From positions 1 through 64,000 of IMG/VR virus record IMGVR_UViG_3300036799_000108: a DNA stretch of 64,000 nt; one strand, written 5' to 3'. Each line of letters opens with the position of its first letter. Position 1 is the first letter of the stretch. A program made the translations under genes and the position numbers. Origin of the DNA: a virus. Of the stretch, positions 1 through 64,000 are shown one piece after another. Under the pieces are notes generated by a model. That model saw only the letters and a program-made list of their open reading frames with translations. It searched no databases and was not told the DNA's origin.

Positions 1-154
1 ACCAGCCCTGCCCTGCCAGCCTCGGGCCAGCCCTGCCCTGCCCTGCCCTGCCCTGCCCTGCCCTGCCAGCCCTGACCAGCCCTGCCCTGCCAGCCCTGCC
101 CTGCCAGCCTCGGGCCAGCCCTGCCCTGCCCTGCCCTGCCCTGCCCTGCCCTGC
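1..154. repeat. CCCTG minisatellite at left edge
   Basis: The window opens with runs of the pentamer CCCTG interrupted by CCAGCC and CCTCGGGCCAGCC. A larger unit starting CCAGCCTCGGGCCAG occurs at 16 and again at 104, so there is a higher-order period of 88 bp. The pentamer is not a multiple of three and no gene start lies here, so this is not protein-coding. It may be a true repeat or a place where an assembly ended. Confidence 0.9.
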
Positions 155-389
155 GGGCGCCGAGCACGCCGCGCCGATCGCTTTGCGCCGAACGCTGCGC
201 CGCCGCACCCGCACGCGGAACGATACGCTGTCCGAGCGATGATCGTTGCGACGCCGACGACGACGAACGAGGCGTCAGCGTCACGCCGCGCCAAGGCGCT
301 CACCGAACCACCACCACGCACTAAGCGGACGCCACGCCATCAGCCGAGCGCCTGGCACCATCGCCGAGTTAGCAGCGAGTCCGCACGCG
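155..389. other. Non-coding stretch before the 17-bp repeats
   Basis: I see no supported gene in this GC-rich stretch. Reading frames are open in several phases because of base composition, but none has a ribosome binding site or a recognisable protein. From about 340 onward, fragments such as AGCAGCGAGTCCGCACGCG resemble the repeat that becomes clear at 390, so the array may begin earlier in degenerate form. Confidence 0.6.
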
Positions 390-558
390 GTCAGCTTCCG
401 CACCCGTCATGCTTCGACACCGGGTTGGTTTGGGCACTGGGTCAGCTTCGACACACGGTCGGACTCGGCACCCGTCAGCGCTCGGAACCCGTCATGCTTC
501 GACACCACTTAGCGCTCGACACCAGTTGGCGCTCGACACCGGTCCGTCAGCGCTCGAA
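390..558. repeat. Iteron-like array of ten ~17-bp repeats
   Basis: Units begin at 390, 406, 424, 441, 458, 474, 491, 509, 525 and 542, giving spacings of 16, 18, 17, 17, 16, 17, 18, 16 and 17. The approximate consensus is GTCAGCGCTCGACACCC, with the core CTCGACACC best conserved. Because 17 is not a multiple of three, the repeat passes through all reading frames, which argues for a DNA- or RNA-level role rather than a protein repeat. Arrays with this period are typical of iterons bound by replication initiators, but no initiator is shown to bind here. Confidence 0.8.
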
Positions 559-561
559 AGG

Positions 562-597
562 CGGCACATGGAAACTACGCACCATTTCGATGTGCCG
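562..597. repeat. Inverted repeat beside the 17-bp array
   Basis: CGGCACAT at 562-569 is repeated in inverted orientation as ATGTGCCG at 590-597, separated by 20 bp. It lies four bases beyond the last 17-bp repeat. It could be an operator or a replication-origin hairpin. Downstream, 598-703 has a C-rich tract and a run of seven T at about 653-659 but no gene I can support. Confidence 0.6.
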
Positions 598-703
598 GAT
601 GCCCCCCTTCTGGCACCCGTCCACCTGCACGCTCCCCCACCCGCTCCCCCAGGATTTTTTTACGCTCCCCGGCTCGCCCCTCCTGGCGTCCGGAACGTTT
701 CTG

Positions 704-712
704 TGGTATAAC
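704..712 (+). promoter_or_regulatory. Extended -10 promoter-like site
   Basis: TGGTATAAC combines a TG-n extension with the -10 hexamer TATAAC, one mismatch from TATAAT. It lies 46 bp before the ATG of the first gene. The -35 position has only a weak match (TGGCGT), as expected for an extended -10 promoter. Confidence 0.45.
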
Positions 713-757
713 ATCCTAGAGCATGGCAATTCAGCCACGCGGAACACGAGACGCACG

Positions 758-1312
758 ATGCGTTACGCAAAGACAGCCAAGGGCAGCGGTAAGCTATTGC
801 TCGCGATGGCGGCCGCTGGTCTGAAGATCACGCCTTCCAACGTGAGCGAACTCGGTTGGGGCCTGTTCTTCTCCGAAGACGCGGTTGATATACCGGACGA
901 ATTCAAGGCGGCGCTCAGCCAGCTCCACCAGGAGGTGTTGGCGATCGCGCCACCGCAGCCTGTGGCCAAGGTGAAGCAGCCTTCGGCAGAGTGGAGCGCG
1001 GCAGCAACGAACCCTCGGTCAGAGGCGGCTTCTGGATCGCTGCATGACCGTATCCGCACACCGCATAGGCCAAGCGGCAAGGTGATGCCACGGCCACGCT
1101 GGTCGGAGGATGAGAAGCCGCTAGGCGGATGGGATAACGGCACGGTGCGCGTGAGAGAGCGCAAGGTCAGCAAGCCCAAGCAGCGCAAGCCAGAGCAGCC
1201 AGCGCCAGGCCCGATCATGCCACCGCTTGATCCCAAGATTGCGGCGATCATGGCGGCAATGATGAAGCCTACCAAGAAGACGAAGGTGAAGCGACGCATA
1301 GTGCGTTACTGA
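758..1312 (+). CDS. Basic hypothetical protein, first gene of the rightward left arm
   Basis: This encodes 184 residues with no family I recognise. The N-terminal 70 residues look globular and partly helical. The C-terminal half is rich in proline, lysine and arginine and ends in a strongly basic tail (KPTKKTKVKRRIVRY), which suggests nucleic-acid binding by charge alone. The frame stays open upstream to 239, but that part runs through the 17-bp repeats and has no protein character, so I chose the ATG at 758. A promoter-like site lies 46 bp upstream, and the first structured leader (1314-1412) follows its stop codon. Confidence 0.65.
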   Translation: MRYAKTAKGSGKLLLAMAAAGLKITPSNVSELGWGLFFSEDAVDIPDEFKAALSQLHQEVLAIAPPQPVAKVKQPSAEWSAAATNPRSEAASGSLHDRIRTPHRPSGKVMPRPRWSEDEKPLGGWDNGTVRVRERKVSKPKQRKPEQPAPGPIMPPLDPKIAAIMAAMMKPTKKTKVKRRIVRY

Positions 1313-1313
1313 T

Positions 1314-1412
1314 CGCAGGCATGGGGATGCACCGCTGATGCGGTGCGTCTCTATGCGGTAGCGAACCGCAGAACCAGCGCGATCCAGCGCCGGTCAACCT
1401 CCAATTCTGGAG
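1314..1412 (+). promoter_or_regulatory. Structured leader A (three hairpins plus SD hairpin)
   Basis: Hairpin 1 (1319-1356) pairs 17 consecutive bases around the loop TGAT. Hairpin 2 is GCGGT/ACCGC at 1355-1369, sharing two bases with the foot of hairpin 1. The linker AGAA at 1370-1373 follows, then hairpin 3 (1374-1393) with stem GCGC/GCGC, an A-C mismatch and the 6-nt loop GATCCA. A last small hairpin CTCCA/TGGAG at 1399-1412 contains the GGAG ribosome binding site of the next gene. The same order recurs at 1894, 2252 and 5750, and part of it at 3615. Confidence 0.7.
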
Positions 1413-1419
1413 AACGACA

Positions 1420-1653
1420 ATGGACTTAGTGAGCGAAAAGGTTGTGCATTGGATGAGCGAGATCCCAACGCACTGCCAACTGAGCGGCCGCAAGATCACC
1501 AAGCGGTTCGTTGATGGTCGTGCGCCGGGCCGCAGCTCATGGGCCTGTATGCATCCCGACTACTTCCGCCAGATCGGCGGTAATCTCGGCACGGGTAATG
1601 GCCAACTCTACGTGCGCCAGGACGACGGCCGTTGGCTCAAGACGGAGGGCTGA
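1420..1653 (+). CDS. Small phage protein with CxLSGRxI motif
   Basis: A 77-residue protein of unknown function. The central segment (CQLSGRKITKRFVDG, then WACMHPDYFRQIG) reads like a compact conserved phage fold with a Gly- and Asp-rich end. It starts at ATG 1420, eight bases after a GGAG that sits in a small hairpin, so translation may be controlled by that structure. The next gene begins three bases after its stop, making a coupled pair. I do not recognise the family. Confidence 0.75.
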   Translation: MDLVSEKVVHWMSEIPTHCQLSGRKITKRFVDGRAPGRSSWACMHPDYFRQIGGNLGTGNGQLYVRQDDGRWLKTEG

Positions 1654-1655
1654 CG

Positions 1656-1868
1656 ATGCCGACATCATGGGCACCGGAGGTCTTCGTCGATGGCAAGTGG
1701 TCGCGGAACGGGGTGCGGTTCGCCACGGAGAAGGAGGCGTTGTCCAACGCCTCCGACCTGATGAGCCGATGGTTCCTGGTCGAGAAATACCGCGCCACGG
1801 AAGCCGATGATCCGGTCAACTATCGCTGGGACGCGGCCCTTGGCCTTGTCTCGACGCAGACGGCCTAA
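1656..1868 (+). CDS. Hypothetical protein, 70 aa
   Basis: A small protein of unknown function. It reads like a single beta-alpha domain: an N-terminal strand segment (EVFVDGKWSRNGVRFAT), a helix (EKEALSNASDLMSRWFLVEKY) and a C-terminal strand. The ATG at 1656 follows an AGGG-type ribosome binding site in the end of the previous gene. A TTG at 1632 would add eight residues inside that gene and is less likely. It closes the first two-gene block. Confidence 0.7.
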   Translation: MPTSWAPEVFVDGKWSRNGVRFATEKEALSNASDLMSRWFLVEKYRATEADDPVNYRWDAALGLVSTQTA

Positions 1869-1893
1869 CCGGCTCGAGCAGTCGCAAGACTGA

Positions 1894-1985
1894 ACGCCGG
1901 CATGGGGATGCAGCGTGGGGTTATGCCATTTCCTCACGCTGCATCTCTATGCACGACGTGTGCAGAACGGTTCGCAACTCAGCGA
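1894..1985 (+). promoter_or_regulatory. Structured leader B (three hairpins)
   Basis: Hairpin 1 (1900-1952) is a 21-bp stem with an 11-nt loop; its lower half is the same GCATGGGGA/TCTCTATGC pairing as in leader A, and its upper half differs but is compensated. Hairpin 2 is GCAC/GTGC at 1951-1963. AGAA follows at 1964-1967, then hairpin 3 with TCGC/GCGA around the 6-nt loop AACTCA (1972-1985). The lipoprotein gene at 2013 lies downstream, with AGGAG in between. Confidence 0.7.
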
Positions 1986-2012
1986 GCCGGGAACCAGGAG
2001 CTTCGATATAAA

Positions 2013-2238
2013 ATGTCTACACGCCTCAAATACGCGGCCCTTGCGGTTGTCGTTAGCCTCACGGCCTGCGCTGCTCCAAGCCAGCCGTTCCTCGACCAGG
2101 CCCGCATCGAATGCGGTTACGGCAGTCAGAGCGCATGCCAGCGCGTCAGCGGCCTGCGCGATCGCGGCTGGTGCGGCCGCCGGATACTCAGCCAGCCAGC
2201 CAACCTACGTGGTCTGCCGCGGTTGGTCTTGCTGGTAA
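2013..2238 (+). pseudogene. Small lipoprotein with an apparent frameshift
   Basis: The reading frame from ATG 2013 starts with a lipoprotein signal (lysine, hydrophobic core, lipobox LTAC with the cysteine at about residue 18) and continues to about 2150. After that the frame turns into unlikely sequence that runs through the next leader. The frame shifted by +1 instead gives a sensible end (AIAAGAAAGY then PTYVVCRGWSCW) with a stop at 2238. A one-base insertion, a sequencing error near 2150-2165, or programmed +1 shifting would all explain this. Its product would be an outer-membrane-directed lipoprotein; spanin-like function is possible but unproven. Confidence 0.55.
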
Positions 2239-2251
2239 GCCGATCTGACTT

Positions 2252-2328
2252 ATACGCCGGGCAGCGGTCGCGAGGCCGCTGCCTCGGTATGCGTCAGACA
2301 ACGCAGAACGGCAACAATTCCGTTGCCG
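2252..2328 (+). promoter_or_regulatory. Structured leader C (three hairpins)
   Basis: Hairpin 1 (2252-2290) has stem ATA-CCG-GGCAGCGG paired with CCGCTGCC-CGG-TAT, a bulged CG on the 5' side and a bulged T on the 3' side. Hairpin 2 is GCGT/ACGC at 2291-2304. AGAA is at 2305-2308. Hairpin 3 is CGGCAAC/GTTGCCG around the 6-nt loop AATTCC (2309-2328). The next start codon is at 2344. Hairpins 1 and 3 differ in sequence from the other copies but keep perfect pairing. Confidence 0.75.
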
Positions 2329-2343
2329 TAGACGGAAGCAATC

Positions 2344-2538
2344 ATGCAAAACGTCATACATCGAGTAACCGGATCGAAGCTCACGATTGAGGTCGATCTG
2401 TCGTCCAAGGCGCTCTCTGCGGCGGTGCCGTCATCGACCGGCAAGACGATGCTGCTCGCCAGCACGAACGGCAAGGTGGAGCTGCCGCCGATCAACGGCC
2501 GGGCGGTCAGCTTCGCGCTCAACGTCATGCTGAAGTGA
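2344..2538 (+). CDS. Hypothetical protein, 64 aa
   Basis: A short, mostly beta-stranded protein (segments KLTIEVDLS, TMLLASTNGKVELP, VSFALNVML) without a recognised family. It begins at ATG 2344, 15 bases after hairpin 3 of leader C, with GGAAG as a weak ribosome binding site. Seven bases separate it from the next gene, so both are probably expressed together. Function unknown. Confidence 0.65.
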   Translation: MQNVIHRVTGSKLTIEVDLSSKALSAAVPSSTGKTMLLASTNGKVELPPINGRAVSFALNVMLK

Positions 2539-2545
2539 GGGCGAT

Positions 2546-2950
2546 ATGCATAAGATCGTCATCACGGACCCGGTGCGGCTTCGAGCCGCCATCGAGTTTG
2601 CGCAGGATCAGGGATGCCTCGAACAGTTTGGCGCTGATCTGTGCCATCTGCTGCAAGTGCTGACCGCCGACATGATCCGCTATCCCGAGAGGGGTGGCGA
2701 GATCACTGCGGCCGTGGGTAGTTACACCGCCGAGATCCATGCCGACTGGGCGCCATACTCGTTCGGCTTCGCTATCTGGAACATGACGGGGGAAAGCGAG
2801 AAAAGCCGGTCGAACCTCGTGCTGCATGGCGGTTGGATTTATTCCGGCCCTGACGTGCCGAGCGACGGCAGCTTCGCTTCGCTGACGGTCAATCTGCCAG
2901 ATGTCATGGGGCAGTCGCGGCCAACGCACACATGGCGGTGTCACACGTAA
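2546..2950 (+). CDS. Hypothetical protein, 134 aa
   Basis: An acidic, soluble-looking protein with an N-terminal helical part (RLRAAIEFAQDQGCLEQFG) and a later aromatic, beta-rich part (APYSFGFAIWNM, GGWIYSGPD). No catalytic motif is evident and I do not recognise the family. It starts at ATG 2546 and its TAA stop shares the A of the next gene's ATG, indicating translational coupling. Confidence 0.7.
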   Translation: MHKIVITDPVRLRAAIEFAQDQGCLEQFGADLCHLLQVLTADMIRYPERGGEITAAVGSYTAEIHADWAPYSFGFAIWNMTGESEKSRSNLVLHGGWIYSGPDVPSDGSFASLTVNLPDVMGQSRPTHTWRCHT

Positions 2951-3213
2951 TGGCCAAGCCACTGACGATCACAGGCTTGGCGCCAGTTCGCAGGACGGCG
3001 CCGGGTCTGTCTCGACATGAGCAGATCGTCCTCGAGGTTGTCTGCCGGTTTCCGAACCGGCGGGCGATCACCGATCGGATCGATGGCGAACGGCAGATGA
3101 CGCGGGCGGATTGGAGTGCTGCCCGCGCGTCGCTGATCGGCAAACGGCTTTTGAACGCGGCGGGCGAGATCACCCTCGCCGGTCGCGTGATCGTGGGAGA
3201 CACCACATGCTGA
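2950..3213 (+). CDS. Possible winged-helix protein, 87 aa
   Basis: The sequence from residue 17 reads like a small winged helix: helix one (RHEQIVLEVVCRFP), a putative recognition segment (MTRADWSAARASLIGKRLL) and a hairpin (GEITLAGRVIVG). This suggests DNA binding, but no close family is recognised. ATG 2950 overlaps the previous stop (TAATG), so I prefer it to a GTG/ATG further upstream. It overlaps the start of the next gene by seven bases. Confidence 0.65.
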   Translation: MAKPLTITGLAPVRRTAPGLSRHEQIVLEVVCRFPNRRAITDRIDGERQMTRADWSAARASLIGKRLLNAAGEITLAGRVIVGDTTC

Positions 3214-3599
3214 AACCGGGCGCACTCGAACTCGGGCTGGCACAGTTCACCGGCACCGAGCAATGGACCCGTCATGCTTTGGCATCGAACATGCTGATGA
3301 CAGACGGCGTCCTGTATCTACGTGAGAATGCGGATTGCTACTGGCTGGTCGATGCCATCGCATCCTACGTCGCCCACTCCCCCGAGCTGAAAGGGGAGCA
3401 CTTCCAGGCATGGACGTTTGAGCGCGTTCATGAGGTGACGAAACCGCACCTGCTCTACGTCACGGACGGCAACGGCGACAAGCGGCTTATCACGCAGGAG
3501 ATCGACTACAGCGACTTCCCGTTGCCGAAGATCACGCTCTGGGCGGTCTACGACGGAGGCTTCAAAGCCTTCGTCTTAATGCTGCCGAGCGAATACTAG
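3207..3599 (+). CDS. DUF6876 family protein
   Basis: A 130-residue protein that matches my recollection of the DUF6876 family: an early FTGTEQWTRH motif, then TDGVLYLRENADCYWLVDAIAS, a DGNGD turn, a DFPL motif near residue 106 and the terminal LPSEY. Members are small proteins of unknown function found in phages and mobile elements. It starts inside the previous gene (ATG 3207) and is followed by a structured intergenic region at 3602-3663. Confidence 0.7.
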   Translation: MLKPGALELGLAQFTGTEQWTRHALASNMLMTDGVLYLRENADCYWLVDAIASYVAHSPELKGEHFQAWTFERVHEVTKPHLLYVTDGNGDKRLITQEIDYSDFPLPKITLWAVYDGGFKAFVLMLPSEY

Positions 3600-3614
3600 A
3601 GAGGAGCTGACGAC

Positions 3615-3653
3615 CAGCAGCGCAATCCCGCGCCGCTGTCTCCAACCCTGGAG
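3615..3653 (+). promoter_or_regulatory. Partial structured leader F
   Basis: This copy keeps hairpin 3 and the Shine-Dalgarno hairpin of leader A. Hairpin 3 (3615-3638) is CAGC-A-GCGC paired with GCGC-C-GCTG around the loop AATCCC, with the A-C mismatch in the same place as in leader A. CTCCA/TGGAG at 3640-3653 again contains the GGAG before the next ATG at 3664. Hairpins 1 and 2 and the AGAA linker are absent. Confidence 0.65.
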
Positions 3654-3663
3654 TGCTATCGAC

Positions 3664-4083
3664 ATGAGACGGAAAGGTACGCTGACGAACGTCCAAACCG
3701 GGCGTCCGTTCTCGGTGACCGTTCATCACAGCGACGACGGCTGGCAGGCCAAAGCCATCCGTGCAACCGCGGGCACGCGCTTCGGCATGATGCTGCTGTC
3801 CGCGTTGGGCCTCGAGCCAGACCACCCTCCGAGCTGCGGCAGGCCGTGTGTGACGTCGGACGGCTTCCTGATCGGCCACTACGTCGGCCGTGATGGCGAA
3901 AGCCACATGGGCGCGATGCTGGGCGATGTGTCCGACCTGGAGGCCAACATCATGGGCTTCCCGAAGCACATCCACATGACGCCGGCGGAGAGGAAGGACT
4001 TCTACGCCATGTGGCGCAAGTGGATCGCGGATGACTGTCGCTCGCCACCCGGTCTGCGGCTAGACGATGGGAGGACGCGATGA
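3664..4083 (+). CDS. Hypothetical protein, 139 aa
   Basis: A soluble protein of unknown function with a beta-rich N-terminus (KGTLTNVQTGRPFSVTVH), a central SCGRPCVTSDGFLIGHY segment and a C-terminal helical part (TPAERKDFYAMWRKWIADD). The pair of cysteines could bind metal but the spacing is not a standard zinc ribbon. It leads a block of overlapping genes (next start at 4080 inside its end), and leader F precedes it. Confidence 0.7.
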   Translation: MRRKGTLTNVQTGRPFSVTVHHSDDGWQAKAIRATAGTRFGMMLLSALGLEPDHPPSCGRPCVTSDGFLIGHYVGRDGESHMGAMLGDVSDLEANIMGFPKHIHMTPAERKDFYAMWRKWIADDCRSPPGLRLDDGRTR

Positions 4084-4442
4084 AGCGCACCCTCATCATC
4101 ACCATCGAGACAACCGGCGAGGACACCTACCGCACGATGGAGGCCGCCGAGGAGGCGGTGCTGGATAACTGCGACGCCATCGCCAACAGCTATCAGGGCT
4201 GCTCAGTGAACGCCGAGATCTGCGTTGAGGCTATGGCGGACGCGCTGATCTCCGAGCTTTGCAACACAGGCAATGGGAGGACAATCCAAGACGCCCTCGA
4301 GCGCGCATGGTCGCATGTTCACCGATCCCTGGAGATTGCTGAAGGGGACGAGGACCCGCCCGAGGACATTGATGGTATGCGCTCTGACCTGGAGGCAATC
4401 GAGACGGCACAGAAACTCCTCATCGAGGAGCAAACGCCATGA
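4080..4442 (+). CDS. Hypothetical acidic protein, 120 aa
   Basis: A mostly helical acidic protein (about one fifth Asp/Glu) with repeated EAxE-type segments and a C-terminal DPPEDIDGMRSDLEAIETA helix. No family recognised. ATG 4080 overlaps the previous stop by the ATGA arrangement, and its own stop overlaps the next start in the same way, so it sits inside a tightly coupled block. Confidence 0.7.
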   Translation: MKRTLIITIETTGEDTYRTMEAAEEAVLDNCDAIANSYQGCSVNAEICVEAMADALISELCNTGNGRTIQDALERAWSHVHRSLEIAEGDEDPPEDIDGMRSDLEAIETAQKLLIEEQTP

Positions 4443-4627
4443 GCGATGATTGGTGGCAATGCCGGTGTGGCTCTGGTCAATCCAAGCGCGCCCTCTACGA
4501 CGCCAGGGGCATCTTCTGCACATACATCTGTGACGACTGCGAGCAGGAGAAGCGTAAGGAGTTCCGCGCCGAGATCTTCACGGACGGCAATTACGACCAC
4601 GACGAGCCAATCGAGGAGGATGAGTGA
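4439..4627 (+). CDS. Small zinc-ribbon-like protein, 62 aa
   Basis: Cysteines at residues 8 and 10 (CRCGSG) and a second cluster (CTYICDDCEQEKRKEF) suggest a metal-binding knuckle followed by a charged helix and an acidic tail. Such small zinc proteins are common in phage early regions and often bind nucleic acid or RNA polymerase, but nothing here shows a specific partner. It overlaps both neighbours by four bases. Confidence 0.7.
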   Translation: MSDDWWQCRCGSGQSKRALYDARGIFCTYICDDCEQEKRKEFRAEIFTDGNYDHDEPIEEDE

Positions 4628-4833
4628 TGGCCAGGAGAGACATCGCCAAGGGCGTCGCTGACACGGACAGGAGGCTCCTGTTCCTGCGCAACGAGGTCAC
4701 GAAGTTCCTTTGCGACAAGTTCAAGTTTGAGGACGTTGGGGGCGGCTTTGGTTTAGGCCAAGCCGATGTTGATCTGGAGACCCCGGACGGCTTCACCGTG
4801 AATGTGTCGATCTGCATTCTGGAGGACGAGTGA
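4627..4833 (+). CDS. Hypothetical protein, 68 aa
   Basis: A small protein with an N-terminal basic helix (MARRDIAKGVADTDRRLLFLRNEV) and a C-terminal beta portion (TPDGFTVNVSICILEDE). Unknown family. I start it at ATG 4627, which touches the previous TGA (TGATG), rather than at the GTG three bases upstream. The next gene begins on its own stop codon. Confidence 0.65.
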   Translation: MARRDIAKGVADTDRRLLFLRNEVTKFLCDKFKFEDVGGGFGLGQADVDLETPDGFTVNVSICILEDE

Positions 4834-5003
4834 TGGACGATGATGACGAACTGGTCGCCATGATCCCGATCACGGAGACGGAAGCGAAGGTGCTGTGGCA
4901 ACTGCTGTTCAACGCCAGCAGCGACACAGTGGTCGAGCTGACCGCAGACGTGGCCGAAAGCTTACTGGGTAAGCTTCGCCATGCACACTTCGAGGAACGC
5001 TGA
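4833..5003 (+). CDS. Hypothetical acidic protein, 56 aa
   Basis: A very short reading frame that begins on the stop codon of the preceding gene (TGATG) and ends one base before the next ATG, which fits the coupled arrangement of this block. It starts MDDDDELVAMIPITETEA and continues as a helical protein ending LLGKLRHAHFEER. The tight packing is the main evidence that it is real. Function unknown. Confidence 0.6.
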   Translation: MDDDDELVAMIPITETEAKVLWQLLFNASSDTVVELTADVAESLLGKLRHAHFEER

Positions 5004-5004
5004 G

Positions 5005-5448
5005 ATGGCCACATGGCACCAGATGCAGGCGCGCAAGCGTCCTGGGTTCAAGCTCTACCACGAGACGATGTGGTCAGTGCTGTATGATCCGCCGAATGAG
5101 ATGGCGAGCATCATGCTGTTCGCCACATACAGGGAAGCGCAGGCGTATCGCAGCAGGTTTTCGCCTGATCGCTCGGATCACACCATGATCCTGCGGCCGG
5201 CGAAGCTGATCTGGGTTGAAGTCGATGAAGCTCGCTATGACGAAATGCTCAACATCCTGCCGCCAGCGATCTGGATCGAATACGGCTTCATGGTGGGTGA
5301 GCCGTGGGACCACGGCCCCGACGGTCGGCCAAGGTTCCCGACATTCGTCAAGCTGCGCGGCCACTACTACGAGGCCACGCTGCCGATGACCGTCGGTGAG
5401 TTTAAGGCACTCGATCTAAGCACCGTCGGAAGGAAGGAGGAGCTATGA
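5005..5448 (+). CDS. Hypothetical protein, 147 aa
   Basis: An aromatic-rich soluble protein (KRPGFKLYHETMWSVLYDPP, LILRPAKLIWVEV-like strands, WIEYGFMVGEPWDHG). It looks like an alpha/beta domain but I recognise no family. ATG 5005 follows the previous stop by one base; the earlier ATG at 4981 lies inside that gene. Its end overlaps the next start by four bases. Confidence 0.7.
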   Translation: MATWHQMQARKRPGFKLYHETMWSVLYDPPNEMASIMLFATYREAQAYRSRFSPDRSDHTMILRPAKLIWVEVDEARYDEMLNILPPAIWIEYGFMVGEPWDHGPDGRPRFPTFVKLRGHYYEATLPMTVGEFKALDLSTVGRKEEL

Positions 5449-5747
5449 CAGAGCAGGAGCTTGGGCCCGAACCGTGCGTGCCGAACAATGGCATCTCGAC
5501 CCTGAGTTGGAGGTATCGCGCTGCACTCGCTGCCTGGACGTTATGGTGTGCGAAATGCGCTGTCCTTCGCTTCTCAGCACTGACGGACTCAGTCGAGATA
5601 TGGGCCTTCCATGTCGCTGCCGAGGAGGTGCGCACCCAAGCCGGCGACGATGCAGCTACCGAGTTCTTCATGGCGGCCTTCCCGCCCAACTCTGAAGCGA
5701 GGGCAGCAGCAATGCGACCGCTCTCGCCAAGACACGAAGATCCCTGA
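5445..5747 (+). CDS. Hypothetical protein, 100 aa, uncertain frame
   Basis: The frame from ATG 5445 overlaps the preceding gene by four bases and has a good ribosome binding site (AAGGAGG), so its start is convincing. In the interior the alternative frame also looks protein-like, with WHLDPELEV followed by a cysteine cluster (CTRCLDVMVCEMRC) at about 5489-5560, while the later part (DDAATEFFMAAF) is best in the first frame. Either the zinc-like cluster is chance or a pair of shifts occurred. It ends just before leader D. Confidence 0.5.
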   Translation: MTEQELGPEPCVPNNGISTLSWRYRAALAAWTLWCAKCAVLRFSALTDSVEIWAFHVAAEEVRTQAGDDAATEFFMAAFPPNSEARAAAMRPLSPRHEDP

Positions 5748-5749
5748 CC

Positions 5750-5827
5750 CATACGCCGGGAGCCTGCATCACGCAGGCTCCTTGGTATGCGTCCAGGCGC
5801 AGAACGTTCGCCAATCCCGGTCGGACG
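5750..5827 (+). promoter_or_regulatory. Structured leader D (three hairpins)
   Basis: Hairpin 1 (5751-5788) has the same bulge plan as leader C (5' CG bulge, 3' T bulge) but a different, fully compensated stem (GGAGCCTGC/GCAGGCTCC). Hairpin 2 is GCGT/GCGC at 5789-5800. AGAA lies at 5801-5804. Hairpin 3 (5805-5827) is CGTTCG-CC paired with GG-CGGACG around the loop AATCCC. It precedes the clamp-like gene, whose AGGAG site and ATG follow at 5838-5849. Confidence 0.75.
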
Positions 5828-5848
5828 TAGCTCACTTAGGAGCCTCTT

Positions 5849-6940
5849 ATGGCAACCCAAAAGCGCAAACGAGCGCAAGCACTGAATGCTGTCGTGCCTG
5901 CGAAGCAGCAGGCTAACGGCGGCGGCGATAAGCCTGAACCCAAGGTCGAACTGATGGCCATCCCTGCCGCTCTGTTGCTCGCGGCTGAGACCATCACGGC
6001 CAAGGCGCCGAAGGATCGGACTGACCTGCAAGGCGTCCTGCTGCACCAGAAAGACACTGGTGTCGCCAGGATCGTGGCGGCTGATGGCTTCCGCTACTTC
6101 ATCGGTTCGTTCGAGGCAAAGCCTGCACCCTCGTGGCTCAAGGGCGGCATCATGGTGTCGCGTGAAGCCCTGAAGGCGCGCGTCAACATGCTGGTGAAGG
6201 TGGCAGAGACGCAGATCGTTGTGCTGGCCTACGCCAAGGGCGCAAGCACCCTGACCATGATGGACGTGGGCAGGACGATGGAGTTCAAAGTCCCGGCCGC
6301 GGAGGTGAAGGAGCTGCCCGACTACGAGCAGAACATCCAGGTCAAGACCTTCGCTGACATGAACGACGAAGCTGGCGGGATAGCAGCCCGCCCTGAGTGG
6401 GAGCCGGTCGGTTTCAACTCGCGACACATGAAGGATGTGGGCGACATCGCCAGGATCCTCGAGGGTGGCATGGACAAGCGGCTTCGCGAGAAGAACGGCA
6501 TGACCATCCGGGTGTTCGACCAGGGCAACGTGAATGCGCCGCGCATCTTCGACTTCCAGGGCTGGGATGGCGCGATCCTGATTGTCGGCGCGATGGCTCT
6601 CCCAACGTCACAGTTGCCGCTGCTGACGGCCAAGGTGCTCGCGCCGGCGGTCAGAGGCACGGTGGCTGCGCTGAGAGCCCATGCCACGCGCTGGATCGAT
6701 GCGGCGGCGGAAGCCACGACGGAAGACCAGAAGGTCGCCTGTCTCGCCAAGGCCGAGGACTTCCAGCGGCGCGTGGCGGCTGTCCTCGAACGGGCACCGG
6801 AGAAGACGGCGATCGCCGGCCCCATCGCGGGCACGGACAAGCTGGAAGCCCCGGATGAGCCACTGACAACGGGCGAGAAGTCGGCTGCGACGAAGCGGAA
6901 GCGTGCGGCCGCCAGGGCGGCGGCGGTGGTGCTGCACTGA
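5849..6940 (+). CDS. Sliding-clamp-like protein (putative)
   Basis: A 363-residue soluble protein. Residues about 60-85 (DLQGVLLHQKDTGVARIVAA then DGFRYF) resemble the first-domain pattern of bacterial beta clamps, where a GV.L sequence is followed by ATDGHRL. Residues about 190-250 (FNSRHMKDVGDIARIL, later RVFDQGNVNAPRIF) resemble the last clamp domain. The C-terminal 100 residues are helical and basic and are not part of a clamp. If correct it would tether a polymerase, but no polymerase gene lies in this window, so a host polymerase would be the partner. The similarity is by eye and weak. Confidence 0.55.
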   Translation: MATQKRKRAQALNAVVPAKQQANGGGDKPEPKVELMAIPAALLLAAETITAKAPKDRTDLQGVLLHQKDTGVARIVAADGFRYFIGSFEAKPAPSWLKGGIMVSREALKARVNMLVKVAETQIVVLAYAKGASTLTMMDVGRTMEFKVPAAEVKELPDYEQNIQVKTFADMNDEAGGIAARPEWEPVGFNSRHMKDVGDIARILEGGMDKRLREKNGMTIRVFDQGNVNAPRIFDFQGWDGAILIVGAMALPTSQLPLLTAKVLAPAVRGTVAALRAHATRWIDAAAEATTEDQKVACLAKAEDFQRRVAAVLERAPEKTAIAGPIAGTDKLEAPDEPLTTGEKSAATKRKRAAARAAAVVLH

Positions 6941-6945
6941 GCGGA

Positions 6946-7063
6946 GCGGCCTGGCGTGGTCTGGGGAGTAGCCAGACCACGCCTGCCGCCAGCTTGCGCC
7001 AGCGCGTCACGGTGCAAAGCGCGACGGTCCTACACGGACAGTGCATTATAGGGCGTAAAGCCC
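6946..7063 (+). promoter_or_regulatory. Structured leader E (four hairpins)
   Basis: Hairpin 1 (6946-6989) pairs GCGGC and then GGCGTGGTCTGG with their complements, 17 bp in total, with CT opposite T as an internal bulge. Next are TTGCGCC/GGTGCAA (6994-7017), GTCC/GGAC (7027-7039) and GGGC/GCCC (7051-7063). It lacks the AGAA linker and the AATCCC-type loop, so it is a relative in layout only. The DUF5131 gene starts at 7075. Confidence 0.55.
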
Positions 7064-7074
7064 GAGAGGGGACC

Positions 7075-7959
7075 ATGACCGTTATCGGAACGGGTATCTC
7101 GTGGACGAACAGCACCTGGGGCCTGGCGGTTGGCTGCCACAAGGTCTCGGACGGATGTAAAAACTGCTACGCCGAGGGACTGGTTAACCGTCTCAGCAGC
7201 TTCGGCCAGCGGTTCGATGAGGTGAAGCTGAAGCTCGATCGGCTTGATCACGTCAGGAAGTTTCGACCTATCGTCGGGCCTGACGGACTGTTACCGCACA
7301 TGGTCTTCGTGAATTCCATGTCCGATTTCTGGCACGATGCGATACCGGAAGAAGCCATCTCGCAGATCCTGGACGTGATGGAGGCTCATCCCTTCGTTGT
7401 GTTCCAGATCCTCACGAAACGCCCAATCCGGGCACGGCGCATCCTGACCGCGCGCTACGGTGGCAAGGGCATACCGCGTCACATCTGGATCGGCGTCAGC
7501 ACAGAGGACAACCGGGTCGCGAAGCGGCTCGACATCATGCGGACGATCAAGGAGCGGTGCGGCGGCGGGACGTTCTTCGTGTCGGTGGAACCCATCATCG
7601 GACCAACGAACGAACTGGACTTTGCCGGGATGGATTGGGTGATCACTGGCGGCGAGAGCGGTCCCGGTGCACGACGAATGGAACGGCAATGGCTGATAGA
7701 TGCCGTCCACAGGTCGCAATGGCATCGCGCGGCGCTGTGGCACAAGCAATCCGGCACAGTGCCGAGCCATCCCAACATCGACCGGGCGCCCACTCGGCTC
7801 AAGCCCGGCGACAGGTTCCGCTGGCTCCGCGACAACGGCTGGGAAGTGCTGCCGCACGAGAAAGGCGGCGCCACGATCGATCGGCAGACCTACCGCGAAC
7901 TGCCTCGCGCCTACCACGAGATCAAGGAGGCGATGAACGCAAACCTGTTAAGTGCCTAA
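7075..7959 (+). CDS. DUF5131 (phage Gp37/Gp68) family protein
   Basis: A 294-residue protein that matches the DUF5131 pattern: ISWTNSTWGLAVGCHKVSDG near the start, three cysteines (GCHKVSDGCKNCYAE), FVNSMSDFWH around residue 77, a LTKRP segment and WVITGGESGPGARRM around residue 190. Members resemble radical-SAM-like proteins and are frequent in phages and mobile islands; their reaction is unknown to me. The ATG at 7075 has GAGAGGGG upstream. The upstream in-frame extension covers leader E and is rejected. Confidence 0.85.
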   Translation: MTVIGTGISWTNSTWGLAVGCHKVSDGCKNCYAEGLVNRLSSFGQRFDEVKLKLDRLDHVRKFRPIVGPDGLLPHMVFVNSMSDFWHDAIPEEAISQILDVMEAHPFVVFQILTKRPIRARRILTARYGGKGIPRHIWIGVSTEDNRVAKRLDIMRTIKERCGGGTFFVSVEPIIGPTNELDFAGMDWVITGGESGPGARRMERQWLIDAVHRSQWHRAALWHKQSGTVPSHPNIDRAPTRLKPGDRFRWLRDNGWEVLPHEKGGATIDRQTYRELPRAYHEIKEAMNANLLSA

Positions 7960-7989
7960 TCGACTGAATGTGCAAAGGAGTAACCGGAT

Positions 7990-8334
7990 ATGACTACGCC
8001 ACGTTTGCTTATGGCCGCTGTGGCCATGAGCGTTGCCCTCACGGCATGCGGGAGATCATCCTCGCAGTATCAGACAACAACCTACAGCCCGTCATTGCCA
8101 CCACGACCGGCTGGATGCCCTGACGCGGCTTACGAGGAACAACTGCTGCGCACGACCGGCCATCTGTGCCCCGAAACCGAGCGGCTGAACCAAGCGATAC
8201 AGAGCAATCAGCAAGAGATCTACGACCTCGATGTCCAGCAGTATGGCCGGAAGGCTGTCCTCGAGTGTCGTTCGCGCATGTCGTGGCGCGCGCCGACCTA
8301 CCCCTACTGCCTCGAAGCTAACCGGGGGCGATGA
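7990..8334 (+). CDS. Small lipoprotein
   Basis: A 114-residue protein with a type II signal peptide: basic start, hydrophobic core (LLMAAVAMSVALTAC) and lipobox ALTAC with the cysteine at about residue 20. The mature part is polar with scattered cysteines and ends CRSRMSWRAPTYPYCLEANR. It would be anchored in the outer or inner membrane. With the coiled-coil/TM protein encoded next it could form a lysis or envelope-associated pair, but no spanin signature is clear. An AAAGGAG site precedes the start. Confidence 0.75.
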   Translation: MTTPRLLMAAVAMSVALTACGRSSSQYQTTTYSPSLPPRPAGCPDAAYEEQLLRTTGHLCPETERLNQAIQSNQQEIYDLDVQQYGRKAVLECRSRMSWRAPTYPYCLEANRGR

Positions 8335-8597
8335 AAATGGCAGACGTCCCGGAATGGGAGCCGCGCGTGCGAGTGCTCGAGGAGATCGCGGCGGCAACCA
8401 AGGACGCACTTAATCGCATCGATGCGCGGTTCGAGCACCTGGATGGCAAGATGACGGCCGGGTTCGATCGCCTGGACGGCAAGATCACACGCCTGGATGA
8501 GAAGCGCGAGCGAGACTTCCGAGTGCTGTTCGGCGCCATCATCGTGACCACGATTGGACTGGCCGCCCTGATCGCCCGCACGCAACACTGGATCTGA
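8331..8597 (+). CDS. Coiled-coil protein with C-terminal membrane segment
   Basis: An 88-residue protein with heptad-like repeats (RFEHLDGKMTAGFDRLDGKI, then TRLDEKRERD) followed by one transmembrane segment (VLFGAIIVTTIGLAALIA) and a very short tail. The form is that of a tail-anchored membrane protein with an extended cytoplasmic coil. Phage proteins of this shape include holin accessories and superinfection-exclusion proteins; which applies is unknown. Its start overlaps the lipoprotein stop by four bases, so the two are coupled. Confidence 0.75.
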   Translation: MKMADVPEWEPRVRVLEEIAAATKDALNRIDARFEHLDGKMTAGFDRLDGKITRLDEKRERDFRVLFGAIIVTTIGLAALIARTQHWI

Positions 8598-8611
8598 CGA
8601 GGGAGTGACAG

Positions 8612-8914
8612 GTGGACGAAGAATTAGAACGCAGGTTCGACGCGATGATGCGTCGGATCAACGACAACCACGAGAGGTTGCTACTCAGATTGCGCGATAG
8701 GCAACCTGATGTGCGCTCAGTGTTGGACTGGGACTGTCTCCACTTCGCTGCGAGGTGGAACGACGTCGCGCGCCAACAGGGATGGGACCATGCCCAGCAA
8801 GTGATGGCGCTGCTGTCCATCATCTGCGCGAGGACCGCGGAAGGGGACGAAAACCTCATGCTCCACGTGGTCGCGATAGGTGAGCTGATGACGCCCCCTG
8901 ATCTGGGGGCTTAA
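8612..8914 (+). CDS. Hypothetical helical protein, 100 aa
   Basis: Starts at GTG 8612 with GAGGGAG seven bases upstream. The protein is mainly helical with an N-terminal charged coil (ELERRFDAMMRRINDNHERL) and a C-terminal hydrophobic helix (HAQQVMALLSIICARTA). No family recognised. Its last codons overlap a strong hairpin (8893-8910). Confidence 0.65.
   Translation: MDEELERRFDAMMRRINDNHERLLLRLRDRQPDVRSVLDWDCLHFAARWNDVARQQGWDHAQQVMALLSIICARTAEGDENLMLHVVAIGELMTPPDLGA
8893..8913 (+). terminator. Hairpin at end of gene, possible terminator
   Basis: GCCCCC (8893-8898) and GGGGGC (8905-8910) form a perfect 6-bp stem around TGATCT, followed by TTAAAG. The T tract is short, so termination may be partial. 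It overlaps the 3' end of the upstream coding region. Confidence 0.4.
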
Positions 8915-8920
8915 AGCACG

Positions 8921-8947
8921 ACCGCGCCGGGCGGTTTCCCGGTATGT
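8921..8947 (+). promoter_or_regulatory. Reduced leader G
   Basis: CG-CCGGG (8925-8931) and CCCGG-TATG (8938-8945) keep the hairpin 1 foot of leaders C and D (bulged CG before CCGGG, TAT after the 3' strand) with a minimal 6-nt loop. Hairpins 2 and 3 are missing and the sequence passes directly into GTGCAAAGGAGTAG, a ribosome binding segment also found at 7971 and, slightly altered, at 9789. Confidence 0.4.
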
Positions 8948-8962
8948 GCAAAGGAGTAGACG

Positions 8963-9736
8963 ATGAGAAAGACGACAAGACGGAAAGGGATCGGTGGTCC
9001 CTTCAAGGGACGCGCGCCCAAGGTCGTTGAGACCAAGGCGGTCGAGACGCCAGATGAGCCGCTGCCGGAGACCAAGGAAGCGGTGATCGAGGCAATGGCC
9101 AAGCTGTGCGACGAGGTTGACGTGCAGATGGCCGCTGAAGTCACCGGCGAGAAGCGCATCGAGCGCAGCTTCAAGCGCTTCTGGCAGCAGACACAACCCT
9201 GGCGCGGCTACCACGACCGGCGCGACAAGCTGACCGACAGGCTCCGCGATCTGCTGGACGATGAGACCAATCTGGACGACTACCTCCGCAACCAGCTCGC
9301 AGACCAGAGGATCGTGCCGAGCTTCGCGCGGCCAAGCTTCTTCGTGATCTGGATCGACTTCATCCCGGTCGGCTGTTCGTGGGAAGGCTTCATCGCGCCC
9401 GATGCCAAGGTGTGGGCCATTGATCCCGACAGGCCGTGGATCAACCCGGAGGGTATGCGCTGGGTGGACGACCAGATCGGTGATCGGGACCTGAACGTCG
9501 AAGATGTGTTCAGGAACGAGATCACCGGCTGGACGACCCACCTCAGCTACGCGACGAGAGGCAAGAAGCCGGCTACGCCATCATTCCAGCCGGTCAGCTT
9601 GACGCCACAAGGCAGACAGCAGGCTGGAGCGATGCTTGAGGGGATGCCGTGGTTGCGGCCGATCCTGCAGCGTGGACCGGTTAATGCTATCCGCATGCCA
9701 CCACACATCAAGTCAGTGCAGTTGGCGCTGGCCTGA
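8963..9736 (+). CDS. Hypothetical protein, 257 aa
   Basis: Basic N-terminus (MRKTTRRKGIGGPFKGRAPK), a helical charged middle and an aromatic C-terminal half (FFVIWIDFIPVGCSWEGFIA, WAIDPDRPW). I recognise no family or catalytic motif. It has a good ribosome binding site (AAAGGAG) and is followed by a strong terminator at 9743, so it ends a transcription unit. Confidence 0.7.
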   Translation: MRKTTRRKGIGGPFKGRAPKVVETKAVETPDEPLPETKEAVIEAMAKLCDEVDVQMAAEVTGEKRIERSFKRFWQQTQPWRGYHDRRDKLTDRLRDLLDDETNLDDYLRNQLADQRIVPSFARPSFFVIWIDFIPVGCSWEGFIAPDAKVWAIDPDRPWINPEGMRWVDDQIGDRDLNVEDVFRNEITGWTTHLSYATRGKKPATPSFQPVSLTPQGRQQAGAMLEGMPWLRPILQRGPVNAIRMPPHIKSVQLALA

Positions 9737-9742
9737 TCGTTC

Positions 9743-9787
9743 CGCTGGACCTGTCTAAACCGACTTAGACAGGTCCAGCGTCTTTCT
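9743..9787 (+). terminator. Rho-independent terminator
   Basis: CGCTGGACCTGTCTAA and its exact complement TTAGACAGGTCCAGCG form a 16-bp perfect stem around ACCGAC, followed by TCTTTCT. It stands seven bases after the stop of the preceding gene. The same stem read on the minus strand is not followed by T residues, so it acts rightward. Confidence 0.75.
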
Positions 9788-9809
9788 CGTGCAAGGAGTG
9801 AGCAAAACC

Positions 9810-10122
9810 ATGCGTAAGATCATCGAAGGCAAGACCTACAATACCGAGACCGCCGACTATGTGTGCGACGTATCCGGCCCCGATAAGGACCGGAGCCACT
9901 GGGGCTAACGACACTGGGCTTTACCGCTCTGCCAAGGGACAGTTCTTCATCTCCGGCCACGGCGGCCCGCGATCAACGTGGGGGGTATCGACGGGGCAAA
10001 ATAGCTGGAGCGGCGGCGAGGGGCTCAGAGTGGTTGAGACTGACGAGGCGCGCGCGATGTGCGAGCGGCACGCCAAGCCCGAGACTTACCGGAAGTTCTT
10101 TGGCGAGCCAGAGGAAGGCTGA
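9810..10122 (+). pseudogene. Frameshifted small phage protein (KxYDTETA-like family)
   Basis: From ATG 9810 the frame begins MRKIIEGKTYNTETADYVC and stops at 9908. The frame shifted by +1 continues GANDTGLYRSAKGQFFISGH and ends at 10122 with an alanine- and glutamate-rich helix (VETDEARAMCERHAKPETY). The two halves together match a family of small proteins seen in phages and Gram-positive elements (GKxYDTETA, then LYRTKKGxFFxxGEGG). A run of four G at about 9900-9903 is the likely place: removing one G restores a single frame. It may be a real mutation, an assembly error or +1 recoding. Confidence 0.65.
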
Positions 10123-10132
10123 CCTAGCGCGA

Positions 10133-10774
10133 CTACCCCTCGTCCTGCTTCGGCACCGTTTCGCCCAGCAGGACGAGGCCCATGTAGGTCACGCGCGATC
10201 CCTTATCGCCATCGGCCTGCCAGCGGCGTTCGATGCTGGCATGCATGATCTCGCAGATCCGGCGCAATGCGCGCTCGATGATGTCGTTGCGCGCCGCACC
10301 CATGCCCGGCATGTGGTGTTTGATGCGCGCCAGCTTCGCCAGCGCCTTGCTGGTGCCGCCCATGTTCATCTTCAGCCCTGTGCCCTCGGTGATCACGAGG
10401 CCCATCCGATCGCCCGGGGCGAGTGGCCGCCGCACGGCGATGAGGTAGAGCTGTTCCCACGGGCTGCCCCAGTGATCGCAGTCGAAGATGGTGAACTGAC
10501 TGAGATCGATCGCGCGCAGCACTCGTCGGTTGTCGGCAACGTAGGCTGCGCGATCATCGTGCGGATAGAACTGCTTGTCGCAGCCAATGTAGCCGGCGGC
10601 CTGGTGCCACACGGCACGATACATCGCGCCCTCACCCGCGAAGCAATCGAACACCCGAGCATTCTCGGCGCCGATCGCGCCCAGCACCATCTCGCGGATG
10701 CGGGCTTTCGCGTTCTCCGCGGCCTTGCTGTTATCGCGCTTGCCGTAGCGCAGGAGATCCTGGCTGATGTCCAC
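10133..10774 (-). CDS. Methyltransferase-like protein with Trm1-like motif IV
   Basis: A 213-residue protein with the glycine-rich motif I of class I methyltransferases (VFDCFAGEGAMYRA at about residues 40-53) and an acidic residue at the end of the second strand (GCDKQF). The position of motif IV reads DCDHWGSPW instead of the DPPY of amino-methylating DNA enzymes; it is closer to the DPFGSP of Trm1-type tRNA methyltransferases. The substrate is therefore open. It is the last gene of the leftward operon, one base downstream of the HAD gene, and converges on the gene ending at 10122. Confidence 0.65.
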   Translation of the reverse strand: MDISQDLLRYGKRDNSKAAENAKARIREMVLGAIGAENARVFDCFAGEGAMYRAVWHQAAGYIGCDKQFYPHDDRAAYVADNRRVLRAIDLSQFTIFDCDHWGSPWEQLYLIAVRRPLAPGDRMGLVITEGTGLKMNMGGTSKALAKLARIKHHMPGMGAARNDIIERALRRICEIMHASIERRWQADGDKGSRVTYMGLVLLGETVPKQDEG

Positions 10775-10775
10775 G

Positions 10776-11189
10776 TCAGTCCCTCGCCCTGGCGTTCCAG
10801 GGCTTGAACGCGCGCATCGCTTCTGGCGTCAGCAACGGGTTGTCCCAGCTTCCATCGAACCGGACACAGCGATCGTCGATGGTCAACCATGCGGCAGGCT
10901 TCTTGTCGGCGAAGCTGAACGTCAGCGGCTCGGTCGGATGGCGCTGGCCACCGCCCTTGATCCAGGCATTGCGTTGCTCATGCAGCCAGAGCGTCATCGC
11001 GACGATGCCGGCTTCGTCTTTCGAGCGCGACGAATAGATCACCAGTTCAAAATCGTGGCGCACGCGCTCGACCCACTCGAAGAAGCCCCGCACCACATCG
11101 CCGTAAATGGTGCCGTCCTGCCAGCCCTTTTCGTATGAGTGGATAACCCCATCGAAGTCGATGCAGATGGTGGGTTTGAACTCAGCCAT
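10776..11189 (-). CDS. HAD-superfamily phosphatase-like protein
   Basis: A 137-residue protein with the four HAD motifs in order: DFDGV (residues 11-15, nucleophile Asp and acid Asp), a serine in VIYSSRS, a lysine in DKKPAAW and the final acidic pair in LTIDDR. The cap is absent, as in small phage HAD proteins that act on phosphorylated ends or nucleotides. It overlaps the upstream gene by eight bases and is followed directly by the methyltransferase-like gene, suggesting a joint role. Confidence 0.75.
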
Positions 11190-11775
11190 CGCTCATCCCT
11201 GCGGCGTTGAGGATTGCTTGCGCCGCGATGCGTTCTGCCATACTCGGCGCCTGCTTGGGCAGCACCTCGACCACCGCACCGCCAACAACATCCCAGCCGC
11301 CATGGTCGTCGCGGTATGGCTTCAGCCCCGACGGCTTTCCATCAGCGCGACGATCGATCTCCTTGGTGTCGGAAATGATCTGCCGCTCGCCGGCATCGTC
11401 GTAATAAGCGATGTGGACGGACACCACCTCGCGGCGATCCTCCGCATCTCTCGGCCGCACGGCGTCCACCCTGGCGTGGAATTCGGCTTGGCTCTCGCTG
11501 CTGGCTTGCATGACATGCCGGACCCAGGCCTCGCCAACGTAGACCACCGCGATTGCCTCGTGCGCGACGGCATAGACGCGCACCATGTCGAGGTAGGCGG
11601 CCTTTTCCGCGTCATCACTCCAGGGCGTCGGGATAGCGTGTATCGCGTCCTTGGTGTGCACGATGTACATCGCGTTGACGCTGCCCTGCTTGACCAGCGT
11701 CTTTTCCGCGAATTGCATGTCGAACCTGAGTTGCTTGGCCCAGTCGCCGCCGGCCGTCTTCGGTCTGGCTACCAT
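11182..11775 (-). CDS. Hypothetical protein, 197 aa
   Basis: A soluble alpha/beta protein without a recognised family. The middle ([40 protein letters not shown]) could be a compact sheet flanked by helices, followed by [23 protein letters not shown] 11775 overlaps the preceding ParB-like stop; the GTG three bases earlier is less likely. It lies between the ParB-like and HAD genes in a coupled string. Confidence 0.65.
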
Positions 11776-12371
11776 CACGTATCCTCCACGGTGCCAACCT
11801 CGATCGTCACACTAGGGAACTCTCCCAGCAATGTCTTCATCCGCTGCAGCGCCTCGGCCTGCATCGAGAGCGGCCCGCGCACCCCGATCCAGAAGTCATC
11901 GGTCACGGTCGAAGTCTCGATCTCATACACGTCGAGGTCTTTGATCTCGGAAGCATCCAGCAGCTTGTTCGCTTCCTCGACCGAGTAGCCGGTCGCCAGC
12001 CAGTCGCCTTCCTGGATGTCGCTGAGCAGATCGGCAACCCGTCGGTGATCCAACTCCGACAGTGCGGCGAGCCGGTCGTCGGACAGCATGATCCGGTCGG
12101 CATCCTTCTGATCGATGTCGAGGAACACCACCCCGATTTCCGACCAGCCAAGCCGCCGCGCAGCGGTGTGCACGCCATGCCCGGCGATCAGCATGGAATT
12201 CGCCTTGCGTGCCAGCAGCGGCCGCGTCTGACCGTCGCGGCGCAGTGCGGCCATCAGCCGGTTGATCTGGTCCTCGCTGTGCTTGTTCGGGTTGCGCGGG
12301 TTGGGCCGCAGTTCGAGGATCGGGATAACCTCGACCTGTGGCGGCGGACGCTCGGTCGGTTTACGCGCCAT
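11775..12371 (-). CDS. ParB/sulfiredoxin-fold protein
   Basis: The first 100 residues match the ParB N-terminal fold: IPILELRPNPRNPNKHSEDQ, then LMAALRRDGQTRPLLARKAN and IAGHGVHTAARRLGW where plasmid ParB has G-E-R-R. Phage versions of this domain usually stand next to methyltransferases or terminase genes rather than acting in partition; some hydrolyse CTP or cut DNA. The C-terminal half is not recognised. Position beside the HAD and methyltransferase-like genes suggests nucleic-acid processing. Confidence 0.75.
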   Translation of the reverse strand: MARKPTERPPPQVEVIPILELRPNPRNPNKHSEDQINRLMAALRRDGQTRPLLARKANSMLIAGHGVHTAARRLGWSEIGVVFLDIDQKDADRIMLSDDRLAALSELDHRRVADLLSDIQEGDWLATGYSVEEANKLLDASEIKDLDVYEIETSTVTDDFWIGVRGPLSMQAEALQRMKTLLGEFPSVTIEVGTVEDT

Positions 12372-12549
12372 CGGCGACCTCCGTTGCCCGCCCAGCTACC
12401 CACACAATGCCCTCGCGATATTCGCCATTGCTCTGACGGACGAAGTATCGCGAACCCCAGTTTATGACCTCGGCTGGTGGGCTGAACGGCGGCACCATGA
12501 CCTTGACCACGAACTCGCCGGTGCGCGTCAGCAACCTGGTTGGCGTCAT
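12361..12549 (-). CDS. Hypothetical protein, 62 aa
   Basis: A short beta-rich protein (FVVKVMVPPFSPPAEVINWG, SRYFVRQSNGEYREGIVWV) between two larger genes, overlapping the downstream gene by 11 bases and the upstream one by four. That packing and its protein-like sequence support it. Function unknown. Confidence 0.65.
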   Translation of the reverse strand: MTPTRLLTRTGEFVVKVMVPPFSPPAEVINWGSRYFVRQSNGEYREGIVWVAGRATEVADGA

Positions 12550-13424
12550 GCAGCACTCCCGTAGAAATGGTCAGCCAGCCGCGCCATGCCGCTGGAGATC
12601 AGCTCGGAGGCTGTGTGGGTGCCGACGCGCCACTGGTCGCTGTAGCCACGCACGGTGCCGCCCAGGCAGACCCACAGCACCGGAGGCCACCATTGCGCAC
12701 CGAGGATCGCTGACGCCTCACGCACCTTGCGGCAGGCCCGGATGTGCTGATCGGTGATCGGCTGGATCAGGAACCCGGAGACGGCGACGCTGCCCACTCG
12801 TCCGGCCCCGAGCGGCGGCGCGACCTGCTCGAGGTGGCGGCGCAGCTCGCCGGCGGCATCGACCTCCCGTGCACCGATGGATCCGGCGCGCTTGAGCACG
12901 TCGACCGGATCGACCCGGTAGGCCCGCCGCAGGCGGCGGTTCGGATTGCGCGGATCGACCGCCCGGTCGTCCACCTCAACGTCGAGATCGCGCAGCAGAC
13001 GGCCGTGCTTGTCGCGGCTGGCTCGGCGCCGCAGACCAGGTCCGAGGTCGGCAACTGTCTTTTCCTCGACCCCCCTCGTGCGGGCGCTAGGACGAGGCTG
13101 GATGGCCTTGGGCGGTCCGGCCGCTGTCTGACACCGGGGAGGCGCCTCGATGGCACCCTGCCCTAGGCCGGGCGGCGGCGTGTGGCCGTAGCGCCAGGGA
13201 TGGATCGTGGCATCCGCCGGAACCTGGCAGGCCGTCAGGCGGCCACAGTCGAGCCTGAAGCGGTCCGCCCTCGGGTCGCCGGCCGTCCGCAGCGTGACCA
13301 CACCGAGGATCCGATAGACCGTCTTGCCGCTGGCCGACGCCATCAGCTCGCCGGTCCGCGGCGGATCGCCGGTCAGGCGCCGGGCCCGGAGCGTTACGAC
13401 GGTTCGGATGGTCGTGGATGCCAT
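12546..13424 (-). CDS. Hypothetical protein, 292 aa, with possible DUF6456-like end
   Basis: The N-terminal half is basic and low in structure. From about residue 155 the sequence becomes ordered: LRRAYRVDPVDVLKRAGSIG, then AREVDAAGELRRHLEQV, and a C-terminal helical domain (AILGAQWWPPVLWVCLGGTV). The DVLKRAGSI...AAGELRR pattern recalls DUF6456-like alphaproteobacterial domains that have an HTH-like core, but the match is loose. A regulatory or replication role is a guess. Confidence 0.6.
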   Translation of the reverse strand: MASTTIRTVVTLRARRLTGDPPRTGELMASASGKTVYRILGVVTLRTAGDPRADRFRLDCGRLTACQVPADATIHPWRYGHTPPPGLGQGAIEAPPRCQTAAGPPKAIQPRPSARTRGVEEKTVADLGPGLRRRASRDKHGRLLRDLDVEVDDRAVDPRNPNRRLRRAYRVDPVDVLKRAGSIGAREVDAAGELRRHLEQVAPPLGAGRVGSVAVSGFLIQPITDQHIRACRKVREASAILGAQWWPPVLWVCLGGTVRGYSDQWRVGTHTASELISSGMARLADHFYGSAA

Positions 13425-13600
13425 AGCGCCTTCGCCTCGTTGACCACCAACAGGAGCGAACGCATCGCCTCCTGCGCCGCTTGCTTGGCCTGCTCATCGC
13501 GGATGTCTTCCGGCTTGGGAAGCAACCGGGCGAACGAATTCATCAGGGCGTCGCATCCCACGATCAGCTTGCGCACCATCTCCCGCTCGGCGTCTGTCAT
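13394..13600 (-). CDS. Hypothetical helical protein, 68 aa
   Basis: An all-helical small protein (EREMVRKLIVGCDALMNSFA, EQAKQAAQEAMRSLLLVVNE). It overlaps the next gene by 31 bases and the previous one by four. The pattern of hydrophobic positions suggests a helical hairpin or dimer. No family recognised. Confidence 0.65.
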   Translation of the reverse strand: MTDAEREMVRKLIVGCDALMNSFARLLPKPEDIRDEQAKQAAQEAMRSLLLVVNEAKALWHPRPSEPS

Positions 13601-13791
13601 GGCCGCAGCGTCTCAGTGCCGACGCGCACGCACTCGACCAGCACCATCGGTGGGTTGTGCAGCGACAGCACCTCGGCCCGCGCGTCGCGATGTCGCACGA
13701 AGTCGAGCACGCGGGCATACAAGAATTCCTGCTCGTCCCAGATCAGCAGGGTCGCGAAGGTCGATGCTTCACCGCGAATGTCCTCGGTCAT
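13597..13791 (-). CDS. Hypothetical protein, 64 aa
   Basis: A short protein with an acidic start and alternating hydrophobic strands (FATLLIWDEQEFLYARVLDF, PPMVLVECVRVGTE). It overlaps both neighbours by four bases (ATGA arrangement), which supports translation. Function unknown. Confidence 0.65.
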   Translation of the reverse strand: MTEDIRGEASTFATLLIWDEQEFLYARVLDFVRHRDARAEVLSLHNPPMVLVECVRVGTETLRP

Positions 13792-14054
13792 CTCTCATCC
13801 TCCGCGAGCGACGACAGCGGCGGCAGCGTCGATGTGCCTCGGTGCAATCGCTTCGCGGCTGGCTCGCGCGGCTCTGCTGGAGGGATCGGCGACGGCCTGT
13901 TGGGCAATCCGCAGTGTCGTCGCTGACGGCTGATCGTCTCCTCCGAGCAACCCAGACGCCGCCCCATCTCCTTGAGCGACAGCCCTTGCGCATCGAGATC
14001 GCGAAGCCGAGCCAGCTTGTCCGCTGGCCAATGTGAGCCAGGTTTTCCTGTCAT
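13788..14054 (-). CDS. GcrA-like helix-turn-helix regulator
   Basis: The first 55 residues (HWPADKLARLRDLDAQGLSL, KEMGRRLGCSEETISRQRRH, CGLPNRP) follow the GcrA pattern: a tryptophan near the start, a helix, G-L-S, an HTH and a terminal GLxxR. GcrA proteins are alphaproteobacterial cell-cycle regulators that act with sigma70 at methylated promoters; phages of these hosts often carry versions. The C-terminal 30 residues are unstructured. It supports an alphaproteobacterial host. Confidence 0.7.
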   Translation of the reverse strand: MTGKPGSHWPADKLARLRDLDAQGLSLKEMGRRLGCSEETISRQRRHCGLPNRPSPIPPAEPREPAAKRLHRGTSTLPPLSSLAEDER

Positions 14055-14296
14055 GGATCGAGCCCCTTGCTAGCAATGCGCGTTGTCTCGAGCTCGGCAC
14101 GGAGCCGTTTGAGCGCGTCGGAATATCGCTCGCCGGGCGCCATGTCGAAGCTCTGATGCTTCGCGTTAGGGTGTGTGTATTGGTGCAACAGGCCGCCCTG
14201 TGGCGGCTGCTCGACGAAGCCGAGCTTGATCATCTCCGCCTCGAACTCGAGGAACGCCATGCCGCCACGGCGATGCGCGCGGTCGCTGCTGCTCAT
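14051..14296 (-). CDS. Hypothetical protein, 81 aa
   Basis: A small protein with a helix rich in acidic residues (MAFLEFEAEMIKLGFVE) and a polar C-terminus with a RYSDALKRLRAELE helix. ATG 14296 overlaps the upstream stop; the GTG one codon earlier is a poorer choice. Unknown family and function. Confidence 0.6.
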   Translation of the reverse strand: MSSSDRAHRRGGMAFLEFEAEMIKLGFVEQPPQGGLLHQYTHPNAKHQSFDMAPGERYSDALKRLRAELETTRIASKGLDP

Positions 14297-14487
14297 CACC
14301 AGAATGCTCCTTCCCGCCTGATCTCTCGCTCCAGGCGGCGCACGTATTCCAGCAGCTCGCGCGTCCAGGCCCGGCTGATCATCATCAACGCTGGCGTATC
14401 GCTCGCCATGACAACGCCCTCGAACTCAGAGAGCCCGTCGGGGCCGGCAGACGGACTGTCGATCGATGTCAGGTGCAGGATCATCAT
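14296..14487 (-). CDS. Hypothetical protein, 63 aa
   Basis: A short protein ending in a basic helix (RAWTRELLEYVRRLEREIRR). The first part is strand-like (MMILHLTSIDSPSAGPDGL). It is held in the coupled string by four-base overlaps on one side and a direct junction on the other. Function unknown. Confidence 0.6.
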   Translation of the reverse strand: MMILHLTSIDSPSAGPDGLSEFEGVVMASDTPALMMISRAWTRELLEYVRRLEREIRREGAFW

Positions 14488-14987
14488 TTCACCAGTTGCA
14501 GCACGCGTTTCACGCCATTCGGCAGCGGATTGACGATGTCGAGTTGCCCCGGCGAGAGATAGGCGGCGCGAGGTCTCGCCTGATCATCGCGCCGCTCGCT
14601 GAACGGGCTGTGCATGTTGGCGACGATCTCCTGCACGCAGGCACGGACATGCGCGATCTCTTCCTCGGACGGCGGCACGCGCGGTTCGAGCGGCGGCGCC
14701 TCCCTAGGCTTCTCCAGCAACGGCGGCAGTGGGCGATGCTCGCGCCACCAGTCGGACAGCCACGCCGCGAGTTCGCCGTAGGTCGGGAAGCCTTTCACCG
14801 CCTTGGCGGCGACGTGCTCCAGGCTGGCGGTCGTGAAGGCGCCATCGGGGAAGCGATCGAACAGCAGCGGCACGTAGGCCGCGAGCTTCATCTCGGCTTC
14901 CTGGCGCGAGATGCTAACCGCTGACAGCACGCCGAGGGATTGGCACCACTGTCGCACCACCGGGATGTGTGTCTTTTGGTTCGGCAT
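14484..14987 (-). CDS. Possible replication accessory protein, 167 aa
   Basis: A helical protein whose first 100 residues (AEMKLAAYVPLLFDRFPDGA, FTTASLEHVAAKAVKGFPTY, GELAAWLSDWWREHRPLP) recall small phage proteins that accompany DUF1376 replication genes, with the FPTYGELAAWLSDWW segment resembling helicase-loader-associated domains. That assignment rests mainly on position: it overlaps the DUF1376 gene by 74 bases. The C-terminus is proline-rich and variable. Confidence 0.6.
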   Translation of the reverse strand: MPNQKTHIPVVRQWCQSLGVLSAVSISRQEAEMKLAAYVPLLFDRFPDGAFTTASLEHVAAKAVKGFPTYGELAAWLSDWWREHRPLPPLLEKPREAPPLEPRVPPSEEEIAHVRACVQEIVANMHSPFSERRDDQARPRAAYLSPGQLDIVNPLPNGVKRVLQLVK

Positions 14988-15555
14988 CGATCGTCTCCTG
15001 CAGGTCGGCGAAAGTGCTACCGACGAACCCGTTCCGAGGTTCCTTCACCCTTCCACCATCATAACGAGCCGCCCGCGTTTCCCCCCGATCGGGGGGAATT
15101 AAAGGGGGGGCTTTCTGTGTTCTTGGTTGTGGATCTGGAGTCGCGCGCACGCGGCCGTGATCGCGCGAGTCATCGCTATTTTCTGGATGGCATATGCCAT
15201 CTTCTCCGTTGGCATGTGCCATTTTCCATCGGCGGCTAGCGCCTTGTTTTCCAGCAGCTTGCTTGACTTCGCTCACATTCCTGGCGCGCTCCCGTTCAGT
15301 GTCGATCCTCCGATGCACCCAGCATCCGTCCTGGCAACTGAAAAGCGCCATCGCGGGAGCCGCTTGGCGACGCCATTGCGGCACGCTGATCTTGGCGATC
15401 CTGGCCAGCGCTGCCTCGTCGGTCGGCAGCTCGCCGCGCTTGAAGTAATGCATGATCAGCAAGAGGTAGATGCCGTGCTGAAACGTGGTCAGATGCATCG
15501 TGTCGGCGAGGTAATCGCCCACGTTGAATCGCATCCAATGGTCGGTCGAGGCCAT
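14914..15555 (-). CDS. DUF1376 family replication-associated protein
   Basis: The first 90 residues match DUF1376: WMRFNVGDYLADTMHLTTFQ, HGIYLLLIMHYFKRGELPTD, and WRRQAAPAMALFSCQDGCWV followed by RIDTERERA. These proteins are found in replication modules of phages and prophages and carry a winged-helix-like domain; they are thought to act in initiation. The remaining 110 residues are polar linker. I start it at ATG 15555, since the earlier in-frame GTG/ATG region lies in the upstream gene. Confidence 0.8.
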   Translation of the reverse strand: MASTDHWMRFNVGDYLADTMHLTTFQHGIYLLLIMHYFKRGELPTDEAALARIAKISVPQWRRQAAPAMALFSCQDGCWVHRRIDTERERARNVSEVKQAAGKQGASRRWKMAHANGEDGICHPENSDDSRDHGRVRATPDPQPRTQKAPPLIPPDRGETRAARYDGGRVKEPRNGFVGSTFADLQETIDAEPKDTHPGGATVVPIPRRAVSG

Positions 15556-15556
15556 C

Positions 15557-15781
15557 TCAGAGCAGACCAAGCACACGGTAATGACGCTCAACCTTGGCCA
15601 GCGACATGCCGAACATTTTTGCGACCTCCTCTGGGCTCGGCAGCAGCCCGGTCGCGGCTAGCTGGCGATCGGCAAATGCCTTGATGCTGGCGGTGCGCGG
15701 CGTAGCGTCTGGATGATCACCGCGGTAGCGCTGATAGAGCGCGGTCTTCTGCCCGCCGCCATGTCGGTATGCGTGGGCCAT
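15557..15781 (-). CDS. Helix-turn-helix protein, 74 aa
   Basis: A short basic start (AHAYRHGGGQKTALYQRYRG) followed by an HTH-like segment (LLPSPEEVAKMFGMSLAKVERHYRVLGL) similar in layout to Crp- or phage-type small regulators. It is one base upstream of the DUF1376 start and probably translated with it. A DNA-binding role in the replication module is likely, but the target is unknown. Confidence 0.65.
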   Translation of the reverse strand: MAHAYRHGGGQKTALYQRYRGDHPDATPRTASIKAFADRQLAATGLLPSPEEVAKMFGMSLAKVERHYRVLGLL

Positions 15782-15817
15782 CACGGCCAGAACTCATCGG
15801 GGTGCGGCCAGCCAGAA

Positions 15818-15858
15818 GGGCAGGAGCTAGCCCGGCGAACCGGACTAGCCCCCTGCCC
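15818..15858 (-). terminator. Long hairpin with TTCG loop
   Basis: Read leftward, GGGCAGG, CTAG and CCGG pair with CCGG, CTAG and CCTGCCC around a TTCG loop, with small mismatches, giving about 16 paired bases. It overlaps the stop of the 26-residue gene. The bases after it (TTCTGG) are not a strong T tract, so it may be an attenuator or RNA-stability element rather than a full terminator. Confidence 0.45.
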
Positions 15859-15938
15859 TACCGCCGACGTATGCTGATCTTGACCTTCACGGCCACGACC
15901 ACCACTATCCACGGCAGGAACTTGCGATGTTCTAGCAT
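15858..15938 (-). CDS. 26-residue hydrophobic peptide
   Basis: A short frame reading MLEHRKFLPWIVVVVAVKVK followed by ISIRRR. It has one hydrophobic segment with basic ends, as in single-span membrane micropeptides, and a good ribosome binding site (GAGGGAG, seven bases before ATG). It fills an otherwise empty gap between two leftward genes and is flanked by hairpins on both sides. Function unknown; existence rests on sequence alone. Confidence 0.45.
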   Translation of the reverse strand: MLEHRKFLPWIVVVVAVKVKISIRRR

Positions 15939-15953
15939 CACATGCTCCCTCTG

Positions 15954-15984
15954 AACGCCCGTCAGGCCCATCCTGGCGGGCGTT
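15954..15984 (-). promoter_or_regulatory. Hairpin before the micropeptide gene
   Basis: AACGCCCG pairs perfectly with CGGGCGTT, then one mismatch and CAGG/CCTG, around a 5-nt loop. Leftward it lies just before the ribosome binding site at 15946-15952. Rightward it is followed by GCCGTTTTG, so it could also be a weak terminator on the other strand. Confidence 0.4.
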
Positions 15985-16019
15985 GCCGTTTTGAGGCCGA
16001 CGAGGTGCGCGACGCAAGG

Positions 16020-16301
16020 TCATGCTGCCTGCTCCGGTAGCTCGAGCGGACAATCAACCGTCCGGTAGGTGACGCCAGTCGAGCGCACGCGAATGATGTA
16101 GTGGCCGCGCCTGTGACCGACATCGATCATTCCCTGCTTCGCGAGCCATGCGATCGAATGCGAGAGCCGGTATGGATCGATCGTTTCGGACAGCATCACG
16201 CTGATCTCGTGAAGAGGTGGCAGCTCCTCGTCCTTGCGCACGACCAGCCACTCGTAGAACAGCATTGCAGCGCGGTGGGTCCATGAGCGGGAAGAGGTCA
16301 T
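16020..16301 (-). CDS. Winged-helix-like protein, 93 aa
   Basis: After a start MTSSRSWTHRAA the protein continues as a winged helix: FYEWLVVRKDEELPPLHEIS, then TIDPYRLSHSIAWLAKQGMI and the wing DVGHRRGHYIIRVRS. This suggests sequence-specific DNA binding. ATG 16301 overlaps the stop of the upstream gene. Its first twelve residues are nearly the same as those of that upstream protein, and the DNA at the two starts is repeated (see 16529-16561). Confidence 0.7.
   Translation of the reverse strand: MTSSRSWTHRAAMLFYEWLVVRKDEELPPLHEISVMLSETIDPYRLSHSIAWLAKQGMIDVGHRRGHYIIRVRSTGVTYRTVDCPLELPEQAA
16269..16301. repeat. Direct repeat, copy 1, at a gene start
   Basis: GTCCATGAGCGGGAAGAGG (about 16279-16297) followed by TCAT matches 16538-16561 with only a few differences. 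Each copy spans the first codons of a leftward gene. Confidence 0.65.
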
Positions 16302-16561
16302 GATACTCGGTCCGGAGATGCTGAGACGATTTGGTCCCACCGTCTGTCGTAGAGATGCATGCCCCAGACACTTCGATCGTCGCAAAGCGCAAACAACCGC
16401 ACCCCGCCATCATTGGCGCAGGCGGAGATCTGAACGATCTGCACTCCTGATGGCGGACCAACGGGCAACGAAGGGCGTAGCTGGGGTGTGCCGTCCGAGA
16501 TGCTCAAGCCACTTCTTAGAGCCTTGGCAGCGCGCGTGGTCCATGAGCGGGCGGAGGTCAT
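16298..16561 (-). CDS. Small phage protein with ALCDDxSVW motif
   Basis: An 87-residue protein. Residues 38-85 (GVQIVQISACAND, then LFALCDDRSVWGMHLYDRRW) follow a pattern I recognise from small phage proteins of unknown function in which VQIS is followed by LYALCxDGSVW; they form a single beta-sheet repeat like one blade of an RCC1 or propeller fold. The N-terminal 30 residues are unlike that family and share MTSxRSWTxRAA with the downstream gene. Confidence 0.65.
   Translation of the reverse strand: MTSARSWTTRAAKALRSGLSISDGTPQLRPSLPVGPPSGVQIVQISACANDGGVRLFALCDDRSVWGMHLYDRRWDQIVSASPDRVS
16529..16561. repeat. Direct repeat, copy 2, at a gene start
   Basis: GTCCATGAGCGGGCGGAGG (about 16539-16557) followed by TCAT. 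It differs from copy 1 at only a few positions and encodes the same MTSxRSWTxRAA start in the same frame. Confidence 0.65.
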
Positions 16562-17184
16562 TGGGTAACCTCGCTGAGAAAGGTCGAGCGATCATTTGGC
16601 GATGCGCGCTTCCAGGCGCGACGGAGCACGGTAAGCTGGGAAGTCTCCGTGATGATGCCGGCAGCGAGCGCAGCGGCACGGGCTGATCGGAACTCACCAG
16701 CGGCGAGGCGTTTGGCGAACTCCGGAGCGTCACGCTTGAGGCGGCCGATCAGATAGGCGGAACCACGGCCGATAAAACCAGTAGTGTTACTATCGGTTTT
16801 ATGTCCACGCCCTGGGCCTGCATGAATCGCCGGTCCTGCGGCGGGCACCGCGTCGACCACGTCCCGCAGGAGCTTGCGATCGTCCTCCTCGACCATGATC
16901 GCGCGTACAACCTCGACACGCATCCCGAGACCGAACGGCTCCGGGTATTGGACGAAGTCCTCCCAGGTCGAGAATGTCGATCCATCACGATCGGTCAGTT
17001 TGGTGAAGTGCTGATCCTTCGCGAACGAGAGCAACCGATACTTGAGGCTGGACACCGCGCTCTGTGATTGGCGCTTCAGTTCTCGGATCCGTTCTAGGGC
17101 GGCCTTGCACCACGCGGCCGATCCGGAGGGCGCGTTCGGATCGCCGACGTCGAATAGCTGCGAAGTTCGCGTGATCGCGTTCAT
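16558..17184 (-). CDS. Hypothetical protein, 208 aa, with RLKRDAPE motif
   Basis: The protein has a helical front part (CKAALERIRELKRQSQSAVS), a middle segment about a wide conserved set of phage and plasmid proteins (STWEDFVQYPEPFGLGMRV) and a C-terminal motif GRGSAYLIGRLKRDAPEFAK then RLAAGEFRSARAAALAAGI. That last motif is common in phage and cyanobacterial plasmid regulators, where it ends a DNA-related domain. I do not know its activity. ATG 17184 overlaps the helicase stop. Confidence 0.65.
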   Translation of the reverse strand: MNAITRTSQLFDVGDPNAPSGSAAWCKAALERIRELKRQSQSAVSSLKYRLLSFAKDQHFTKLTDRDGSTFSTWEDFVQYPEPFGLGMRVEVVRAIMVEEDDRKLLRDVVDAVPAAGPAIHAGPGRGHKTDSNTTGFIGRGSAYLIGRLKRDAPEFAKRLAAGEFRSARAAALAAGIITETSQLTVLRRAWKRASPNDRSTFLSEVTQ

Positions 17185-18899
17185 AACGGATACCAGCGCG
17201 GCAGATCGACATACCAAAGCTGGCGCAGCTCGTTCTCCGTCATGACTTCGCGGTTCTTGCCGCAACGGCGGATTATCTCGCTGTTGATGGCATGCGCGCG
17301 TTCGCCGGCCTGCTCGCCCTCGCGCTCAGCGACGGCGTGCACATGGGCATCACACCATTTCTTCAATTGGTCGGTCCGCTGTGTCGGCGTCAGTGGTGAC
17401 GCGGCGTCGCCATCGTCATCATCTTCATCCTCACGGCCAGTCGCTTCCAGCACGTCATCGATGAACCGCTTGAGCGCCAGTGGTGACGCCGACACGCCGT
17501 TACGCTCCGCCGCCGCACAAATGTCCCGGTATTCCTTGTCGCTGGTCGCAAACCCGGTTTCGAACTCGCTGGCGCGAATTGCACCGATCGAGCCGTTCAT
17601 AGGCACGATGCCACCCGATCGGTCACCGCCGTTGCCGCCGCCCGTCGCGCTGCGCTCACGCATGAACGGCTGTTGCTGCGCACGGATTGTGGTGATGATC
17701 GAGTTCATAAGCGGATCATCAGGGCACCAGATATGCGCGGCCTGCGTTGACCATGCCCCCGCTTTGTCATCGAATCGCGTAGCCCGTGCGAGGGCTTGGT
17801 AAATCCAAGGCATCGACCGGATATGCGTGAGCAACGCAACGTGAGTGATTGAGGGGCAATCCATCCCCTCATAGGCCATCGCCACCGTGACCAGTGCATC
17901 GAGGTGCGGTCGTTCATTGCCCTTTAGTCGCTCGATATTCCGCAGAGCGTCGGCGGTGTCATCACTGGTGGCGATGCCGCAATGCGGAAGGCCGAGGCGT
18001 TGGATATGCTTTTGAAACCGCTGTGCCAGCTTCTTCCGTGGAGCGATGCAGAGGAATTTAGCGTGTGGATGCCTCTGTCTATACGAATTGAAGTGAGCGA
18101 CCGCCTCGCTCAATAGCTCAAGCGCGTATGTTTCCTGTAGCACTGTGAAGATTGCCGACCGCGCGTCGTCATCATCCGCTGCACTAATCCTGTCGACAAG
18201 TCGTTCGTTGTTGCCGTTGTCGCGCCACTGTGCGCTGCCATCGACATGATGGAACACAAGCGGGATGATCGCTTCCTCGTTCAAGGCATTGCGCCAGTCA
18301 TAGCGGAATACCTGTTGCGCGGCGGTGTTTTCTAGGTTCGCCTGTGACTTGCCATGCGCGAGTGGGCCATAATCGAGGAACGCAACCTGCTGCTCATCGT
18401 GCCGCTGGAACGTTCCCGACGCCAGCAAGGTGACCGGAGCCAGTTTGACCAGTTCTGCAAGTTTCCGGTGACGGGTGGAACCATCAACAATGTGATGCCC
18501 CTCATCGATGATCAGGCCGGTCCGCTTCCGGCGGAAATAGTCAATATGCAGATCGATGCGGTCATCTGCCGCGTCGAAGGTCGTGGCATACCCAAACGTG
18601 CCACCGTCAGCATTCAGAGGATTGCCTGGCGCGGCCTTAATTTCAAGCTGGTGACCGATCAGATGACGCAGCCAGGGCGCGACGAACACATGCTCGGCCT
18701 GTGAGCACAGTGCGACGCGAGGGCAGAGCCACACCAGGCCATCGATGATGCCGCGTGTATGCAGCCGGTGCGCCATGATGGGTCCAAGGCTAGACTTCCC
18801 TCCGCCTGGGCAAACGTCGCCGAGTAGCAACCGAATGTCAGTGCCGCATTCCTGTGCACGCACGAATTGATCGAACTCATACTGAAACCGCCGGAACAT
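17181..18899 (-). CDS. Superfamily 2 DEAD/DEAH-like helicase
   Basis: A 572-residue protein with Walker A GDVCPGGGKSS at residues 27-37, a DEGHH motif II around residue 121, SGTF as motif III and a motif VI-like segment YQALARATRFDD around residue 385. The C-terminal 150 residues are acidic and unrelated. It should use ATP to unwind or translocate on DNA during phage replication or repair. It overlaps the small HNH gene upstream by 23 bases. Confidence 0.85.
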   Translation of the reverse strand: MFRRFQYEFDQFVRAQECGTDIRLLLGDVCPGGGKSSLGPIMAHRLHTRGIIDGLVWLCPRVALCSQAEHVFVAPWLRHLIGHQLEIKAAPGNPLNADGGTFGYATTFDAADDRIDLHIDYFRRKRTGLIIDEGHHIVDGSTRHRKLAELVKLAPVTLLASGTFQRHDEQQVAFLDYGPLAHGKSQANLENTAAQQVFRYDWRNALNEEAIIPLVFHHVDGSAQWRDNGNNERLVDRISAADDDDARSAIFTVLQETYALELLSEAVAHFNSYRQRHPHAKFLCIAPRKKLAQRFQKHIQRLGLPHCGIATSDDTADALRNIERLKGNERPHLDALVTVAMAYEGMDCPSITHVALLTHIRSMPWIYQALARATRFDDKAGAWSTQAAHIWCPDDPLMNSIITTIRAQQQPFMRERSATGGGNGGDRSGGIVPMNGSIGAIRASEFETGFATSDKEYRDICAAAERNGVSASPLALKRFIDDVLEATGREDEDDDDGDAASPLTPTQRTDQLKKWCDAHVHAVAEREGEQAGERAHAINSEIIRRCGKNREVMTENELRQLWYVDLPRWYPL

Positions 18900-19095
18900 C
18901 CTTCCCCCCCTTAGTCAGATTGCAGCGCTGACAAAGTGCCTGCATGTCGTGCACGTTGGTGTCGTGCGTGATGCGGAATGGCGTGATGTGGTCGGCGTGA
19001 AAGCTGCGATCGAGCGGCTTGCCGCATTCGCGGCACTGACCGTTTGCAGCGAGCCAGAGGTCGATCCGCTGATTTTTGGTGGCGCGCCGTCTCAT
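18877..19095 (-). CDS. Small HNH endonuclease
   Basis: A 72-residue HNH domain: CxxC (CRECGKPL), the HNH histidine in FHADHITPF, an asparagine/aspartate middle (NVHDMQALC) and a final CxxCN (CQRCNLTKGG). It is just the nuclease core with no DNA-binding extension, so it may be a nickase with a packaging or recombination role or a mobile gene. It sits in the replication operon rather than next to a terminase. Confidence 0.85.
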   Translation of the reverse strand: MRRRATKNQRIDLWLAANGQCRECGKPLDRSFHADHITPFRITHDTNVHDMQALCQRCNLTKGGKDVPAVSV

Positions 19096-19325
19096 GCCGC
19101 CCTCTCACTGCCGAGCAGCCCCGCATGGAAGCTGCATAAATTCCGATCTGGTTGGGCACGTTGCAGCAGGATGCCTGCCTCGCGGACCGCGACCTGGCCG
19201 ACGATGACAACGGTTACTGGCTTGCCGCAGACGCGGCACCGACGCTTGTCGTAGAGCGCGCGCAACTCGGCGCGGAACTCCTCGATCGCCTGCTTGTCGC
19301 TGGGTGTGACTGTGCGGCGTTTCAT
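19092..19325 (-). CDS. Hypothetical protein with one CxxC, 77 aa
   Basis: A basic, helical N-terminus (DKQAIEEFRAELRALYDKRR) followed by CRVCGKPVTVVIVGQ and later CSFHAG, suggesting a small zinc-binding fold. It overlaps its neighbours by four bases each. No family recognised. Confidence 0.65.
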   Translation of the reverse strand: MKRRTVTPSDKQAIEEFRAELRALYDKRRCRVCGKPVTVVIVGQVAVREAGILLQRAQPDRNLCSFHAGLLGSERAA

Positions 19326-19756
19326 GGTGCCATCACCTCATGCGGAATCATGAGGCCCCAGCGGTTGGCGGTGTCGTGAACCTGCCAAATGGTCCAGCAG
19401 ATTTTAATCGGCACCTGGGCCTTCTTCAGCCCCAGCATGAACTCGACCTGGTCGTCGCTAGGATGTTCGGCTTCGTACGCGTTGCGTTTCAGCTCGATGG
19501 CGAAGCCGCGACCGCGATGCCAGAACAGATAATCGCAGATTCCCGGTTTGACGCCGCGAGCCTTTCGCTTCTGCGCCTGGAGGAAACCTATCGGCCTGCC
19601 GTTGCGGCCGATGGTGGGGTCAAGCGTGTGCGCGTGATCTACGGCGGTCCACTGGACTGTGGACAGCAGAAGCCGCGTGAGCATGTTGGTGCAGTCGATC
19701 TGCAGCTCATGTTCAAGCCGCTCTGGCGCCTCGAGGATGAATGCTGTGCGGCCCAC
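19322..19756 (-). CDS. VRR-NUC / PD-(D/E)xK nuclease
   Basis: A 144-residue protein with the VRR-NUC core: a conserved lead-in (GRNGRPIGFLQAQKRKARGV), the Asp in GICDYLFW, and FAIELKRN supplying the E-x-K catalytic pair, spaced about 12 residues. Such nucleases are common in phages and resemble Holliday-junction resolvases or structure-specific nucleases. The start is GTG 19756; there is no good ribosome binding site there, and no better start downstream. Confidence 0.8.
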   Translation of the reverse strand: MGRTAFILEAPERLEHELQIDCTNMLTRLLLSTVQWTAVDHAHTLDPTIGRNGRPIGFLQAQKRKARGVKPGICDYLFWHRGRGFAIELKRNAYEAEHPSDDQVEFMLGLKKAQVPIKICWTIWQVHDTANRWGLMIPHEVMAP

Positions 19757-19768
19757 TACATGGGCCGA

Positions 19769-20371
19769 TCACATCATGGCCGCTTGATCTCCGTTGGCCT
19801 TGGGGCGGCCGCGCTTGCGGGCTGGCGTGGCGCCATTGGTGCTTTTCTTGGCTCCCTTTGGTCCCATCTCGCTGGCGATCTTCTTCTGCGCCGACAGCCA
19901 GACCTTGTGACCTCGCGCCCAGCCCTTGTCCCAGGCGACATGCTCGGCTGATCCGGCCTCGTGCGGATTGGTATCGCGCTCGTGGCCAGCCTCGCCGGCC
20001 TTGTAGCCGTCGCCGCCAGCGGCCCATTCGCGCTGCTCCTCCGCTGCTTGGGCGTCGACGGTGGCGGGCTCGGGCTTGCCCCACATGTCGAGCTGCATAC
20101 CGATCGGCAGCTCGATCCATTTGGCGTAGAGCTGGAGATGCTTGAGCTGCAACTCGGCCTCGTCGGTGTCGAGCCCGGCGAGCTTCTCCAGCCACTTCAG
20201 CGCATCGAGGTCGATACCGACGTTCTTCGCCGCCTTCTTGGCCCTGGCGACCGCGGCAGCGGCATCCGCCTGGGCGTCCTTGCAGTCGCGGATCTCGCGG
20301 TAGTGCTTCAGGAAAACGTCGGGCGGCACGTTGTGCGACCGAGCTTCGGCTAGCGAGGCGGTTTTCGCCAT
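19769..20371 (-). CDS. GapR-like coil fused to RMF-like domain
   Basis: A 200-residue protein. Residues 20-95 (HYREIRDCKDAQADAAAAVA, RAKKAAKNVGIDLDALKWLE, and HLQLYAKWIELPIG) follow the coil and helix pattern of DUF2312/GapR, a nucleoid protein of alphaproteobacteria. Residues about 120-150 (GGDGYKAGEAGHERDTNPHE then WDKGWARGH) follow the pattern of ribosome modulation factor. The tail is basic (ARKRGRPKAN). The combination suggests binding of DNA and perhaps RNA or ribosomes. GGGGGAAAG precedes the ATG. Confidence 0.65.
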   Translation of the reverse strand: MAKTASLAEARSHNVPPDVFLKHYREIRDCKDAQADAAAAVARAKKAAKNVGIDLDALKWLEKLAGLDTDEAELQLKHLQLYAKWIELPIGMQLDMWGKPEPATVDAQAAEEQREWAAGGDGYKAGEAGHERDTNPHEAGSAEHVAWDKGWARGHKVWLSAQKKIASEMGPKGAKKSTNGATPARKRGRPKANGDQAAMM

Positions 20372-20389
20372 TGAGCTTTCCCCCTGGGT

Positions 20390-20617
20390 TCAGGCCGCTT
20401 TTCTCCTCCGTGCCGGCGGATCCCAGATGTCGGGCCGCAGCACATGCAGAGGCAGGCCGAACACCTGATTCAGTGCCTTCGCCTGGGCTGGTGGGATCTG
20501 ATTTCGCTCCCGCCGCCAGAAGTTGACGCACTGATAGGTGACCCCCAACACCGCCGCTGCCTGCCTGCTGGTCAGGCGGCATCGGATGAACGCGAGGTCG
20601 ATGTCGGACCTGGGCCG
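20390..20617 (-). CDS. Cro-like helix-turn-helix regulator
   Basis: A 75-residue protein if started at GTG 20617; the frame is open to a GTG at 20689. The HTH is clear: AFIRCRLTSRQAAAVLGVTY followed by QCVNFWRRERNQIPPAQAKA, with a basic end. It faces the repressor gene across a short divergent region, the usual place for Cro. The promoter-like pair at 20627-20655 would begin transcription almost at GTG 20617, implying a leaderless message; this start is inferred. Confidence 0.65.
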   Translation of the reverse strand, partial: RPRSDIDLAFIRCRLTSRQAAAVLGVTYQCVNFWRRERNQIPPAQAKALNQVFGLPLHVLRPDIWDPPARRRKAA

Positions 20618-20626
20618 CACCCAGCT

Positions 20627-20655
20627 ATAAAATAACTTCCCGTGATCTTTGGCAA
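20627..20655 (-). promoter_or_regulatory. Leftward early promoter-like site
   Basis: Read on the minus strand, TTGCCA (20655-20650) and TTTTAT (20632-20627) are separated by 17 bases. The first matches the -35 consensus at five of six positions, the second the -10 at four of six. It would drive the leftward operon that starts with the Cro-like gene. Confidence 0.45.
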
Positions 20656-20670
20656 GGCCTCGGTTTAGAC

Positions 20671-20700
20671 TTGATCCGACTCTATACACGGTGTTATCGA
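20671..20700 (+). promoter_or_regulatory. Rightward repressor promoter-like site
   Basis: TTGATC at 20671 and TATCGA at 20695 with 18 bases between form a weak pair pointing to the repressor. The stretch between the two divergent genes is the AT-richest nearby, as expected for operators, but I see no clear repeated operator sequence. Confidence 0.3.
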
Positions 20701-20737
20701 ATAGTTAAGACTCCGCAACCGAATTGAGGAAGGATTT

Positions 20738-21346
20738 CTGGCTATCCAAGAGCATCTTTCCAACCTGCGGTTGTTCGCTGCTCGGCTGAAGCAGTTGCGG
20801 CTCAACTATGGCACGCAAATCGAGAAACCGGGTCTATCGGCGCGTCAGTTCGCGAACATCCTCGGTATCGCGGCGCAGCGCTATCGCCGCTACGAGCGGG
20901 CCGAGATCGAGCCGCCGCTGGAAGTGCTGGCGCTGCTGCGGCGTTTGACCGGGGTCTCCCTGGATCGGCTGGTGGCTGGCATGCGGCCGGGCGATGCGGA
21001 TATGGTCGCGCAGCACGGGGAGCGTGATGAGACGTCTCTGGTGACGGCTGATCGGCTGCGCATGTCCCGCGAGGCGGCGAACCTTTCGATCAAGGATGTC
21101 GCCGAGCTAATGAAGCTCGAGATCGACGACTGGCTCCGCTGGGAAGCCGATCTGGATACGCCGCCAATTGATAAGCTTGTAGAATACGCCGCGAGATTTT
21201 CGGTCACGATCCAGTTTCTGACGGACGGCGAGCTGACAGGGTTACGACCCGAGATCCGGCAGATGTTGGTCGCGAGGTTTCCCGAGTTGGAGGGACCGTT
21301 GCCTCACAACACAGAGGCCGCTGACCAGGAAAAACACACGGCATAG
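20738..21346 (+). CDS. Repressor-like protein with two HTH domains
   Basis: About 202 residues. The first HTH (LSARQFANILGIAAQRYRRY) and a second (LSIKDVAELMKLEIDDWLRW) each lie in an XRE-like helical domain, so this is a tandem-HTH regulator rather than a CI with a peptidase tail. There is no ATG or GTG near the start. A strong GAGGAAGGA at 20726-20734 points to CTG 20738; TTG 20771 is the conventional alternative. It faces the Cro-like gene and probably controls the early operons. Confidence 0.7.
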   Translation: MAIQEHLSNLRLFAARLKQLRLNYGTQIEKPGLSARQFANILGIAAQRYRRYERAEIEPPLEVLALLRRLTGVSLDRLVAGMRPGDADMVAQHGERDETSLVTADRLRMSREAANLSIKDVAELMKLEIDDWLRWEADLDTPPIDKLVEYAARFSVTIQFLTDGELTGLRPEIRQMLVARFPELEGPLPHNTEAADQEKHTA

Positions 21347-21617
21347 GTGTGCAGCGGCACACTGGCCATGGGGTGACGCCGCCGCTTGGCGACAGGCGGG
21401 CCAAGCCCCGGACTACCTGACGGACGACATCTTCCAACTCATCATCGTCCTCGACCCAGCATTCCCAACTCGCCTCCCTTATGTCACCGACAACCGAATA
21501 ATTGACGTTCTTATTTGTGTCGAACGGCACGTCCACCTCCTTGGCGCGAAGGGATACGGTGGTTGTAAAACCGTCGGGTGCAATAGCAATCCTGCTGCCA
21601 ATCTCATAATGTGACAA
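21204..21617 (-). CDS. Hypothetical protein running into the repressor gene
   Basis: The first 85 residues look like a real protein (SHYEIGSRIAIAPDGFTTTV then REASWECWVEDDDELEDVVR). The remaining 50 residues are the antisense of the repressor's 3' end (143 bp overlap) and have low-complexity character, as if the original stop codon was lost. The start would be TTG 21617. A 14-residue frame from 21645 (MYTKYVSNYMLVTL) with AGGAG upstream ends across this start and might couple to it. I am unsure this is an active gene. Confidence 0.4.
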   Translation of the reverse strand: MSHYEIGSRIAIAPDGFTTTVSLRAKEVDVPFDTNKNVNYSVVGDIREASWECWVEDDDELEDVVRQVVRGLARLSPSGGVTPWPVCRCTPMPCVFPGQRPLCCEATVPPTRETSRPTSAGSRVVTLSARRPSETGS

Positions 21618-21734
21618 GCATGTAATTACTCACGTATTTGGTATACATCGTCTCCTGGATACGTTCCGCCAACGCGCATTGACGTGATAACGCCACGTTG
21701 CCATGCTGGCGGTCGGCCAGCCATGGGGACTGCC

Positions 21735-21887
21735 ATGTGGTGGAACGTTTACGTGCGTTGGAGCAACGGGCGCCGCGAGACGATCCGAACGCAAACGCCC
21801 TCACAATTGCCCTCCGGTGGTGGCGGCCGCCTCTGGGTGCTGGCCTGCCTGCCGGTGCCGACGGTCAGCGTGCGGCTGGGCCGATGA
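21735..21887 (+). CDS. Hypothetical protein, 50 aa
   Basis: A small aromatic and basic protein (MWWNVYVRWSNGRRETIRTQ) with a hydrophobic end (LWVLACLPVPTVSVRLGR). ATG 21735 has GGGGA six bases upstream. Its stop overlaps the start of the next gene, so it begins the rightward operon. Unknown family. Confidence 0.55.
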   Translation: MWWNVYVRWSNGRRETIRTQTPSQLPSGGGGRLWVLACLPVPTVSVRLGR

Positions 21888-21991
21888 TGGGATGGCGGTC
21901 CGCTCTGATCGGCGCGACCTGCGGCCTGCTGGTCTGGGCGGCGATGACGCTCCTGGTCGTGGTCGCAATCTTCACGATCGCCGGTAACTGA
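21884..21991 (+). CDS. Single-span membrane micropeptide, 35 aa
   Basis: MMGWRSALIGATCGLLVWAA followed by MTLLVVVAIFTIAGN: nearly the whole peptide is one hydrophobic helix. It starts on the previous stop (ATGATG) and ends 20 bases before the next gene. Such peptides in early phage operons can be lysis regulators or exclusion factors; nothing more specific can be said. Confidence 0.55.
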   Translation: MMGWRSALIGATCGLLVWAAMTLLVVVAIFTIAGN

Positions 21992-22011
21992 ACACCACAA
22001 GGGACTGGAAG

Positions 22012-22194
22012 ATGGAGGAGAAACTGCTCGCATGGCTCACACCACATCAGGGCCTGATCGAGGGAGCGTTCGTCGCTATGGGCACCGAGCGAGAACCGGC
22101 CCGCCGCGTGTGCGGCAGTGAGCGCGAGGCGCGCTGCTGGATCGAGCATGAGGCCGCGGCGCTCGGTGCTGCCGTTGCCTGGGTAGCTGGGTGA
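22012..22194 (+). CDS. Hypothetical protein, 60 aa
   Basis: A small protein with two predicted helices (KLLAWLTPHQGLIEGAFVAM, then REARCWIEHEAAALGAAVAW). The layout is like small phage proteins that precede recombination genes, and the nuclease gene starts inside its end (GTG 22191). Function unknown. Confidence 0.65.
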   Translation: MEEKLLAWLTPHQGLIEGAFVAMGTEREPARRVCGSEREARCWIEHEAAALGAAVAWVAG

Positions 22195-23141
22195 GCGGCG
22201 AAGCGCCTCGCCTGCGCATCACGGAGCCCGGCATCTATGATGGGATGTCGGAACTGGACTATCACGCCGATCCAGTAGCGGCTGTTTCGATCTCGCGATC
22301 GGAGATGAAGATCCTCATCGAAGCCTCGCCTGCGCACCTATACGCCAGGCATCCGAGACTGGGCGGCACGGCGCCGACCGGGCCAGCATCCGGCGACGAT
22401 GATATGGACATCGGGACGGCAGTCCACTCGGCCTTCCTGCAGGGTATCGATAAGGTCGCGCACGTTCCGTTCGACAGCTTCCGAACCAATGCAGCCAAGG
22501 AATTCCGCGATGAGGCGCGAGCGGAGGGGAAGATCCCGCTCAAGACCAAGCTGTACGACAGCGTGATGCGTGTCACTGATAGCCTGGAAACTAACCGGCG
22601 GACGACCGGCATGTTCACGCACGGCAAACCTGAGCAGACCCTGATTTGGGACGAAGGCCAGCTCTGGTGCAGGGCGAGGATCGACTGGCTACCTGATGAT
22701 TCAGCGGCGCCGTTACTCGACCTAAAGACCACTGGCAGCTTGGCGACAACGGCAGGTTGGGGACGCACGGCTTTCCAATTCGGCGCAGACCTCCAGGCCT
22801 CACTCTATCCCCGTGGATGCGAGTTCCTACGCGGCGAGCCACCCGATGGGATGCTTTTCGTAGTGGTCGAGACGGATCCACCATATGCGGTCCGAGTGTT
22901 CGGCCTCGATCCCATTGCTGTCGAGGTCGGCGCAGCAAAGGCCGCTGCAGCGCGTGCATTGTGGGTGCAATGCCGTCGCGCCGGCCATTGGCCGAGTTAT
23001 CCCCTCGATACCGAATGGATATTGCCGCCGCCATGGATCGTGCGGCAATGGGAAGAGACAAAGATCGGCGGCTTCGGTCGCGCGGTCGAAGACACCGCCT
23101 TCATCGAACGGTTGATCGCAGCGGGACAATTTGGCGGATGA
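22191..23141 (+). CDS. RecE-like PD-(D/E)xK exonuclease
   Basis: A 316-residue protein that matches the RecE/exonuclease VIII C-terminal nuclease family (DUF3799): PGIYDGMSELDYHADPVAAV at the N-terminus, SISRSEMKIL, SPAHLYA, the GTAVHSAFL motif near residue 85, and the catalytic core RARIDWLPDD with LLDLKTTGS near residue 180. It should degrade one strand of duplex DNA 5' to 3' for recombination. Start is GTG 22191. The downstream ATPase gene is its likely partner. Confidence 0.85.
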   Translation: MSGEAPRLRITEPGIYDGMSELDYHADPVAAVSISRSEMKILIEASPAHLYARHPRLGGTAPTGPASGDDDMDIGTAVHSAFLQGIDKVAHVPFDSFRTNAAKEFRDEARAEGKIPLKTKLYDSVMRVTDSLETNRRTTGMFTHGKPEQTLIWDEGQLWCRARIDWLPDDSAAPLLDLKTTGSLATTAGWGRTAFQFGADLQASLYPRGCEFLRGEPPDGMLFVVVETDPPYAVRVFGLDPIAVEVGAAKAAAARALWVQCRRAGHWPSYPLDTEWILPPPWIVRQWEETKIGGFGRAVEDTAFIERLIAAGQFGG

Positions 23142-23932
23142 GCCTGAGACATTTCATCCTCCGTGACCTAACCGAACCCGTCGCGAAACGCCGATGGCAC
23201 GATCCAGAACGCATAGGCGCCAAGATACGTGACTCCCACCCTTTCGAACTATCCGCAGTCGCTCCAGCCTTGTTCGATCTGAGTGAATCATTGTTGGATC
23301 ACTGGAACCCAGGTCGCCTTGCTTTCTTACCATTCGAATTGACTTGGGTAGAATGGAAGAACCCAGTTGGGTGGAGGATAGCATTCCTGTTGGAACGGCG
23401 AGACGACGGTAGATCTGAGTTTCACTTCGTAAGTGAACGCCAGTCCTCTCACTGCGGCGACTTCCCCTTGGCAGCGGCGATTAAAGAAATCGGCGTTGAT
23501 GATCAGTTCATTCAGCTAACCCAGGCGTGGATGAAAGATCAGAAGGACCAAGACCATGCGCACGCAATGGTCGCTATGATCTATGGGGCTCTCCTGCTGA
23601 TAAACCACCCAAAGTCCGTCGGCCGCATCGAGCATCCGCCGCATGCTGGATTGCAGCGCAAGATCGCCGCGGCGGAAGGACAGACCGGCAAGGCATACCT
23701 ATTGGGTGAGACCGAGATCATTCTGCGTGTCACACCACAGCCAGACGAGAGAGAACCGGGAGACCCATCCGTCCTCGTAGGGAAGCGAGCCCTGCACTGG
23801 GTGCGCTCTTACATTCGGCGCAATGCACGGTTGCCAGTGATCGAGCATATGCGCGGCGATCCCCGACTCGGTATCAAGAAAGGCCGTTACCGCTTCGGAC
23901 CTTCCGACGAGCCGCCCAAGCTCAATGCCTGA
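23138..23932 (+). CDS. Hypothetical protein, 264 aa, in recombination operon
   Basis: The frame is open from 22757 but the real start is ATG 23138, overlapping the RecE-like stop. The protein is soluble: FELTWVEWKNPVGWRIAFLL and DDGRSEFHFVSE look like strands, and the C-terminal 80 residues (SVLVGKRALHWVRSYIRRNA, RLPVIEHMRGDPRLGIKKGR) resemble a basic domain seen in phage proteins near recombination genes. No catalytic motif recognised. Confidence 0.7.
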   Translation: MSLRHFILRDLTEPVAKRRWHDPERIGAKIRDSHPFELSAVAPALFDLSESLLDHWNPGRLAFLPFELTWVEWKNPVGWRIAFLLERRDDGRSEFHFVSERQSSHCGDFPLAAAIKEIGVDDQFIQLTQAWMKDQKDQDHAHAMVAMIYGALLLINHPKSVGRIEHPPHAGLQRKIAAAEGQTGKAYLLGETEIILRVTPQPDEREPGDPSVLVGKRALHWVRSYIRRNARLPVIEHMRGDPRLGIKKGRYRFGPSDEPPKLNA

Positions 23933-25142
23933 CGGAACACCAGACCTCACCTATCGACGCGCAGTCAGAGGCCGTTTCGCGCCGCTGCTTATGATCTCGG
24001 GCCCGAGCGGCACCGGCAAAACGTACTCGGCCCTGCGACTGGCTCGAGGCATGGCCGGGCCGGATGGCCAGATATTCGTTGCTGACACGGACAATGCACG
24101 AGCCAGGCTTTACGCGAGCGCCTTCGACTTCATGCATCTCGATTTGCGTGAGCCATTCCGCCCGATGTTGTTCGAGCAAGCCGCCATCGCCGCACAGAAG
24201 CAGAAGGCTGCCGTGCTGATCATCGACAATTTTGCGGCCGAGTGGGTTGGACCGGGCGGTGTGCTGGAATGGGCCGACGAAGAGTTGAACCGCATGGCTG
24301 GCGACAATCTCTCGCGCCGAGAGTCGCTGAAGATGGTCGTATGGGCAAAGGTAAAGCCGCCGCACAAGCACATGTTCCAGCGGCTTTATCAATTAAACAT
24401 GGCAATAATACTTTGTTGCGCTGCCGAGAAGAAGATCGCGATGATCAAGCAGACTGAGGGCAAGGACAAGGGTAAGGTGATCCCGGTCGATCAGGGCTTC
24501 CAGCCGATCGGCGACAAAGATGCCGCTTACGCTATGACCGCCAGCCTACTGCTCGATGACGTGAACCGGCCAGGAACACCGAAGCCGATCAAAGCATTGT
24601 TGCCGGATCTGCAGCCGATCATCCGCCTCGATCGCCCGCTCGATGAGGAAACCGGCCGGCGTATTGCTGCCTGGGCACGCGGCGAAAAGGAGCCCGCCGC
24701 TCCGGGGGGGATACAGGCGGGCTTGAAGGATGAGGAGGTAAAGTCTCGACCGGCACCGTCGCATGCCCCCCCCGATTCGGAGAAGCAGCGGGATGAACCG
24801 CCGCCGCCGGCGGACGACATCCCGCCCGCAGATGACATACCGCCACCGCCCGAGGACCAGCGACAAGATGATGCTCCCTCTCCCTCGCCTCCTCCCTCGA
24901 ACAAGGAAGCGGACATCGAGGAAGGCGCGAAGGTGATCGGGGCCAAGTTCCTCAACACCGCAGACCGGCGCGCGCACCTCGCCCTGGTCGATGACCCCGA
25001 GCTGCGCAAGCAGATCGAGTGGCTGCGGCGCCACCGGAAGGCGCTGTATGACCGCGAGGTCGGATCCGCCATCAAGGCGTCCTGGCAGCGCACGGAGCCT
25101 CCAAAGCCGGGCGAGGCCAAACAGGGAGACCTGATCCAATGA
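23925..25142 (+). CDS. P-loop ATPase, phage recombinase-like
   Basis: A 405-residue protein with Walker A GPSGTGKT at about residues 27-34, a Walker B-like strand AAVLIIDNFAAEW near residue 90, and a MDAL-like fold similar to phage RecA-fold ATPases (AAA_24, Sak4 type). After residue 245 comes a long proline- and acid-rich linker with DDIPPADDIPPPPEDQ, then a charged helical C-terminus. With the RecE-like nuclease it could form an exonuclease/annealase-like system, although Sak4 proteins usually need an SSB and none is seen here. Confidence 0.75.
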   Translation: MPDGTPDLTYRRAVRGRFAPLLMISGPSGTGKTYSALRLARGMAGPDGQIFVADTDNARARLYASAFDFMHLDLREPFRPMLFEQAAIAAQKQKAAVLIIDNFAAEWVGPGGVLEWADEELNRMAGDNLSRRESLKMVVWAKVKPPHKHMFQRLYQLNMAIILCCAAEKKIAMIKQTEGKDKGKVIPVDQGFQPIGDKDAAYAMTASLLLDDVNRPGTPKPIKALLPDLQPIIRLDRPLDEETGRRIAAWARGEKEPAAPGGIQAGLKDEEVKSRPAPSHAPPDSEKQRDEPPPPADDIPPADDIPPPPEDQRQDDAPSPSPPPSNKEADIEEGAKVIGAKFLNTADRRAHLALVDDPELRKQIEWLRRHRKALYDREVGSAIKASWQRTEPPKPGEAKQGDLIQ

Positions 25143-25384
25143 CCAAGCTGATCTCGCTGCGGGTGACCATGGCGTGCGACGACGCGGTGGACCTCAAGGA
25201 CGTCAAGCCGCGGCTGTCGGCCATGATCTCGGCCGCAGGCACGGAGACCGTCGGCGAGAACGGGGGCGGCCGCGTGCACTGGGGCACCGTGGAGGTTCTG
25301 CAGGGGCCAGAGCGGATGGTGCGCAGGGGAGGCAAGAAGGGCGTCGTCGGAGTGGTGGCACAGACGGACATGCTGGCGTCGTAA
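25139..25384 (+). CDS. Hypothetical protein, 81 aa
   Basis: A small protein with a strand-helix start (LISLRVTMACDDAVDLKDVK) and a glycine-rich, basic end (MVRRGGKKGVVGVVAQTDML). It overlaps the ATPase stop by four bases. Unknown function. Confidence 0.65.
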   Translation: MTKLISLRVTMACDDAVDLKDVKPRLSAMISAAGTETVGENGGGRVHWGTVEVLQGPERMVRRGGKKGVVGVVAQTDMLAS

Positions 25385-25396
25385 GGAGGAACAAAC

Positions 25397-25681
25397 ATGA
25401 GCTTCGATGAAGAAGCGGCGACCCAGGCATCAACTCAGTTCCGCCGCGAGGTAGCGAAGATGGTCGCCGAGCGACCGGGTGAAGTTGACGAGATCAACAG
25501 CGGTCTCGCCGAGGCGTTTGGAGGCCACCCGCAAGCCCTTTGCTTGGCCGCGATGGCCGACGCCCTCTCGCATGTCCTCTCGGAGTTTCCGGCGCAGCAG
25601 CGTGCCGTGATGGTCATGGCGTTCGCTGACATGACCCTCCAGATGGCGACGATCCGTGACGAGATAGGCTCGGATGGATGA
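25397..25681 (+). CDS. Hypothetical helical protein, 94 aa
   Basis: An all-helical protein (FRREVAKMVAERPGEVDEIN, LCLAAMADALSHVLSEFPAQ). It has a strong ribosome binding site (AAGGAGG) 12 bases after the previous stop. Its stop overlaps the next start. No family recognised. Confidence 0.65.
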   Translation: MSFDEEAATQASTQFRREVAKMVAERPGEVDEINSGLAEAFGGHPQALCLAAMADALSHVLSEFPAQQRAVMVMAFADMTLQMATIRDEIGSDG

Positions 25682-25878
25682 AGCTCGGGTTCCGGCGCGA
25701 CTTCGACCCGACCCTGCTCTCCTGGGGCGGCCCTGATGAAGCGCCGACAGAGACATGCTCGATCTGCGATGCGGTCCTCGAGGAGGATGATGTGCCGCTG
25801 ATCATGTGGCGTGAGGACGGCTGGTGCGTGCGCCTCTGCGACGCCTGTGTCGCGCGTTGGATCGAGGTGAAGCGGTGA
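25678..25878 (+). CDS. Small zinc-binding protein, 66 aa
   Basis: Two CxxC pairs (CSICDAVLEEDDVPL and CDACVARW, with an extra cysteine in CVRLC) form a likely zinc ribbon between beta hairpins. Small zinc proteins are frequent in this operon. Starts on the previous stop codon (ATGA). Confidence 0.7.
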   Translation: MKLGFRRDFDPTLLSWGGPDEAPTETCSICDAVLEEDDVPLIMWREDGWCVRLCDACVARWIEVKR

Positions 25879-25882
25879 AGCG

Positions 25883-26086
25883 GTGAAGCCATTCACCTAC
25901 GGGCAGCGGGTGAACGTGGTGGGCGAGATGCCCTCGTTTTCCTGCATTGTGCTGTGGGAGCAAGGTACATGCGAGGAGTGCGGCGTCCCGATGTATCGAT
26001 GCCTCATGGAGAAGTGGAACCTCAGAGGCGACTTCTGCTCGTCTGTGATGCGCCTGTCGAACGACCAACCGGAGGCATTGCAATGA
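25883..26086 (+). CDS. Small cysteine-containing protein, 67 aa
   Basis: Starts at GTG 25883 within a short tandem repeat (GTGAAGCG three times). Cysteines in CEECGVPMYRC suggest a metal-binding knuckle; the end is polar. Its stop overlaps the start of a 30-residue zinc ribbon gene. Function unknown. Confidence 0.6.
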   Translation: MKPFTYGQRVNVVGEMPSFSCIVLWEQGTCEECGVPMYRCLMEKWNLRGDFCSSVMRLSNDQPEALQ

Positions 26087-26175
26087 GCGTCTGGTATTGT
26101 CCGGCCTGCCGAATCGCCTACGCGCCACAGCCCCATTGTCCGAGGTGCGGTGAGGTTGGGGTCCGTCAGCCATGA
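26083..26175 (+). CDS. 30-residue zinc ribbon, copy 1
   Basis: The product (MSVWYCPACRIAYAPQPHCP, then RCGEVGVRQP) is just two CxxC knuckles, a complete zinc ribbon in 30 residues. The same gene occurs again at 28215 with 24 of 30 residues identical, including both ends, and the DNA is also similar. Overlaps on both sides (ATGA at 26083 and at 26172) show translational coupling. It could be a regulator of RNA polymerase or a small RNA- or DNA-binding protein; no homologue with known function comes to mind. Confidence 0.7.
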   Translation: MSVWYCPACRIAYAPQPHCPRCGEVGVRQP

Positions 26176-26393
26176 CCGACAACCGCGCCAAGATCGAGTT
26201 CGTCAGCATCGAGCAGGCCGAGGAGGCCGACGTGATGGTGTGCATGCCGTGGACGAGCCCGCTGATCCTGCCCGACAACCACCGGGCCAAGTGCGGCGTG
26301 TGCGGCCACATCGTCCAGCACCGTCCGGATGTGCCCAAGCGGCCGATGAAGGTGTGCCTGGACTGCGCGCCATCTGTGATCAGGCCGCAATGA
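26172..26393 (+). CDS. Zinc-ribbon protein, 73 aa
   Basis: N-terminal MTDNRAKIEFVSIEQAEEAD is followed by CGVCGHIVQHRPD and later CLDCAPSVIR, a four-cysteine zinc ribbon. Its beginning resembles that of the following gene (MTDDRAGIEMTQ), suggesting duplication of the gene start. Overlaps both neighbours. Confidence 0.7.
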   Translation: MTDNRAKIEFVSIEQAEEADVMVCMPWTSPLILPDNHRAKCGVCGHIVQHRPDVPKRPMKVCLDCAPSVIRPQ

Positions 26394-26602
26394 CGGACGA
26401 CCGGGCCGGGATTGAGATGACGCAGGCTATCCTCCGGGCCGTCGCGCCGATCGTGGACGGCCAGCCGAGTGAACTGGTGATGGAGGCGTTTGCGGCGGCG
26501 CTGGCGGCGGCGCTGGCAGGCAGCGGTTCGGACAAAAAGGGGGCTCGATTGGTGCTGCACCGCTATGCCGAGCGCATCCTCGATTTCGCGGAGATGATCT
26601 GA
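26390..26602 (+). CDS. Hypothetical helical protein, 70 aa
   Basis: A helical, alanine-rich protein (ELVMEAFAAALAAALAGSGS, HRYAERILDFAEMI). ATG 26390 overlaps the previous stop. A longer in-frame extension upstream is antisense-like and rejected. Unknown function. Confidence 0.6.
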   Translation: MTDDRAGIEMTQAILRAVAPIVDGQPSELVMEAFAAALAAALAGSGSDKKGARLVLHRYAERILDFAEMI

Positions 26603-26617
26603 CAAGGGAGAGAGCCC

Positions 26618-27028
26618 ATGACGATGAACGACCGACCGATTGAAAATCCGAACCTCCAGGCCGGCCTCGATGAGATCAAGGAGATCATGCTGCGCCGAGG
26701 GCTGGCTGGCTGCGCAATGCTGGTTGCGCCCGAGGAAGCGGCGTTCACCTACGGCATGCACGCGCCCTGGTCGGCGCTGCGGCCGGATCCGACCCTGCCA
26801 CTCGGCTTCCGGTTCCGGGCCGTATCCGCCGAGACCGGCAAGGAGGAAACCAAGCGGCGTGTCGAAGGCGCCATGCACACGATCTGCCAAATATGCGACT
26901 TCGGCTACCAGACGGCGGCATGGATGGACGACCTGAAGGACATGCTGCGCAAGGCCGGGATCGACTTCGATCACACGCCGTATGGCGGGAGGCCGTTGCC
27001 TCACCTGTTGAGTGATCGCCCCAGTTAG
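26618..27028 (+). CDS. Hypothetical protein, 136 aa
   Basis: A soluble protein with helices at the start (LQAGLDEIKEIMLRRGLAGC) and an aromatic core (EEAAFTYGMHAPWSALRPDP). C-terminal cysteines in HTICQICDFGYQ may bind metal. A strong site AAGGGAG precedes ATG 26618. No recognised family. Confidence 0.7.
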   Translation: MTMNDRPIENPNLQAGLDEIKEIMLRRGLAGCAMLVAPEEAAFTYGMHAPWSALRPDPTLPLGFRFRAVSAETGKEETKRRVEGAMHTICQICDFGYQTAAWMDDLKDMLRKAGIDFDHTPYGGRPLPHLLSDRPS

Positions 27029-27112
27029 ATGTGTTGCGTCGGCGCCACAGCAAAACCGGTATCGTCACAAACGCATAACACCGAGTTGCATGCTCACCGG
27101 GACCGATGCTGG

Positions 27113-27141
27113 GATTACCTCGGTAATCTAACCCCGAGGAG
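27113..27141 (+). promoter_or_regulatory. Mutually exclusive hairpins at a start site
   Basis: GATTAC (27113-27118) pairs with GTAATC (27123-27128) in one fold. In the other, CCTCGG (27118-27123) pairs with CCGAGG (27134-27139), which covers most of the ribosome binding site GAGGAG at 27136-27141. The two cannot form together, so the leader could switch translation of the gene at 27152. Confidence 0.5.
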
Positions 27142-27151
27142 AGCCGAAAAT

Positions 27152-27571
27152 ATGCCTAACGATGACAGCCCAGACTTCAAGCCGTGGAACGTCAAAGACT
27201 TGCCGGTCGCCATCCGCAGCCAGATCACCGACTTGGCCGCGCGCCAGGGCGTCACGGTGGCCGAGTGGCTCACCGAGTACTTCACGCTGCATGGCCTCGA
27301 CGGCCAGGATTTACCAGCTATTCCACGGAGAGATCGCCCGGCTAATCGCGACACCGATACCCTCGACCGGGTCATAGACCGCGCCTGCAGGCTCGCCCAG
27401 CACACGGCCTCAATGCCGAAGGCGGTGGCTGATCTGGCCTACGGGCTGGTGAAGGCAGAGCTGCGGGATCTGCGAGCCGAGGCGCCGGTTTTACCGCGGT
27501 TACCGTCGGGAAAGTTCGCCCGATTAGAACCATCGGAGACACGAACTGAAACCGCCGAGATCGGAGCGTAA
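27152..27571 (+). CDS. Possible ribbon-helix-helix-like regulator, 139 aa
   Basis: After a short acidic start, residues 14-48 (VKDLPVAIRSQITDLAARQG then VTVAEWLTEYFTLHG) fit a strand followed by two helices as in Arc-type ribbon-helix-helix domains. The remaining 90 residues are helical and charged. ATG 27152 follows GAGGAG at normal distance; the leader contains two alternative hairpins. Confidence 0.6.
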   Translation: MPNDDSPDFKPWNVKDLPVAIRSQITDLAARQGVTVAEWLTEYFTLHGLDGQDLPAIPRRDRPANRDTDTLDRVIDRACRLAQHTASMPKAVADLAYGLVKAELRDLRAEAPVLPRLPSGKFARLEPSETRTETAEIGA

Positions 27572-27580
27572 TAGGATATT

Positions 27581-27868
27581 ATGGCAGCAGAAACAGGGCC
27601 CAAGCTGATCCACTCCGAGCCTACGCCAGGGCAGATCATCACCGAGCTGCACTGCTGGATTGCGACCTACCAGGACGGCTCCGAGGGGATCATCGCTGGC
27701 GGGGTTCCGGACATGGGCATGACGCCGCTGCTCACGTCGCGCCTGCATGTCGCCAAAGGCATGGAGAGTATGGCGCGACAGGTGATGCGTCTGTCGCACC
27801 AGACCAAGCACCCGGTCGTCAGCGTGCGGCTGGTGACCTTCACCTCGACCGAGGGAACCCGGTCATGA
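27581..27868 (+). CDS. Hypothetical protein, 95 aa
   Basis: An alpha/beta protein (GQIITELHCWIATYQDGSEG, LHVAKGMESMARQVMRLSHQ, VVSVRLVTFTSTEG). No catalytic motif. Nine bases separate it from the previous gene, and the next gene starts on its last codons. Function unknown. Confidence 0.65.
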   Translation: MAAETGPKLIHSEPTPGQIITELHCWIATYQDGSEGIIAGGVPDMGMTPLLTSRLHVAKGMESMARQVMRLSHQTKHPVVSVRLVTFTSTEGTRS

Positions 27869-28218
27869 CCATCGGTCCTGACTTCGACGCCATCTTTTGC
27901 GTGGTCGGCGGCAGGGATAACCTGAGCGACAGCACGCGCGCCGACGTCGTCAGGCACCTCAACGGGACAGTGCGCACCAGCACGACCGGCGGGACGGTTC
28001 ACCTCGCCGTCGATGGGTTCGACGATGACCCACGCGAGCTGTGGGAAATCCCAGAGGTGCGAGAATACGTCAGGCGCCTGGTCCTCGACCTGGATACGGA
28101 GGTGGCACTCCGCCTCGATGAGCTGTCGAGGATCCTCGGGGCGGTCTGCTGCGGGCTGCTGCGGCCGGTGGGGCGTGACCCGGTGACCGGCAACACCCGA
28201 TTCGAGAGGACGACATGA
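27865..28218 (+). CDS. Hypothetical protein, 117 aa
   Basis: A soluble protein with mixed strands and a strongly acidic helical middle (DDDPRELWEIPEVREYVRRL, VLDLDTEVALRLDELSRILG). No family recognised. Its stop overlaps the start of the second zinc-ribbon copy. Confidence 0.65.
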   Translation: MTIGPDFDAIFCVVGGRDNLSDSTRADVVRHLNGTVRTSTTGGTVHLAVDGFDDDPRELWEIPEVREYVRRLVLDLDTEVALRLDELSRILGAVCCGLLRPVGRDPVTGNTRFERTT

Positions 28219-28307
28219 GCGTCTGGTATTGTTCGGCCTGCAAGATCGCCTACGCCTCGGTGCCCTACTGCCCGCGTTGCGGCGCGGTCGGAGTTCGCCA
28301 GCCATGA
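28215..28307 (+). CDS. 30-residue zinc ribbon, copy 2
   Basis: A second copy of the tiny zinc ribbon found at 26083: MSVWYCSACKIAYASVPYCP then RCGAVGVRQP, with all four cysteines and both termini conserved. The two copies are 2.1 kb apart and both sit in overlapping positions between other genes, which argues for selection on the protein and for past duplication of the gene. Confidence 0.7.
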   Translation: MSVWYCSACKIAYASVPYCPRCGAVGVRQP

Positions 28308-28483
28308 ACGACCGCGAGATGGCGCTGCAGGAGGCTGGCGACGCCGCTGCCGACTGTGTGCAGCGCCTGGAGCGCATCAAAGGGTGGTTGGACGACCTGA
28401 CACCCGAGGAGGCCCAGCTCTGGTTCCTGGCGCGACAGGCGTGCGACCGGCTCTATTTGGCCGTCAATAAGCGCCAGCCATGA
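28304..28483 (+). CDS. Hypothetical helical protein, 59 aa
   Basis: A helical protein (EMALQEAGDAAADCVQRLER, EEAQLWFLARQACDRLYLAV). ATG 28304 overlaps the zinc-ribbon stop and its own stop overlaps the next start. Unknown function. Confidence 0.6.
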   Translation: MNDREMALQEAGDAAADCVQRLERIKGWLDDLTPEEAQLWFLARQACDRLYLAVNKRQP

Positions 28484-28776
28484 GCGAGACGGTGCAATTC
28501 TGCCCGAGGTGCCTAACCAAGACCTGGTTCGTGGGTGGTGTGTGCGAATGGTCGGACGGTCATCGCTGGCGCCAGGGCGACCGCGTGATGATCGCCATCG
28601 GACCGGACAGCACGCCTGGGGTGGTGATCCTAGCGTCGGGCAACGGCAAGTCACTGATGCTGGAGTTTGAGGCAATCCTGCATGGCCATGTCGGGACGAT
28701 GCCGGTGCTGCTCGAGGACGACGGCTGCTTTCGCTCTGTCGTCACAGGAGAGGTCGTAACTCTTCTTGGAGAGTAG
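28480..28776 (+). CDS. Small zinc-ribbon protein, 98 aa
   Basis: An N-terminal CPRCLTKTWFVGGVC knuckle, then a beta-rich part (RVMIAIGPDSTPGVVILASG, KSLMLEFEAILHGHVG) resembling an SH3- or OB-like barrel. It ends the rightward operon just before a convergent gene. Function unknown. Confidence 0.65.
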   Translation: MSETVQFCPRCLTKTWFVGGVCEWSDGHRWRQGDRVMIAIGPDSTPGVVILASGNGKSLMLEFEAILHGHVGTMPVLLEDDGCFRSVVTGEVVTLLGE

Positions 28777-28778
28777 CC

Positions 28779-29015
28779 TTACGGCCTCTCGATCACCTCA
28801 ACGTCGTCCAGCTTCAGGACGCACGCGAAACCGATGTCGTGCAGCATCCATCCCGTCGCGAATGGCGCTCCTTGGTGCCAGTGCGCAAGCACGAGGTCGC
28901 CAGCGCGCTTCACCGGCTTCCTGTTCGCGCCAGTGACATCCGTCCGAAGGCGCAGGACGGCATAGCCGTTGTGAGATCGCCAGGGGCGGAAGAATGGTTC
29001 GGTCGTGCGTGCCAT
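28779..29015 (-). CDS. Hypothetical protein, 78 aa
   Basis: A small beta-rich protein (SHNGYAVLRLRTDVTGANRK, GWMLHDIGFACVLKLDDVEV). ATG 29015 with AGGAGG close upstream is preferred to ATG 29030. It follows the next gene leftward and both lie between convergent rightward operons. Function unknown. Confidence 0.65.
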   Translation of the reverse strand: MARTTEPFFRPWRSHNGYAVLRLRTDVTGANRKPVKRAGDLVLAHWHQGAPFATGWMLHDIGFACVLKLDDVEVIERP

Positions 29016-29033
29016 GCGCCTCCTACTCATGGG

Positions 29034-29426
29034 CTAATCCGCCGGCGGCACGATCGACAAACAGGGGGGAGAGCCGGGGGGGTCGCGTGGGGCTGCACCA
29101 TAGGCGTCATAGAGTTGCTGCGACGGAAGGAGGTATCGGCCGCGGCGGATCGACGTCGCCTCGCTGCCCCAACGGCGGTGATGTTCCTCGGAAATCTCGT
29201 CTTCGGCAAAGGCTTTGGAGATCGCACCGTCGATCGAGAATATGTTGCACCCGAGCACCTCCGCCAGCGCTCGGCGCGTGGGCAACGACCTCTGTTGCTC
29301 GTAGAGCGCGCAGATGATCCCCAGCAGGGGCGCTGCCAGGGGATCCAGCACGTTGCGATGGTCGGCCAGCCACTCCTCGATCGCTCTGATGCGGTGGGCG
29401 GGGATTTCGGGCACCGAGTTGTCCAT
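29034..29426 (-). CDS. Hypothetical helical protein, 130 aa
   Basis: A helical protein (HRIRAIEEWLADHRNVLDPL, AAPLLGIICALYEQQRSLPT, then RRALAEVLGCNIFSIDGAIS) with an HTH-like segment in the middle. ATG 29426 is chosen since the upstream extension is not protein-like. It may be a regulator. It is separated from the late operon by terminators upstream. Confidence 0.65.
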   Translation of the reverse strand: MDNSVPEIPAHRIRAIEEWLADHRNVLDPLAAPLLGIICALYEQQRSLPTRRALAEVLGCNIFSIDGAISKAFAEDEISEEHHRRWGSEATSIRRGRYLLPSQQLYDAYGAAPRDPPGSPPCLSIVPPAD

Positions 29427-29489
29427 CACGGGTTTTGTCCCTCCAATTTGCGATGCCGGGGCAAACTGCCAGTCGCCGCAACTGAGCAC

Positions 29490-29522
29490 AAAAAAAGCCC
29501 GGCCTCACACGGGAGGACCGGG
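29490..29522 (-). terminator. Leftward rho-independent terminator
   Basis: On the minus strand CCCGG-T-CCTC pairs with GAGG-CCGGG (one bulged T) and is followed directly by C and seven T. It would stop leftward transcripts before the gene at 29426, which must then have its own promoter. Confidence 0.75.
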
Positions 29523-29843
29523 ACCGGGAGAGTATGTTCAGTTATCGCGCGCAACGCTACGGGCTTGCGGCGCCTCGCGCAACGGTAGCAGAATAAGGCG
29601 GGACGCAGCCGGGCTCTGACCCCCGACTACGTCCCTAACCATAGGACGAGCTCGAGGACTGCCCCATGGCTGCGATTAAATTGCACGGTTTGCTGTGCGT
29701 CGCGAAGCGGCCTTGTGCCGCTGGGGCGGGCTGGGCGCGTGATCGCGCCGTTAAAAATCAGTCTCGCCAATCAGTTAGGGTTCCGGCAGGCTGGTTACAG
29801 GCCCGACTCGGTGTCGGGTCGCCGCTGGAGCAACACATGACCT

Positions 29844-29872
29844 AAAACGCCGAAAGCCGCCACAAGGGCGGC
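29844..29872 (-). terminator. Second leftward terminator
   Basis: GCCGCC/GGCGGC (29856-29872) with a 5-nt loop is followed leftward by TTTCGGCGTTTT. It lies beyond the end of the late operon (30624), after the opposite-strand gene 29998-30594, so late transcripts would pass antisense through that gene before stopping. Confidence 0.5.
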
Positions 29873-29997
29873 CCTCCGCAGTCGATGATTAGGTACCTGG
29901 CAGTCCTGATCATCGTACAAGCAGCGCCCGAAATCAAGCCCGTCTTGGCTACGGAGGTGCGCGTCCAAATGGATGGCCTCGGCATGGGGGGAACACC

Positions 29998-30594
29998 ATG
30001 ACGAAGCGCAGACCAAGTTCTGATCGTATCCGCCCCTGGCACCGCGGCTCGGTGTTCGGTGACGGCCGACGCCGGCCTATGAACCGCGATGAAAAGGGCA
30101 TCTGGCGGCGCCTCGTGCATCGCCACGTCAGGGCCGGCGGGATCGGCCCCAAGGGCGCCTGGGCGCTGGAGGTGCTACCGGACTACCTCGCGCGGGACGG
30201 CCGCTGTGACCCGTCACACGCCCGTCTGGCGGCTGATGCCGGAGTGGGGGAGAGCACGGTCGCGCGGGCCCTGGCGGACGCCAAGGCCGTTGGGCTGCTG
30301 GATTGGGATCGCCGGCTCGTGCGCACCGGCTGGCGGGCCGAGCAGACCAGCAACGCCTATGTGCTGATCGTGCCGGGCAGCAGGGCAGGGGAGGGAGCAC
30401 CGCCGCCTCAGCCTGCACCGCCTATCAAGAGCTTAAAGCTTGAATCTGGTTACACTGTCGCCGTGAATGTCGCAGCACTGCCGGTGATGGATCCCGCCGC
30501 CCAACAGGCCAGGATCGCGGCTAAATGGGCAGAGGAACGGCGGCTGCGGCTCGCCCGACTCGGTGCGAATCGAGGGGTGAATCGCATGGGCTAG
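29998..30594 (+). CDS. Winged-helix, replication-protein-like
   Basis: A 198-residue protein whose middle (AWALEVLPDYLARDGRCDPS, HARLAADAGVGESTVARALA, DAKAVGLLDWDRRLVRTGWR) is a classical winged-helix domain like those of phage and plasmid replication initiators. The start has a strong GGGGGGAA. The C-terminal 70 residues are a proline-rich linker and a basic helix. It is the only rightward gene between two leftward regions and is read antisense by late transcription. Confidence 0.65.
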   Translation: MTKRRPSSDRIRPWHRGSVFGDGRRRPMNRDEKGIWRRLVHRHVRAGGIGPKGAWALEVLPDYLARDGRCDPSHARLAADAGVGESTVARALADAKAVGLLDWDRRLVRTGWRAEQTSNAYVLIVPGSRAGEGAPPPQPAPPIKSLKLESGYTVAVNVAALPVMDPAAQQARIAAKWAEERRLRLARLGANRGVNRMG

Positions 30595-30623
30595 TTTTGT
30601 TCTGACGGCCCGACGGCCCACGG

Positions 30624-31619
30624 TCAGAAGATCGTGGTGATCATCGGGCCGATGCTGGGGATCGTGGCCACGCCGGCGGCGGCCCAGTGCTCAATGGCGG
30701 CCTGGGTGACCCAGACGGGCGGCGGGGCCACGCCAGCCCAGTGCTCCAGCGCGGCCTGCGTCACCGCGATCTGAACGAAGCCGCTGGTCGTGGTGGCCCA
30801 ATGCTCGAAGGCGACCTGGGTGACCCAGAGCGGCGAGGCATCCGTGCCGCCCCACTCTTCCAGCGCGATCTGGGTGACCTGTGCCGCCGGGCTGCCGGCA
30901 CCCCACTCCTCGATGGCGATCTGGGTGACCTGCGCATCGGGGAACAGAACTTGCCACTGCTCGACCGCCGCCTGGGTGAGCCACATCTGTGGCACCGGGA
31001 GGTACCACTCCTCGACCGCGGCCTGGGTGACGAGCGCGTTGGTATTGATCGTGGCGCCTGCGGTGAAGCCGCTGGTGAAGCCGCTCGGGACTGTGCCGCT
31101 GAACGCGCTGTCACCGAAGTTTGCGACGATATTGCCTGCGCCGTTGAAATACGCCCAGGGGTACAGCGGTAAGCCCAAACCGCCTGTGATACCGATGCCC
31201 CCAACGCCGGTCCCCGGTGAGGCTGCGGCGCTATTGTTCCAGTTCCCCGATGGCGCTACACGAAACCAGATCAGACGATTGGAAAGATCAACCGCAACGC
31301 CATACACATCTCCGGACGATCTGACGCCAAGTTGTATCCCGGTAGAGACGTTATCGACAGAAATGGTTCCGTTTATATTCACGACTGCGGAAGGGGCTAC
31401 CGTGGTCGATATTCCAAGCGTGGTGTTGATACCCACCAAACCTATATAGGTGGCTGAATTGGTAGTGTTCATGGTAAATTCTAAATAGAACTTCCCGCTG
31501 GCTTGCCGGTCTGCGGCGCGAAGTCCTTGAGCGACAGTAATCGTTGTCGCCGTCAGATTGCCATTCGACAACGTGACGCTGGCGGTTTTGTCGGTGGTGC
31601 TCCATGTGGTGCCAGCCAT
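30624..31619 (-). CDS. Fibre protein with SPRY-like domain and VTQxAxExW repeats
   Basis: A 331-residue protein, the last of the late operon. Residues 1-190 look like a SPRY/lectin-type beta sandwich (GKFYLEFTMNTTNSATYIGL, then YGVAVDLSNRLIWFRV and YPWAYFNGAGNIVANFGDSA). Residues about 195-320 contain seven copies of VTQxAxExW (for example VTQAAVEEW, LTQAAVEQW, VTQIAIEEW, VTQAAIEHW) separated by short proline-rich spacers. The repeats resemble elements in other phage virion proteins where each forms a strand-turn that assembles along a fibre. It probably binds the host surface. Confidence 0.75.
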   Translation of the reverse strand: MAGTTWSTTDKTASVTLSNGNLTATTITVAQGLRAADRQASGKFYLEFTMNTTNSATYIGLVGINTTLGISTTVAPSAVVNINGTISVDNVSTGIQLGVRSSGDVYGVAVDLSNRLIWFRVAPSGNWNNSAAASPGTGVGGIGITGGLGLPLYPWAYFNGAGNIVANFGDSAFSGTVPSGFTSGFTAGATINTNALVTQAAVEEWYLPVPQMWLTQAAVEQWQVLFPDAQVTQIAIEEWGAGSPAAQVTQIALEEWGGTDASPLWVTQVAFEHWATTTSGFVQIAVTQAALEHWAGVAPPPVWVTQAAIEHWAAAGVATIPSIGPMITTIF

Positions 31620-31652
31620 CGCTTAGCTCACAACTCGTGCTACATTATCGGC

Positions 31653-32243
31653 ATGAGACATGCGAGCATCACAGCCGACTGTGTGGTCTGTGGAACCGCC
31701 TTTCATCCGTGGCGGCACGCGATCGGACGCGCGCGCTTCTGTAGCCGAGCCTGCTATAAGAACAGATTGGGCAGCAACACCGAGGAAAAGTTCTGGACAA
31801 ACGTCGTGAAAGGCGATGACTGCTGGATCTACAAGCGTGTAGGCCGGCGTGGTTACGGAAAGATGCTGGCGGATGGTAGGCATAAGCGGGCTCACCGGAT
31901 CGCCTGGGAACTGAACAAGGGGGAAATACCCGCAGGACTGTTCGTTTGCCACACTTGCGATAACCCGTCCTGCGTTCGACCTGACCATCTGTTCCTCGGT
32001 ACAGCCGCCGACAACACTGCCGATATGCTGGCGAAGGGGAGGCGTGTCGCACCAAGCACCGCCAACAGACCGCGCGGTGAACGTCACCACAATAGCAAGA
32101 TCACTGCCACCGAAGCTCGTCGCATCAAAGCGCTTTGGGCAAAAGGCGGCAGAAGACAGGCAGACATCGGTGCTATGTTCGGTGTCAGCCAGACTGCCGT
32201 GTATCATATCGTTCATGGGCACAGTTGGGCACATATCAGCTAA
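31653..32243 (+). CDS. HNH homing endonuclease 1
   Basis: A 196-residue free-standing homing endonuclease. It has an N-terminal zinc motif (CVVCGTAF, then FCSRACY), the HNH_3 core (HRIAWELNKG, CHTCDNPSCVRPDHLFLGT, then NTADMLAKGR) and a C-terminal HTH (RQADIGAMFGVSQTAVYHIV). It lies opposite to the late operon between two fibre genes, and its stop overlaps the stop of fibre copy 1 by eight bases. A short promoter-like stretch precedes ATG 31653. Confidence 0.9.
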   Translation: MRHASITADCVVCGTAFHPWRHAIGRARFCSRACYKNRLGSNTEEKFWTNVVKGDDCWIYKRVGRRGYGKMLADGRHKRAHRIAWELNKGEIPAGLFVCHTCDNPSCVRPDHLFLGTAADNTADMLAKGRRVAPSTANRPRGERHHNSKITATEARRIKALWAKGGRRQADIGAMFGVSQTAVYHIVHGHSWAHIS

Positions 32244-33720
32244 TTACGACCGGGCCGATTTGGCAATTATCCGCATTGGCCGCCGTCCAGGCCGAGCCGG
32301 TGTTCGGATCGGTGAGATCCATGCGCCATGCCCACTGCCAGCCGCTGTTGGTCAGCGTGAGTGTCGGCGAGGCGACAGTCGTGGAGCCAGACTTGATCCG
32401 CATCGAAGCGGTGCGCGAACCAGCATCGGACTTCTGCATATACCCGCGTGTAGTCATCGCGATGATGGCGCCAGGGGTAGGCGTTGGCGTGATGGTGCCG
32501 AAGGCGTAGAAGTCCGCGTCGTTCACCGTGCTGTCGTAGACATAGGTTGCTGTGCCGTCCTGCTGGGCTTCACTGACCACATCGCAATTCGCGCTGATCG
32601 TAAAAGTTATCGAACAGAGTGCCGCGTTGCTGGTGGTCATAGCGGGCGAGGCCGCAGGGAAACTCGCATACGAGGTCGTGCTGGTACCTCCTGATGTCAC
32701 GGTTCCGCCAAAGCTAAAAGTGCCGGACGACGTATCGCTGACAAAACCGAACCAATACTGTGTTCCTTTAGCCACCGTGACTGGTGTTCCAAAGGTAAAC
32801 GTATTGATCCCCGTTACGGGGTTTGTGATGGCGGTAGCCGAGCCCAGCACCGTCGTCGGTGCACTTCCTGAAGACGCGAAGATCGAGCACTTCATATTGC
32901 CCGTGTAGCCAGCGCCCAGGGTGACAGTTGCCGTGCCAATCGTGCCGTCCCAGGCGGCCACAAAGGACGAGTATCGCGGCTGCCCTGCTGTGATGCCGGC
33001 GTTCGATATGATCGTGTAGGGCGTTTGGATGGCCGTCGTCGGCGACCGCGAGAACTGCACACTCGCATCGCTCGCTGGCATCCGGGTGTAGCACCGAATG
33101 TCGCCTATCCACGCCACGCTCGATGCGTCGGAGCGCCAGAACAGATCATCGACCTGTTGGTTAACACTCGCGTTCACTCCGAATGTCAGTCGGTTGGCGT
33201 AAGCATTTACAGAGTTCTGCGTATCCAGGCTGCCCAGCGCGTGGTCGTTGCTAGTGTTGCCGTTCTTGCGCACCACCCAACTGCCGGTCGTGTTGTTGAT
33301 CACCACTTCGATCTCGAACGCATACCATGTGGCGCTTGCTGTCACCGCGCCGGTATAGGTGTCCAGCGTCGTTCCTGCTGGACCGCCGGAAGTCAGCAGG
33401 ATCGCGCCGTCGCTACGGAACACTACAGAGCATTGCGCTGTAGCTCCGTCTCCCAAGGAAAAGTAGGTAACACTTGACGTTCCTGATAGAGCTGCGGTCT
33501 GATAAAACGCGCAGACGATGTGGTGAACAGCATCGTTTTGCCCACTGTTCTTGATGAGGTTCATGCCAAGGGTGGCACACTGCAAGGCACGACTGCCCGC
33601 AAATCGGCCGGCTACTAGGGTGTAGTTGACGGAGCTGCCTGTGATGGCGTCCCAATACCCGTTGATGGCATCGGCGGCCGCCGTATACAGATCGAACCCG
33701 TCACCAAAGGACCATGCCAT
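32236..33720 (-). CDS. Concanavalin-like fibre protein, copy 1
   Basis: A 494-residue member of a family with three copies here. It begins MAWSFGDGFDLYTAAADAIN and contains a lectin-like sandwich (VHHIVCAFYQ, FSLGDGATAQCSVVFRSDGA, WYAFEIEVVINNTTGSWVVR) followed by a beta-rich C-terminal domain ending in a conserved segment (TTRGYMQKSDAGSRTASMRI ... IGPVVIS). The lectin-like part suggests binding to carbohydrate on the host surface. Its neighbour upstream on the other strand is HNH 2. Confidence 0.8.
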   Translation of the reverse strand: MAWSFGDGFDLYTAAADAINGYWDAITGSSVNYTLVAGRFAGSRALQCATLGMNLIKNSGQNDAVHHIVCAFYQTAALSGTSSVTYFSLGDGATAQCSVVFRSDGAILLTSGGPAGTTLDTYTGAVTASATWYAFEIEVVINNTTGSWVVRKNGNTSNDHALGSLDTQNSVNAYANRLTFGVNASVNQQVDDLFWRSDASSVAWIGDIRCYTRMPASDASVQFSRSPTTAIQTPYTIISNAGITAGQPRYSSFVAAWDGTIGTATVTLGAGYTGNMKCSIFASSGSAPTTVLGSATAITNPVTGINTFTFGTPVTVAKGTQYWFGFVSDTSSGTFSFGGTVTSGGTSTTSYASFPAASPAMTTSNAALCSITFTISANCDVVSEAQQDGTATYVYDSTVNDADFYAFGTITPTPTPGAIIAMTTRGYMQKSDAGSRTASMRIKSGSTTVASPTLTLTNSGWQWAWRMDLTDPNTGSAWTAANADNCQIGPVVIS

Positions 33721-33757
33721 CTCACGTCACCATGCCGAGTTGTGCTATGTTCGCTCG

Positions 33758-34363
33758 ATGAGCCAGCCAAGCCTCACGGTCAATTGCATCAACTGCAACA
33801 AGGTCTATCACCCCAGGCCGTCTCAGTTCAGGCGGAGCACACGTCACTTTTGCAGCCGCGCATGTGCGGACGGTCGTAGAATGGGAACCGTGGAGGAGCG
33901 GTTCTGGCGAAACGTCGTCCACGGGCGGGGATGTTGGACCTACGAGAATGTGGGAGGAAATGGATACGGGAAGTTGCTCGTCAATGGAAAACACACACGC
34001 GCGCATCGTCTTGCATGGAAACTGACCAACGGGGTCATCCCGACCGATATGCTTGTCTGCCATTCCTGCGACAACCCGTCCTGCGTGAGACCCGACCACC
34101 TGTTCCTTGGCACCAACGCTGATAATAGTGCGGACATGAACGCCAAAGGACGGACTGCCAGAGGAGAAAGATGCGCCCCCAGGAATCCTGCACGAGGCGA
34201 GCGTGATGCCAACGCGGTCTTGACCGCAGCCAAAGTCAGACGCATCCGGCTGCTTTACGCCACTGGACGAATTAGCCAGCAGAAGATCGCCGACAGTTTT
34301 GGGGTTAATCAAACTTGCATCTCCGCAGTCGTGCGACGGTTTACCTGGGCACATGTCAGGTGA
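33758..34363 (+). CDS. HNH homing endonuclease 2
   Basis: A 201-residue paralogue of HNH 1 with the same architecture: zinc motif (CINCNKVYHPRPS, FCSRACA), HNH core (HRLAWKLTNG, CHSCDNPSCVRPDHLFLGT) and a C-terminal HTH (SQQKIADSFGVNQTCISAVV). Its end overlaps fibre copy 2 by eight bases exactly as HNH 1 overlaps copy 1. The two endonucleases are clearly the same cassette in two versions. Confidence 0.9.
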   Translation: MSQPSLTVNCINCNKVYHPRPSQFRRSTRHFCSRACADGRRMGTVEERFWRNVVHGRGCWTYENVGGNGYGKLLVNGKHTRAHRLAWKLTNGVIPTDMLVCHSCDNPSCVRPDHLFLGTNADNSADMNAKGRTARGERCAPRNPARGERDANAVLTAAKVRRIRLLYATGRISQQKIADSFGVNQTCISAVVRRFTWAHVR

Positions 34364-35855
34364 CTATCGCCGGACCGATATTGACAGCATCCACCGCCGC
34401 GGCCGTCCACGCCAAGCCGGTGTTGGGATCGACGAGGTCGGTGCGCGATACCCACTGAAAGCTCTGAGCTGCCAGGGCCAGCGGCGACGAGGCCACGGTT
34501 GTGCCGCCCGATTTGATCTGCACCGCGGCGCTGCGGTTACCGGCATCGCTCTTCTGTATATACCCGCGTGTAGTGACGCCGACGATGGTCGTGGGCGTGC
34601 TGGCGATGGTGCCGATGCTGTAGAGATCGGCGTGGCCGACGGCGTTGTCGGAGACGTAGCTGGCGGTGCCGTCCTGCTGCTGCTCGTTGACAAACTGAGC
34701 GTTGGCAATTGTCGTTGGGGTGATGCTTGCCGTAAAGACACGCGGGGAGGCGCCGGACGTGACTACTGGATTGCTAGTCGGGAAAGAGGCATAGGTGTCG
34801 CTGGACCGAAAGTAGGCTGTCGTTGTATTGCTTGTCACGTATTGCCCCGAGCCTGCATCGGCATTGAAGGCAATGAAGTATAAGGTTCCTGCGACGACGG
34901 ACGGCGGTGATGAAAAAGTAAACGTATTGTTTCCCACCCCTGGTGCGCTGATCGGTGTGGCCGAACCTAAAGCCGTCGCCGGCAAGCCTCCAGAACTTGA
35001 ATAGAGAGAGCATTTGAAGTTTGCAGTTGAGGCGACAGCGATGGCTATCGTCAACGAAGTGAGCGTGCCAGAGGCAATCGGTGTGAATGGAATGTATTGG
35101 CCTTGGTTGGCGAGGACCGCTGTAGATGACTGGTTCGGATATGGTGTCATCGGCACCACGCTACCGGAGCGGGTGAACTGCACCGATTGATCGGCCAGGG
35201 GCATCCGGGTGAAGCACCGCACGTCGCCGGTCCACGCGACGCTCGATGCGTCGCTGCGCCAGAGGAAGTCGTCGATGGTCTGTCCAAGACTGGTAGCAAA
35301 GTTCGAGCCGACTGCAATCTTATTCGCATAATTGTTGGCTGAAGCGCGGGTGTTCAGCGAGCCGAGCGTGAAGTCGTTGCTGGAATTGCCGTTCTTGCGC
35401 ACACTGATCGACCCGGTCGTATTGTTGATCACCACCTCGATCTCGAACGAGTACCAAGTGTTAATCGCCGCTATTGCCCCGGTATAAGTCGCCAGCGTCG
35501 TTCCACCCAACGCACCTGATTGCAACAAAATCGCTCCGTCGCTGCGGAAGACGATCGTGCATTGCGCCGTAGCGCCATCAGATAGCGTGAAGAATGTTCC
35601 ATTGGTCGTTCCAGTAAGAGGGGGCACCTGTAGAATGGCCACTGTAATATGATGCACGGCATCATTGATGCCGGAAGTTTTGCTTATGTAGGGTGTAATG
35701 CTGCTGGTGGGAGACAACAGGCCGCGACTGCCGGCGAACCGACCGCTTGCAGACAACGCCAGCGATGCTGTGCTGCCAAACGTCGCATCCCAATAGGTGC
35801 CGCAGTCGGTGAGTGTCGCGTAGAGATCGAACCCGTCGCCGAAGAAGAATGCCAT
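34356..35855 (-). CDS. Concanavalin-like fibre protein, copy 2
   Basis: A 499-residue paralogue (MAFFFGDGFDLYATLTDCGT at the start; FTLSDGATAQCTIVFRSDGA and WYSFEIEVVINNTTGSISVR in the lectin-like part; VTTRGYIQKSDAGNRSAAVQ near the end). The central portion differs from copies 1 and 3, as if variation is concentrated there. It is preceded on the opposite strand by HNH 2. Confidence 0.8.
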   Translation of the reverse strand: MAFFFGDGFDLYATLTDCGTYWDATFGSTASLALSASGRFAGSRGLLSPTSSITPYISKTSGINDAVHHITVAILQVPPLTGTTNGTFFTLSDGATAQCTIVFRSDGAILLQSGALGGTTLATYTGAIAAINTWYSFEIEVVINNTTGSISVRKNGNSSNDFTLGSLNTRASANNYANKIAVGSNFATSLGQTIDDFLWRSDASSVAWTGDVRCFTRMPLADQSVQFTRSGSVVPMTPYPNQSSTAVLANQGQYIPFTPIASGTLTSLTIAIAVASTANFKCSLYSSSGGLPATALGSATPISAPGVGNNTFTFSSPPSVVAGTLYFIAFNADAGSGQYVTSNTTTAYFRSSDTYASFPTSNPVVTSGASPRVFTASITPTTIANAQFVNEQQQDGTASYVSDNAVGHADLYSIGTIASTPTTIVGVTTRGYIQKSDAGNRSAAVQIKSGGTTVASSPLALAAQSFQWVSRTDLVDPNTGLAWTAAAVDAVNIGPAIVT

Positions 35856-35868
35856 CCCACCCTCGCTG

Positions 35869-37353
35869 CTAGCTGACGATGATCGGCCCGATCTGGGCGC
35901 TGTTCACCGCGGTTGCGGTCCAGGCCGCGCCTGTGTTCGGGTCCGTGACGTCGGTGCGGTAGAGCCACGTCCAGACGCCCGCAGACAGGCTGCCAGCCGG
36001 TGTCGACTGGACCGTGGTCGAGCCAGACTTGAGCTGCATGGCAGTCGAGCGCGGCCCGGTGTCGCTCTTCTGGACGAACCCTCGTGTGGTCACCGCGATC
36101 GTCCCAGCCGGCGTGCTGCCGATCCCGGCGACGTTGTAGAAGTCCGCGTGGCTGACCGTGCTGTCGATGACATAGGATGTGGTGCCGTCCTGCTGCGCTT
36201 CGGCAACCACACTGCTGTTGGTGCCCACCGAGATCGTCAGCGAACAGACCACCGCTGCGGCGGCGCTGGTGGTCGGTGATGCGGCCGGGAAGCTCGCATA
36301 GGCAGTCGTGCTCTGGAGGCCGGTCGTGCCGCTGGCCACGCTCCAAGTGCCGGAAGCCGTGTCGCTGTCAAAGCCAATCCAATATTGCGTCCCCTTGGCC
36401 ACGGCAACCGGCGTGCCAAAGGTGAGCGCATTGGAGCCACTGGCCGGGTTCGTGACGACGGTCGCAGATCCAAGCACGGTCGTTGGTGCGGTGCCGGAAG
36501 AAGCGAAGATGGAGCACTTGAGGTTGCCGGTATAGCCAGTGCCGAGCGAGACCGTCGCGGCGCCGATTGTGCCGTCATACGCCGCCGTGAATGCAGTGTA
36601 GCGGGCGGTGCCATTCGCGACGGCTGCGGTCGTCGATGCTGTGACTGGCGTCTGCGTGTTGACGGTTGGCGTCCGCGAGAACTGCACGCTGGCATCGGAG
36701 GCTGGCATGCGCGTGTAGCAGCGGATGTCGCCCATCCAGGCCACGCTGCTCGCGTCGCTGCGCCAGAAGAGGTCGTCGATTGGCTGACCTGTCACCAAGG
36801 TGTTCAACCCAACCAACAGCTTATTAGCGTAGGCATTCGCCGAGTTCTGCGTGTCTATGCTTCCACTCGCAAAGTCATTGCTGGTGTTGCCGTTCTTTCT
36901 GACGTTGAACGCGCCGGTCGTGTTGTTGATAACGATCTCGAATTCGAACGCATACCATGTATTGATCGTCGGGAAGGCTCCTGTGTAAGTCGCAAGGACC
37001 GTTCCGGCAGGCCCACCGGAGGTCAGCAGAATGGCACCATCGCTACGGAACACGATGGAGCATTGCGCTGTCGCCCCATCAAACAGTCCCAAATACAAAC
37101 CCAAATTAGAGCCGGTGATCGTCGCAGTTTGCCTGAATGCACACACGATGTGGTGCACGGCATCGTTGACGCCAGACGTTTTGGTTAGAGAAACACTAAG
37201 GGAATTTCCGAGCTGCCACGCCTGACTGCCGGCGAAGCGTCCTGCGACCAGCGTGGTGAGCGAGCCAACCGTTGCGGCTGAGTCCCAATAGCCTTGGATC
37301 GCGTCAGCCGCCGCCGCATACAGGTCGAATCCGTCGCCAAAGTTGAACGCCAT
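35869..37353 (-). CDS. Concanavalin-like fibre protein, copy 3
   Basis: A 494-residue paralogue (MAFNFGDGFDLYAAAADAIQ; LGLFDGATAQCSIVFRSDGA; VTTRGFVQKSDTGPRSTAMQ). It is closest to copy 1 over its whole length. It has no HNH gene attached: only 13 bases separate it from copy 2. It may be the ancestral member from which the endonuclease-linked copies arose. Confidence 0.8.
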   Translation of the reverse strand: MAFNFGDGFDLYAAAADAIQGYWDSAATVGSLTTLVAGRFAGSQAWQLGNSLSVSLTKTSGVNDAVHHIVCAFRQTATITGSNLGLYLGLFDGATAQCSIVFRSDGAILLTSGGPAGTVLATYTGAFPTINTWYAFEFEIVINNTTGAFNVRKNGNTSNDFASGSIDTQNSANAYANKLLVGLNTLVTGQPIDDLFWRSDASSVAWMGDIRCYTRMPASDASVQFSRTPTVNTQTPVTASTTAAVANGTARYTAFTAAYDGTIGAATVSLGTGYTGNLKCSIFASSGTAPTTVLGSATVVTNPASGSNALTFGTPVAVAKGTQYWIGFDSDTASGTWSVASGTTGLQSTTAYASFPAASPTTSAAAAVVCSLTISVGTNSSVVAEAQQDGTTSYVIDSTVSHADFYNVAGIGSTPAGTIAVTTRGFVQKSDTGPRSTAMQLKSGSTTVQSTPAGSLSAGVWTWLYRTDVTDPNTGAAWTATAVNSAQIGPIIVS

Positions 37354-37356
37354 GGC

Positions 37357-38802
37357 TCAGCTCCACGTCACGTTGAGGCTCAGCAGCGCATCGGTCGGTG
37401 AGCTGGTGACGCCCGAGATGACGGCGGTGATGTGCTGACCGGCGGTGAAGGTGTTCGCGGCGGTGGCCGTCGCCGTGGCCGCGGTCGTGTTGTTGACGGT
37501 GACCGCGCCAAGTCCCGTCACGTTCGTGCCGGCTATCTTCACCGCAACGACGAACGAGCCGACCTCGGTGAAATAGGTGAGCGAGTTGATCGTGCCGTTG
37601 TAGGGCGGGTCGTAGGCGAAGAAGATCGTATCATTTTGAACGATCGCCCCTGACACCCATTGGGCTTGCATGCGGGCAGCGCTGCGGGCTGATCCCGCCG
37701 GTCCGGTTGGACCGATGAGGTTCGCGACGACGGTGTAGGCACCCGAGATCTTCTGGGAGACGTCGCCGGTCGTGTCGTTGAGGTAGAAGTCGCCATTGAC
37801 GCCAAGGCCACTCGACGGTGCTCCTGTGCCGTTGCGCCAGACGCTTCCTGCTGCCCCAGCAGCTCCCGTCGTGCCAGTCGCGCCGGCAGGCCCTCGCAGG
37901 TTCGCGACGACTGAATAGAGGCCAGAGGCCTTCAGGTAGACATCGCCAAATGTGTGCTCGAGGTAGTAGTCGCCCTCGATGCCGAGAGTGCTGGCTGGCG
38001 GACCGGTGCCATCGCGCCAGGTCGTGCCATGGTCGCCTGTGCGGGTGAAGGTGAAGCCGAGATCGTCCAGACTGGAGAATGGGCTGGCGCTGGATTGCCC
38101 GATCGCGACAACGGCAAGCTCGGCATAGCCGGTGTGGGAGATGTAGTCCGTGACGGAGAAGACCAGGAACTTTGTGCTGTCGAGGACATTGTAGAGGCGC
38201 ACGGTGCCTTTCTCGGTGCTCGTGCCGGTATCGATGCTGGCCAGCACGCTGGTCCAGTCCGAACCGCTGAGATCGATGTTATCGAGGTAGATCCCGGTGG
38301 AGGCATTCTGCGTCGTGGCACTCAGCCGCAGCCGTCCCGCCCCCGGATCGGCATTCGTGGTCGTGGCGTCGAACTGATAGACCATCGAAACACCGCCACC
38401 AGCCGCCCCAGACACGCCAGGAGGGCCGGGGCCGCCAGTGCCGTAGCCGATGGTGTCGAAGCCGGTGCACTGGATCACAGCCCCGTTGCCGGCCGGTAGC
38501 GCGAAGGTCGCGCCCGTGAGCCCTCCCACGGTCACGGCAGCCGTGCCGGTGTTGCGCACCACGAACACGCGCTTGGTCAGGGGGATGATCAGCGAACGGG
38601 TGGTGCTGACGTTGGTGCAGACGAAGACCTGAAATCGCGTGAACTGCGTCGTGGTGAGCGTGATGTTGCCGGCCGAGAAGTCCAGCACCAGTTGATCCTG
38701 CAGCGCTCCCTCGAGCTGCACGATCCCGTCGTTCATGGTGGTGGTTTTGTCGGTCTGCGTTGGCGCAGTCAGCGGGATCGACAGGATCGGTGAGACTGCC
38801 AT
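37357..38802 (-). CDS. Fibre protein with collagen-like segments
   Basis: A 481-residue fibre protein. Short glycine-proline segments (GGPGPPGVSGAAGGG, GPAGATGTTGAAGAAG, GPTGPAG) separate domains. A repeated unit (TGPPASTLGIEGDYYLEHTF then GAPSSGLGVNGDFYLNDTTG) appears twice, each ending in VVANL(R/I)GP. The C-terminal domain is a threonine-rich beta fold. It is probably a trimeric side or tip fibre. Its start follows the next gene without a gap. Confidence 0.8.
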   Translation of the reverse strand: MAVSPILSIPLTAPTQTDKTTTMNDGIVQLEGALQDQLVLDFSAGNITLTTTQFTRFQVFVCTNVSTTRSLIIPLTKRVFVVRNTGTAAVTVGGLTGATFALPAGNGAVIQCTGFDTIGYGTGGPGPPGVSGAAGGGVSMVYQFDATTTNADPGAGRLRLSATTQNASTGIYLDNIDLSGSDWTSVLASIDTGTSTEKGTVRLYNVLDSTKFLVFSVTDYISHTGYAELAVVAIGQSSASPFSSLDDLGFTFTRTGDHGTTWRDGTGPPASTLGIEGDYYLEHTFGDVYLKASGLYSVVANLRGPAGATGTTGAAGAAGSVWRNGTGAPSSGLGVNGDFYLNDTTGDVSQKISGAYTVVANLIGPTGPAGSARSAARMQAQWVSGAIVQNDTIFFAYDPPYNGTINSLTYFTEVGSFVVAVKIAGTNVTGLGAVTVNNTTAATATATAANTFTAGQHITAVISGVTSSPTDALLSLNVTWS

Positions 38803-39969
38803 TTACCGCATCCTTCTCGCGCCGATGAAGCCAGTACAGCTCAGAGTGCCGCCAGCGAAGGTCACCATCGCAGACAGGTAGACGGTCGCCGTCGCTGCGA
38901 GAGAGAGCCGCATTCTGCCTGTCGTCAGGACGATCACATCGCCACCTTGCGTGGTTAACCCGTTGGTCCGCTGGAGTCCTCCCTGCAGCGTCGCCGGGTA
39001 GGCTGCGGATGTCGTGGACGGCCAGACAGAGATGTCGCTGATCTTTGTTCCAGATGCTGGGATGGTCCCGACCTGCCCCTGCACATCCCAATCGCCAGCC
39101 GTCAGGCTGATGGTCGTCACATTGAGAGCCACCGCGTTGCTTGTGGTCACCCCTGGGCTCGCGACCGAGGCTGATATGAATTCGCCAATCTGTCCTGCTG
39201 CAGCATTGTCGTTGGTGGTGGTGCCAGCGCGGACTTGGGCTTGTGTCTGATACCCGGCCGGGTTGTTGGCGGCATACCTGCTTGTATCTACGGGATGTAC
39301 ATGATCGGCCCGGGCCCATGTCGTGCCGGTGCCGACCGCAACAGTCCCGTCCATGGCTGGCGGCGTGCTGGAGGCGACAGGCACAACAGCGGTGACCTGG
39401 GCCGCGGTCTGGAAGCCACTCGGGTTGCTCGCCGCATAGCGCGACGTATCGACAGGATGGGTATGATCGCCGCGGGCGAAGCGCTGCGAAACACCGGCTG
39501 TTGGCGTACCGTTCATGAGCGGCGGCTGGGTCGATCCCTGGTTCTGCACGTATTCGGTCGTCGCAACGAGTTCGGAATTGTCGTCTATTGCCGGCGTATC
39601 GGTGCGGAGCGTGCCGGATCGGGCGAGGTCATGGACGAATTTCGTGGTCGCTATCGCATCCGAACTATCGGACGGCAGCATGCTGGGCGCTGTCGGTGAG
39701 CCTGTGAACTGCGGTGAGTTAATTGGTGCCCGCGAGGCGTCGGTGGGATGAATGTGGTCGGCGCGAGCGTACTGCTCCATCTTGCCCGCGCTTGGTGGCT
39801 GGTCCGACATCTCTGGTGGATGCGAACTGGCGAGCACAGTGACGTATGTCGCGAAGACGTCTAGCGACGCATTCAAAGGCGCGTCGATACCGACCCGTGC
39901 GATCGGCACCACGTCATTGGCGAACAACTCCACGACAGGCGTCGCATCACTGATTTTGACGTCAGGCAT
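38803..39969 (-). CDS. Fibre protein with HxH repeats
   Basis: A 388-residue protein with three copies of an ARADHxHPxDxSR unit (ARADHIHPTDASR, ARGDHTHPVDTSR, ARADHVHPVDTSR). H-x-H turns are found in fibres such as T4 gp37, where they bind iron along the trimer axis. An N-terminal part is typical of fibre attachment; the C-terminal 100 residues are a beta-rich tip. It follows the large tip protein in the operon. Confidence 0.8.
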   Translation of the reverse strand: MPDVKISDATPVVELFANDVVPIARVGIDAPLNASLDVFATYVTVLASSHPPEMSDQPPSAGKMEQYARADHIHPTDASRAPINSPQFTGSPTAPSMLPSDSSDAIATTKFVHDLARSGTLRTDTPAIDDNSELVATTEYVQNQGSTQPPLMNGTPTAGVSQRFARGDHTHPVDTSRYAASNPSGFQTAAQVTAVVPVASSTPPAMDGTVAVGTGTTWARADHVHPVDTSRYAANNPAGYQTQAQVRAGTTTNDNAAAGQIGEFISASVASPGVTTSNAVALNVTTISLTAGDWDVQGQVGTIPASGTKISDISVWPSTTSAAYPATLQGGLQRTNGLTTQGGDVIVLTTGRMRLSLAATATVYLSAMVTFAGGTLSCTGFIGARRMR

Positions 39970-39975
39970 CGCGTG

Positions 39976-42900
39976 TCATCCCCAAATGAAGCCAGACCAA
40001 CTGCCGGTGCCGTCCTCGAGCCCTATCGTCAACGAGCCACCAGGCGGCTCCAGAACATGCAGCCCTGGGAAGCCCCGGCCGACGACAGCACTGATCTGAT
40101 AGATCACGGCGTAGAGGATGCTGGTAGTGATGTCGAAGCCGTCCGTGGTCATTTGGGTCGCGGTGTAGGTCAGTGTCGCGCTGGTGAGGCCGAGGAAGGC
40201 ACGGGTGTAGGTTGCTGGCACTGTCGGATCAAAGAGGGAAACGTCGGCGCTCGGCATCAGATAGACCTCGTAGGCCTCGCTCTCCTCGCCGAGTGGCGCG
40301 GTGTCGGTGCCGTCCACCAGGAGGCCGCCGAGACGGGTGCGGCGGACCCAGGTCAGCACGAGGTTGCTGCCGCTGATGCCGCGCTTGGCGTTGACCGGTG
40401 CATACGGCATCAGGTCGAACGCGCGATAGGCGAAGCTATCCGCCGTTGTGCTATCGAGGAAGCGTCCGCTCGGCACCAGCTTCCAGAGCGTGGTCACGCC
40501 GCGCTGGGCCAGCGACAGCCTGCCGGGCTGTATCTTGGTCACCTCAAGCATGACAACCAACTCACCGAGGACATGCTCGCCGCACGCCCATTCGGTGCCG
40601 CGGCGTCCGCGCAGCAGGATGCTCAGTGTGTAGGAGCCATCGGCGTTCCGCGTCGCCGTCTGGAACTGGATGATCTCGCGCCCTACCAGGACCGGGTTCA
40701 CGCCGTTCATCATGTCCAGATACGTGCAGCTCGTCGGCGTCGCCGAACCGGCTGTCGGGGCATAGGAGACGGTATTCAGATAGTCGGTGGCGAAGGCGGC
40801 GACCGTGTCGCCAAGTACGGTGGTGGCGCTGCCCCAGTCAGCAAAGTTCGCGAACGTGCTGAACACCGGCCACGCGTTGCCATCGGTGCTCTGGTAGAGG
40901 GTCGCGGTGGTTGACGTCGAGATCGAGCCGCTTCCGCCGCCAGCGTAGTAGATACGCATCTCGGTGCCGCCGGTATCGTCGCTGTCCTGCAGCAGCGGCA
41001 CGTTGAACTGCATCAGCTCCATCGGGCTGGACTGCGTGATGGTCTGCGGGAGGAATGAGACAAGTGCCCCGCGCGCGTTCGATGCCACGAATGTCTCGAC
41101 ATCCTCGGAGGCGAGGTCGAGCTTCATGGTGTAGTCGTCGCCCATCTCCGTGGTCTGGATGCGAAGGGTGACCTGGTCACCGGACTCGAATACGACGGTG
41201 ATGTTGTCGCAGGGATCGAGCCACATGTACTTCTGGCCCATCATCGTCTTGAACGTGTCGCGTTCGGCCCACATCGTATAGAGCCAGGTCTCTGCGATGT
41301 TCTGTGCACCTGGATTATGCGCGACGACCGGCAGGTCCAATGTCTTCACGCGTTGGCTGAACACCGTCGGCACCGGCAGCGCAATGCGCTTGGCGTAGGA
41401 AGCGCCGGGCTGGAAGTCGAGATCGATGTCGGTATATCGCACGTTGATCTGGAGCGGCATCTCCTGCTCGACCGTGCGCTTCTGCTCCCAGTATTTCGAT
41501 GGGTCGTTTGGGTCGCTCGATGAGAGATCGGATTGCGGGATGGTGACGATCGGGCCGGCGCCGCGCTGCACAAACTTCAGCTTATAGTCACTCTCCGTCA
41601 TGTCGATCTGGTACGTGTGGCAGAGGTCCATGATGGCGCTGCCGTAGCTCTTCTCCGCGGTGATCGCGTAGCCGACGGTGCTGGCCGAGACGTTTGTCAC
41701 ATCGATTGAGGCATCATCAATCCCGGCGCGCAGGCAGAGATCGCGGAGGATGTCGGCAACCGGCACCTCGTTCGCTGCGGCACGCTGCAGGTAGATGACC
41801 CACATATCATGGGACTGGTTGTACTCGTCGATGACCATCGCGTTGAGGGCGCTGGAGTAGCCCCACATGAAATCCGCGTGAACCTGCGGGCCGCTGGTGT
41901 GGTATTTGACCGACTGCCCACCGTCGATGCTCTGAGTGACCCAGTAGTCGTTGCCTCCGCCTTGCGTTGCCCCCAGACGGCCGGCATCGAGCATTGTGTA
42001 GGCAGAGGCCGTGTAGCTCTGCCACGCGCCCGCAATTTTTCCTGGCGTGATCCAGATGAAGCGGCCATCTCGCCATTTGAAGGTAACGTTACCGACGAGA
42101 TCTGCTGTGATGATGAGCGAGTCATCCGATGGGTCATAATTGACCTGTACCCCCCACCAGAAGCCGAAGACCGCCTCAAGAGAAGGGAGGCCAAGATCAG
42201 CCGGCAGAATGGCGGCGACTTCTTCGCATCTAACTCCAGCTGGGTCTTGGCTATTGGCGACGACTTTATGGATGTAAAGGAAGTCAACGTCTGCTGGTGG
42301 GCCAAGAATTCCCGGCGACGCCTGCACGATCCAAAGCTCGGTGAAGCCGCTGATTGTGTCCTGGTTGCCAATGCACGCAGCGGAGAAGTAGCCGCCCGGA
42401 TAACCGCCGTTGTAATGCGTTGGCAGAATGCCTGAGAGCGTCCCGAACTTGGGATTGACGACGTACCAGAGTTCCCAGTTGTAGGTGGCAACCAAAATCA
42501 TGCAGAAGGGATCGACGCCATATGCCTGGATCTGGAAGGGGATGAGTGTCCAGGGCCAATCGTTGTTCCAAATGGACGCCGAACGCCACAACGGGAATGA
42601 ATAGGTCATCCGCATCGTATCAGCATCGACCGCAATAAGATGCGGGCCGTCAGCAGCTACGGTCGTGACATAGAGATCGCTCTCACCTTGGCACACAGCG
42701 ACGCCGCCACCCAGCATAAAAAGCGGAGCAGGAACTGCGGTTGGGTTGACGGATAGTATCTCCGCAATGGTCGCGTGCTTGACCTCCGCGCCAGACAGCA
42801 TGTCGAACACGGTCAGCACCGTGTTGGACTGATCAGGTAACGACAGCGGGTTCGCCAACTGGTAGACGCGATTGCTCGTCCAATCGACCGCAACGCTCTG

Positions 42901-43596
42901 GATGTCGACCAAACTGCCAACATCCGAAATGGCGTTGCCGGCGCTCCGGACCAGTTTCTTGGTGATGATCCTGTCATCCCAATCCGTCGCCCACGCCGCG
43001 GTGACGTTGGGCATCCGGTTGCCGTAGTGCGCGAGGTCGATGTTGTCGAAGACCAAATAGCAAAGGCCGCGATAGGCTGGACAGGACTCTGGCGGGATGA
43101 CGAACTGCGACACCCAGTTGGCGATCTGCGGATCGGGAAGCTGGTCTTCCGCGCCTTCATAGAGGCGAATGGCGAACGTGTTCTTGCTCAGCTCGTGCGG
43201 GTCGGTCGACGTGTTGTCGTAGAAGAGGTTCCCGTCGAGCCATAGCTTGAGTGGCCGGGCGACACCCTGACAGAACGCGAAAGCCGCTGACTGATGGTAG
43301 CTGTAGGTGGTGTTGCCGAACCCCTTGCCGATGCCGTGCTTCTTAGTGGAGATGTCGGTCTCCCAGATCACCGTCGCGGGAAACCGGCCCTGGCCGTAGA
43401 GGATCGGGATGAAATGCCCATAGGAGCTTGATGCGAATTGGGCATCGGCGATCAGCGGTTTGGCCGCGCGATTGAATATCAGCGAGCCGATCAGGCCGCC
43501 GGCGAGGCCGCCGATCGCGCCGCCCACCGGGCCGAAGAATGATCCAATGAGTGTGCCGCCCACCGAGAAGGCGGTCATGCCTGCTTGCTGGCCCAT
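39976..43596 (-). CDS. Large tail tip / host-specificity protein
   Basis: A 1206-residue protein at the position of GTA gp15 and lambda gpJ. It starts with a hydrophobic, glycine-rich segment (LIGSFFGPVGGAIGGLAGGL) and contains ILLRGRRGTEWACGEHVLGE around residue 1020, a hallmark of this family, with a baseplate-hub-like part near residue 610 (DVTNVSASTVGYAITAEKSY). The C-terminal part is beta-rich and may hold receptor-binding domains. It should form the tail tip with the DUF2460, DUF2163 and NlpC/P60 products. Confidence 0.85.
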   Translation of the reverse strand: MGQQAGMTAFSVGGTLIGSFFGPVGGAIGGLAGGLIGSLIFNRAAKPLIADAQFASSSYGHFIPILYGQGRFPATVIWETDISTKKHGIGKGFGNTTYSYHQSAAFAFCQGVARPLKLWLDGNLFYDNTSTDPHELSKNTFAIRLYEGAEDQLPDPQIANWVSQFVIPPESCPAYRGLCYLVFDNIDLAHYGNRMPNVTAAWATDWDDRIITKKLVRSAGNAISDVGSLVDIQSVAVDWTSNRVYQLANPLSLPDQSNTVLTVFDMLSGAEVKHATIAEILSVNPTAVPAPLFMLGGGVAVCQGESDLYVTTVAADGPHLIAVDADTMRMTYSFPLWRSASIWNNDWPWTLIPFQIQAYGVDPFCMILVATYNWELWYVVNPKFGTLSGILPTHYNGGYPGGYFSAACIGNQDTISGFTELWIVQASPGILGPPADVDFLYIHKVVANSQDPAGVRCEEVAAILPADLGLPSLEAVFGFWWGVQVNYDPSDDSLIITADLVGNVTFKWRDGRFIWITPGKIAGAWQSYTASAYTMLDAGRLGATQGGGNDYWVTQSIDGGQSVKYHTSGPQVHADFMWGYSSALNAMVIDEYNQSHDMWVIYLQRAAANEVPVADILRDLCLRAGIDDASIDVTNVSASTVGYAITAEKSYGSAIMDLCHTYQIDMTESDYKLKFVQRGAGPIVTIPQSDLSSSDPNDPSKYWEQKRTVEQEMPLQINVRYTDIDLDFQPGASYAKRIALPVPTVFSQRVKTLDLPVVAHNPGAQNIAETWLYTMWAERDTFKTMMGQKYMWLDPCDNITVVFESGDQVTLRIQTTEMGDDYTMKLDLASEDVETFVASNARGALVSFLPQTITQSSPMELMQFNVPLLQDSDDTGGTEMRIYYAGGGSGSISTSTTATLYQSTDGNAWPVFSTFANFADWGSATTVLGDTVAAFATDYLNTVSYAPTAGSATPTSCTYLDMMNGVNPVLVGREIIQFQTATRNADGSYTLSILLRGRRGTEWACGEHVLGELVVMLEVTKIQPGRLSLAQRGVTTLWKLVPSGRFLDSTTADSFAYRAFDLMPYAPVNAKRGISGSNLVLTWVRRTRLGGLLVDGTDTAPLGEESEAYEVYLMPSADVSLFDPTVPATYTRAFLGLTSATLTYTATQMTTDGFDITTSILYAVIYQISAVVGRGFPGLHVLEPPGGSLTIGLEDGTGSWSGFIWG

Positions 43597-44027
43597 TAGA
43601 GGTCGAGCCCCGGAAAGCCGAACAAGCCGATAAGACGCAGATGGTTACGCGGCATGTGCTGCCACGCCTCCTCGAGCACGCAGCCAGGGCTGATGCGGGC
43701 GTGGATGAGATGCACGGCGTTATGCTTCTCGCTGAAGATGCCGACGTGCCCTGGCAGACGGCGCTCGGCGAACACGCCGATGGTGCCGGGCAAGGCGGTC
43801 GAGGGTGGAATGGCGTCGAGAAAGCGGCCGAGCTTCTTCAGGATCATCAAGTCCTGCCGCGGCCACAGGGAATAGTCGTGCTCGTCCTCATGTGGGATGT
43901 CGAAGGCGCGTCCCACCACGATCAGGAAGCCGATGCAGTCCAGGCCATCAGCCGTGCGCCCACGGTGAAGGTAAGGCACCCGCAGCCACTTCCGAGCCTC
44001 GGCCTGGACCTCTCCGCGCGTCATCAT
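43596..44027 (-). CDS. NlpC/P60 tail tip peptidase
   Basis: A 143-residue cysteine peptidase: catalytic cysteine in GLDCIGFL, histidine in PGHVGIF and polar residue in the third position (HLIHARIS). In GTA-like phages this protein lies between DUF2163 and the tip protein and is thought to open the peptidoglycan during DNA entry. ATG 44027 overlaps the DUF2163 stop; a longer frame upstream is antisense-like. Confidence 0.85.
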   Translation of the reverse strand: MMTRGEVQAEARKWLRVPYLHRGRTADGLDCIGFLIVVGRAFDIPHEDEHDYSLWPRQDLMILKKLGRFLDAIPPSTALPGTIGVFAERRLPGHVGIFSEKHNAVHLIHARISPGCVLEEAWQHMPRNHLRLIGLFGFPGLDL

Positions 44028-45364
44028 CAGGCATCCGGGTAGCTCAGCAGCTTGTCCAACATCGGCATGTCCGGCTCGGCGCGGAAGTTGATGATGTTGT
44101 TGAACGTGCTGAAGCAGGTATCGCGCCGCTTGTCGCAGCCAGGATAGGCGAAGAACTTGTCGCCGACCTGGATCGGGAAGTTCATCTGGAGCCACAGATG
44201 GATCGTCCCGGTCGAGGTATCGTAGGTCTTGATCTCCATCGACCGGCCAGCATTCAGTCCGTCGATCCAGGTGACGGTGCCGCCATCGAACGGTGCGGCC
44301 TGGAAGTTCTGGACCACGATGCCACGCAAGCTGTCGCCGATCTTGATGATGCTGCCTGGAAGGCCGGACGAATTGTTAAAGAAGACGGTGTCGGTGGTCT
44401 GCGTGACTGCTATGGCCCAGTCGGTGTGGTCGATCATGAATGCGTAGAAGGCAGCCTTCGCGTCGGTGCGCTTTTGGTCGTAGGGCCAGAAGTATGCGTG
44501 ACTGATCGCGCCATCCGAGACGGTGATCTGAGTGCCCGTGCTGACGTTGTCGCGGAAGGAGATCGACGCGCTGTTGGAGGTGACACCCGGCGCTGCGGGA
44601 ACCTGGAGGATGGACACGAACTGCCGCTGGTTGATCGCCGTGTCGACGGCGAAGATGCCGCGCCAGAACGGCATCGAGATCCATGAGATGGTGTTGTCCG
44701 CAGTCGTAGAGTCGATGGACGTATTCCACGACGGCTCTGTGGCTCCCGTGGTGCCTGCGCCCTGGGCCCGGAAGATAGCCACCTTCAGGTCGTCCGATGT
44801 CTGTGTCGCTGCCTGCACATAGAAGTCCTGGGCAACGGACAGGTGTGGTGACCATTGCCGCGGCTTGATCGGCACCTTGCATTTGGCGTCGCCGAGATCG
44901 GCCCGGCAGAGCGGCATGTAGTCGCTGCCGAACTCCTGCACGAGCGCTTGCGTCATGCCCCTCAGTTCCGCCGTGAAGATCCCGGCCGGAGACAGCGTGC
45001 ATTCCCCCAGCCAGCCACGACGCAACCGGCAAATGCCCTGGCTCAAGTTGGCCCAGTTCACCGCGAACACGTAGATGGTGGCGTAGTCGAACAGGCCGTT
45101 CTTCAGGTCTTGCTCGGTGATGGCGTCGGGCTGGAAGAAGCCGATCACATCCACATTGTCGACCTCGCCGGTCGAGTTGGTCTGGATCGCGCTGCGCGTG
45201 AACCCCGCGGTCGATGAGTAGGTGATGCCGCCGACCACCAGGTCATCGTCGAACGAGGTGAAGGCGAACTGCACGCCATCGGTCCGCACAATTTGCCAGC
45301 AGATCGCAATGGTGGTGACCGGCTGCGCCAAGTGCGTGCGCAGGGTCGGGGAGATCGTCTTCAC
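44027..45364 (-). CDS. DUF2163 tail protein (GTA gp13-like)
   Basis: A 445-residue protein with the DUF2163 pattern: AICWQIVRTDGVQFAFTSFD, the TSF(D)DDLVVGG segment, GFTRSAIQTNSTGEVDNVDV and a cysteine-containing part near the end (CRADLGDAKC, later CDKRRDTC). It is a tail tip or hub component in GTA-like tails. Start is GTG 45364, which overlaps the DUF2460 stop; the ATG 38 codons upstream is inside that gene. Confidence 0.85.
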   Translation of the reverse strand: MKTISPTLRTHLAQPVTTIAICWQIVRTDGVQFAFTSFDDDLVVGGITYSSTAGFTRSAIQTNSTGEVDNVDVIGFFQPDAITEQDLKNGLFDYATIYVFAVNWANLSQGICRLRRGWLGECTLSPAGIFTAELRGMTQALVQEFGSDYMPLCRADLGDAKCKVPIKPRQWSPHLSVAQDFYVQAATQTSDDLKVAIFRAQGAGTTGATEPSWNTSIDSTTADNTISWISMPFWRGIFAVDTAINQRQFVSILQVPAAPGVTSNSASISFRDNVSTGTQITVSDGAISHAYFWPYDQKRTDAKAAFYAFMIDHTDWAIAVTQTTDTVFFNNSSGLPGSIIKIGDSLRGIVVQNFQAAPFDGGTVTWIDGLNAGRSMEIKTYDTSTGTIHLWLQMNFPIQVGDKFFAYPGCDKRRDTCFSTFNNIINFRAEPDMPMLDKLLSYPDA

Positions 45365-46014
45365 TTGATCTCCCTCGTTTCGACAATTGGAATTGGCTGC
45401 CAGGAGAAGTTGTCGACCATGGTGGTGGTGAGCTTCATGTCGTCCGTGTCGAACCGGCACGGCACATCGAACTCGCACACCACAGCGATCTGGTGACCGG
45501 TGGTGGTGTAGATGGACGAATTGAGGGTGATGATGCCTGTCGTGAGATCAACGGTGAAGGCGAATGTCTGCACGCCGTTGTTCAGCATCTGCACGGTGCC
45601 GGCGACGGGCTTGGCAATGGTTCGCACATACGATCCCGCCGTATCGCCATAGACCTTCACGATCTGAAAGGTCCGGGTTGTGCCATCGGTGGTGAACTGC
45701 ACCTGGATGGGCGCGAGATCGCCGGGGACGTCGACCCAGCGCGGCAGGCGATAGTCCGCCCAGTCCTTGAAGCGAAAGCCGTAGGCCTTGCCGTTCCGCG
45801 CATGGAAGAACGCCAGGAGCTGCTCGACCTGCGCGTCGGTCTTCAGGCCGTGGCTGACGTCCCACTCGCCGCGCGACTTCGCCCAGTTGATGTTGCGCTG
45901 CTCCGTGCCGCCCGAGAGCGTCGTGACGGTGGTCGAGAAGCGCGGACCGCCGACGGCGCCCATCGAGATCGATGGTGGGAACTGGATCTCGTGAAACGCC
46001 GGCACGCGGCTCAC
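45361..46014 (-). CDS. DUF2460 tail protein (GTA gp12-like)
   Basis: A 217-residue protein matching DUF2460: FHEIQFPPSISMGAVGGPRF near the start, INWAKSRGEWDVSHGLKTDA, FFHARNGKAYGFRFKDWADY, and a C-terminal CEFDVPCRFDTDDM. It is the distal tail protein of GTA-type tails and joins the tube to the hub. GTG 46014 overlaps the tape-measure stop (GTGA). Confidence 0.9.
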   Translation of the reverse strand: MSRVPAFHEIQFPPSISMGAVGGPRFSTTVTTLSGGTEQRNINWAKSRGEWDVSHGLKTDAQVEQLLAFFHARNGKAYGFRFKDWADYRLPRWVDVPGDLAPIQVQFTTDGTTRTFQIVKVYGDTAGSYVRTIAKPVAGTVQMLNNGVQTFAFTVDLTTGIITLNSSIYTTTGHQIAVVCEFDVPCRFDTDDMKLTTTMVDNFSWQPIPIVETREIK

Positions 46015-49000
46015 ATCCGATTGCGCTGCACGGTGCGGCTTATCCCGGCCGCCGCCCTGGCGGTGATCTGAGGCTGCGACGAGCGGAAGCTGTTCGCGTC
46101 AGGCGTCGAGATGTTGAACACCACATTGCCGGCAGGCGCTCCACCGCCGTGGCCCTCGCGATCGCCGCTGGCGACGTGGCCGAGGACGCCCTCGAGGCGA
46201 CTGTTCTGGTTGGCGGTGAGCACGCGCTCGGAGCGGTGCAGGATGGCCGCGAATTCATCGTTGGCGAAGCCGTGCTGGAAGTGCGGCGCGAGGTCGAAGG
46301 CGCTCGCTGCCGTCGAGCGATAAGGCACCGTGTCGGTGCCGACCAAGCCGCCCGTGTGGTAGAGGCCGGGAAGGTCAGTCGACAAAGGCGCAGGCAGTGC
46401 ATCTGCCAGGGTCTGGGAGCTTTGCGCGAGACTGTCGAGGCTCGGCATACCGCTCGGCAGGGCACCCGCACCGCTGCCGCCCGTGAGGCCGAGGTAGCCG
46501 GGGCCGAGGAAGCCACCGGCCTTGTAGAAGCCTTCGCCGAAGATCTGGTCTGGTATCCAGCCGAACAGGCCGCCGGCATGACCCGCGATCTGGCTCAGGA
46601 GGTCGCCGCCGCCTGATGATCCGGCCTTGGGACTCCCCGCACCTCTTCCTCCGCCAAACAAGCTGCTCAATAAGCCGCCCAAGCCTCCCCCAGAGCTGCC
46701 GCCGCCAAGGCTGGCAGTCGCGCCAGCGCCAGCGCCCCCGCCGCCACCGAGCCCCAGCAGCCCGCCAAGCCACGACAAGATGCCGCCACCACCAAGGCCG
46801 GAAACAGCCGGCGCCACCTTCAGGGCGCCTGTCGCCACGTCGACCGGCAATTTGGCGAGGCTATCGTCCGCCGCACTGGTGTTGTTGATCGTTATGTCCG
46901 TCGGCGGGATTGGCGGGATTGGTAGCGGAAGGCCATCGCTGCCGAGACCTGGAGGGACTGGTGGGATCGGCAGTGGAAGACCGTCACTTCCCATTCCAGG
47001 GACGCCAGCCCCGTTGCCGATGCCGGGGAGGCCGAGGCCGCCGCCGCCCACGCTTATCACGCGCATGGCGTTCATTGCTGCATCGATTGGCAGGCCGCCT
47101 GTGGTGCCGGTGAGGGCCTTCAGCGCGTCTGAGGCGACGTTGTCGTTGGCGGCGGTCTTGTCACCACCACCCAGCTTCGACAGGGCGCCTCCGACGTCGC
47201 CAAGCTCCGGGCGACCGCCGCCGAACAGCGCGTTGAGCAGCGGGTTGACGATGGCCAGTTTGCTGAATTCCTTGATGACGTCGTTGACGATGCTGCCGAG
47301 CGCGTCGCTCCAGACCTTCGCGGCGTCAGCGCCCTTCTGGAAGCTCGCCACCATGGCATCGCCGATCGTGTTCGCAGCGGTGGTGCCAAAGTCCTGCAGC
47401 TCCTGGAACCCGGCCTTCTGCTTGTCGACCTGGGTCTTGAGATCGGCGGTCTGTTTCGCGGCATCAAGCGCGCGCTGCTGCTCGGCGTTGGGTGTCTCGC
47501 CAGGCTTCAGGTTCATGGCTTGACGCGCCTGCAGCGCAGCAGTCTGACGGTTGATCTCCTCCGTCGTGGCGCCGATCAACCTCGCCTCAAGCTGGAGCTG
47601 CTCGTTCTGCTTGCTGAGTTCTTGGATCATGCTGGCGGCAGCGTTCGTGCGCTTCGCCTCCGAGTTCCGATCGTAGGCTTCGGTCAGCGCGGTGACAGCG
47701 GTGGCATATTCCTTCGTGCCTTGTGCGCCATACTTCAGCGCGTCAACGGTCGCCCTCTCGAAATTGGCCGAGTGCTCCAAAAACTTGCCGCCAATTTCGG
47801 TCGCGGTGGTCAGGGCATTCTGGGCATTGGTCTCGCGATCGAGTGCGTCGACGGTATCCTTCAGTTCGCTGAGATGTCTCGCCTTCACCGCGTTGAGCCC
47901 AGCCGTCAGGGCCGTCTGGTCGACAATGCCGCCATTGGCGGCACGAGCCGCCTCCCTATACCGTTCTTCCTCCATGGCCAGATCGCGCGCCGCGCCTGCG
48001 GTCGCCGCCAACGGGCGGTTGGCGTCCTCGAGGGAGCGCGTCATCTTCTGCTGCTCGGTGATCAGGTCGGTGGCGTCGCCACGCAGCTTGTTGAGGATTT
48101 CAGAATAACGGATTGCCTCAGCCGAGGCCGTTTTGAAGGCCTCCTCTCCACCAGGAGTGGCAAGCGCCTGTTTAGCCCGCACGAGCGCGGCATCGATGTT
48201 TCGCTGCATGTCCTGTTGAGCAGCTTGGTTATCTCTGATCCGCACAGAGAGTGCGTCCTTGGACGCCTGAGTTGCCTTGTTGATGTCTTCTTGGCTGACA
48301 CCACCGAGGTTCGTGGACGGCGTGCCGGCGAACGCCTGATCGAGGCCCTTGGAGATGATCTCAGGCGCAACCTTATGGCCGGTCTCGCGATTGGCTATCG
48401 CCTGGATGACCTGCCGCGCCACTTCCTTGTCATGCACATTGAGCGGCGCGTTCGGATCGATGCCAGTCTCGGCGACAACGGCCTTGATGTAGGCCGCGGT
48501 GTCGTTCTCGTTCGGGGGCGCCCATTTCGTGATCTGCTGCGCGAGCGTCGTGATCTTGTGCTGATCCATATTGATCTGCAACTGCCGCACGCCCGCGGCG
48601 ATGCTCTCTTCCGGTGTGCCGAAGGTCTGGAAGCCCTTGGTGGCACCGGTCGGACGCAGACCGACCAAATTTTGCCCTGCTTCTGCTCCACCGCCCAATC
48701 CGACCTTGCGATCGATCGCGGCCAGAGCCGGCACATGGCGGTCAACCCAATCGCCGAATTCGCGGACCTTGTCGAGCGTCTCGAGAATTTTTCTTACGAT
48801 GTCGAGCAAGGTCGCCAGCATATTCCCCAGGAACGTGCCGATACCACCGATGGCACCGTGTGTGCTGGTTAGTTCCTCAACGAATTTGTGCCATGCCGTT
48901 GCGAGCTTAGTGGTTTCGTCACCGGCACCGCTCGCTGTTTGCCGGATGATCTGTTGCAGCTTTTGGTAGGCCGCAGCGGTGCCATCGGTCTGCTGGGTGA

Positions 49001-51323
49001 GACGAAGCTGGTCGATCGCCGCCTGAGTAAGGCCGGGGAACCGAGACCCCACCTGATCGCGGAGCTTCTGGGCTGCTCCCGCGGCATCATCGATGCCATC
49101 AGCCAGGATCTTCGTGGCCGTTGGCAGGTCGCTGCCCAGCACCTTGGAGAGGTCGTAGGCCAGCTTAATCATCTGCTGCAGGGCGTCGCGCGATCCCTCA
49201 AACCCGGCTGTCACCAACGTGCTCCCAGCCGTGAATGCGTCAGCTCTGGCGATCGGTGTCGTCGCAGCCAACTGGCGCGACGCCGCTTCGACATCCGCTG
49301 CCCTGGCAGACCTGGTGGCGAAATCCCCGCCAACAGCCCGCAGCCTGTTCCCCAGGTCGGAGAGGCGCTGGGCCGCCTGCTCGGCGCGGACAGTTATCAG
49401 GGCCAGGGATGCCGCGATGGCGACGATGCCAGCCACGATCAGGACAAACGGGTTCTTCGTGATCCAACCCATGATGGCGTTGAACGTGTTCGCAATCGCC
49501 GTTCCTAGCGCTTTGACCGAGACGCCAGCAGACAACATGACGTCGATTATCTGATGCCCCTGCTGGATCAGGGTCATGAAGATAGGCTGGCCGGTCGCAA
49601 AGCCCTGGAACGTCTGCACCGCCTGCACGCCCAACTGGCGCATGGCGAACTGCGTCTGGCCGGTCGTGCCGGTGAGTTGGCTGAGCGTCGTCCCATGGGC
49701 TTTCAATGCCGGATTGGACGCGGCGTATCCTGCGGTCACACGCTCCAGCGCCGCCTGGGTCTGCTTGTGCGTGAAGCCCAGCTTCGCTGCAGCCGCTTCT
49801 ACGAAACGCAACTCGGTTTCGTATTCCTTCGAGGCACGATAAACGGGGTCGATCGCGGCGCGCAGCTCATTCATTCCAGAGACAGCGGCGGCCTCGGCCC
49901 GCATCATTGATACAGCCGCACGGTTTCGTGCCTCAGCGGCCTCGGTTGCCGAGATCGCGGCGAGCTTCTCTGCTTCGGCCACGCCTTCCATTGTCTTCTT
50001 GTAGGAGAGCGCCGCAGCCGCCAGCGGGCTGTACTTCGCCGCCAACGCATCCAAAGCTGCAGCCTGCTTCGCGACATCCTCGGGACTTATCGGGCCGAAC
50101 TGCACGGTGCCCATTCGAGTATTCGCGGCCTGCGCTTGCGCCTGGGTGATTGGGCCGAATTGCTCCGACCCGTAGCGGGCGTTGGCGGCCTGCGACTGTG
50201 CCTGCGTAATTGGGCCGAACTGCTCGGTCCCATAGCGGACGTTGGCGGCATTGGCTGCCCTTCGTGCGGCCTCCACTTGTGCCATCGTGATTGGGCCGAA
50301 CTGCTCCGACCCATAACGCATATTCTCGGCCTGCGACTGTGCCAGCGTGATTGGGCCGAATTGATCAGTCCCGCGACGAACATTGGCGGCATTGGCGGCC
50401 GCTCTAGCGACCTGCACCTCCTGCTCCATCACAGAAGCAAAGACGCCCTCAAGCTCTTGCTGTCTCGCCGCACGGTTCACGTAGCTCGGCCCCTGGACGC
50501 CGAACTGGCTGGGGGACGGTATGGCTTGCTGCTGGCGCTGCTGGAACGCCTGGAATGAGCGAGCAAGCTGCTCGCCATACAGTTCTGCGCCTGCCGTGCC
50601 TGGTGGCGGCGTGACGCCGGCCAACCCGTAGGCCGTCCCGCCGGTCAACTGCATGGCACCGAAGCGACCGCCGATACGCGACTGAGCGAGAAGGCCCTGT
50701 GCGCGAAGGTCGCGAATGGCCGCCGAAGCACCCTGGCCACCGAGAGTTCGGTCATAGCCCAGTGTGGCGAGGCCCTGAATGTCCACGCGGCCTGTGGCAA
50801 TCGCTTGCAGGATGTCCCGCTGCTGCTGTGTGACTCTCGGCTGCGGAGTGGGCGGCGGCGGCGCTCCCCTGACGTCGGCCACCATCTCGGCCTGCCCTCG
50901 TCGCACGGCCTGCATGACTTGCACGAGCTGCTGCAGCGCTCGCACTCGCTGCTCGGCGGTCGTGCCCACTGCCCCCATCGTCTCGGCAAATTGCTTCGCC
51001 GCGGTGCCGGCCGTGCCGAAGCCCTTCTCGACGGCCTCCATCACGGTTTTGTACATTCCCAGATCGCGGCCGTTGGCGAAGGCCTTCTGCAACGTCTGGA
51101 TCGTCTGCGCATACTTCTGCGCTTCGGCATAGCCATCGATAAACTTGCGGGCGATCACATCGAACCCACGAGACGCATCCAGCAACTGCCGCCCCATGGC
51201 AGAGCTGGTCTGCGTGATCTGTTGCATCGTTTTCGTCGCCTCGGTGGCAATCTCGCGTAAGCCCTGTTTCATGGGCTCCGCGTTCATGCCGGCGACGATG
51301 GTGGTCCGCTTCTCAACGTCCAT
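46011..51323 (-). CDS. Tape measure protein
   Basis: A 1770-residue protein. N-terminal coils are followed by five 20-residue repeats with GxxQFGPIT (about 50085-50385), a membrane-like segment (FVLIVAGIVAIAASLALITV near residue 640), long coiled coils and a glycine-rich C-terminus (LGGGGGAGAGATASLGGGSS). At about 0.15 nm per residue it predicts a tail of roughly 250 nm. No lysozyme-like domain is seen. Its start overlaps the GT frame by 11 bases, as usual. Confidence 0.9.
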   Translation of the reverse strand: MDVEKRTTIVAGMNAEPMKQGLREIATEATKTMQQITQTSSAMGRQLLDASRGFDVIARKFIDGYAEAQKYAQTIQTLQKAFANGRDLGMYKTVMEAVEKGFGTAGTAAKQFAETMGAVGTTAEQRVRALQQLVQVMQAVRRGQAEMVADVRGAPPPPTPQPRVTQQQRDILQAIATGRVDIQGLATLGYDRTLGGQGASAAIRDLRAQGLLAQSRIGGRFGAMQLTGGTAYGLAGVTPPPGTAGAELYGEQLARSFQAFQQRQQQAIPSPSQFGVQGPSYVNRAARQQELEGVFASVMEQEVQVARAAANAANVRRGTDQFGPITLAQSQAENMRYGSEQFGPITMAQVEAARRAANAANVRYGTEQFGPITQAQSQAANARYGSEQFGPITQAQAQAANTRMGTVQFGPISPEDVAKQAAALDALAAKYSPLAAAALSYKKTMEGVAEAEKLAAISATEAAEARNRAAVSMMRAEAAAVSGMNELRAAIDPVYRASKEYETELRFVEAAAAKLGFTHKQTQAALERVTAGYAASNPALKAHGTTLSQLTGTTGQTQFAMRQLGVQAVQTFQGFATGQPIFMTLIQQGHQIIDVMLSAGVSVKALGTAIANTFNAIMGWITKNPFVLIVAGIVAIAASLALITVRAEQAAQRLSDLGNRLRAVGGDFATRSARAADVEAASRQLAATTPIARADAFTAGSTLVTAGFEGSRDALQQMIKLAYDLSKVLGSDLPTATKILADGIDDAAGAAQKLRDQVGSRFPGLTQAAIDQLRLTQQTDGTAAAYQKLQQIIRQTASGAGDETTKLATAWHKFVEELTSTHGAIGGIGTFLGNMLATLLDIVRKILETLDKVREFGDWVDRHVPALAAIDRKVGLGGGAEAGQNLVGLRPTGATKGFQTFGTPEESIAAGVRQLQINMDQHKITTLAQQITKWAPPNENDTAAYIKAVVAETGIDPNAPLNVHDKEVARQVIQAIANRETGHKVAPEIISKGLDQAFAGTPSTNLGGVSQEDINKATQASKDALSVRIRDNQAAQQDMQRNIDAALVRAKQALATPGGEEAFKTASAEAIRYSEILNKLRGDATDLITEQQKMTRSLEDANRPLAATAGAARDLAMEEERYREAARAANGGIVDQTALTAGLNAVKARHLSELKDTVDALDRETNAQNALTTATEIGGKFLEHSANFERATVDALKYGAQGTKEYATAVTALTEAYDRNSEAKRTNAAASMIQELSKQNEQLQLEARLIGATTEEINRQTAALQARQAMNLKPGETPNAEQQRALDAAKQTADLKTQVDKQKAGFQELQDFGTTAANTIGDAMVASFQKGADAAKVWSDALGSIVNDVIKEFSKLAIVNPLLNALFGGGRPELGDVGGALSKLGGGDKTAANDNVASDALKALTGTTGGLPIDAAMNAMRVISVGGGGLGLPGIGNGAGVPGMGSDGLPLPIPPVPPGLGSDGLPLPIPPIPPTDITINNTSAADDSLAKLPVDVATGALKVAPAVSGLGGGGILSWLGGLLGLGGGGGAGAGATASLGGGSSGGGLGGLLSSLFGGGRGAGSPKAGSSGGGDLLSQIAGHAGGLFGWIPDQIFGEGFYKAGGFLGPGYLGLTGGSGAGALPSGMPSLDSLAQSSQTLADALPAPLSTDLPGLYHTGGLVGTDTVPYRSTAASAFDLAPHFQHGFANDEFAAILHRSERVLTANQNSRLEGVLGHVASGDREGHGGGAPAGNVVFNISTPDANSFRSSQPQITARAAAGISRTVQRNRM
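50085..50385. repeat. Five repeats in tape measure gene
   Basis: Reading leftward the unit is about 60 bp and encodes ANVRRGTDQFGPITLAQSQA with variants (RYGSEQFGPITMAQ, RYGTEQFGPITQAQ, RYGSEQFGPITQAQ, RMGTVQFGPIS). The unit stays in frame, so repeat number could change tail length. Confidence 0.8.
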
Positions 51324-52127
51324 GTGACTGCCTGCGCTGACTTTGCTGTTCTCGCCACGCCTGATGGTCTTTGCGGCTTTCCGCCTGCGCGACCAGCCAC
51401 AAGCGGTCGAGGATCAGAATGGTCTTCACCTCGGACGCACGAATATCGGTGCCGGTGAGACCGGCCCATGCGGCGATGTCACTATAGGAGAAGGGATTCG
51501 GTCCCCAGCCATTGCCACCGCGTGCGATGTGCAATTCCTGGAACCAGTCCCAGAGGTACGACAGTTCCAACGGCATGTCGGGACCGTCGAGGTCGGGAGG
51601 TCGGCGGCCTGTCTGACGTTCGACGCTCTCGAGAATCTCCCGCGCTGTTGCCTGGCCATCGGCAGTTACGCGGCTGAGTCTGAATTCATGCTCAGCGAAA
51701 TCGAGGAGTTCTCCGAGGGCGTCGGGCGGAAGTTTCCCAGGTCATTGACGAAGTTCGAGACCTGATCACGCAACCACTGAACGTCATGATAGAGCGCGAG
51801 GGCATTTTCCGGCGTGCATGGCTCGTTGATCGGCGTGCCATCCGGCATCGCAAGGCACCATGCCTTGGTCAGGTGCGCCAGCTTCTCGATGACGTTTTCC
51901 TCGATGTCTTTGGCCGCGGCCCGCTGCGCGCGCCGGCGCAGGGTCTTGTCCAGCAGCCTGCGATCGATCCGACGACCAATGTCGCTTTGAGACGGATGCA
52001 GCTCGATCCAACATTCCTCGCCCGTGTCGCTGCGCACGATGGGTTCGGGCTCCCACGGGTTCATCAGTGTCATCCTCGCGGGCGCCTCCGAGATTTGGAG
52101 CCCAGCGAACTTGCTATTCAACGCCAT
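51313..52127 (-). CDS. Tail assembly chaperone GT (frameshift product)
   Basis: Reading from ATG 52127 and shifting by -1 at GGGAAAC (51732-51738) joins the G frame to a downstream frame that reads GKLPPDALGELLDFAEHEFR, later MPLELSYLWDWFQELHIARG, and stops at 51313, just inside the tape-measure start. The T part (YLWDWFQEL, SYSDIAAWAGL) has the form of the tail-tube binding domain of lambda GT and its relatives. The total is about 270 residues. This is inferred from sequence; the product is not shown directly. Confidence 0.8.
51666..52127 (-). CDS. Tail assembly chaperone G
   Basis: A 153-residue chaperone that precedes the tape measure. It starts MALNSKFAGLQISEAPARMT after AGGGGGAG, has a helical central part (RRLLDKTLRRRAQRAAAKDI, EENVIEKLAHLTKAWCLAMP) and ends NSSISLSMNSDSAA. 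Most ribosomes should make this form. The slippery sequence near its end allows the longer GT form. Confidence 0.85.
   Translation of the reverse strand: MALNSKFAGLQISEAPARMTLMNPWEPEPIVRSDTGEECWIELHPSQSDIGRRIDRRLLDKTLRRRAQRAAAKDIEENVIEKLAHLTKAWCLAMPDGTPINEPCTPENALALYHDVQWLRDQVSNFVNDLGNFRPTPSENSSISLSMNSDSAA
51732..51738 (-). promoter_or_regulatory. Programmed -1 frameshift site GGGAAAC
   Basis: The G frame reads CTG-GGA-AAC, so the heptamer G-GGA-AAC fits the X-XXY-YYZ pattern. After a -1 step the frame is open for 140 codons to the GT stop. This is the same arrangement as in lambda G/GT (G-GGA-AAG) and many siphoviruses. Confidence 0.85.
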
Positions 52128-52231
52128 AATGTCTCCCCCTGCCGGTGGGTGATGGGACGGCCCCGGCAGGTGCCGCCCCACCCCTCGAACGCGCGCGCCG
52201 AAGCGCTATCCCGCTGCCGATCGGGATCCGT

Positions 52232-53578
52232 TTATTCCGCTGCCATCGCCATTCGGGATGCGCGTGATGGCATGGCCGCCCCACTACCGAGGTCGACGCC
52301 GGCTGGAGCGACGAGGGTGCTGCGACCCAAACTGGCCGGCGCCTCCGTGTCGCTGATGACGATGGTGGTCTGCGGCATGCCTGCCGCGGATCCTACATAC
52401 TTCAGCGCCTGGAAGCCGAAGCTGACCGACTGGCCGCCCTCGCCCGTGAGATTGATCGCCGCGGTGCTGAACTTCAGCCGAGGCATGAAGATCGACATGG
52501 CCGGACTGTTGGCGGCGGACGACGAGGTCATCGTCAGCAGGAAGCTCACCTCGGCCTCGTTGATGAAGTCGTCGATGAGATCCTGGCTATCGAGGAACGC
52601 GGTGATCGTGCCGGTGAGGTTGGCGCGGCCAAGGAAGATCTCGGCCGAGAAGTTCTGGCCGATGACCTCTGCCGGGGTCGGCGTGAGGTTCATCGTCATG
52701 TCGGCCGAGGTTGCCACCCCGACTTTCTCAGTGCCGAAGTAGAGCGATCCGTTGACGGCCGTCAGCACGGGCGTGTTCGTCTCGGCTGCGGGGTCCGTGA
52801 AGTAAGGCCCGGTCGCCGGGTCAAACTGCGCACGACCCAGCACGTTGAATTCGACCGTGCCCATACCGGTTGCCGGGAGCGCCAAGTGGTAGCTGCCGAT
52901 GCGGCACTCACGATAGAGCCGCGCGATATTCAGATCCTCGTGGAATACCTCGACCCCGAACTTACGCTTCACGAAGTTCGAACTGGGCACCATTGTCGTC
53001 GCGCCAGGCGCCGCCGCCGTGAAGGTGGTAACCGGCACGGTCACATCGGCGGTCGGCGCTGGTGTCACAGCCACCACCCGATTGGTGGTGCCGCTGAAGC
53101 CGAGGACGGTGAAGTTGGTGTTGTCGACCACGCTACCGGAACCGGTCACCCTGATGACCGATCCGACGCCGAAGCCCGCAGCCACAGGATCGCCGCCACC
53201 GAAGGTGATCGTGCTGGCCGACTTGCTTGCGGCAATGCTGGTGAGCGTCGTCTGATCAGCCGTGGCGCCGGCAGTGCGTGTGTCGCGGTGCACGGCCTCG
53301 AAGAAGTCCATGTAGGTGCCGAGGCTGATCTCGCCCGCGATGTTTCCTTCAGCCCGCTGGACGCCATGTCTGAAGTCCACGATCTGTCGGTCATTGCGAA
53401 TTTCCGCCGACTGATACGTGTTCTTCGCCAATGACAGCGTGCTGCTGACGCGACGCAGGATCTGGCCACCGGTCGGTCCGGGCGCAGTGGTCGGATCATC
53501 GAGTTCGTTCGCGGTGATGTCGCCCGTTGCGTAGGCGGCATAAGCTATTCTAGCTGAAACTCCTTCTGAGAGCGGCAC
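52232..53578 (-). CDS. Major tail tube protein
   Basis: A 448-residue protein in the position of the tail tube, with the pattern of the phage tail tube family (EIRNDRQIVDFRHGVQRAEG, EISLGTYMDFFEAVHRDTRT; later VEFNVLGRAQFDPATGPYFT and FGTEKVGVATSADMTMNLTP). A perfect AAGGAGG five bases before GTG 53578 fits very high expression. An inserted beta-rich segment (residues about 120-200) may be a surface-exposed Ig-like domain. The GTG two codons earlier overlaps the ribosome binding site and is rejected. Confidence 0.85.
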   Translation of the reverse strand: MPLSEGVSARIAYAAYATGDITANELDDPTTAPGPTGGQILRRVSSTLSLAKNTYQSAEIRNDRQIVDFRHGVQRAEGNIAGEISLGTYMDFFEAVHRDTRTAGATADQTTLTSIAASKSASTITFGGGDPVAAGFGVGSVIRVTGSGSVVDNTNFTVLGFSGTTNRVVAVTPAPTADVTVPVTTFTAAAPGATTMVPSSNFVKRKFGVEVFHEDLNIARLYRECRIGSYHLALPATGMGTVEFNVLGRAQFDPATGPYFTDPAAETNTPVLTAVNGSLYFGTEKVGVATSADMTMNLTPTPAEVIGQNFSAEIFLGRANLTGTITAFLDSQDLIDDFINEAEVSFLLTMTSSSAANSPAMSIFMPRLKFSTAAINLTGEGGQSVSFGFQALKYVGSAAGMPQTTIVISDTEAPASLGRSTLVAPAGVDLGSGAAMPSRASRMAMAAE

Positions 53579-53656
53579 GGTCACCTCCTTGACTAAACAG
53601 GGAATGCGGCGCCTCTCGACGTCGCTGGACGTCTTGCCCAAGGACGGCTTAGGGCC

Positions 53657-54436
53657 TTACCGAACTCTCAATCCGGTAATAGGTTTGTCTGTAGGTTTTC
53701 TTCCGGCCATGCTGGTCAGCATCCGTGCGCGATATTCTGGATCGCGCCATCTGGCCGCCTGATCGCTGCTTTGCTTTGCTCGGTGGGGCTCCATGGCGAG
53801 ACGTTTCTTTTCCGCGTGGTCAGCACTCTGCTTTTTGCCGCGCCATGCCTTGCCAGCTAGGGCCGCCCGCTCTGGCGACATCTTCTTGCCCTTAGTCCGA
53901 GCTATGGATGCCTGAATGGTGGCATCGCTTGGCCTACGCCCTTTTGCCACCTCGGAACGTCTCGTCCGCTCCTCCGCGCTCTGCTTGCGTCCTCTGTTCT
54001 TGTTCGCAGCCTGCTTTATGGCTGCCGCCCACTTAGGACTTTTCCGCCTGCCGTCTGCTGCCTTTCGTTGCGCATCAAGTGAAAGGGCGGCGGCGCATAT
54101 GGCATCGCCTCCATCCGTGATGTTGCCGAGCGGCCCCAGCATTCTGTAGTAGGCGATCCACCAACGCTCTACGGCCTGCCATTCAGAGGATTCGACGGTC
54201 TCCAAAACCATCAAACCTGGGCGACCTCCGTCAGCAATTATCTCCCGTATAGTCGGCCCTGATCCGCACTGGCGCCCGGCTATAGCGTCGCAGATATGAG
54301 CGCGAAGTCTTTGCGCCGGCCGATTTATCGTCTTGCCGACGTAGAATACGCGCCCATCGCGTGGATCAGTCAGCACATAGATCGTGACAGGTCTCGCCGC
54401 ACGCGCCGTACGCGCGGTAGCCTCATCATCAGCCAT
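53657..54436 (-). CDS. GIY-YIG homing endonuclease with NUMOD3 repeats
   Basis: A 259-residue protein. The GIY-YIG core is near the start: IYVLTDPRDGRVFYVGKT (GIY as IYV, YIG as YVG), an arginine in RLRAHICDA and a glutamate further on (ETVESSEWQAVERWWIAYY). The C-terminus carries NUMOD3-like segments (SAEERTRRSEVAKGRRPSDA, KMSPERAALAGKAWRGKKQS). It is a free-standing homing endonuclease inserted between tail terminator and tail tube genes, in late-gene orientation. ATG 54436 follows GGAG. Confidence 0.9.
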   Translation of the reverse strand: MADDEATARTARAARPVTIYVLTDPRDGRVFYVGKTINRPAQRLRAHICDAIAGRQCGSGPTIREIIADGGRPGLMVLETVESSEWQAVERWWIAYYRMLGPLGNITDGGDAICAAALSLDAQRKAADGRRKSPKWAAAIKQAANKNRGRKQSAEERTRRSEVAKGRRPSDATIQASIARTKGKKMSPERAALAGKAWRGKKQSADHAEKKRLAMEPHRAKQSSDQAARWRDPEYRARMLTSMAGRKPTDKPITGLRVR

Positions 54437-54464
54437 CGTGTAGCTCCAAGATACTCGGTGGTCA

Positions 54465-54499
54465 GGAGCCCATTCGCTGTTTCCGCAGCGATGGGCTCC
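54465..54499 (-). promoter_or_regulatory. Hairpin upstream of the homing endonuclease
   Basis: GGAGCCCAT pairs with ATGGGCTCC and CGCTG with CAGCG, with one bulged base and a 6-nt loop, 14 bp in all. There is no T tract. Homing endonuclease genes in T-even phages have hairpins that limit translation of read-through messages; this could act the same way. Confidence 0.5.
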
Positions 54500-54531
54500 G
54501 CACATTTCAGCAGTTCACTCCGAGTCGGGCC

Positions 54532-55005
54532 TCAGCCCGGAAAGCGGAACGCGAAGACTTCGAGGTAGCCGCGCGTAAACCAGACGCCATTCTCGGTCGG
54601 GCCCCAGTCGAAGCCGCTGCCGGAACCGATGAACGACAGATCCCATTCGTCCTGTTGCACACGATACGAACGGAAGATCGCGGTCGCGGCGCTGATCAGT
54701 CGCAGCGCCTCGTCCTCATCACCAATGGTCACCGAAGCGAAGTTGCGCAGGATGACCGAGCCATACTGGACGCGGAGATTACGAAAGCGCCCGCCGCCGA
54801 AGCCGATGATCTCCTCGCGTCCGAAGTCGATCTCGTTCCTGAAGAAGTAGGGCAGTCCCATTCCGTTGCTGCTGTGGCCGCTGATCGGATCGATCAGTGG
54901 CAGCGGCTCGTTCTCGCGCCAGAGCACCGGCACGTCGGTTCGCGTCCAACTGGCAGTCCAGGCCGCCATCACGGCCTGCTTTATGACCAGATAGAGGTCG
55001 TCCAC
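54532..55005 (-). CDS. Tail terminator-like protein (DUF4128-like)
   Basis: A 157-residue protein that resembles phage tail terminators: LYLVIKQAVMAAWTASWTRT, PVLWRENEPLPLIDPISGHS, then VQYGSVILRNFASVTIG and GYLEVFAFRFPG at the end. Starts at GTG 55005, four bases after the preceding stop. The product should cap the tail tube and join it to the neck. Confidence 0.7.
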   Translation of the reverse strand: MDDLYLVIKQAVMAAWTASWTRTDVPVLWRENEPLPLIDPISGHSSNGMGLPYFFRNEIDFGREEIIGFGGGRFRNLRVQYGSVILRNFASVTIGDEDEALRLISAATAIFRSYRVQQDEWDLSFIGSGSGFDWGPTENGVWFTRGYLEVFAFRFPG

Positions 55006-55008
55006 CTG

Positions 55009-55800
55009 TCACTCGCGGTTGGTGATCAGGATCGATGGGTAGCGGACCTGGGTCTCCAGCATGCCGTGCCGGGTCCGCGGCGAGTGGCTGTGACGCCAGC
55101 CTCCCTTCTCGAAGTGGCGCGGGATCATGCCCTTCGCACTCAGCGTCCAAGACCCGGAGAGATCGGCATAGCTGTAGGTGAGGTTGGCCAGATTGCCGAA
55201 CTTGCTTTTGGCGACGATGGCCGTCTCCTCGACAATGTGCGGCGCAACTTGCCTCACGAACGCTCGGCCGGATTCCGTCTTGCCAACCTCCAGGCGCCGC
55301 GCATACGGCACGCTCGCGACGAAGCGGACCTCACTGGTGTCCATGTCTATGTCGGCAAGCTCGCCGGGCGAGCCGTCGATGAAGATCAGCAACCCCTCAA
55401 TGTAGCGGCCAGTCAGACGCGGCGACCGCTGCACCAGCGCCTCATAGGTGCGCGTCGCGATCTCCGGCATGTAGTTCCACAGCAGGACGATGGTGCTGTC
55501 GGGCGTGATCGCGCTCAGCGGGGCGTCAGCGACCCCATCAATGACCTGTCGCCCGAGTGGAGCTATCCCGCCCGACCGTGCGCTCTCCTTAGCTACGACC
55601 TCCTGGCGGGCGGCAATCGTCTGTTGTTGCAAGGCCTCGATGGCGGCTTCTTCCGCCAGATCCTTGATGCCGGTGACGATGTTACGCTGCCACGCGTCGA
55701 GCTGGTCGGCGCTGAACATCACCGGCAGGGCGGCGCCGGGGACCGGACGACCCTCCTTGCGCCAGGAGACGACCTCGCGGCCGGACCAGGACGCGGCCAT
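55009..55800 (-). CDS. HK97 gp10-like tail completion protein
   Basis: A 263-residue protein in the gp10/completion position. The middle contains LLWNYMPEIATRTYEALVQR and SPRLTGRYIEGLLIFIDG, a pattern of gp10-type minor tail proteins where SP-x-xTG-x-Y/F follows a helix. The N-terminal helical region is rich in Gln and Ala. It is coupled to its neighbour by overlapping stop and start. Confidence 0.65.
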   Translation of the reverse strand: MAASWSGREVVSWRKEGRPVPGAALPVMFSADQLDAWQRNIVTGIKDLAEEAAIEALQQQTIAARQEVVAKESARSGGIAPLGRQVIDGVADAPLSAITPDSTIVLLWNYMPEIATRTYEALVQRSPRLTGRYIEGLLIFIDGSPGELADIDMDTSEVRFVASVPYARRLEVGKTESGRAFVRQVAPHIVEETAIVAKSKFGNLANLTYSYADLSGSWTLSAKGMIPRHFEKGGWRHSHSPRTRHGMLETQVRYPSILITNRE

Positions 55801-56153
55801 CAGCCGCTGCCTCGCAGCGTCAGGTCGTGACGGACATCCATGCCGAGCAGGTCACGGCTGGCACAGCCGAGGATCATGGCGGAATAGCGCTCGTCGATGA
55901 TGTAGAGCAGATCGCCGCGGCGGGGCGGCCCAGGCCACTGCTTCGCCTCGATCTCGGTGTTACTGATGATGCAGAGGCGATCGATCTGTGCGACGCCGCC
56001 CGCCCGCTCGATCTCGTAACGCATCTCGGGTGTGGCCACAGTCACCCGCGCCATGCACTGCACATCGAGGCGCATGCCGACGGCGGTCATCCGCCGCAGG
56101 ATCACCGGCTTATCCGAGCCAGACAGGAAGCTGAAGGTCGCGCTGAGCTGCAT
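55800..56153 (-). CDS. Small head-tail connector protein, 117 aa
   Basis: A 117-residue protein in the head-tail joining region. It has a beta-rich composition (FLSGSDKPVILRRMTAVGMR, RRGDLLYIIDERYSAMILGC, RDLLGMDVRHDLTLRG) with the DLLYIIDERYSAMILG segment typical of small phage connector proteins. ATG 56153 overlaps the upstream stop. Confidence 0.65.
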   Translation of the reverse strand: MQLSATFSFLSGSDKPVILRRMTAVGMRLDVQCMARVTVATPEMRYEIERAGGVAQIDRLCIISNTEIEAKQWPGPPRRGDLLYIIDERYSAMILGCASRDLLGMDVRHDLTLRGSG

Positions 56154-56380
56154 CAGGCGATGGGTTGAAAGAAGCGGACCGTAGGCAGGCCAATCAGCAA
56201 CGCTATGACCATGTAGAGCGCGATCAAGGCCACCACGAGGAGGTAGAGCCGCTGCACGCTCCACTCGATTGGCCATTGGAACCAGTTGGCGACCATGACG
56301 ATGATCGCGCCGATCAGCACCAGCACCGCTACCACGATGGCGATGTTGATGATGCCGAGCAACAGACCGACGAGCGTCAT
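56153..56380 (-). CDS. Small membrane protein with two to three spans
   Basis: A 75-residue protein made almost entirely of hydrophobic helices: LVGLLLGIINIAIVVAVLVL, then IGAIIVMVANWFQW and LYLLVVALIALYMVIALLIG. ATG 56380 is used. It lies inside the head-tail connector genes, an unusual place for a membrane protein. It could be a holin, although the lysis-like genes are at 59.2-59.9 kb. Confidence 0.75.
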   Translation of the reverse strand: MTLVGLLLGIINIAIVVAVLVLIGAIIVMVANWFQWPIEWSVQRLYLLVVALIALYMVIALLIGLPTVRFFQPIA

Positions 56381-56399
56381 GATTAGCCTCCCACGATCG

Positions 56400-56816
56400 T
56401 CATCGCACCACGACCCGGCCACCGAGGAAGGTGTTCACCCAGGTTCCGGTGGTGACGAGCTTCAGCCGAAGCCGGTTACCGAGAATGCCGCCCAGGACGG
56501 TGTCGTCGGACAAAGCCGCATCGGTCGCGTCGAACGTTGTCGAAGTCATATCAGCGGCGATGTTGAAGACGCGCCGCTCGCTGCCGCTGAACAGGCAACA
56601 GGCGAGATCGATCGGCGTGTTGCCGTCGTCGAGAGACGTCTGGAGGAAGGCGCGAACATCAGCCTCGCCACCTGTCCCGGCGCGGAAGTCCACCATGACC
56701 GATGCCGAACTCATGCCGTCGAGGTCCGTCAGCCAGTCGCCCACATACGTGCCGGCGTTGGTGATGGTGAAGTCGGTGCCGCCGATCAGCAGGAAGTAGG
56801 AGCCTGGACTGTCCAT
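56400..56816 (-). CDS. Hypothetical virion protein, 138 aa
   Basis: A beta-rich protein (FLLIGGTDFTITNAGTYVGD, LDGMSSASVMVDFRAGTGG, VLGGILGNRLRLKLVTTGTW). It looks like a decoration or adaptor protein with a jelly-roll-like pattern; no family is recognised with confidence. It is coupled to the gp6-like gene by overlapping stop and start. Confidence 0.65.
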   Translation of the reverse strand: MDSPGSYFLLIGGTDFTITNAGTYVGDWLTDLDGMSSASVMVDFRAGTGGEADVRAFLQTSLDDGNTPIDLACCLFSGSERRVFNIAADMTSTTFDATDAALSDDTVLGGILGNRLRLKLVTTGTWVNTFLGGRVVVR

Positions 56817-57493
56817 CACATCCTCATATCGATATGCTTTTCCAACAGTCCGACCGCCTCGGGCGGCAGCGCCGACTGATCGGGGCCCGCCCAGTAGCTC
56901 TCTTCCTGCACACCGGGGACGTTGATCGACCGCAGATACGGATCGCGGCCATGGCTGAAGTAGCGCACCCTGATTGCCGTCATTGCGGCCTGCTGCACGT
57001 CGGGCGGCACGTCAGCGAGGCTGTAGCCAGCCACGTAGGTGACTGCGACCGTGTTCGCACAATGGGTCCAAGGCATGATCGTCGCGCCGTCCCACTGGTA
57101 GAGCAGCCCTTTGTCCTTATCGACGAAGTAACCCGCGGGATCGAGCAGATCTGCCCCCGACCACACGGACGTAATGGACGAGACCGGGTAGCGTGCCAGC
57201 ACAAGCGGTTTCGGCTTGCCATCATGACGATGGGAATGCTGCCAGCCCCAACCCCAACCCCAACCGTAGCCGTAGCCGCCGAAGTAGGACGAGTAGAAGG
57301 TCTCGATGACCGTTTCCTCGCGCCAGACACGGCGCGTATGGGTGGCGATGATCGAGGAGGCTGAAGTAATATAGCGCTTCAGGCGCGTATCCTGGCCGCG
57401 CGCGGCGCCCAACTCATCACGCACATCGGCCAGCGTCACCAGATCCTGGTTCGGCGCCGGCGTCACGACCTCGAGGAGACGAACGTCCTCCAT
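56816..57493 (-). CDS. gp6-like head-tail connector
   Basis: A 225-residue protein with the head-tail connector pattern of HK97 gp6: LVTLADVRDELGAARGQDTR, LKRYITSASSIIATHTRRVW and YPVSSITSVWSGADLLDPAG, then AVTYVAGYSLADVPPDVQQA. A low-complexity insertion GGYGYGWGWGWGWQHSHRHD lies at about residues 72-91 where relatives have a short loop. The insertion could be exposed on the neck. Confidence 0.8.
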   Translation of the reverse strand: MEDVRLLEVVTPAPNQDLVTLADVRDELGAARGQDTRLKRYITSASSIIATHTRRVWREETVIETFYSSYFGGYGYGWGWGWGWQHSHRHDGKPKPLVLARYPVSSITSVWSGADLLDPAGYFVDKDKGLLYQWDGATIMPWTHCANTVAVTYVAGYSLADVPPDVQQAAMTAIRVRYFSHGRDPYLRSINVPGVQEESYWAGPDQSALPPEAVGLLEKHIDMRM

Positions 57494-58201
57494 TCATGAC
57501 CCTTCGCGATGGAAGGCGAAGCTGGCGATGCTCTCGCGGCCGAGCACGCTCTCGGTCCAGTTTTCTTCGACGCAGTCCCAGCCGAGATCGCGCATCACCT
57601 TGATGAACCCATCGGCCGTGAAGTACCAGTAGTGCTCATCCGTGCGGAAATGCCGCGAGGCGAGGACATCAGCCTCGCAGGCAAAGACCGGCAGCGAGAC
57701 GAACGCCCATTCCAGCACATTGGCCAACAGCTCTTGGAAATACGAGATGTGTTCGAGCGAGTCCCACATCGTGACGGCTCGGCAGGGGTCGATGTAAGGG
57801 TTCCAGTAGCGCTCGACGGCGTGCAGCCAGCACACGGCCGAGGGATTGATGTCGTAGCCCCAGGTCAGCGGGCGTCCCTTGATGAACGACCCAGAGCCTA
57901 TGCCGATGTCCACGACAGAACCGTCGGTATGCCGCGACACCAGACCGTAGCGAGCGGCTTCAAGCGCGGCTCCCATCGGCGTCTGGGCGTAGCCGACATA
58001 CTTGGCGAAATACGCGGCGTCGTATGGCGCATGCACCGGATCAACCGGGTAGTAGCCGAAGCCGGGATCCTCGAACCAGATCAGTCTGCGGCGGATTGGT
58101 GGCGGCTCGTTCTCAAAGTGGGCAAGCGCCGCCTCCAGCGCTGCCACTGCGCGTCCAGGTTCGGAATCTCCTTTCTGCATTGGTGCCTCATGTCCATGCA
58201 T
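57494..58201 (-). CDS. Class I SAM-dependent methyltransferase
   Basis: A 235-residue protein with motif I VVDIGIGSGSFI at about residues 100-111 and WGYDINP for the acidic strand end, MWDSLEHI as the motif near the active site and a methyltransf_23-like end. The likely substrates are small molecules, sugars or lipids rather than DNA. It overlaps the glycosyltransferase gene by about 120 bp and the pair sits between neck and lysis genes. The start could also be ATG 58180. Confidence 0.75.
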   Translation of the reverse strand: MHGHEAPMQKGDSEPGRAVAALEAALAHFENEPPPIRRRLIWFEDPGFGYYPVDPVHAPYDAAYFAKYVGYAQTPMGAALEAARYGLVSRHTDGSVVDIGIGSGSFIKGRPLTWGYDINPSAVCWLHAVERYWNPYIDPCRAVTMWDSLEHISYFQELLANVLEWAFVSLPVFACEADVLASRHFRTDEHYWYFTADGFIKVMRDLGWDCVEENWTESVLGRESIASFAFHREGS

Positions 58202-59013
58202 TGGCAAAACTCCTTGGGCACCGCGAAGCCGATATGCGCCGCGTCCATCGCCGGATGCAGCAGACGCTGCGGGGCATTCATGCCGCCGTTGCCACCCAGC
58301 ACCACGAAGGTCGGCGTGCCGAGTGCCGCGGCCGCGGGAACGATCCAACCCACCGGACCGACCACCACGGCTGCATCGCGCACCACAGCGAGTAGTTGGC
58401 GAGGGCCCAGTTCGCCCTTGGTCAGTGCAAGGTTGCACGGTGGCATCACACCGCCGGCCAGCACCTCGCGATCCACCTGGATGTCGCAGATCACGATGGT
58501 CGCAAAGCCACGCGATTTCAGATCGGCAGCGACATGCGAGACATACTCGGGCAGCGGATTGCGTGCCTCGTTGTCCCACTCGGTTCGCCGCAGCACCGGG
58601 CGGATCAGCGCCAATGGTGCGCTACCAGAGTCCACGGGACATTCACCGAGGTCTGGCAAATCCCACACCGGCTTCGTCACCATCGCCATCGGCATCTTGC
58701 ACGCCATCGCGGTGAAGACGTCGCCGGTTGCCAGTTCGATCGGGCCGTAACCGAGTGCCACTCTGGGAATGCCAGGAGGCGGCTTGACCCAGAGTGCGTC
58801 CGACTGGCTCAGCACATTCCGCATCTGCAGCCGCAGGCCCTTTTCGCCGCGGACGAAGTGCACCGGAAGATCGGCGTAGAGTTCCGGCCAGGGCGTCTCG
58901 AGGAAGACCTCGCGCTGCAGGGCAGCGTCGCGAATCAAAGGACGCGAGTACAGGCTATCTCCTAATCCCCACGGACCATGAATCAAGAGAGGTTGGGCGC
59001 GGACCCCTATCAC
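58081..59013 (-). CDS. GT9-like glycosyltransferase
   Basis: A 310-residue protein resembling heptosyltransferase-type glycosyltransferases (family 9): LLIHGPWGLGDSLYSRPLIR as the N-terminal loop, VSHVAADLKSRGFATIVICD, AVVRDAAVVVGPVGWIVPAA and GTPTFVVLGG in the C-terminal Rossmann fold. It should transfer a sugar from a nucleotide donor. In the late operon it could modify virion proteins or the host surface. GTG 59013 overlaps the upstream stop. Confidence 0.75.
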   Translation of the reverse strand: MIGVRAQPLLIHGPWGLGDSLYSRPLIRDAALQREVFLETPWPELYADLPVHFVRGEKGLRLQMRNVLSQSDALWVKPPPGIPRVALGYGPIELATGDVFTAMACKMPMAMVTKPVWDLPDLGECPVDSGSAPLALIRPVLRRTEWDNEARNPLPEYVSHVAADLKSRGFATIVICDIQVDREVLAGGVMPPCNLALTKGELGPRQLLAVVRDAAVVVGPVGWIVPAAAALGTPTFVVLGGNGGMNAPQRLLHPAMDAAHIGFAVPKEFCQCMDMRHQCRKEIPNLDAQWQRWRRRLPTLRTSRHQSAAD

Positions 59014-59195
59014 GAGGGGCGCTTCGCTCGCTTGCCCCTGGCCTCGTCCAGCACCTGCTCCTGCTCGCGCAGCACATCAGCTTCCAGTTCAGCACGTGCC
59101 TGACGCCAATATTCATCCGCTTGCCCATCTGGGCGCCCGGCCTGCTCCCACAGCTCGTAAGCGCGCTCGCGCACGCGCTCCTCGGCATCGCTCAT
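59010..59195 (-). CDS. DUF2934 protein, 61 aa
   Basis: Residues 4-40 (EERVRERAYELWEQAGRPDG then QADEYWRQARAELEA) match DUF2934, in which a helix with RAYxxWExAGRPxG is followed by HWxxAxxE. These are small helical proteins of unknown function, common in alphaproteobacteria. ATG 59195 is used; the longer frame upstream is not protein-like. Confidence 0.85.
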   Translation of the reverse strand: MSDAEERVRERAYELWEQAGRPDGQADEYWRQARAELEADVLREQEQVLDEARGKRAKRPS

Positions 59196-59208
59196 CGGGC
59201 GTTCTCCT

Positions 59209-59472
59209 TCATGTGTCAGCGTCCGGTGGCGGTGGCGGCCCGTTGCCGTTCCGGGCGGCCAGCAGCAGCGCAAGAACGGCTGCCAGTGCCTCCGCCCACA
59301 CTTCGCGCACTTGTGTGGAGACGTTTTCGCACGCGCCGATCCGGTATTCGCCGCGCATTATCATCATAAAACAGCCAACGCCCGCAAAGATCGTTACGCC
59401 AACTTCGGCGAGCACGATGATCGTGAGCAACCAAAATGCAGCCCGCAACATGGAGAAGGGAGGACGCGCCAT
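59209..59472 (-). CDS. Small membrane protein beside endolysin-like gene
   Basis: An 87-residue protein with one or two hydrophobic spans (FWLLTIIVLAEVGVTIFAGV then GCFMMIM, and EALAAVLALLLAARNG) and a proline-rich tail (PPPPPDADT). ATG 59472 has GGGGGAGAG upstream. Next to the BPSL0067-like gene it may be a holin or a spanin-like partner; the sequence does not decide. Confidence 0.65.
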   Translation of the reverse strand: MARPPFSMLRAAFWLLTIIVLAEVGVTIFAGVGCFMMIMRGEYRIGACENVSTQVREVWAEALAAVLALLLAARNGNGPPPPPDADT

Positions 59473-59495
59473 CACGCCTCTCCCCCGATAAAGGC

Positions 59496-59885
59496 TCAGG
59501 CTTCAGGCGACGCGGTCTCTATGACGGCGAAGGCGTCCGCATCGTCACACGGCGGTCCCTTGCCACCCTTGGCTCGGATCACGCGCCGCGCGACCGGATG
59601 GTTGATCCACTGGTCCAGCACAGTGATGCCGCCTTTCTCGTCCGCATCGAGGAAGATCGCGGCATGGGAACTACCATCGGTCTGGTTTTTGTAACGACCA
59701 TCAGGCCCGAACGTAGCAATGGCGGTGCCGGATGCGAGCCAGCCCGCCTGCCACACCCTGCGCCCCTCGAACCACTCATTGGTGGGCGGCAGTCCGTTCA
59801 TCGCTGTGCGCACGAAATCAACGCACTGACCTGACCCTACGATCTGGCCAAAGTATTGCTCCGGGCACACAGCGACGAACGGCAT
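59496..59885 (-). CDS. BPSL0067-like cysteine peptidase/amidase (endolysin candidate)
   Basis: A 129-residue protein with a catalytic-type QCVDFV (Cys21), ASGTAIATFGPDGRY and a histidine in SSHAAIFL (His74), then VLDQW and the end VARRVIR. This order matches the BPSL0067 family, which is related to CHAP/NlpC peptidoglycan amidases. It lacks a signal peptide, so it would need a holin. It is the best candidate for the endolysin in the window. Confidence 0.75.
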   Translation of the reverse strand: MPFVAVCPEQYFGQIVGSGQCVDFVRTAMNGLPPTNEWFEGRRVWQAGWLASGTAIATFGPDGRYKNQTDGSSHAAIFLDADEKGGITVLDQWINHPVARRVIRAKGGKGPPCDDADAFAVIETASPEA

Positions 59886-59897
59886 TGTGGTTAAACC

Positions 59898-60593
59898 TTA
59901 GCCGTGCGGCGTCGGCTTCAGCGTCGGATCGATACTGACATACCGCCAGCCAACGCCGGGAATGCCGCATACCACCCAGTATGTCTGCGGCTTTGGCAGG
60001 CCCTGGTCAGGTCCAGGCTGCGATCCAGGTAGCCCCTGGTCAGGATGCGGCTGGCCACCTGGAAGACCCTGATCCGGTCCCGGCGGCAGGCCCTGGTCTG
60101 GCGCTCCAGGCTGCCCCGGTAAGCTTTGATCAGGCGCACCCGGCTGCCCAGGAAGGCCCTGGTCAGGACGACCGGGCGATCCACCCGGCAGCCCCTGGTC
60201 GGGACGTCCCGGCCCACTAACCGGCGGCCAGATTACGCCCGGTGGCGTGTTCGGCGGTGCCGGCTGAATTGGATGCGATGGCGTGAGCGGCGGCCATACG
60301 CCGGGCGGGCTTGGCGGCAAACCCTGATCCGGATGGTTGCCACCGAGCGGTGGTAGACCGGGCAACCCCTGATCCGGACGCTCGATGCCAATGCCCCAGC
60401 CTGGATCGACCGGACGACCACCAGGCGCAATGGGATGCCCAGGGCGCGGCGGGCGTCCTGGTAGCCCCTGATCCGGATAGCCGCCGCCACCGGGCAGTCC
60501 TTGATCGGGGAATGGCGGCAGACCTTGGTCAGGATACCCGCCGCCAGCCGCCTCGACCTGAAGGTAACCTCCAGTCACTCTCACTGTCGTCAT
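59898..60593 (-). CDS. PDQGLP repeat protein
   Basis: A 231-residue protein. Residues 15-205 carry twelve copies of PDQGLP (one as PDQSLP) in a proline- and glycine-rich tract. The N-terminus (MTTVRVTGGYLQVEAAGGG) and C-terminus (YWVVCGIPGVGWRYVSIDPT) are ordered short pieces. Position just after the capsid suggests a virion-attached surface protein or an adhesin-like fibre. I know similar PDQGLP tracts in phage proteins, but not their function. AGGAG lies ten bases before ATG 60593. Confidence 0.8.
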   Translation of the reverse strand: MTTVRVTGGYLQVEAAGGGYPDQGLPPFPDQGLPGGGGYPDQGLPGRPPRPGHPIAPGGRPVDPGWGIGIERPDQGLPGLPPLGGNHPDQGLPPSPPGVWPPLTPSHPIQPAPPNTPPGVIWPPVSGPGRPDQGLPGGSPGRPDQGLPGQPGAPDQSLPGQPGAPDQGLPPGPDQGLPGGQPHPDQGLPGSQPGPDQGLPKPQTYWVVCGIPGVGWRYVSIDPTLKPTPHG

Positions 60594-60676
60594 TGTGTAT
60601 ATACTCCTGTGGTTATAGTGACGCGCGTATCCATACGCTCACCCGATCATGCGCCGTGTGACAGTATGGGATCGTT

Positions 60677-60868
60677 TCAGCCACGCTTGCGTCGCGCTGG
60701 CGGATCGGCGGGAACCTTGATCTTCTTCTTCTCGTTGATCGCCACCATGGCCAAGCCGAGGCGGATCAGTTCCCGAGAGCGATACTCACTCGCCTCGAAA
60801 ACATGACCCGGCTCGACCTGGCCTTCATGGTCTGGGTTGTACCAGGGCCTGAGAGCCCGCAGCAGCAT
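60677..60868 (-). CDS. Hypothetical protein, 63 aa, next to capsid gene
   Basis: A small basic protein (LRPWYNPDHEGQVEPGHVFE, ASEYRSRELIRLGLAMVAIN, then EKKKIKV). It starts on the capsid stop codon (TAATG). The G-x-V...A-x-x-L-I-x-x-GLA pattern is common in small phage head-completion proteins. Function unknown. Confidence 0.7.
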   Translation of the reverse strand: MLLRALRPWYNPDHEGQVEPGHVFEASEYRSRELIRLGLAMVAINEKKKIKVPADPPARRKRG

Positions 60869-62079
60869 TAGGCAAGGGCGCCATAGATAAATGCCGCCGG
60901 GCGGTACACCGCGAGTGCGAGACGCTCTTCCGCCCGGATCGTGATCATGTTCCGAACGAAATTGTCCTGGTCCTCCGTGCTGATCAGGACTTCCATCGTC
61001 AGCCGGTCGAAGATCTGCGCACCAAGGCGGAAGGCGCCCGTCAAGAAGTGGGACACCGTCATTGCTGGCGTCTGCACCACCGGCAACGTCCAGAGCCGCG
61101 CAGCAATCTGATTCTGCGGGTCGCCGACGATGTATCTCGCCTGGGTGTCTTTGGTCAGTTCGATCTTCGCCCAGTCGGTCGGATGCAGCACGAAGCCGGT
61201 CGCCGGATACAGCGCCAAGGTCGCCTGCAGAGCCGCAAGCCGCAGCGTGTCGATGTTCTGCGCATTGGCCGGCGTGAAAGCGGCTGAGTAGGCGGTGGCC
61301 TGGGGCACGATTCCTAGCAGATGTTGGCCGGTCCCGTCGCCGTACAGCAGCTCGGTCTCCTCCACATACCCGAGGCCGAACCGCAGCCGTCCGTCGATGT
61401 AGCTTTGCAACTGAGGCACGTCGTCCATTATCTGACGCGAGGCTTTCATGAAGTGCGCGATGGTGCGAACCGGCGTGGACTTCAGATCGAACGTGATGTT
61501 TGACTGCGGTTTGCGCGCGCCTTCCGACACCACAGCCGCCCCGGTCACCAGCGGATCATCGGTCTCCACCGGATACTCTATGGCATTCGAGGTCGTGGAT
61601 CCCGGCGTGATCAGATCACGCACGACTAAAGCGCGGAGCGGCATCGGCACGATCGGCTGCCGATCGGCCACCACCAGCGAGGTGCTTGGCGAGACCCCAG
61701 CACCCAACGTGGGCGGCCCTGTCATGATGTCCTTGAGTTCGATGGTGAGCCGCGCTTGGCCGTTCTTCTGCTCCAGCAACGCCTTCACAGCTTCGGACTC
61801 AACGACGTGCTGACCGAGGGACTTCCACTGCGGCTGTCCGTCACCTGGGCTACGCCGCGCAACCTTCTGCTCGATCTCTGTCAGGCGCGCCGAGATGGTG
61901 TTCATCTCGGTCAGCGCCTTGTCGGCATTGGCCTTCGTCTCGGTCGTCGCAATACCGAGGTTCTTCATCTCGGTCTGGACCTTCTCGGCGAAGGTCTTCA
62001 CCTCGTCGGTCGCTTTCTTCAGGTCGATCGTGAGGTTTTTCAGCTCCAGTTCCGTTGGAACGTCGCCACCATCTGGCAT
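60868..62079 (-). CDS. Major capsid protein, HK97 fold
   Basis: A 403-residue precursor. Residues 1-100 form the coiled delta domain (TIDLKKATDEVKTFAEKVQT, NADKALTEMNTISARLTEIE) that the protease removes. The mature part has the HK97 pattern: LRALVVRDLITPGSTTSNAI, EYPVETDD, KPQSNITFDLKSTPVRTIAH, then LLYGDGTGQHLLGIV and the end LAVYRPAAFIYGAL. ATG 62079 is used with GGAGAG before it. Confidence 0.95.
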   Translation of the reverse strand: MPDGGDVPTELELKNLTIDLKKATDEVKTFAEKVQTEMKNLGIATTETKANADKALTEMNTISARLTEIEQKVARRSPGDGQPQWKSLGQHVVESEAVKALLEQKNGQARLTIELKDIMTGPPTLGAGVSPSTSLVVADRQPIVPMPLRALVVRDLITPGSTTSNAIEYPVETDDPLVTGAAVVSEGARKPQSNITFDLKSTPVRTIAHFMKASRQIMDDVPQLQSYIDGRLRFGLGYVEETELLYGDGTGQHLLGIVPQATAYSAAFTPANAQNIDTLRLAALQATLALYPATGFVLHPTDWAKIELTKDTQARYIVGDPQNQIAARLWTLPVVQTPAMTVSHFLTGAFRLGAQIFDRLTMEVLISTEDQDNFVRNMITIRAEERLALAVYRPAAFIYGALA

Positions 62080-62080
62080 G

Positions 62081-62998
62081 TCACTCTCCAAATTTGAGGG
62101 AAAAGCCGGAAAGGACGCGCCGGATCTCGCCGACCGCTTCCTTCCTGGCCGCGCTTGCTGCCGCGCTGTCTCCGCTCTCATCCCGAGGCAGTGACTTGAA
62201 GACGAGTTCGGCTACCTCGTCAGCCTGCTTGCTGCTGAAGCCCCGACCGCCCTGTTCCACAGGGAGGTGCAGCCACTTCTTCAGTTCACGCAGTTGTTCG
62301 AAGTGCGCCTTCATCACTACCGGCATCTCTGCGCCGGTCAGGTGACGATAGGCGTCCTTCAGATGTCCTGTGATCTGGTTGCGCTCGCCGGCTGTCGGCG
62401 CGTCGCCGCCGCCCATACAGTCGACGCACATCTGATGCGCCTGCTGGATCGCATCCGTCGCGGCCTGGTGGTTCGGCATAGTCATCATGGCCTTGACGCT
62501 GTCGACGCGGGCGTGAGGATTAGAGGGATCGGCCACGAGGTCTATGGAATGGAGATACTTGATCTCGTTGATCGTCCGTAAGGGATCGCCGGGGGTTTTG
62601 CCCTTGACGAAGCCATCCGGTTTCAGGTTGTAGGCTATCGAGATGCCTCCAGTTAGGCCCTCTTTCGTCAGCCTATGAACCCTTGCGACATCAGGGTGAT
62701 CCAGGGCGACGAAGCGACCTTTTACCCTCAATCCCCGCTCATCAGGTTCAACCTCGTCCCAAACACCGATCGGATACGGGTCGCCTCCGATGAAGGCAAA
62801 ACTGTGCTCACCAAACATCGGCATCTTACGGCCGGCGGCTTTCTGCTCGGCGAGCGTCTTATCGAATGCACCACGCATGATGACATCGCGATGCGAGTCG
62901 AGAATGCCATAAACCGTGGCATATCCGCTGACTTCGCCGGCACCAGGATCGCCCACGAACTTCACTTCGGCAGCGGTCGAAAAATATTCTCGCAGCAT
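62081..62998 (-). CDS. Prohead protease (HK97 family, S78)
   Basis: A 305-residue serine protease: VSGYATVYGILDSHRDVIMR at the start, a catalytic histidine in MFGEHSF, and a serine in TGGISIAYNL, spaced as in HK97 gp4. The C-terminal 130 residues are helical and may act as a scaffold. It processes the capsid delta domain encoded directly downstream. AGGGGAA precedes ATG 62998. Confidence 0.9.
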   Translation of the reverse strand: MLREYFSTAAEVKFVGDPGAGEVSGYATVYGILDSHRDVIMRGAFDKTLAEQKAAGRKMPMFGEHSFAFIGGDPYPIGVWDEVEPDERGLRVKGRFVALDHPDVARVHRLTKEGLTGGISIAYNLKPDGFVKGKTPGDPLRTINEIKYLHSIDLVADPSNPHARVDSVKAMMTMPNHQAATDAIQQAHQMCVDCMGGGDAPTAGERNQITGHLKDAYRHLTGAEMPVVMKAHFEQLRELKKWLHLPVEQGGRGFSSKQADEVAELVFKSLPRDESGDSAAASAARKEAVGEIRRVLSGFSLKFGE

Positions 62999-63009
62999 CG
63001 CAAGTTCCC

Positions 63010-64000
63010 CTATGTCGCCGCGGGCGGCGTGACCTGACCCTGCTGCCGGGCGGGATCATTCGGTTGCGGTGTTGGTGGTTGCTGCCCGAGCATTTCGAGC
63101 GGCATGCGGCCCGCCGCCATGGTGAGCTGATCGCCGCCATCGAGCGGTCCATCGTTGTTCTTGGCGCGCATTTCGTTCGGGGTGTTGATCCCGGCGTCCA
63201 CCAGCGTCTTCATCATGATGGCGCGCTTCTCGCTGTCGGTGCGCAGCAGACCGTCCACGTTGAATTCGGCGTAGTAGAGGATGCGTTGGGCCGGCGTGAG
63301 AATGGATCGCGTGATTTCCTGCTCGATCGCCCGCAGCCACGGCCGCAGCCCATAGGTCAGGAACCACAGGTTCATCTGTTCCAACCCGGTGCCCCAGGCC
63401 GTCGACTTGTCCATGTGCCCGACCATCACCGGGCTCACGCCGTACCAGCGGCAAATCTGCTCCACCGAGTAAGCCCGCGTCGCCAGCAGCTCCGCATCTT
63501 CGGGCTTCATCGTTATCTGATCGAGCGACCATCCGCCCTCGACCAGCGGCACGCGACCGGCGTTGATCGAGCCGGTGAACTTCTCCATCCACGAGTCGTT
63601 GTAGCGTTCTCTTTGGACGTCGGTGAGGAAGTTCGGCGCCTTCATCACCAAGCTCGGCCGCATGGCGTTGCGGAAGAAGCTCGCCGCGGACTTCTCGGCC
63701 GCCATCGCGATGCCGAGCGTTTCCCTGGCCTGCGAGATCGGCGATAGGCCGACGATGCCGTCCAGCGAGAACCCCTTGATGTGCAGGATCTGGTCTTCGG
63801 TATAGTCCTGCCGGACGTTCATGTAGGCGTAGTGGTAGAGTAGCGAGCCGTCAGTCTGCCGCGTAATGGTTAGCCGGTTCGGCATCAGCGGCGTCAACGC
63901 GATCACCGTGCCATCGCCGCGCCGCTCGATCGCCGCGTAGGCATTCCCCCAGAGCAGCAGGCACGCCACCATGGCGGTCCAGAACGTGGTGGCCGTCATG
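63010..64000 (-). CDS. Portal protein, HK97 family (5' end cut by window)
   Basis: About 330 residues are in the window and the frame runs off the right edge. Features include LLLWGNAYAAIERRGDGTVI, ALTPLMPNRLTITRQTDGSL, QILHIKGFSLDGIVGLSPIS and the RILYYAEFNVDGLLRTDSEK segment, all typical of HK97-type portals. The missing N-terminus is about 60-90 residues. Terminase genes should lie beyond the edge. The C-terminal tail is proline-rich. Confidence 0.95.
   Translation of the reverse strand, partial: MTATTFWTAMVACLLLWGNAYAAIERRGDGTVIALTPLMPNRLTITRQTDGSLLYHYAYMNVRQDYTEDQILHIKGFSLDGIVGLSPISQARETLGIAMAAEKSAASFFRNAMRPSLVMKAPNFLTDVQRERYNDSWMEKFTGSINAGRVPLVEGGWSLDQITMKPEDAELLATRAYSVEQICRWYGVSPVMVGHMDKSTAWGTGLEQMNLWFLTYGLRPWLRAIEQEITRSILTPAQRILYYAEFNVDGLLRTDSEKRAIMMKTLVDAGINTPNEMRAKNNDGPLDGGDQLTMAAGRMPLEMLGQQPPTPQPNDPARQQGQVTPPAAT

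Follow-up and report, generated by a model that had tools for sequence, protein, structure and literature searches.

A Repeated Intercistronic RNA Element with Two Alternative Folds in the Early Operon of an Uncultivated Phage

The early operon of an uncultivated phage is divided by a repeated RNA element with two mutually exclusive folds. Both alternative pairings of the strand on which the folds compete, the 3' strand of the hairpin 1 base, are conserved by compensation. At about an even chance, the copies are RNA elements that act in cis within the polycistronic early mRNA, each as a putative intercistronic processing site. The window, which is the whole stretch of DNA that was analyzed, comprises bases 1-64000 of a virus record of 69,648 bases in total. 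The predicted portal, HK97-type head and tape-measure proteins mark its owner as a tailed phage, and the head protein has its best identity, 50-55%, to Mesorhizobium, Klebsiella, Sinorhizobium and D3-like Pseudomonas phages.

Copies in the Early Operon

The copies lie at the left end of the window in the plus-strand early operon, which runs from about 758 to 6940 (Table 1). They occupy every wide gap between early genes, in the sense direction and between the upstream stop and the next start, and the other gene junctions of the operon overlap or are a few nucleotides apart, as judged from the ORFs. Gene starts were picked by eye or with a simple script. The stop of the gene before copy 3 is not placed because the only open frame from the ATG at 2013 continues through copy 3 to 2390. 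This lipoprotein-like ORF (MSTRLKYAALAVVVSLTACAAPSQ...) crosses copy 3 into the next gene, through natural overlap, decay of the gene or a frameshift in the assembly. A consensus scan found no promoter-like sites in the early region (500-7200) and no promoter or intrinsic terminator belonging to the window copies; terminator-like sites in 500-7200 were no more frequent than in shuffles. Short G+C-rich tandem repeats are present at the contig start or end in the window (1-170, with CCCTG) and in two related contigs (L007, 1-130; L089, 1-130). These repeats stand by the early operon in all three and may mark an assembly break point.

Table 1. Positions of the RNA copies and of the early operon in the window
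Feature	Position	Strand	Parts	Basis and R1 score
Copy 1	1319..1394	+	hairpin 1 1319-1356; hairpin 2 1354-1370; AGAA 1370-1373; hairpin 3 1373-1394, loop GATCCA 1381-1386, A-C mismatch	folds; 43.9 bits (training sequence)
Copy 2	1900..1989	+	hairpin 1 1900-1952; hairpin 2 1950-1964; AGAA 1964-1967; hairpin 3 1968-1989, loop AACTCA	folds; 39.7 bits (training sequence)
Copy 3	2244..2329	+	basal extension TCTGAC/GTCAGA, 2244-2249 with 2293-2298; hairpin 1 2251-2291 (internal loop); hairpin 2 2290-2305; AGAA 2305-2308; hairpin 3 2308-2329, loop AATTCC	folds; 44.9 bits (training sequence)
Partial copy	3615..3638	+	hairpin 3 only, loop AATCCC	sequence
Copy 4	5746..5828	+	basal extension GAC/GTC, 5746-5748 with 5791-5793, takes in part of upstream stop TGA 5745-5747; hairpin 1 5750-5789 (internal loop); hairpin 2 5788-5801; AGAA 5801-5804; hairpin 3 5804-5828, loop AATCCC	folds; 33 bits (training sequence)
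Early operon, split into gene blocks by the copies	758..6940	+	758-1312 / 1420-1653, 1656-1868 / 2013-? / 2344-3599 / (partial copy) 3664-5747 / 5849-6940	ORFs

The original prediction described four intergenic leaders, each with a long hairpin 1, a small hairpin 2 ending in GC, an AGAA linker and a hairpin 3 with a six-nucleotide loop. All four were found in full on the plus strand with the predicted hexaloops, and they fold 3.9 to 6.0 standard deviations below shuffles. The AGAA letters are likewise present in all four; however, the outer A's can pair, so the free linker is only GA. A U-A pair closes hairpin 2 in all copies, and an A-U pair closes hairpin 3 in most. At the proposed fifth site, 3615, hairpin 3 and the A-C mismatch of copy 1, four pairs below the loop, are present; hairpin 1, hairpin 2 and AGAA are missing, and the fold is no better than that of shuffles (z -1.1). 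A strict descriptor consisting of hairpin 1, hairpin 2, AGAA and hairpin 3 with a 6-nt loop matched three of the four full copies and one minus-strand position in the 69.6 kb record, compared with a mean of 0.23 and a maximum of 1 in 100 dinucleotide shuffles. Copy 4, with its bulged hairpin 3, was missed.

Across the window family, the hexaloop size, the GCAGA of hairpin 2 and linker, and a position 10-25 nt before the Shine-Dalgarno site are kept, and the second loop position is A in 9 of 11 copies. In some copies, but not in others, this loop could pair with the Shine-Dalgarno site (UCCA/UGGA, UUCC/GGAA), and the idea was set aside by judgement.

Relatives and Covariation

The RusA-like gene as the sole query found no relatives. 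A neighboring gene product led to a 68,060-b relative (G001; L007) at 73% identity, and the DUF6876 protein (PF21781) led to one of 69,580 b (G002; L089). Both have the gene order of the window phage and keep the structures. In G001, full copies lie near 2819, 3836 and 5741, with a fourth at 1380 in which hairpin 3 is doubled, and G002 has copies at about 1605, 3017 and 5639. Copies preceding the orthologues of genes 1420, 2344 and 5849 are present in all three phages. The L007 copy at 3836 is preceded by a gene that is absent from that place in the window, which indicates that copies can accompany inserted genes.

A covariance model of hairpin 2-AGAA-hairpin 3 (R1) found 11 copies and no other convincing match in the whole records and 97 other loci; the scores of the 11 are high by construction because they are the training set. 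In the model-fitted alignment of these copies, 79.7% of cells are paired compared with 67.8% after shuffling, and 21 cells are changed on both sides compared with 8.8. None of 500 shuffles, which leave the kinship among the sequences in place, reached either value, and all slid registers were far lower. All 55 cells of hairpin 2 are paired, with three pairs invariant and two compensated, and G-U pairs are conserved in hairpin 1. The claim of a selected RNA structure is thus supported by covariation in homologues, in this family as in the second one and its flanks, and by retention in related phages with the same gene order, the two points on which the original prediction said that it could fail.

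The isolate phage collection contained no near DNA relatives of the window phage, and Rfam returned no match at gathering thresholds and only weak, chance-level matches at permissive E. Pattern matches in L121, L122, L123, L126 and L127 were rejected as chance by sequence and score, as was an R1 match in L220, located in an apparent coding region. Another pattern match (L125), at a contig start, is an element-like candidate. Leaders that neither model finds precede orthologues of window genes 5849 and 2344 in L008 (832-905) and L009 (8945-9020). They seem to have a strand common to two hairpins (ACGUC; CAAGC-AUCCC-GCUUG) and are possibly diverged or intermediate forms.

Two Mutually Exclusive Folds

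The 5' flank of hairpin 1 adjoins or includes the upstream stop codon, and hairpin 1 can be extended by pairing between this flank and the hairpin 2 5' half (TCTGAC/GTCAGA, CGTTG/CAACG, CTG/CAG, GAAG/TTTC). The extended hairpin 1 and hairpin 2 are mutually exclusive. Hairpins 1 and 2 do occur in the predicted order, but in 10 of 11 copies free folding favors the extended hairpin 1, with an advantage of 2 to 7 kcal/mol over the hairpin 2 fold. Matched flanks gave -10.1 kcal/mol compared with -7.8 ± 0.8 kcal/mol for swapped flanks (p 0.002). With its basal extension, hairpin 1 comprises 17-30 bp in the window family; copies 3 and 4 contain an internal loop, and the lower stem of copies 1 and 2 is perfect. 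When the RNA is cut in silico at the internal loop position, the downstream piece opens with hairpin 2 in 10 of 11 copies, compared with 30% after shuffling.

A Second Family with the Same Plan

Another phage record with a DUF6876 gene (L100) has its own repeated leader of the same plan. A pattern derived from it matched 22 stretches, about 20 viral contigs and Bradyrhizobium genomes; Oxalicibacterium and a Sorangium bin gave one match each, apparently by chance. The consensus of this family 2 is UGACG-UUUCG-ACA-CUGCG..CGCAG-CA-CGAAG-CGCC. Next comes an overlapping hairpin, GAAGC..GCUUC, in which CGAAGC is used again, and after it the Shine-Dalgarno site and the ATG. Family 2 has no separate hairpin 3. 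None of the papers in the library that was searched contains TTTCGACACTGCG, and the isolate phage collection contained no family 2 element.

In a plain MAFFT alignment of 20 copies, 92.6% of cells are paired and 42 are changed on both sides, compared with 16.2. The flanks beyond UUUCG are paired at 169 of 220 positions compared with 119 ± 5 by permutation, or at 102 of 136 compared with 74 ± 3.9 when only unique flank pairs are counted. The basal stem has a U-G pair in 17 of the 20 copies, and the upstream stop lies within it, mostly 5-8 nt before UUUCG. An A-C mismatch often falls at the A of the UGA stop (for example, L148 2820-2881), where one C to U change would pair. The helix spans 21.0 ± 1.5 positions, the internal loop is 3x2 in 47 of 55 copies, and the upper stem is mostly 8-11 bp with varying letters. 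Downstream pieces taken from the internal loop open with a local hairpin in 85% of cases, compared with 19% when the downstream sequence is shuffled.

One 20-kb fragment carries about ten family 2 copies, with genes and elements alternating in runs. A match was present in 12 of 196 Bradyrhizobium genomes, and no more came from 347 further genomes sampled evenly across the order, which suggests that family 2 resides on mobile rather than core DNA. One of the sites is a prophage region of Bradyrhizobium elkanii, with five copies on NZ_AXAP01000015 of strain WSM2783. Five second-lineage carriers (G006, G007, G008, G009 and G012; e.g. L212, L214, L217) have a common protein family beginning RRMLLARERIARRTPFFASLIF; four of them encode an ATPase-like family (VMIKGPTGVGKSAVINTE) nearby, and they have no portal family in common with the group of the window phage. 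The covariance models R1 and R2 gave no convincing match to each other's members. The two families are treated as one plan, with homology unproven.

Proposed Role as a Processing Site

Among the roles offered in the original prediction, a processing site is the best match to the anatomy. Together, hairpin 1 and its basal extension make up a helix of about two turns, which contains an internal loop in family 2 and in some members of the window family. The 3' side would be cut at this loop by an endonuclease, most likely the RNase III of the host, leaving the upper stem on the 3' end of the upstream mRNA as a protective hairpin. The freed strand would refold so that the new 5' end opens with hairpin 2, after which come GA and hairpin 3 in the window family, and the next gene block would gain its own structured 5' end and ribosome site. 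The conserved conflict of folds would then correspond to the structures before and after the cut. If processing is true, the gene blocks would be kept as separate messages inside one operon.

The T7 early precursor of about 7,000 nt is cut by RNase III at five sites into mono- and dicistronic mRNAs (PMC4858673), and the T7 R1.1 site, a hairpin of 60 nt, has a 4/5 internal loop (PMC6121014). Compared with the E. coli enzyme, Sinorhizobium RNase III requires longer dsRNA, and its cuts in R1.1 fall at atypical places (PMC6121014), so a helix of 21 bp may be a poor substrate in a rhizobial host. Five window-family copies of the CATGGGG type, which have a perfect lower stem without the internal loop, also argue against processing, as does the lack of mutual recognition between the covariance models of the two families. 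In addition, hairpin 3, its loop and the GA linker are left unexplained by cutting.

Alternative Explanations

One alternative is an operator for an RNA-binding protein. A phage or host protein that binds hairpin 3, or hairpin 2-GA-hairpin 3, could place the gene blocks under joint translational control, and the kept hexaloop size, GCAGA and spacing to the Shine-Dalgarno site are consistent with this, as are the doubling of hairpin 3 in one L007 copy and its solitary occurrence at 3615. The protein-binding leader of the original prediction survives as a candidate, above all for hairpin 3. It is nevertheless considered unlikely: family 2 has no separate hairpin 3, and an operator does not account for the fixed helix length and the exclusive folds. 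No protein family is common to all carriers of either family (blastp E 1e-6), which favors a host factor, although the binder may be a diverged phage protein. The exclusive folds, both conserved, would be explained by a translation-coupled switch, in which a ribosome finishing the upstream gene would cover the 5' strand of the extended hairpin 1, so that hairpin 2 could form and turn on the next gene; without the ribosome, the other fold would form. The stop codon in the basal stem points the same way. However, predicted Shine-Dalgarno accessibility is 0.46 compared with 0.47 in the two states (54 elements; 4 change each way), so a switch that masks this site is unsupported, and translational coupling is rather improbable.

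Antitermination or anti-polarity of the put type, in which the RNA acts on RNA polymerase or excludes Rho from untranslated gaps and thereby lets transcription reach the end of the operon, is judged distinctly improbable. Adjacent hairpins on the sense strand only of an early operon resemble such a system, and Rho could load at the wide untranslated gaps. The likeness raised in the original prediction proved weak: the copies are at junctions along the operon rather than promoter-proximal only, each lies between a stop and the next start, there are up to about ten per phage, and terminator-like sites do not exceed shuffle frequency. That inverted repeats recur directly upstream of genes would also be expected of DNA-level repressor or promoter sites, as proposed for the mycobacteriophage ESAS repeats, whose authors favor DNA-binding sites (PMC3203893). 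This explanation is hardly probable at all, since the stems stay paired although their letters are free, hairpin 1 and the basal stem of family 2 conserve G-U pairs, the copies are sense-oriented and lie between stop and start, and the early region has no promoter-like sites.

Significance

Gene insertion enlarges phage operons, and it is poorly understood how an inserted gene retains separate expression in a common transcript. The element is new to Rfam and reaches about ten copies per phage fragment. It is possible, although this is proposed only tentatively, that it represents a new class of cis-acting RNA in phages, intercistronic and with two states, in which the basal stem includes the preceding stop codon and the 3' strand is common to a second hairpin before the next gene. 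Such a class would comprise at least two sequence families, carried by alphaproteobacterial phages that are unrelated; it would tie the end of a gene to how the following gene is processed or expressed, and would travel with inserted genes. A repeated RNA module that separates gene blocks, and perhaps cuts and caps the messages, would be a general answer, with a natural parallel in T7.

Comparison with Known Systems

HK022 put RNA consists of neighboring hairpins with a short linker in phage early transcripts, and its action in cis on RNA polymerase allows terminators to be read through. The present element is likened to it by plan and differs in having many copies at gene junctions, with no terminator context found. 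A separate observation concerns L094 (IMGVR_UViG_3300050821_004792), where a repeated box, CTCGAGGTGCG or similar, surrounds the Shine-Dalgarno site before several start codons (~5700-6570); it resembles start-associated sequences and is unrelated to the hairpins.

The ESAS of cluster K mycobacteriophages are also inverted repeats that recur in front of many early or non-structural genes, can move from gene to gene and are carried by related phages. ESAS are 17-bp inverted repeats by a 13-bp GGGATAGGAGCCC box, which is absent from the leader regions examined here, whereas the present stems vary in length. According to the ESAS authors, changes in ESAS do not preserve RNA pairing (PMC3203893); in contrast, pairing here is preserved by compensation.

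The T7 R sites differ from the element in sequence, and cutting of the present element is a prediction. Furthermore, in the present element the 3' strand of the hairpin base is common to a second hairpin, the 5' strand is at the upstream stop codon, and the window family has the extra GA and hairpin 3. An asymmetric internal loop gives a likeness in part, since family 2 and window copies 3 and 4 have the loop and window copies 1 and 2 lack it. The fuller likenesses are a helix of about two turns in both families and repetition between the genes of one early operon, with five sites in about 7 kb in T7 and four to five in about 6 kb in the window.
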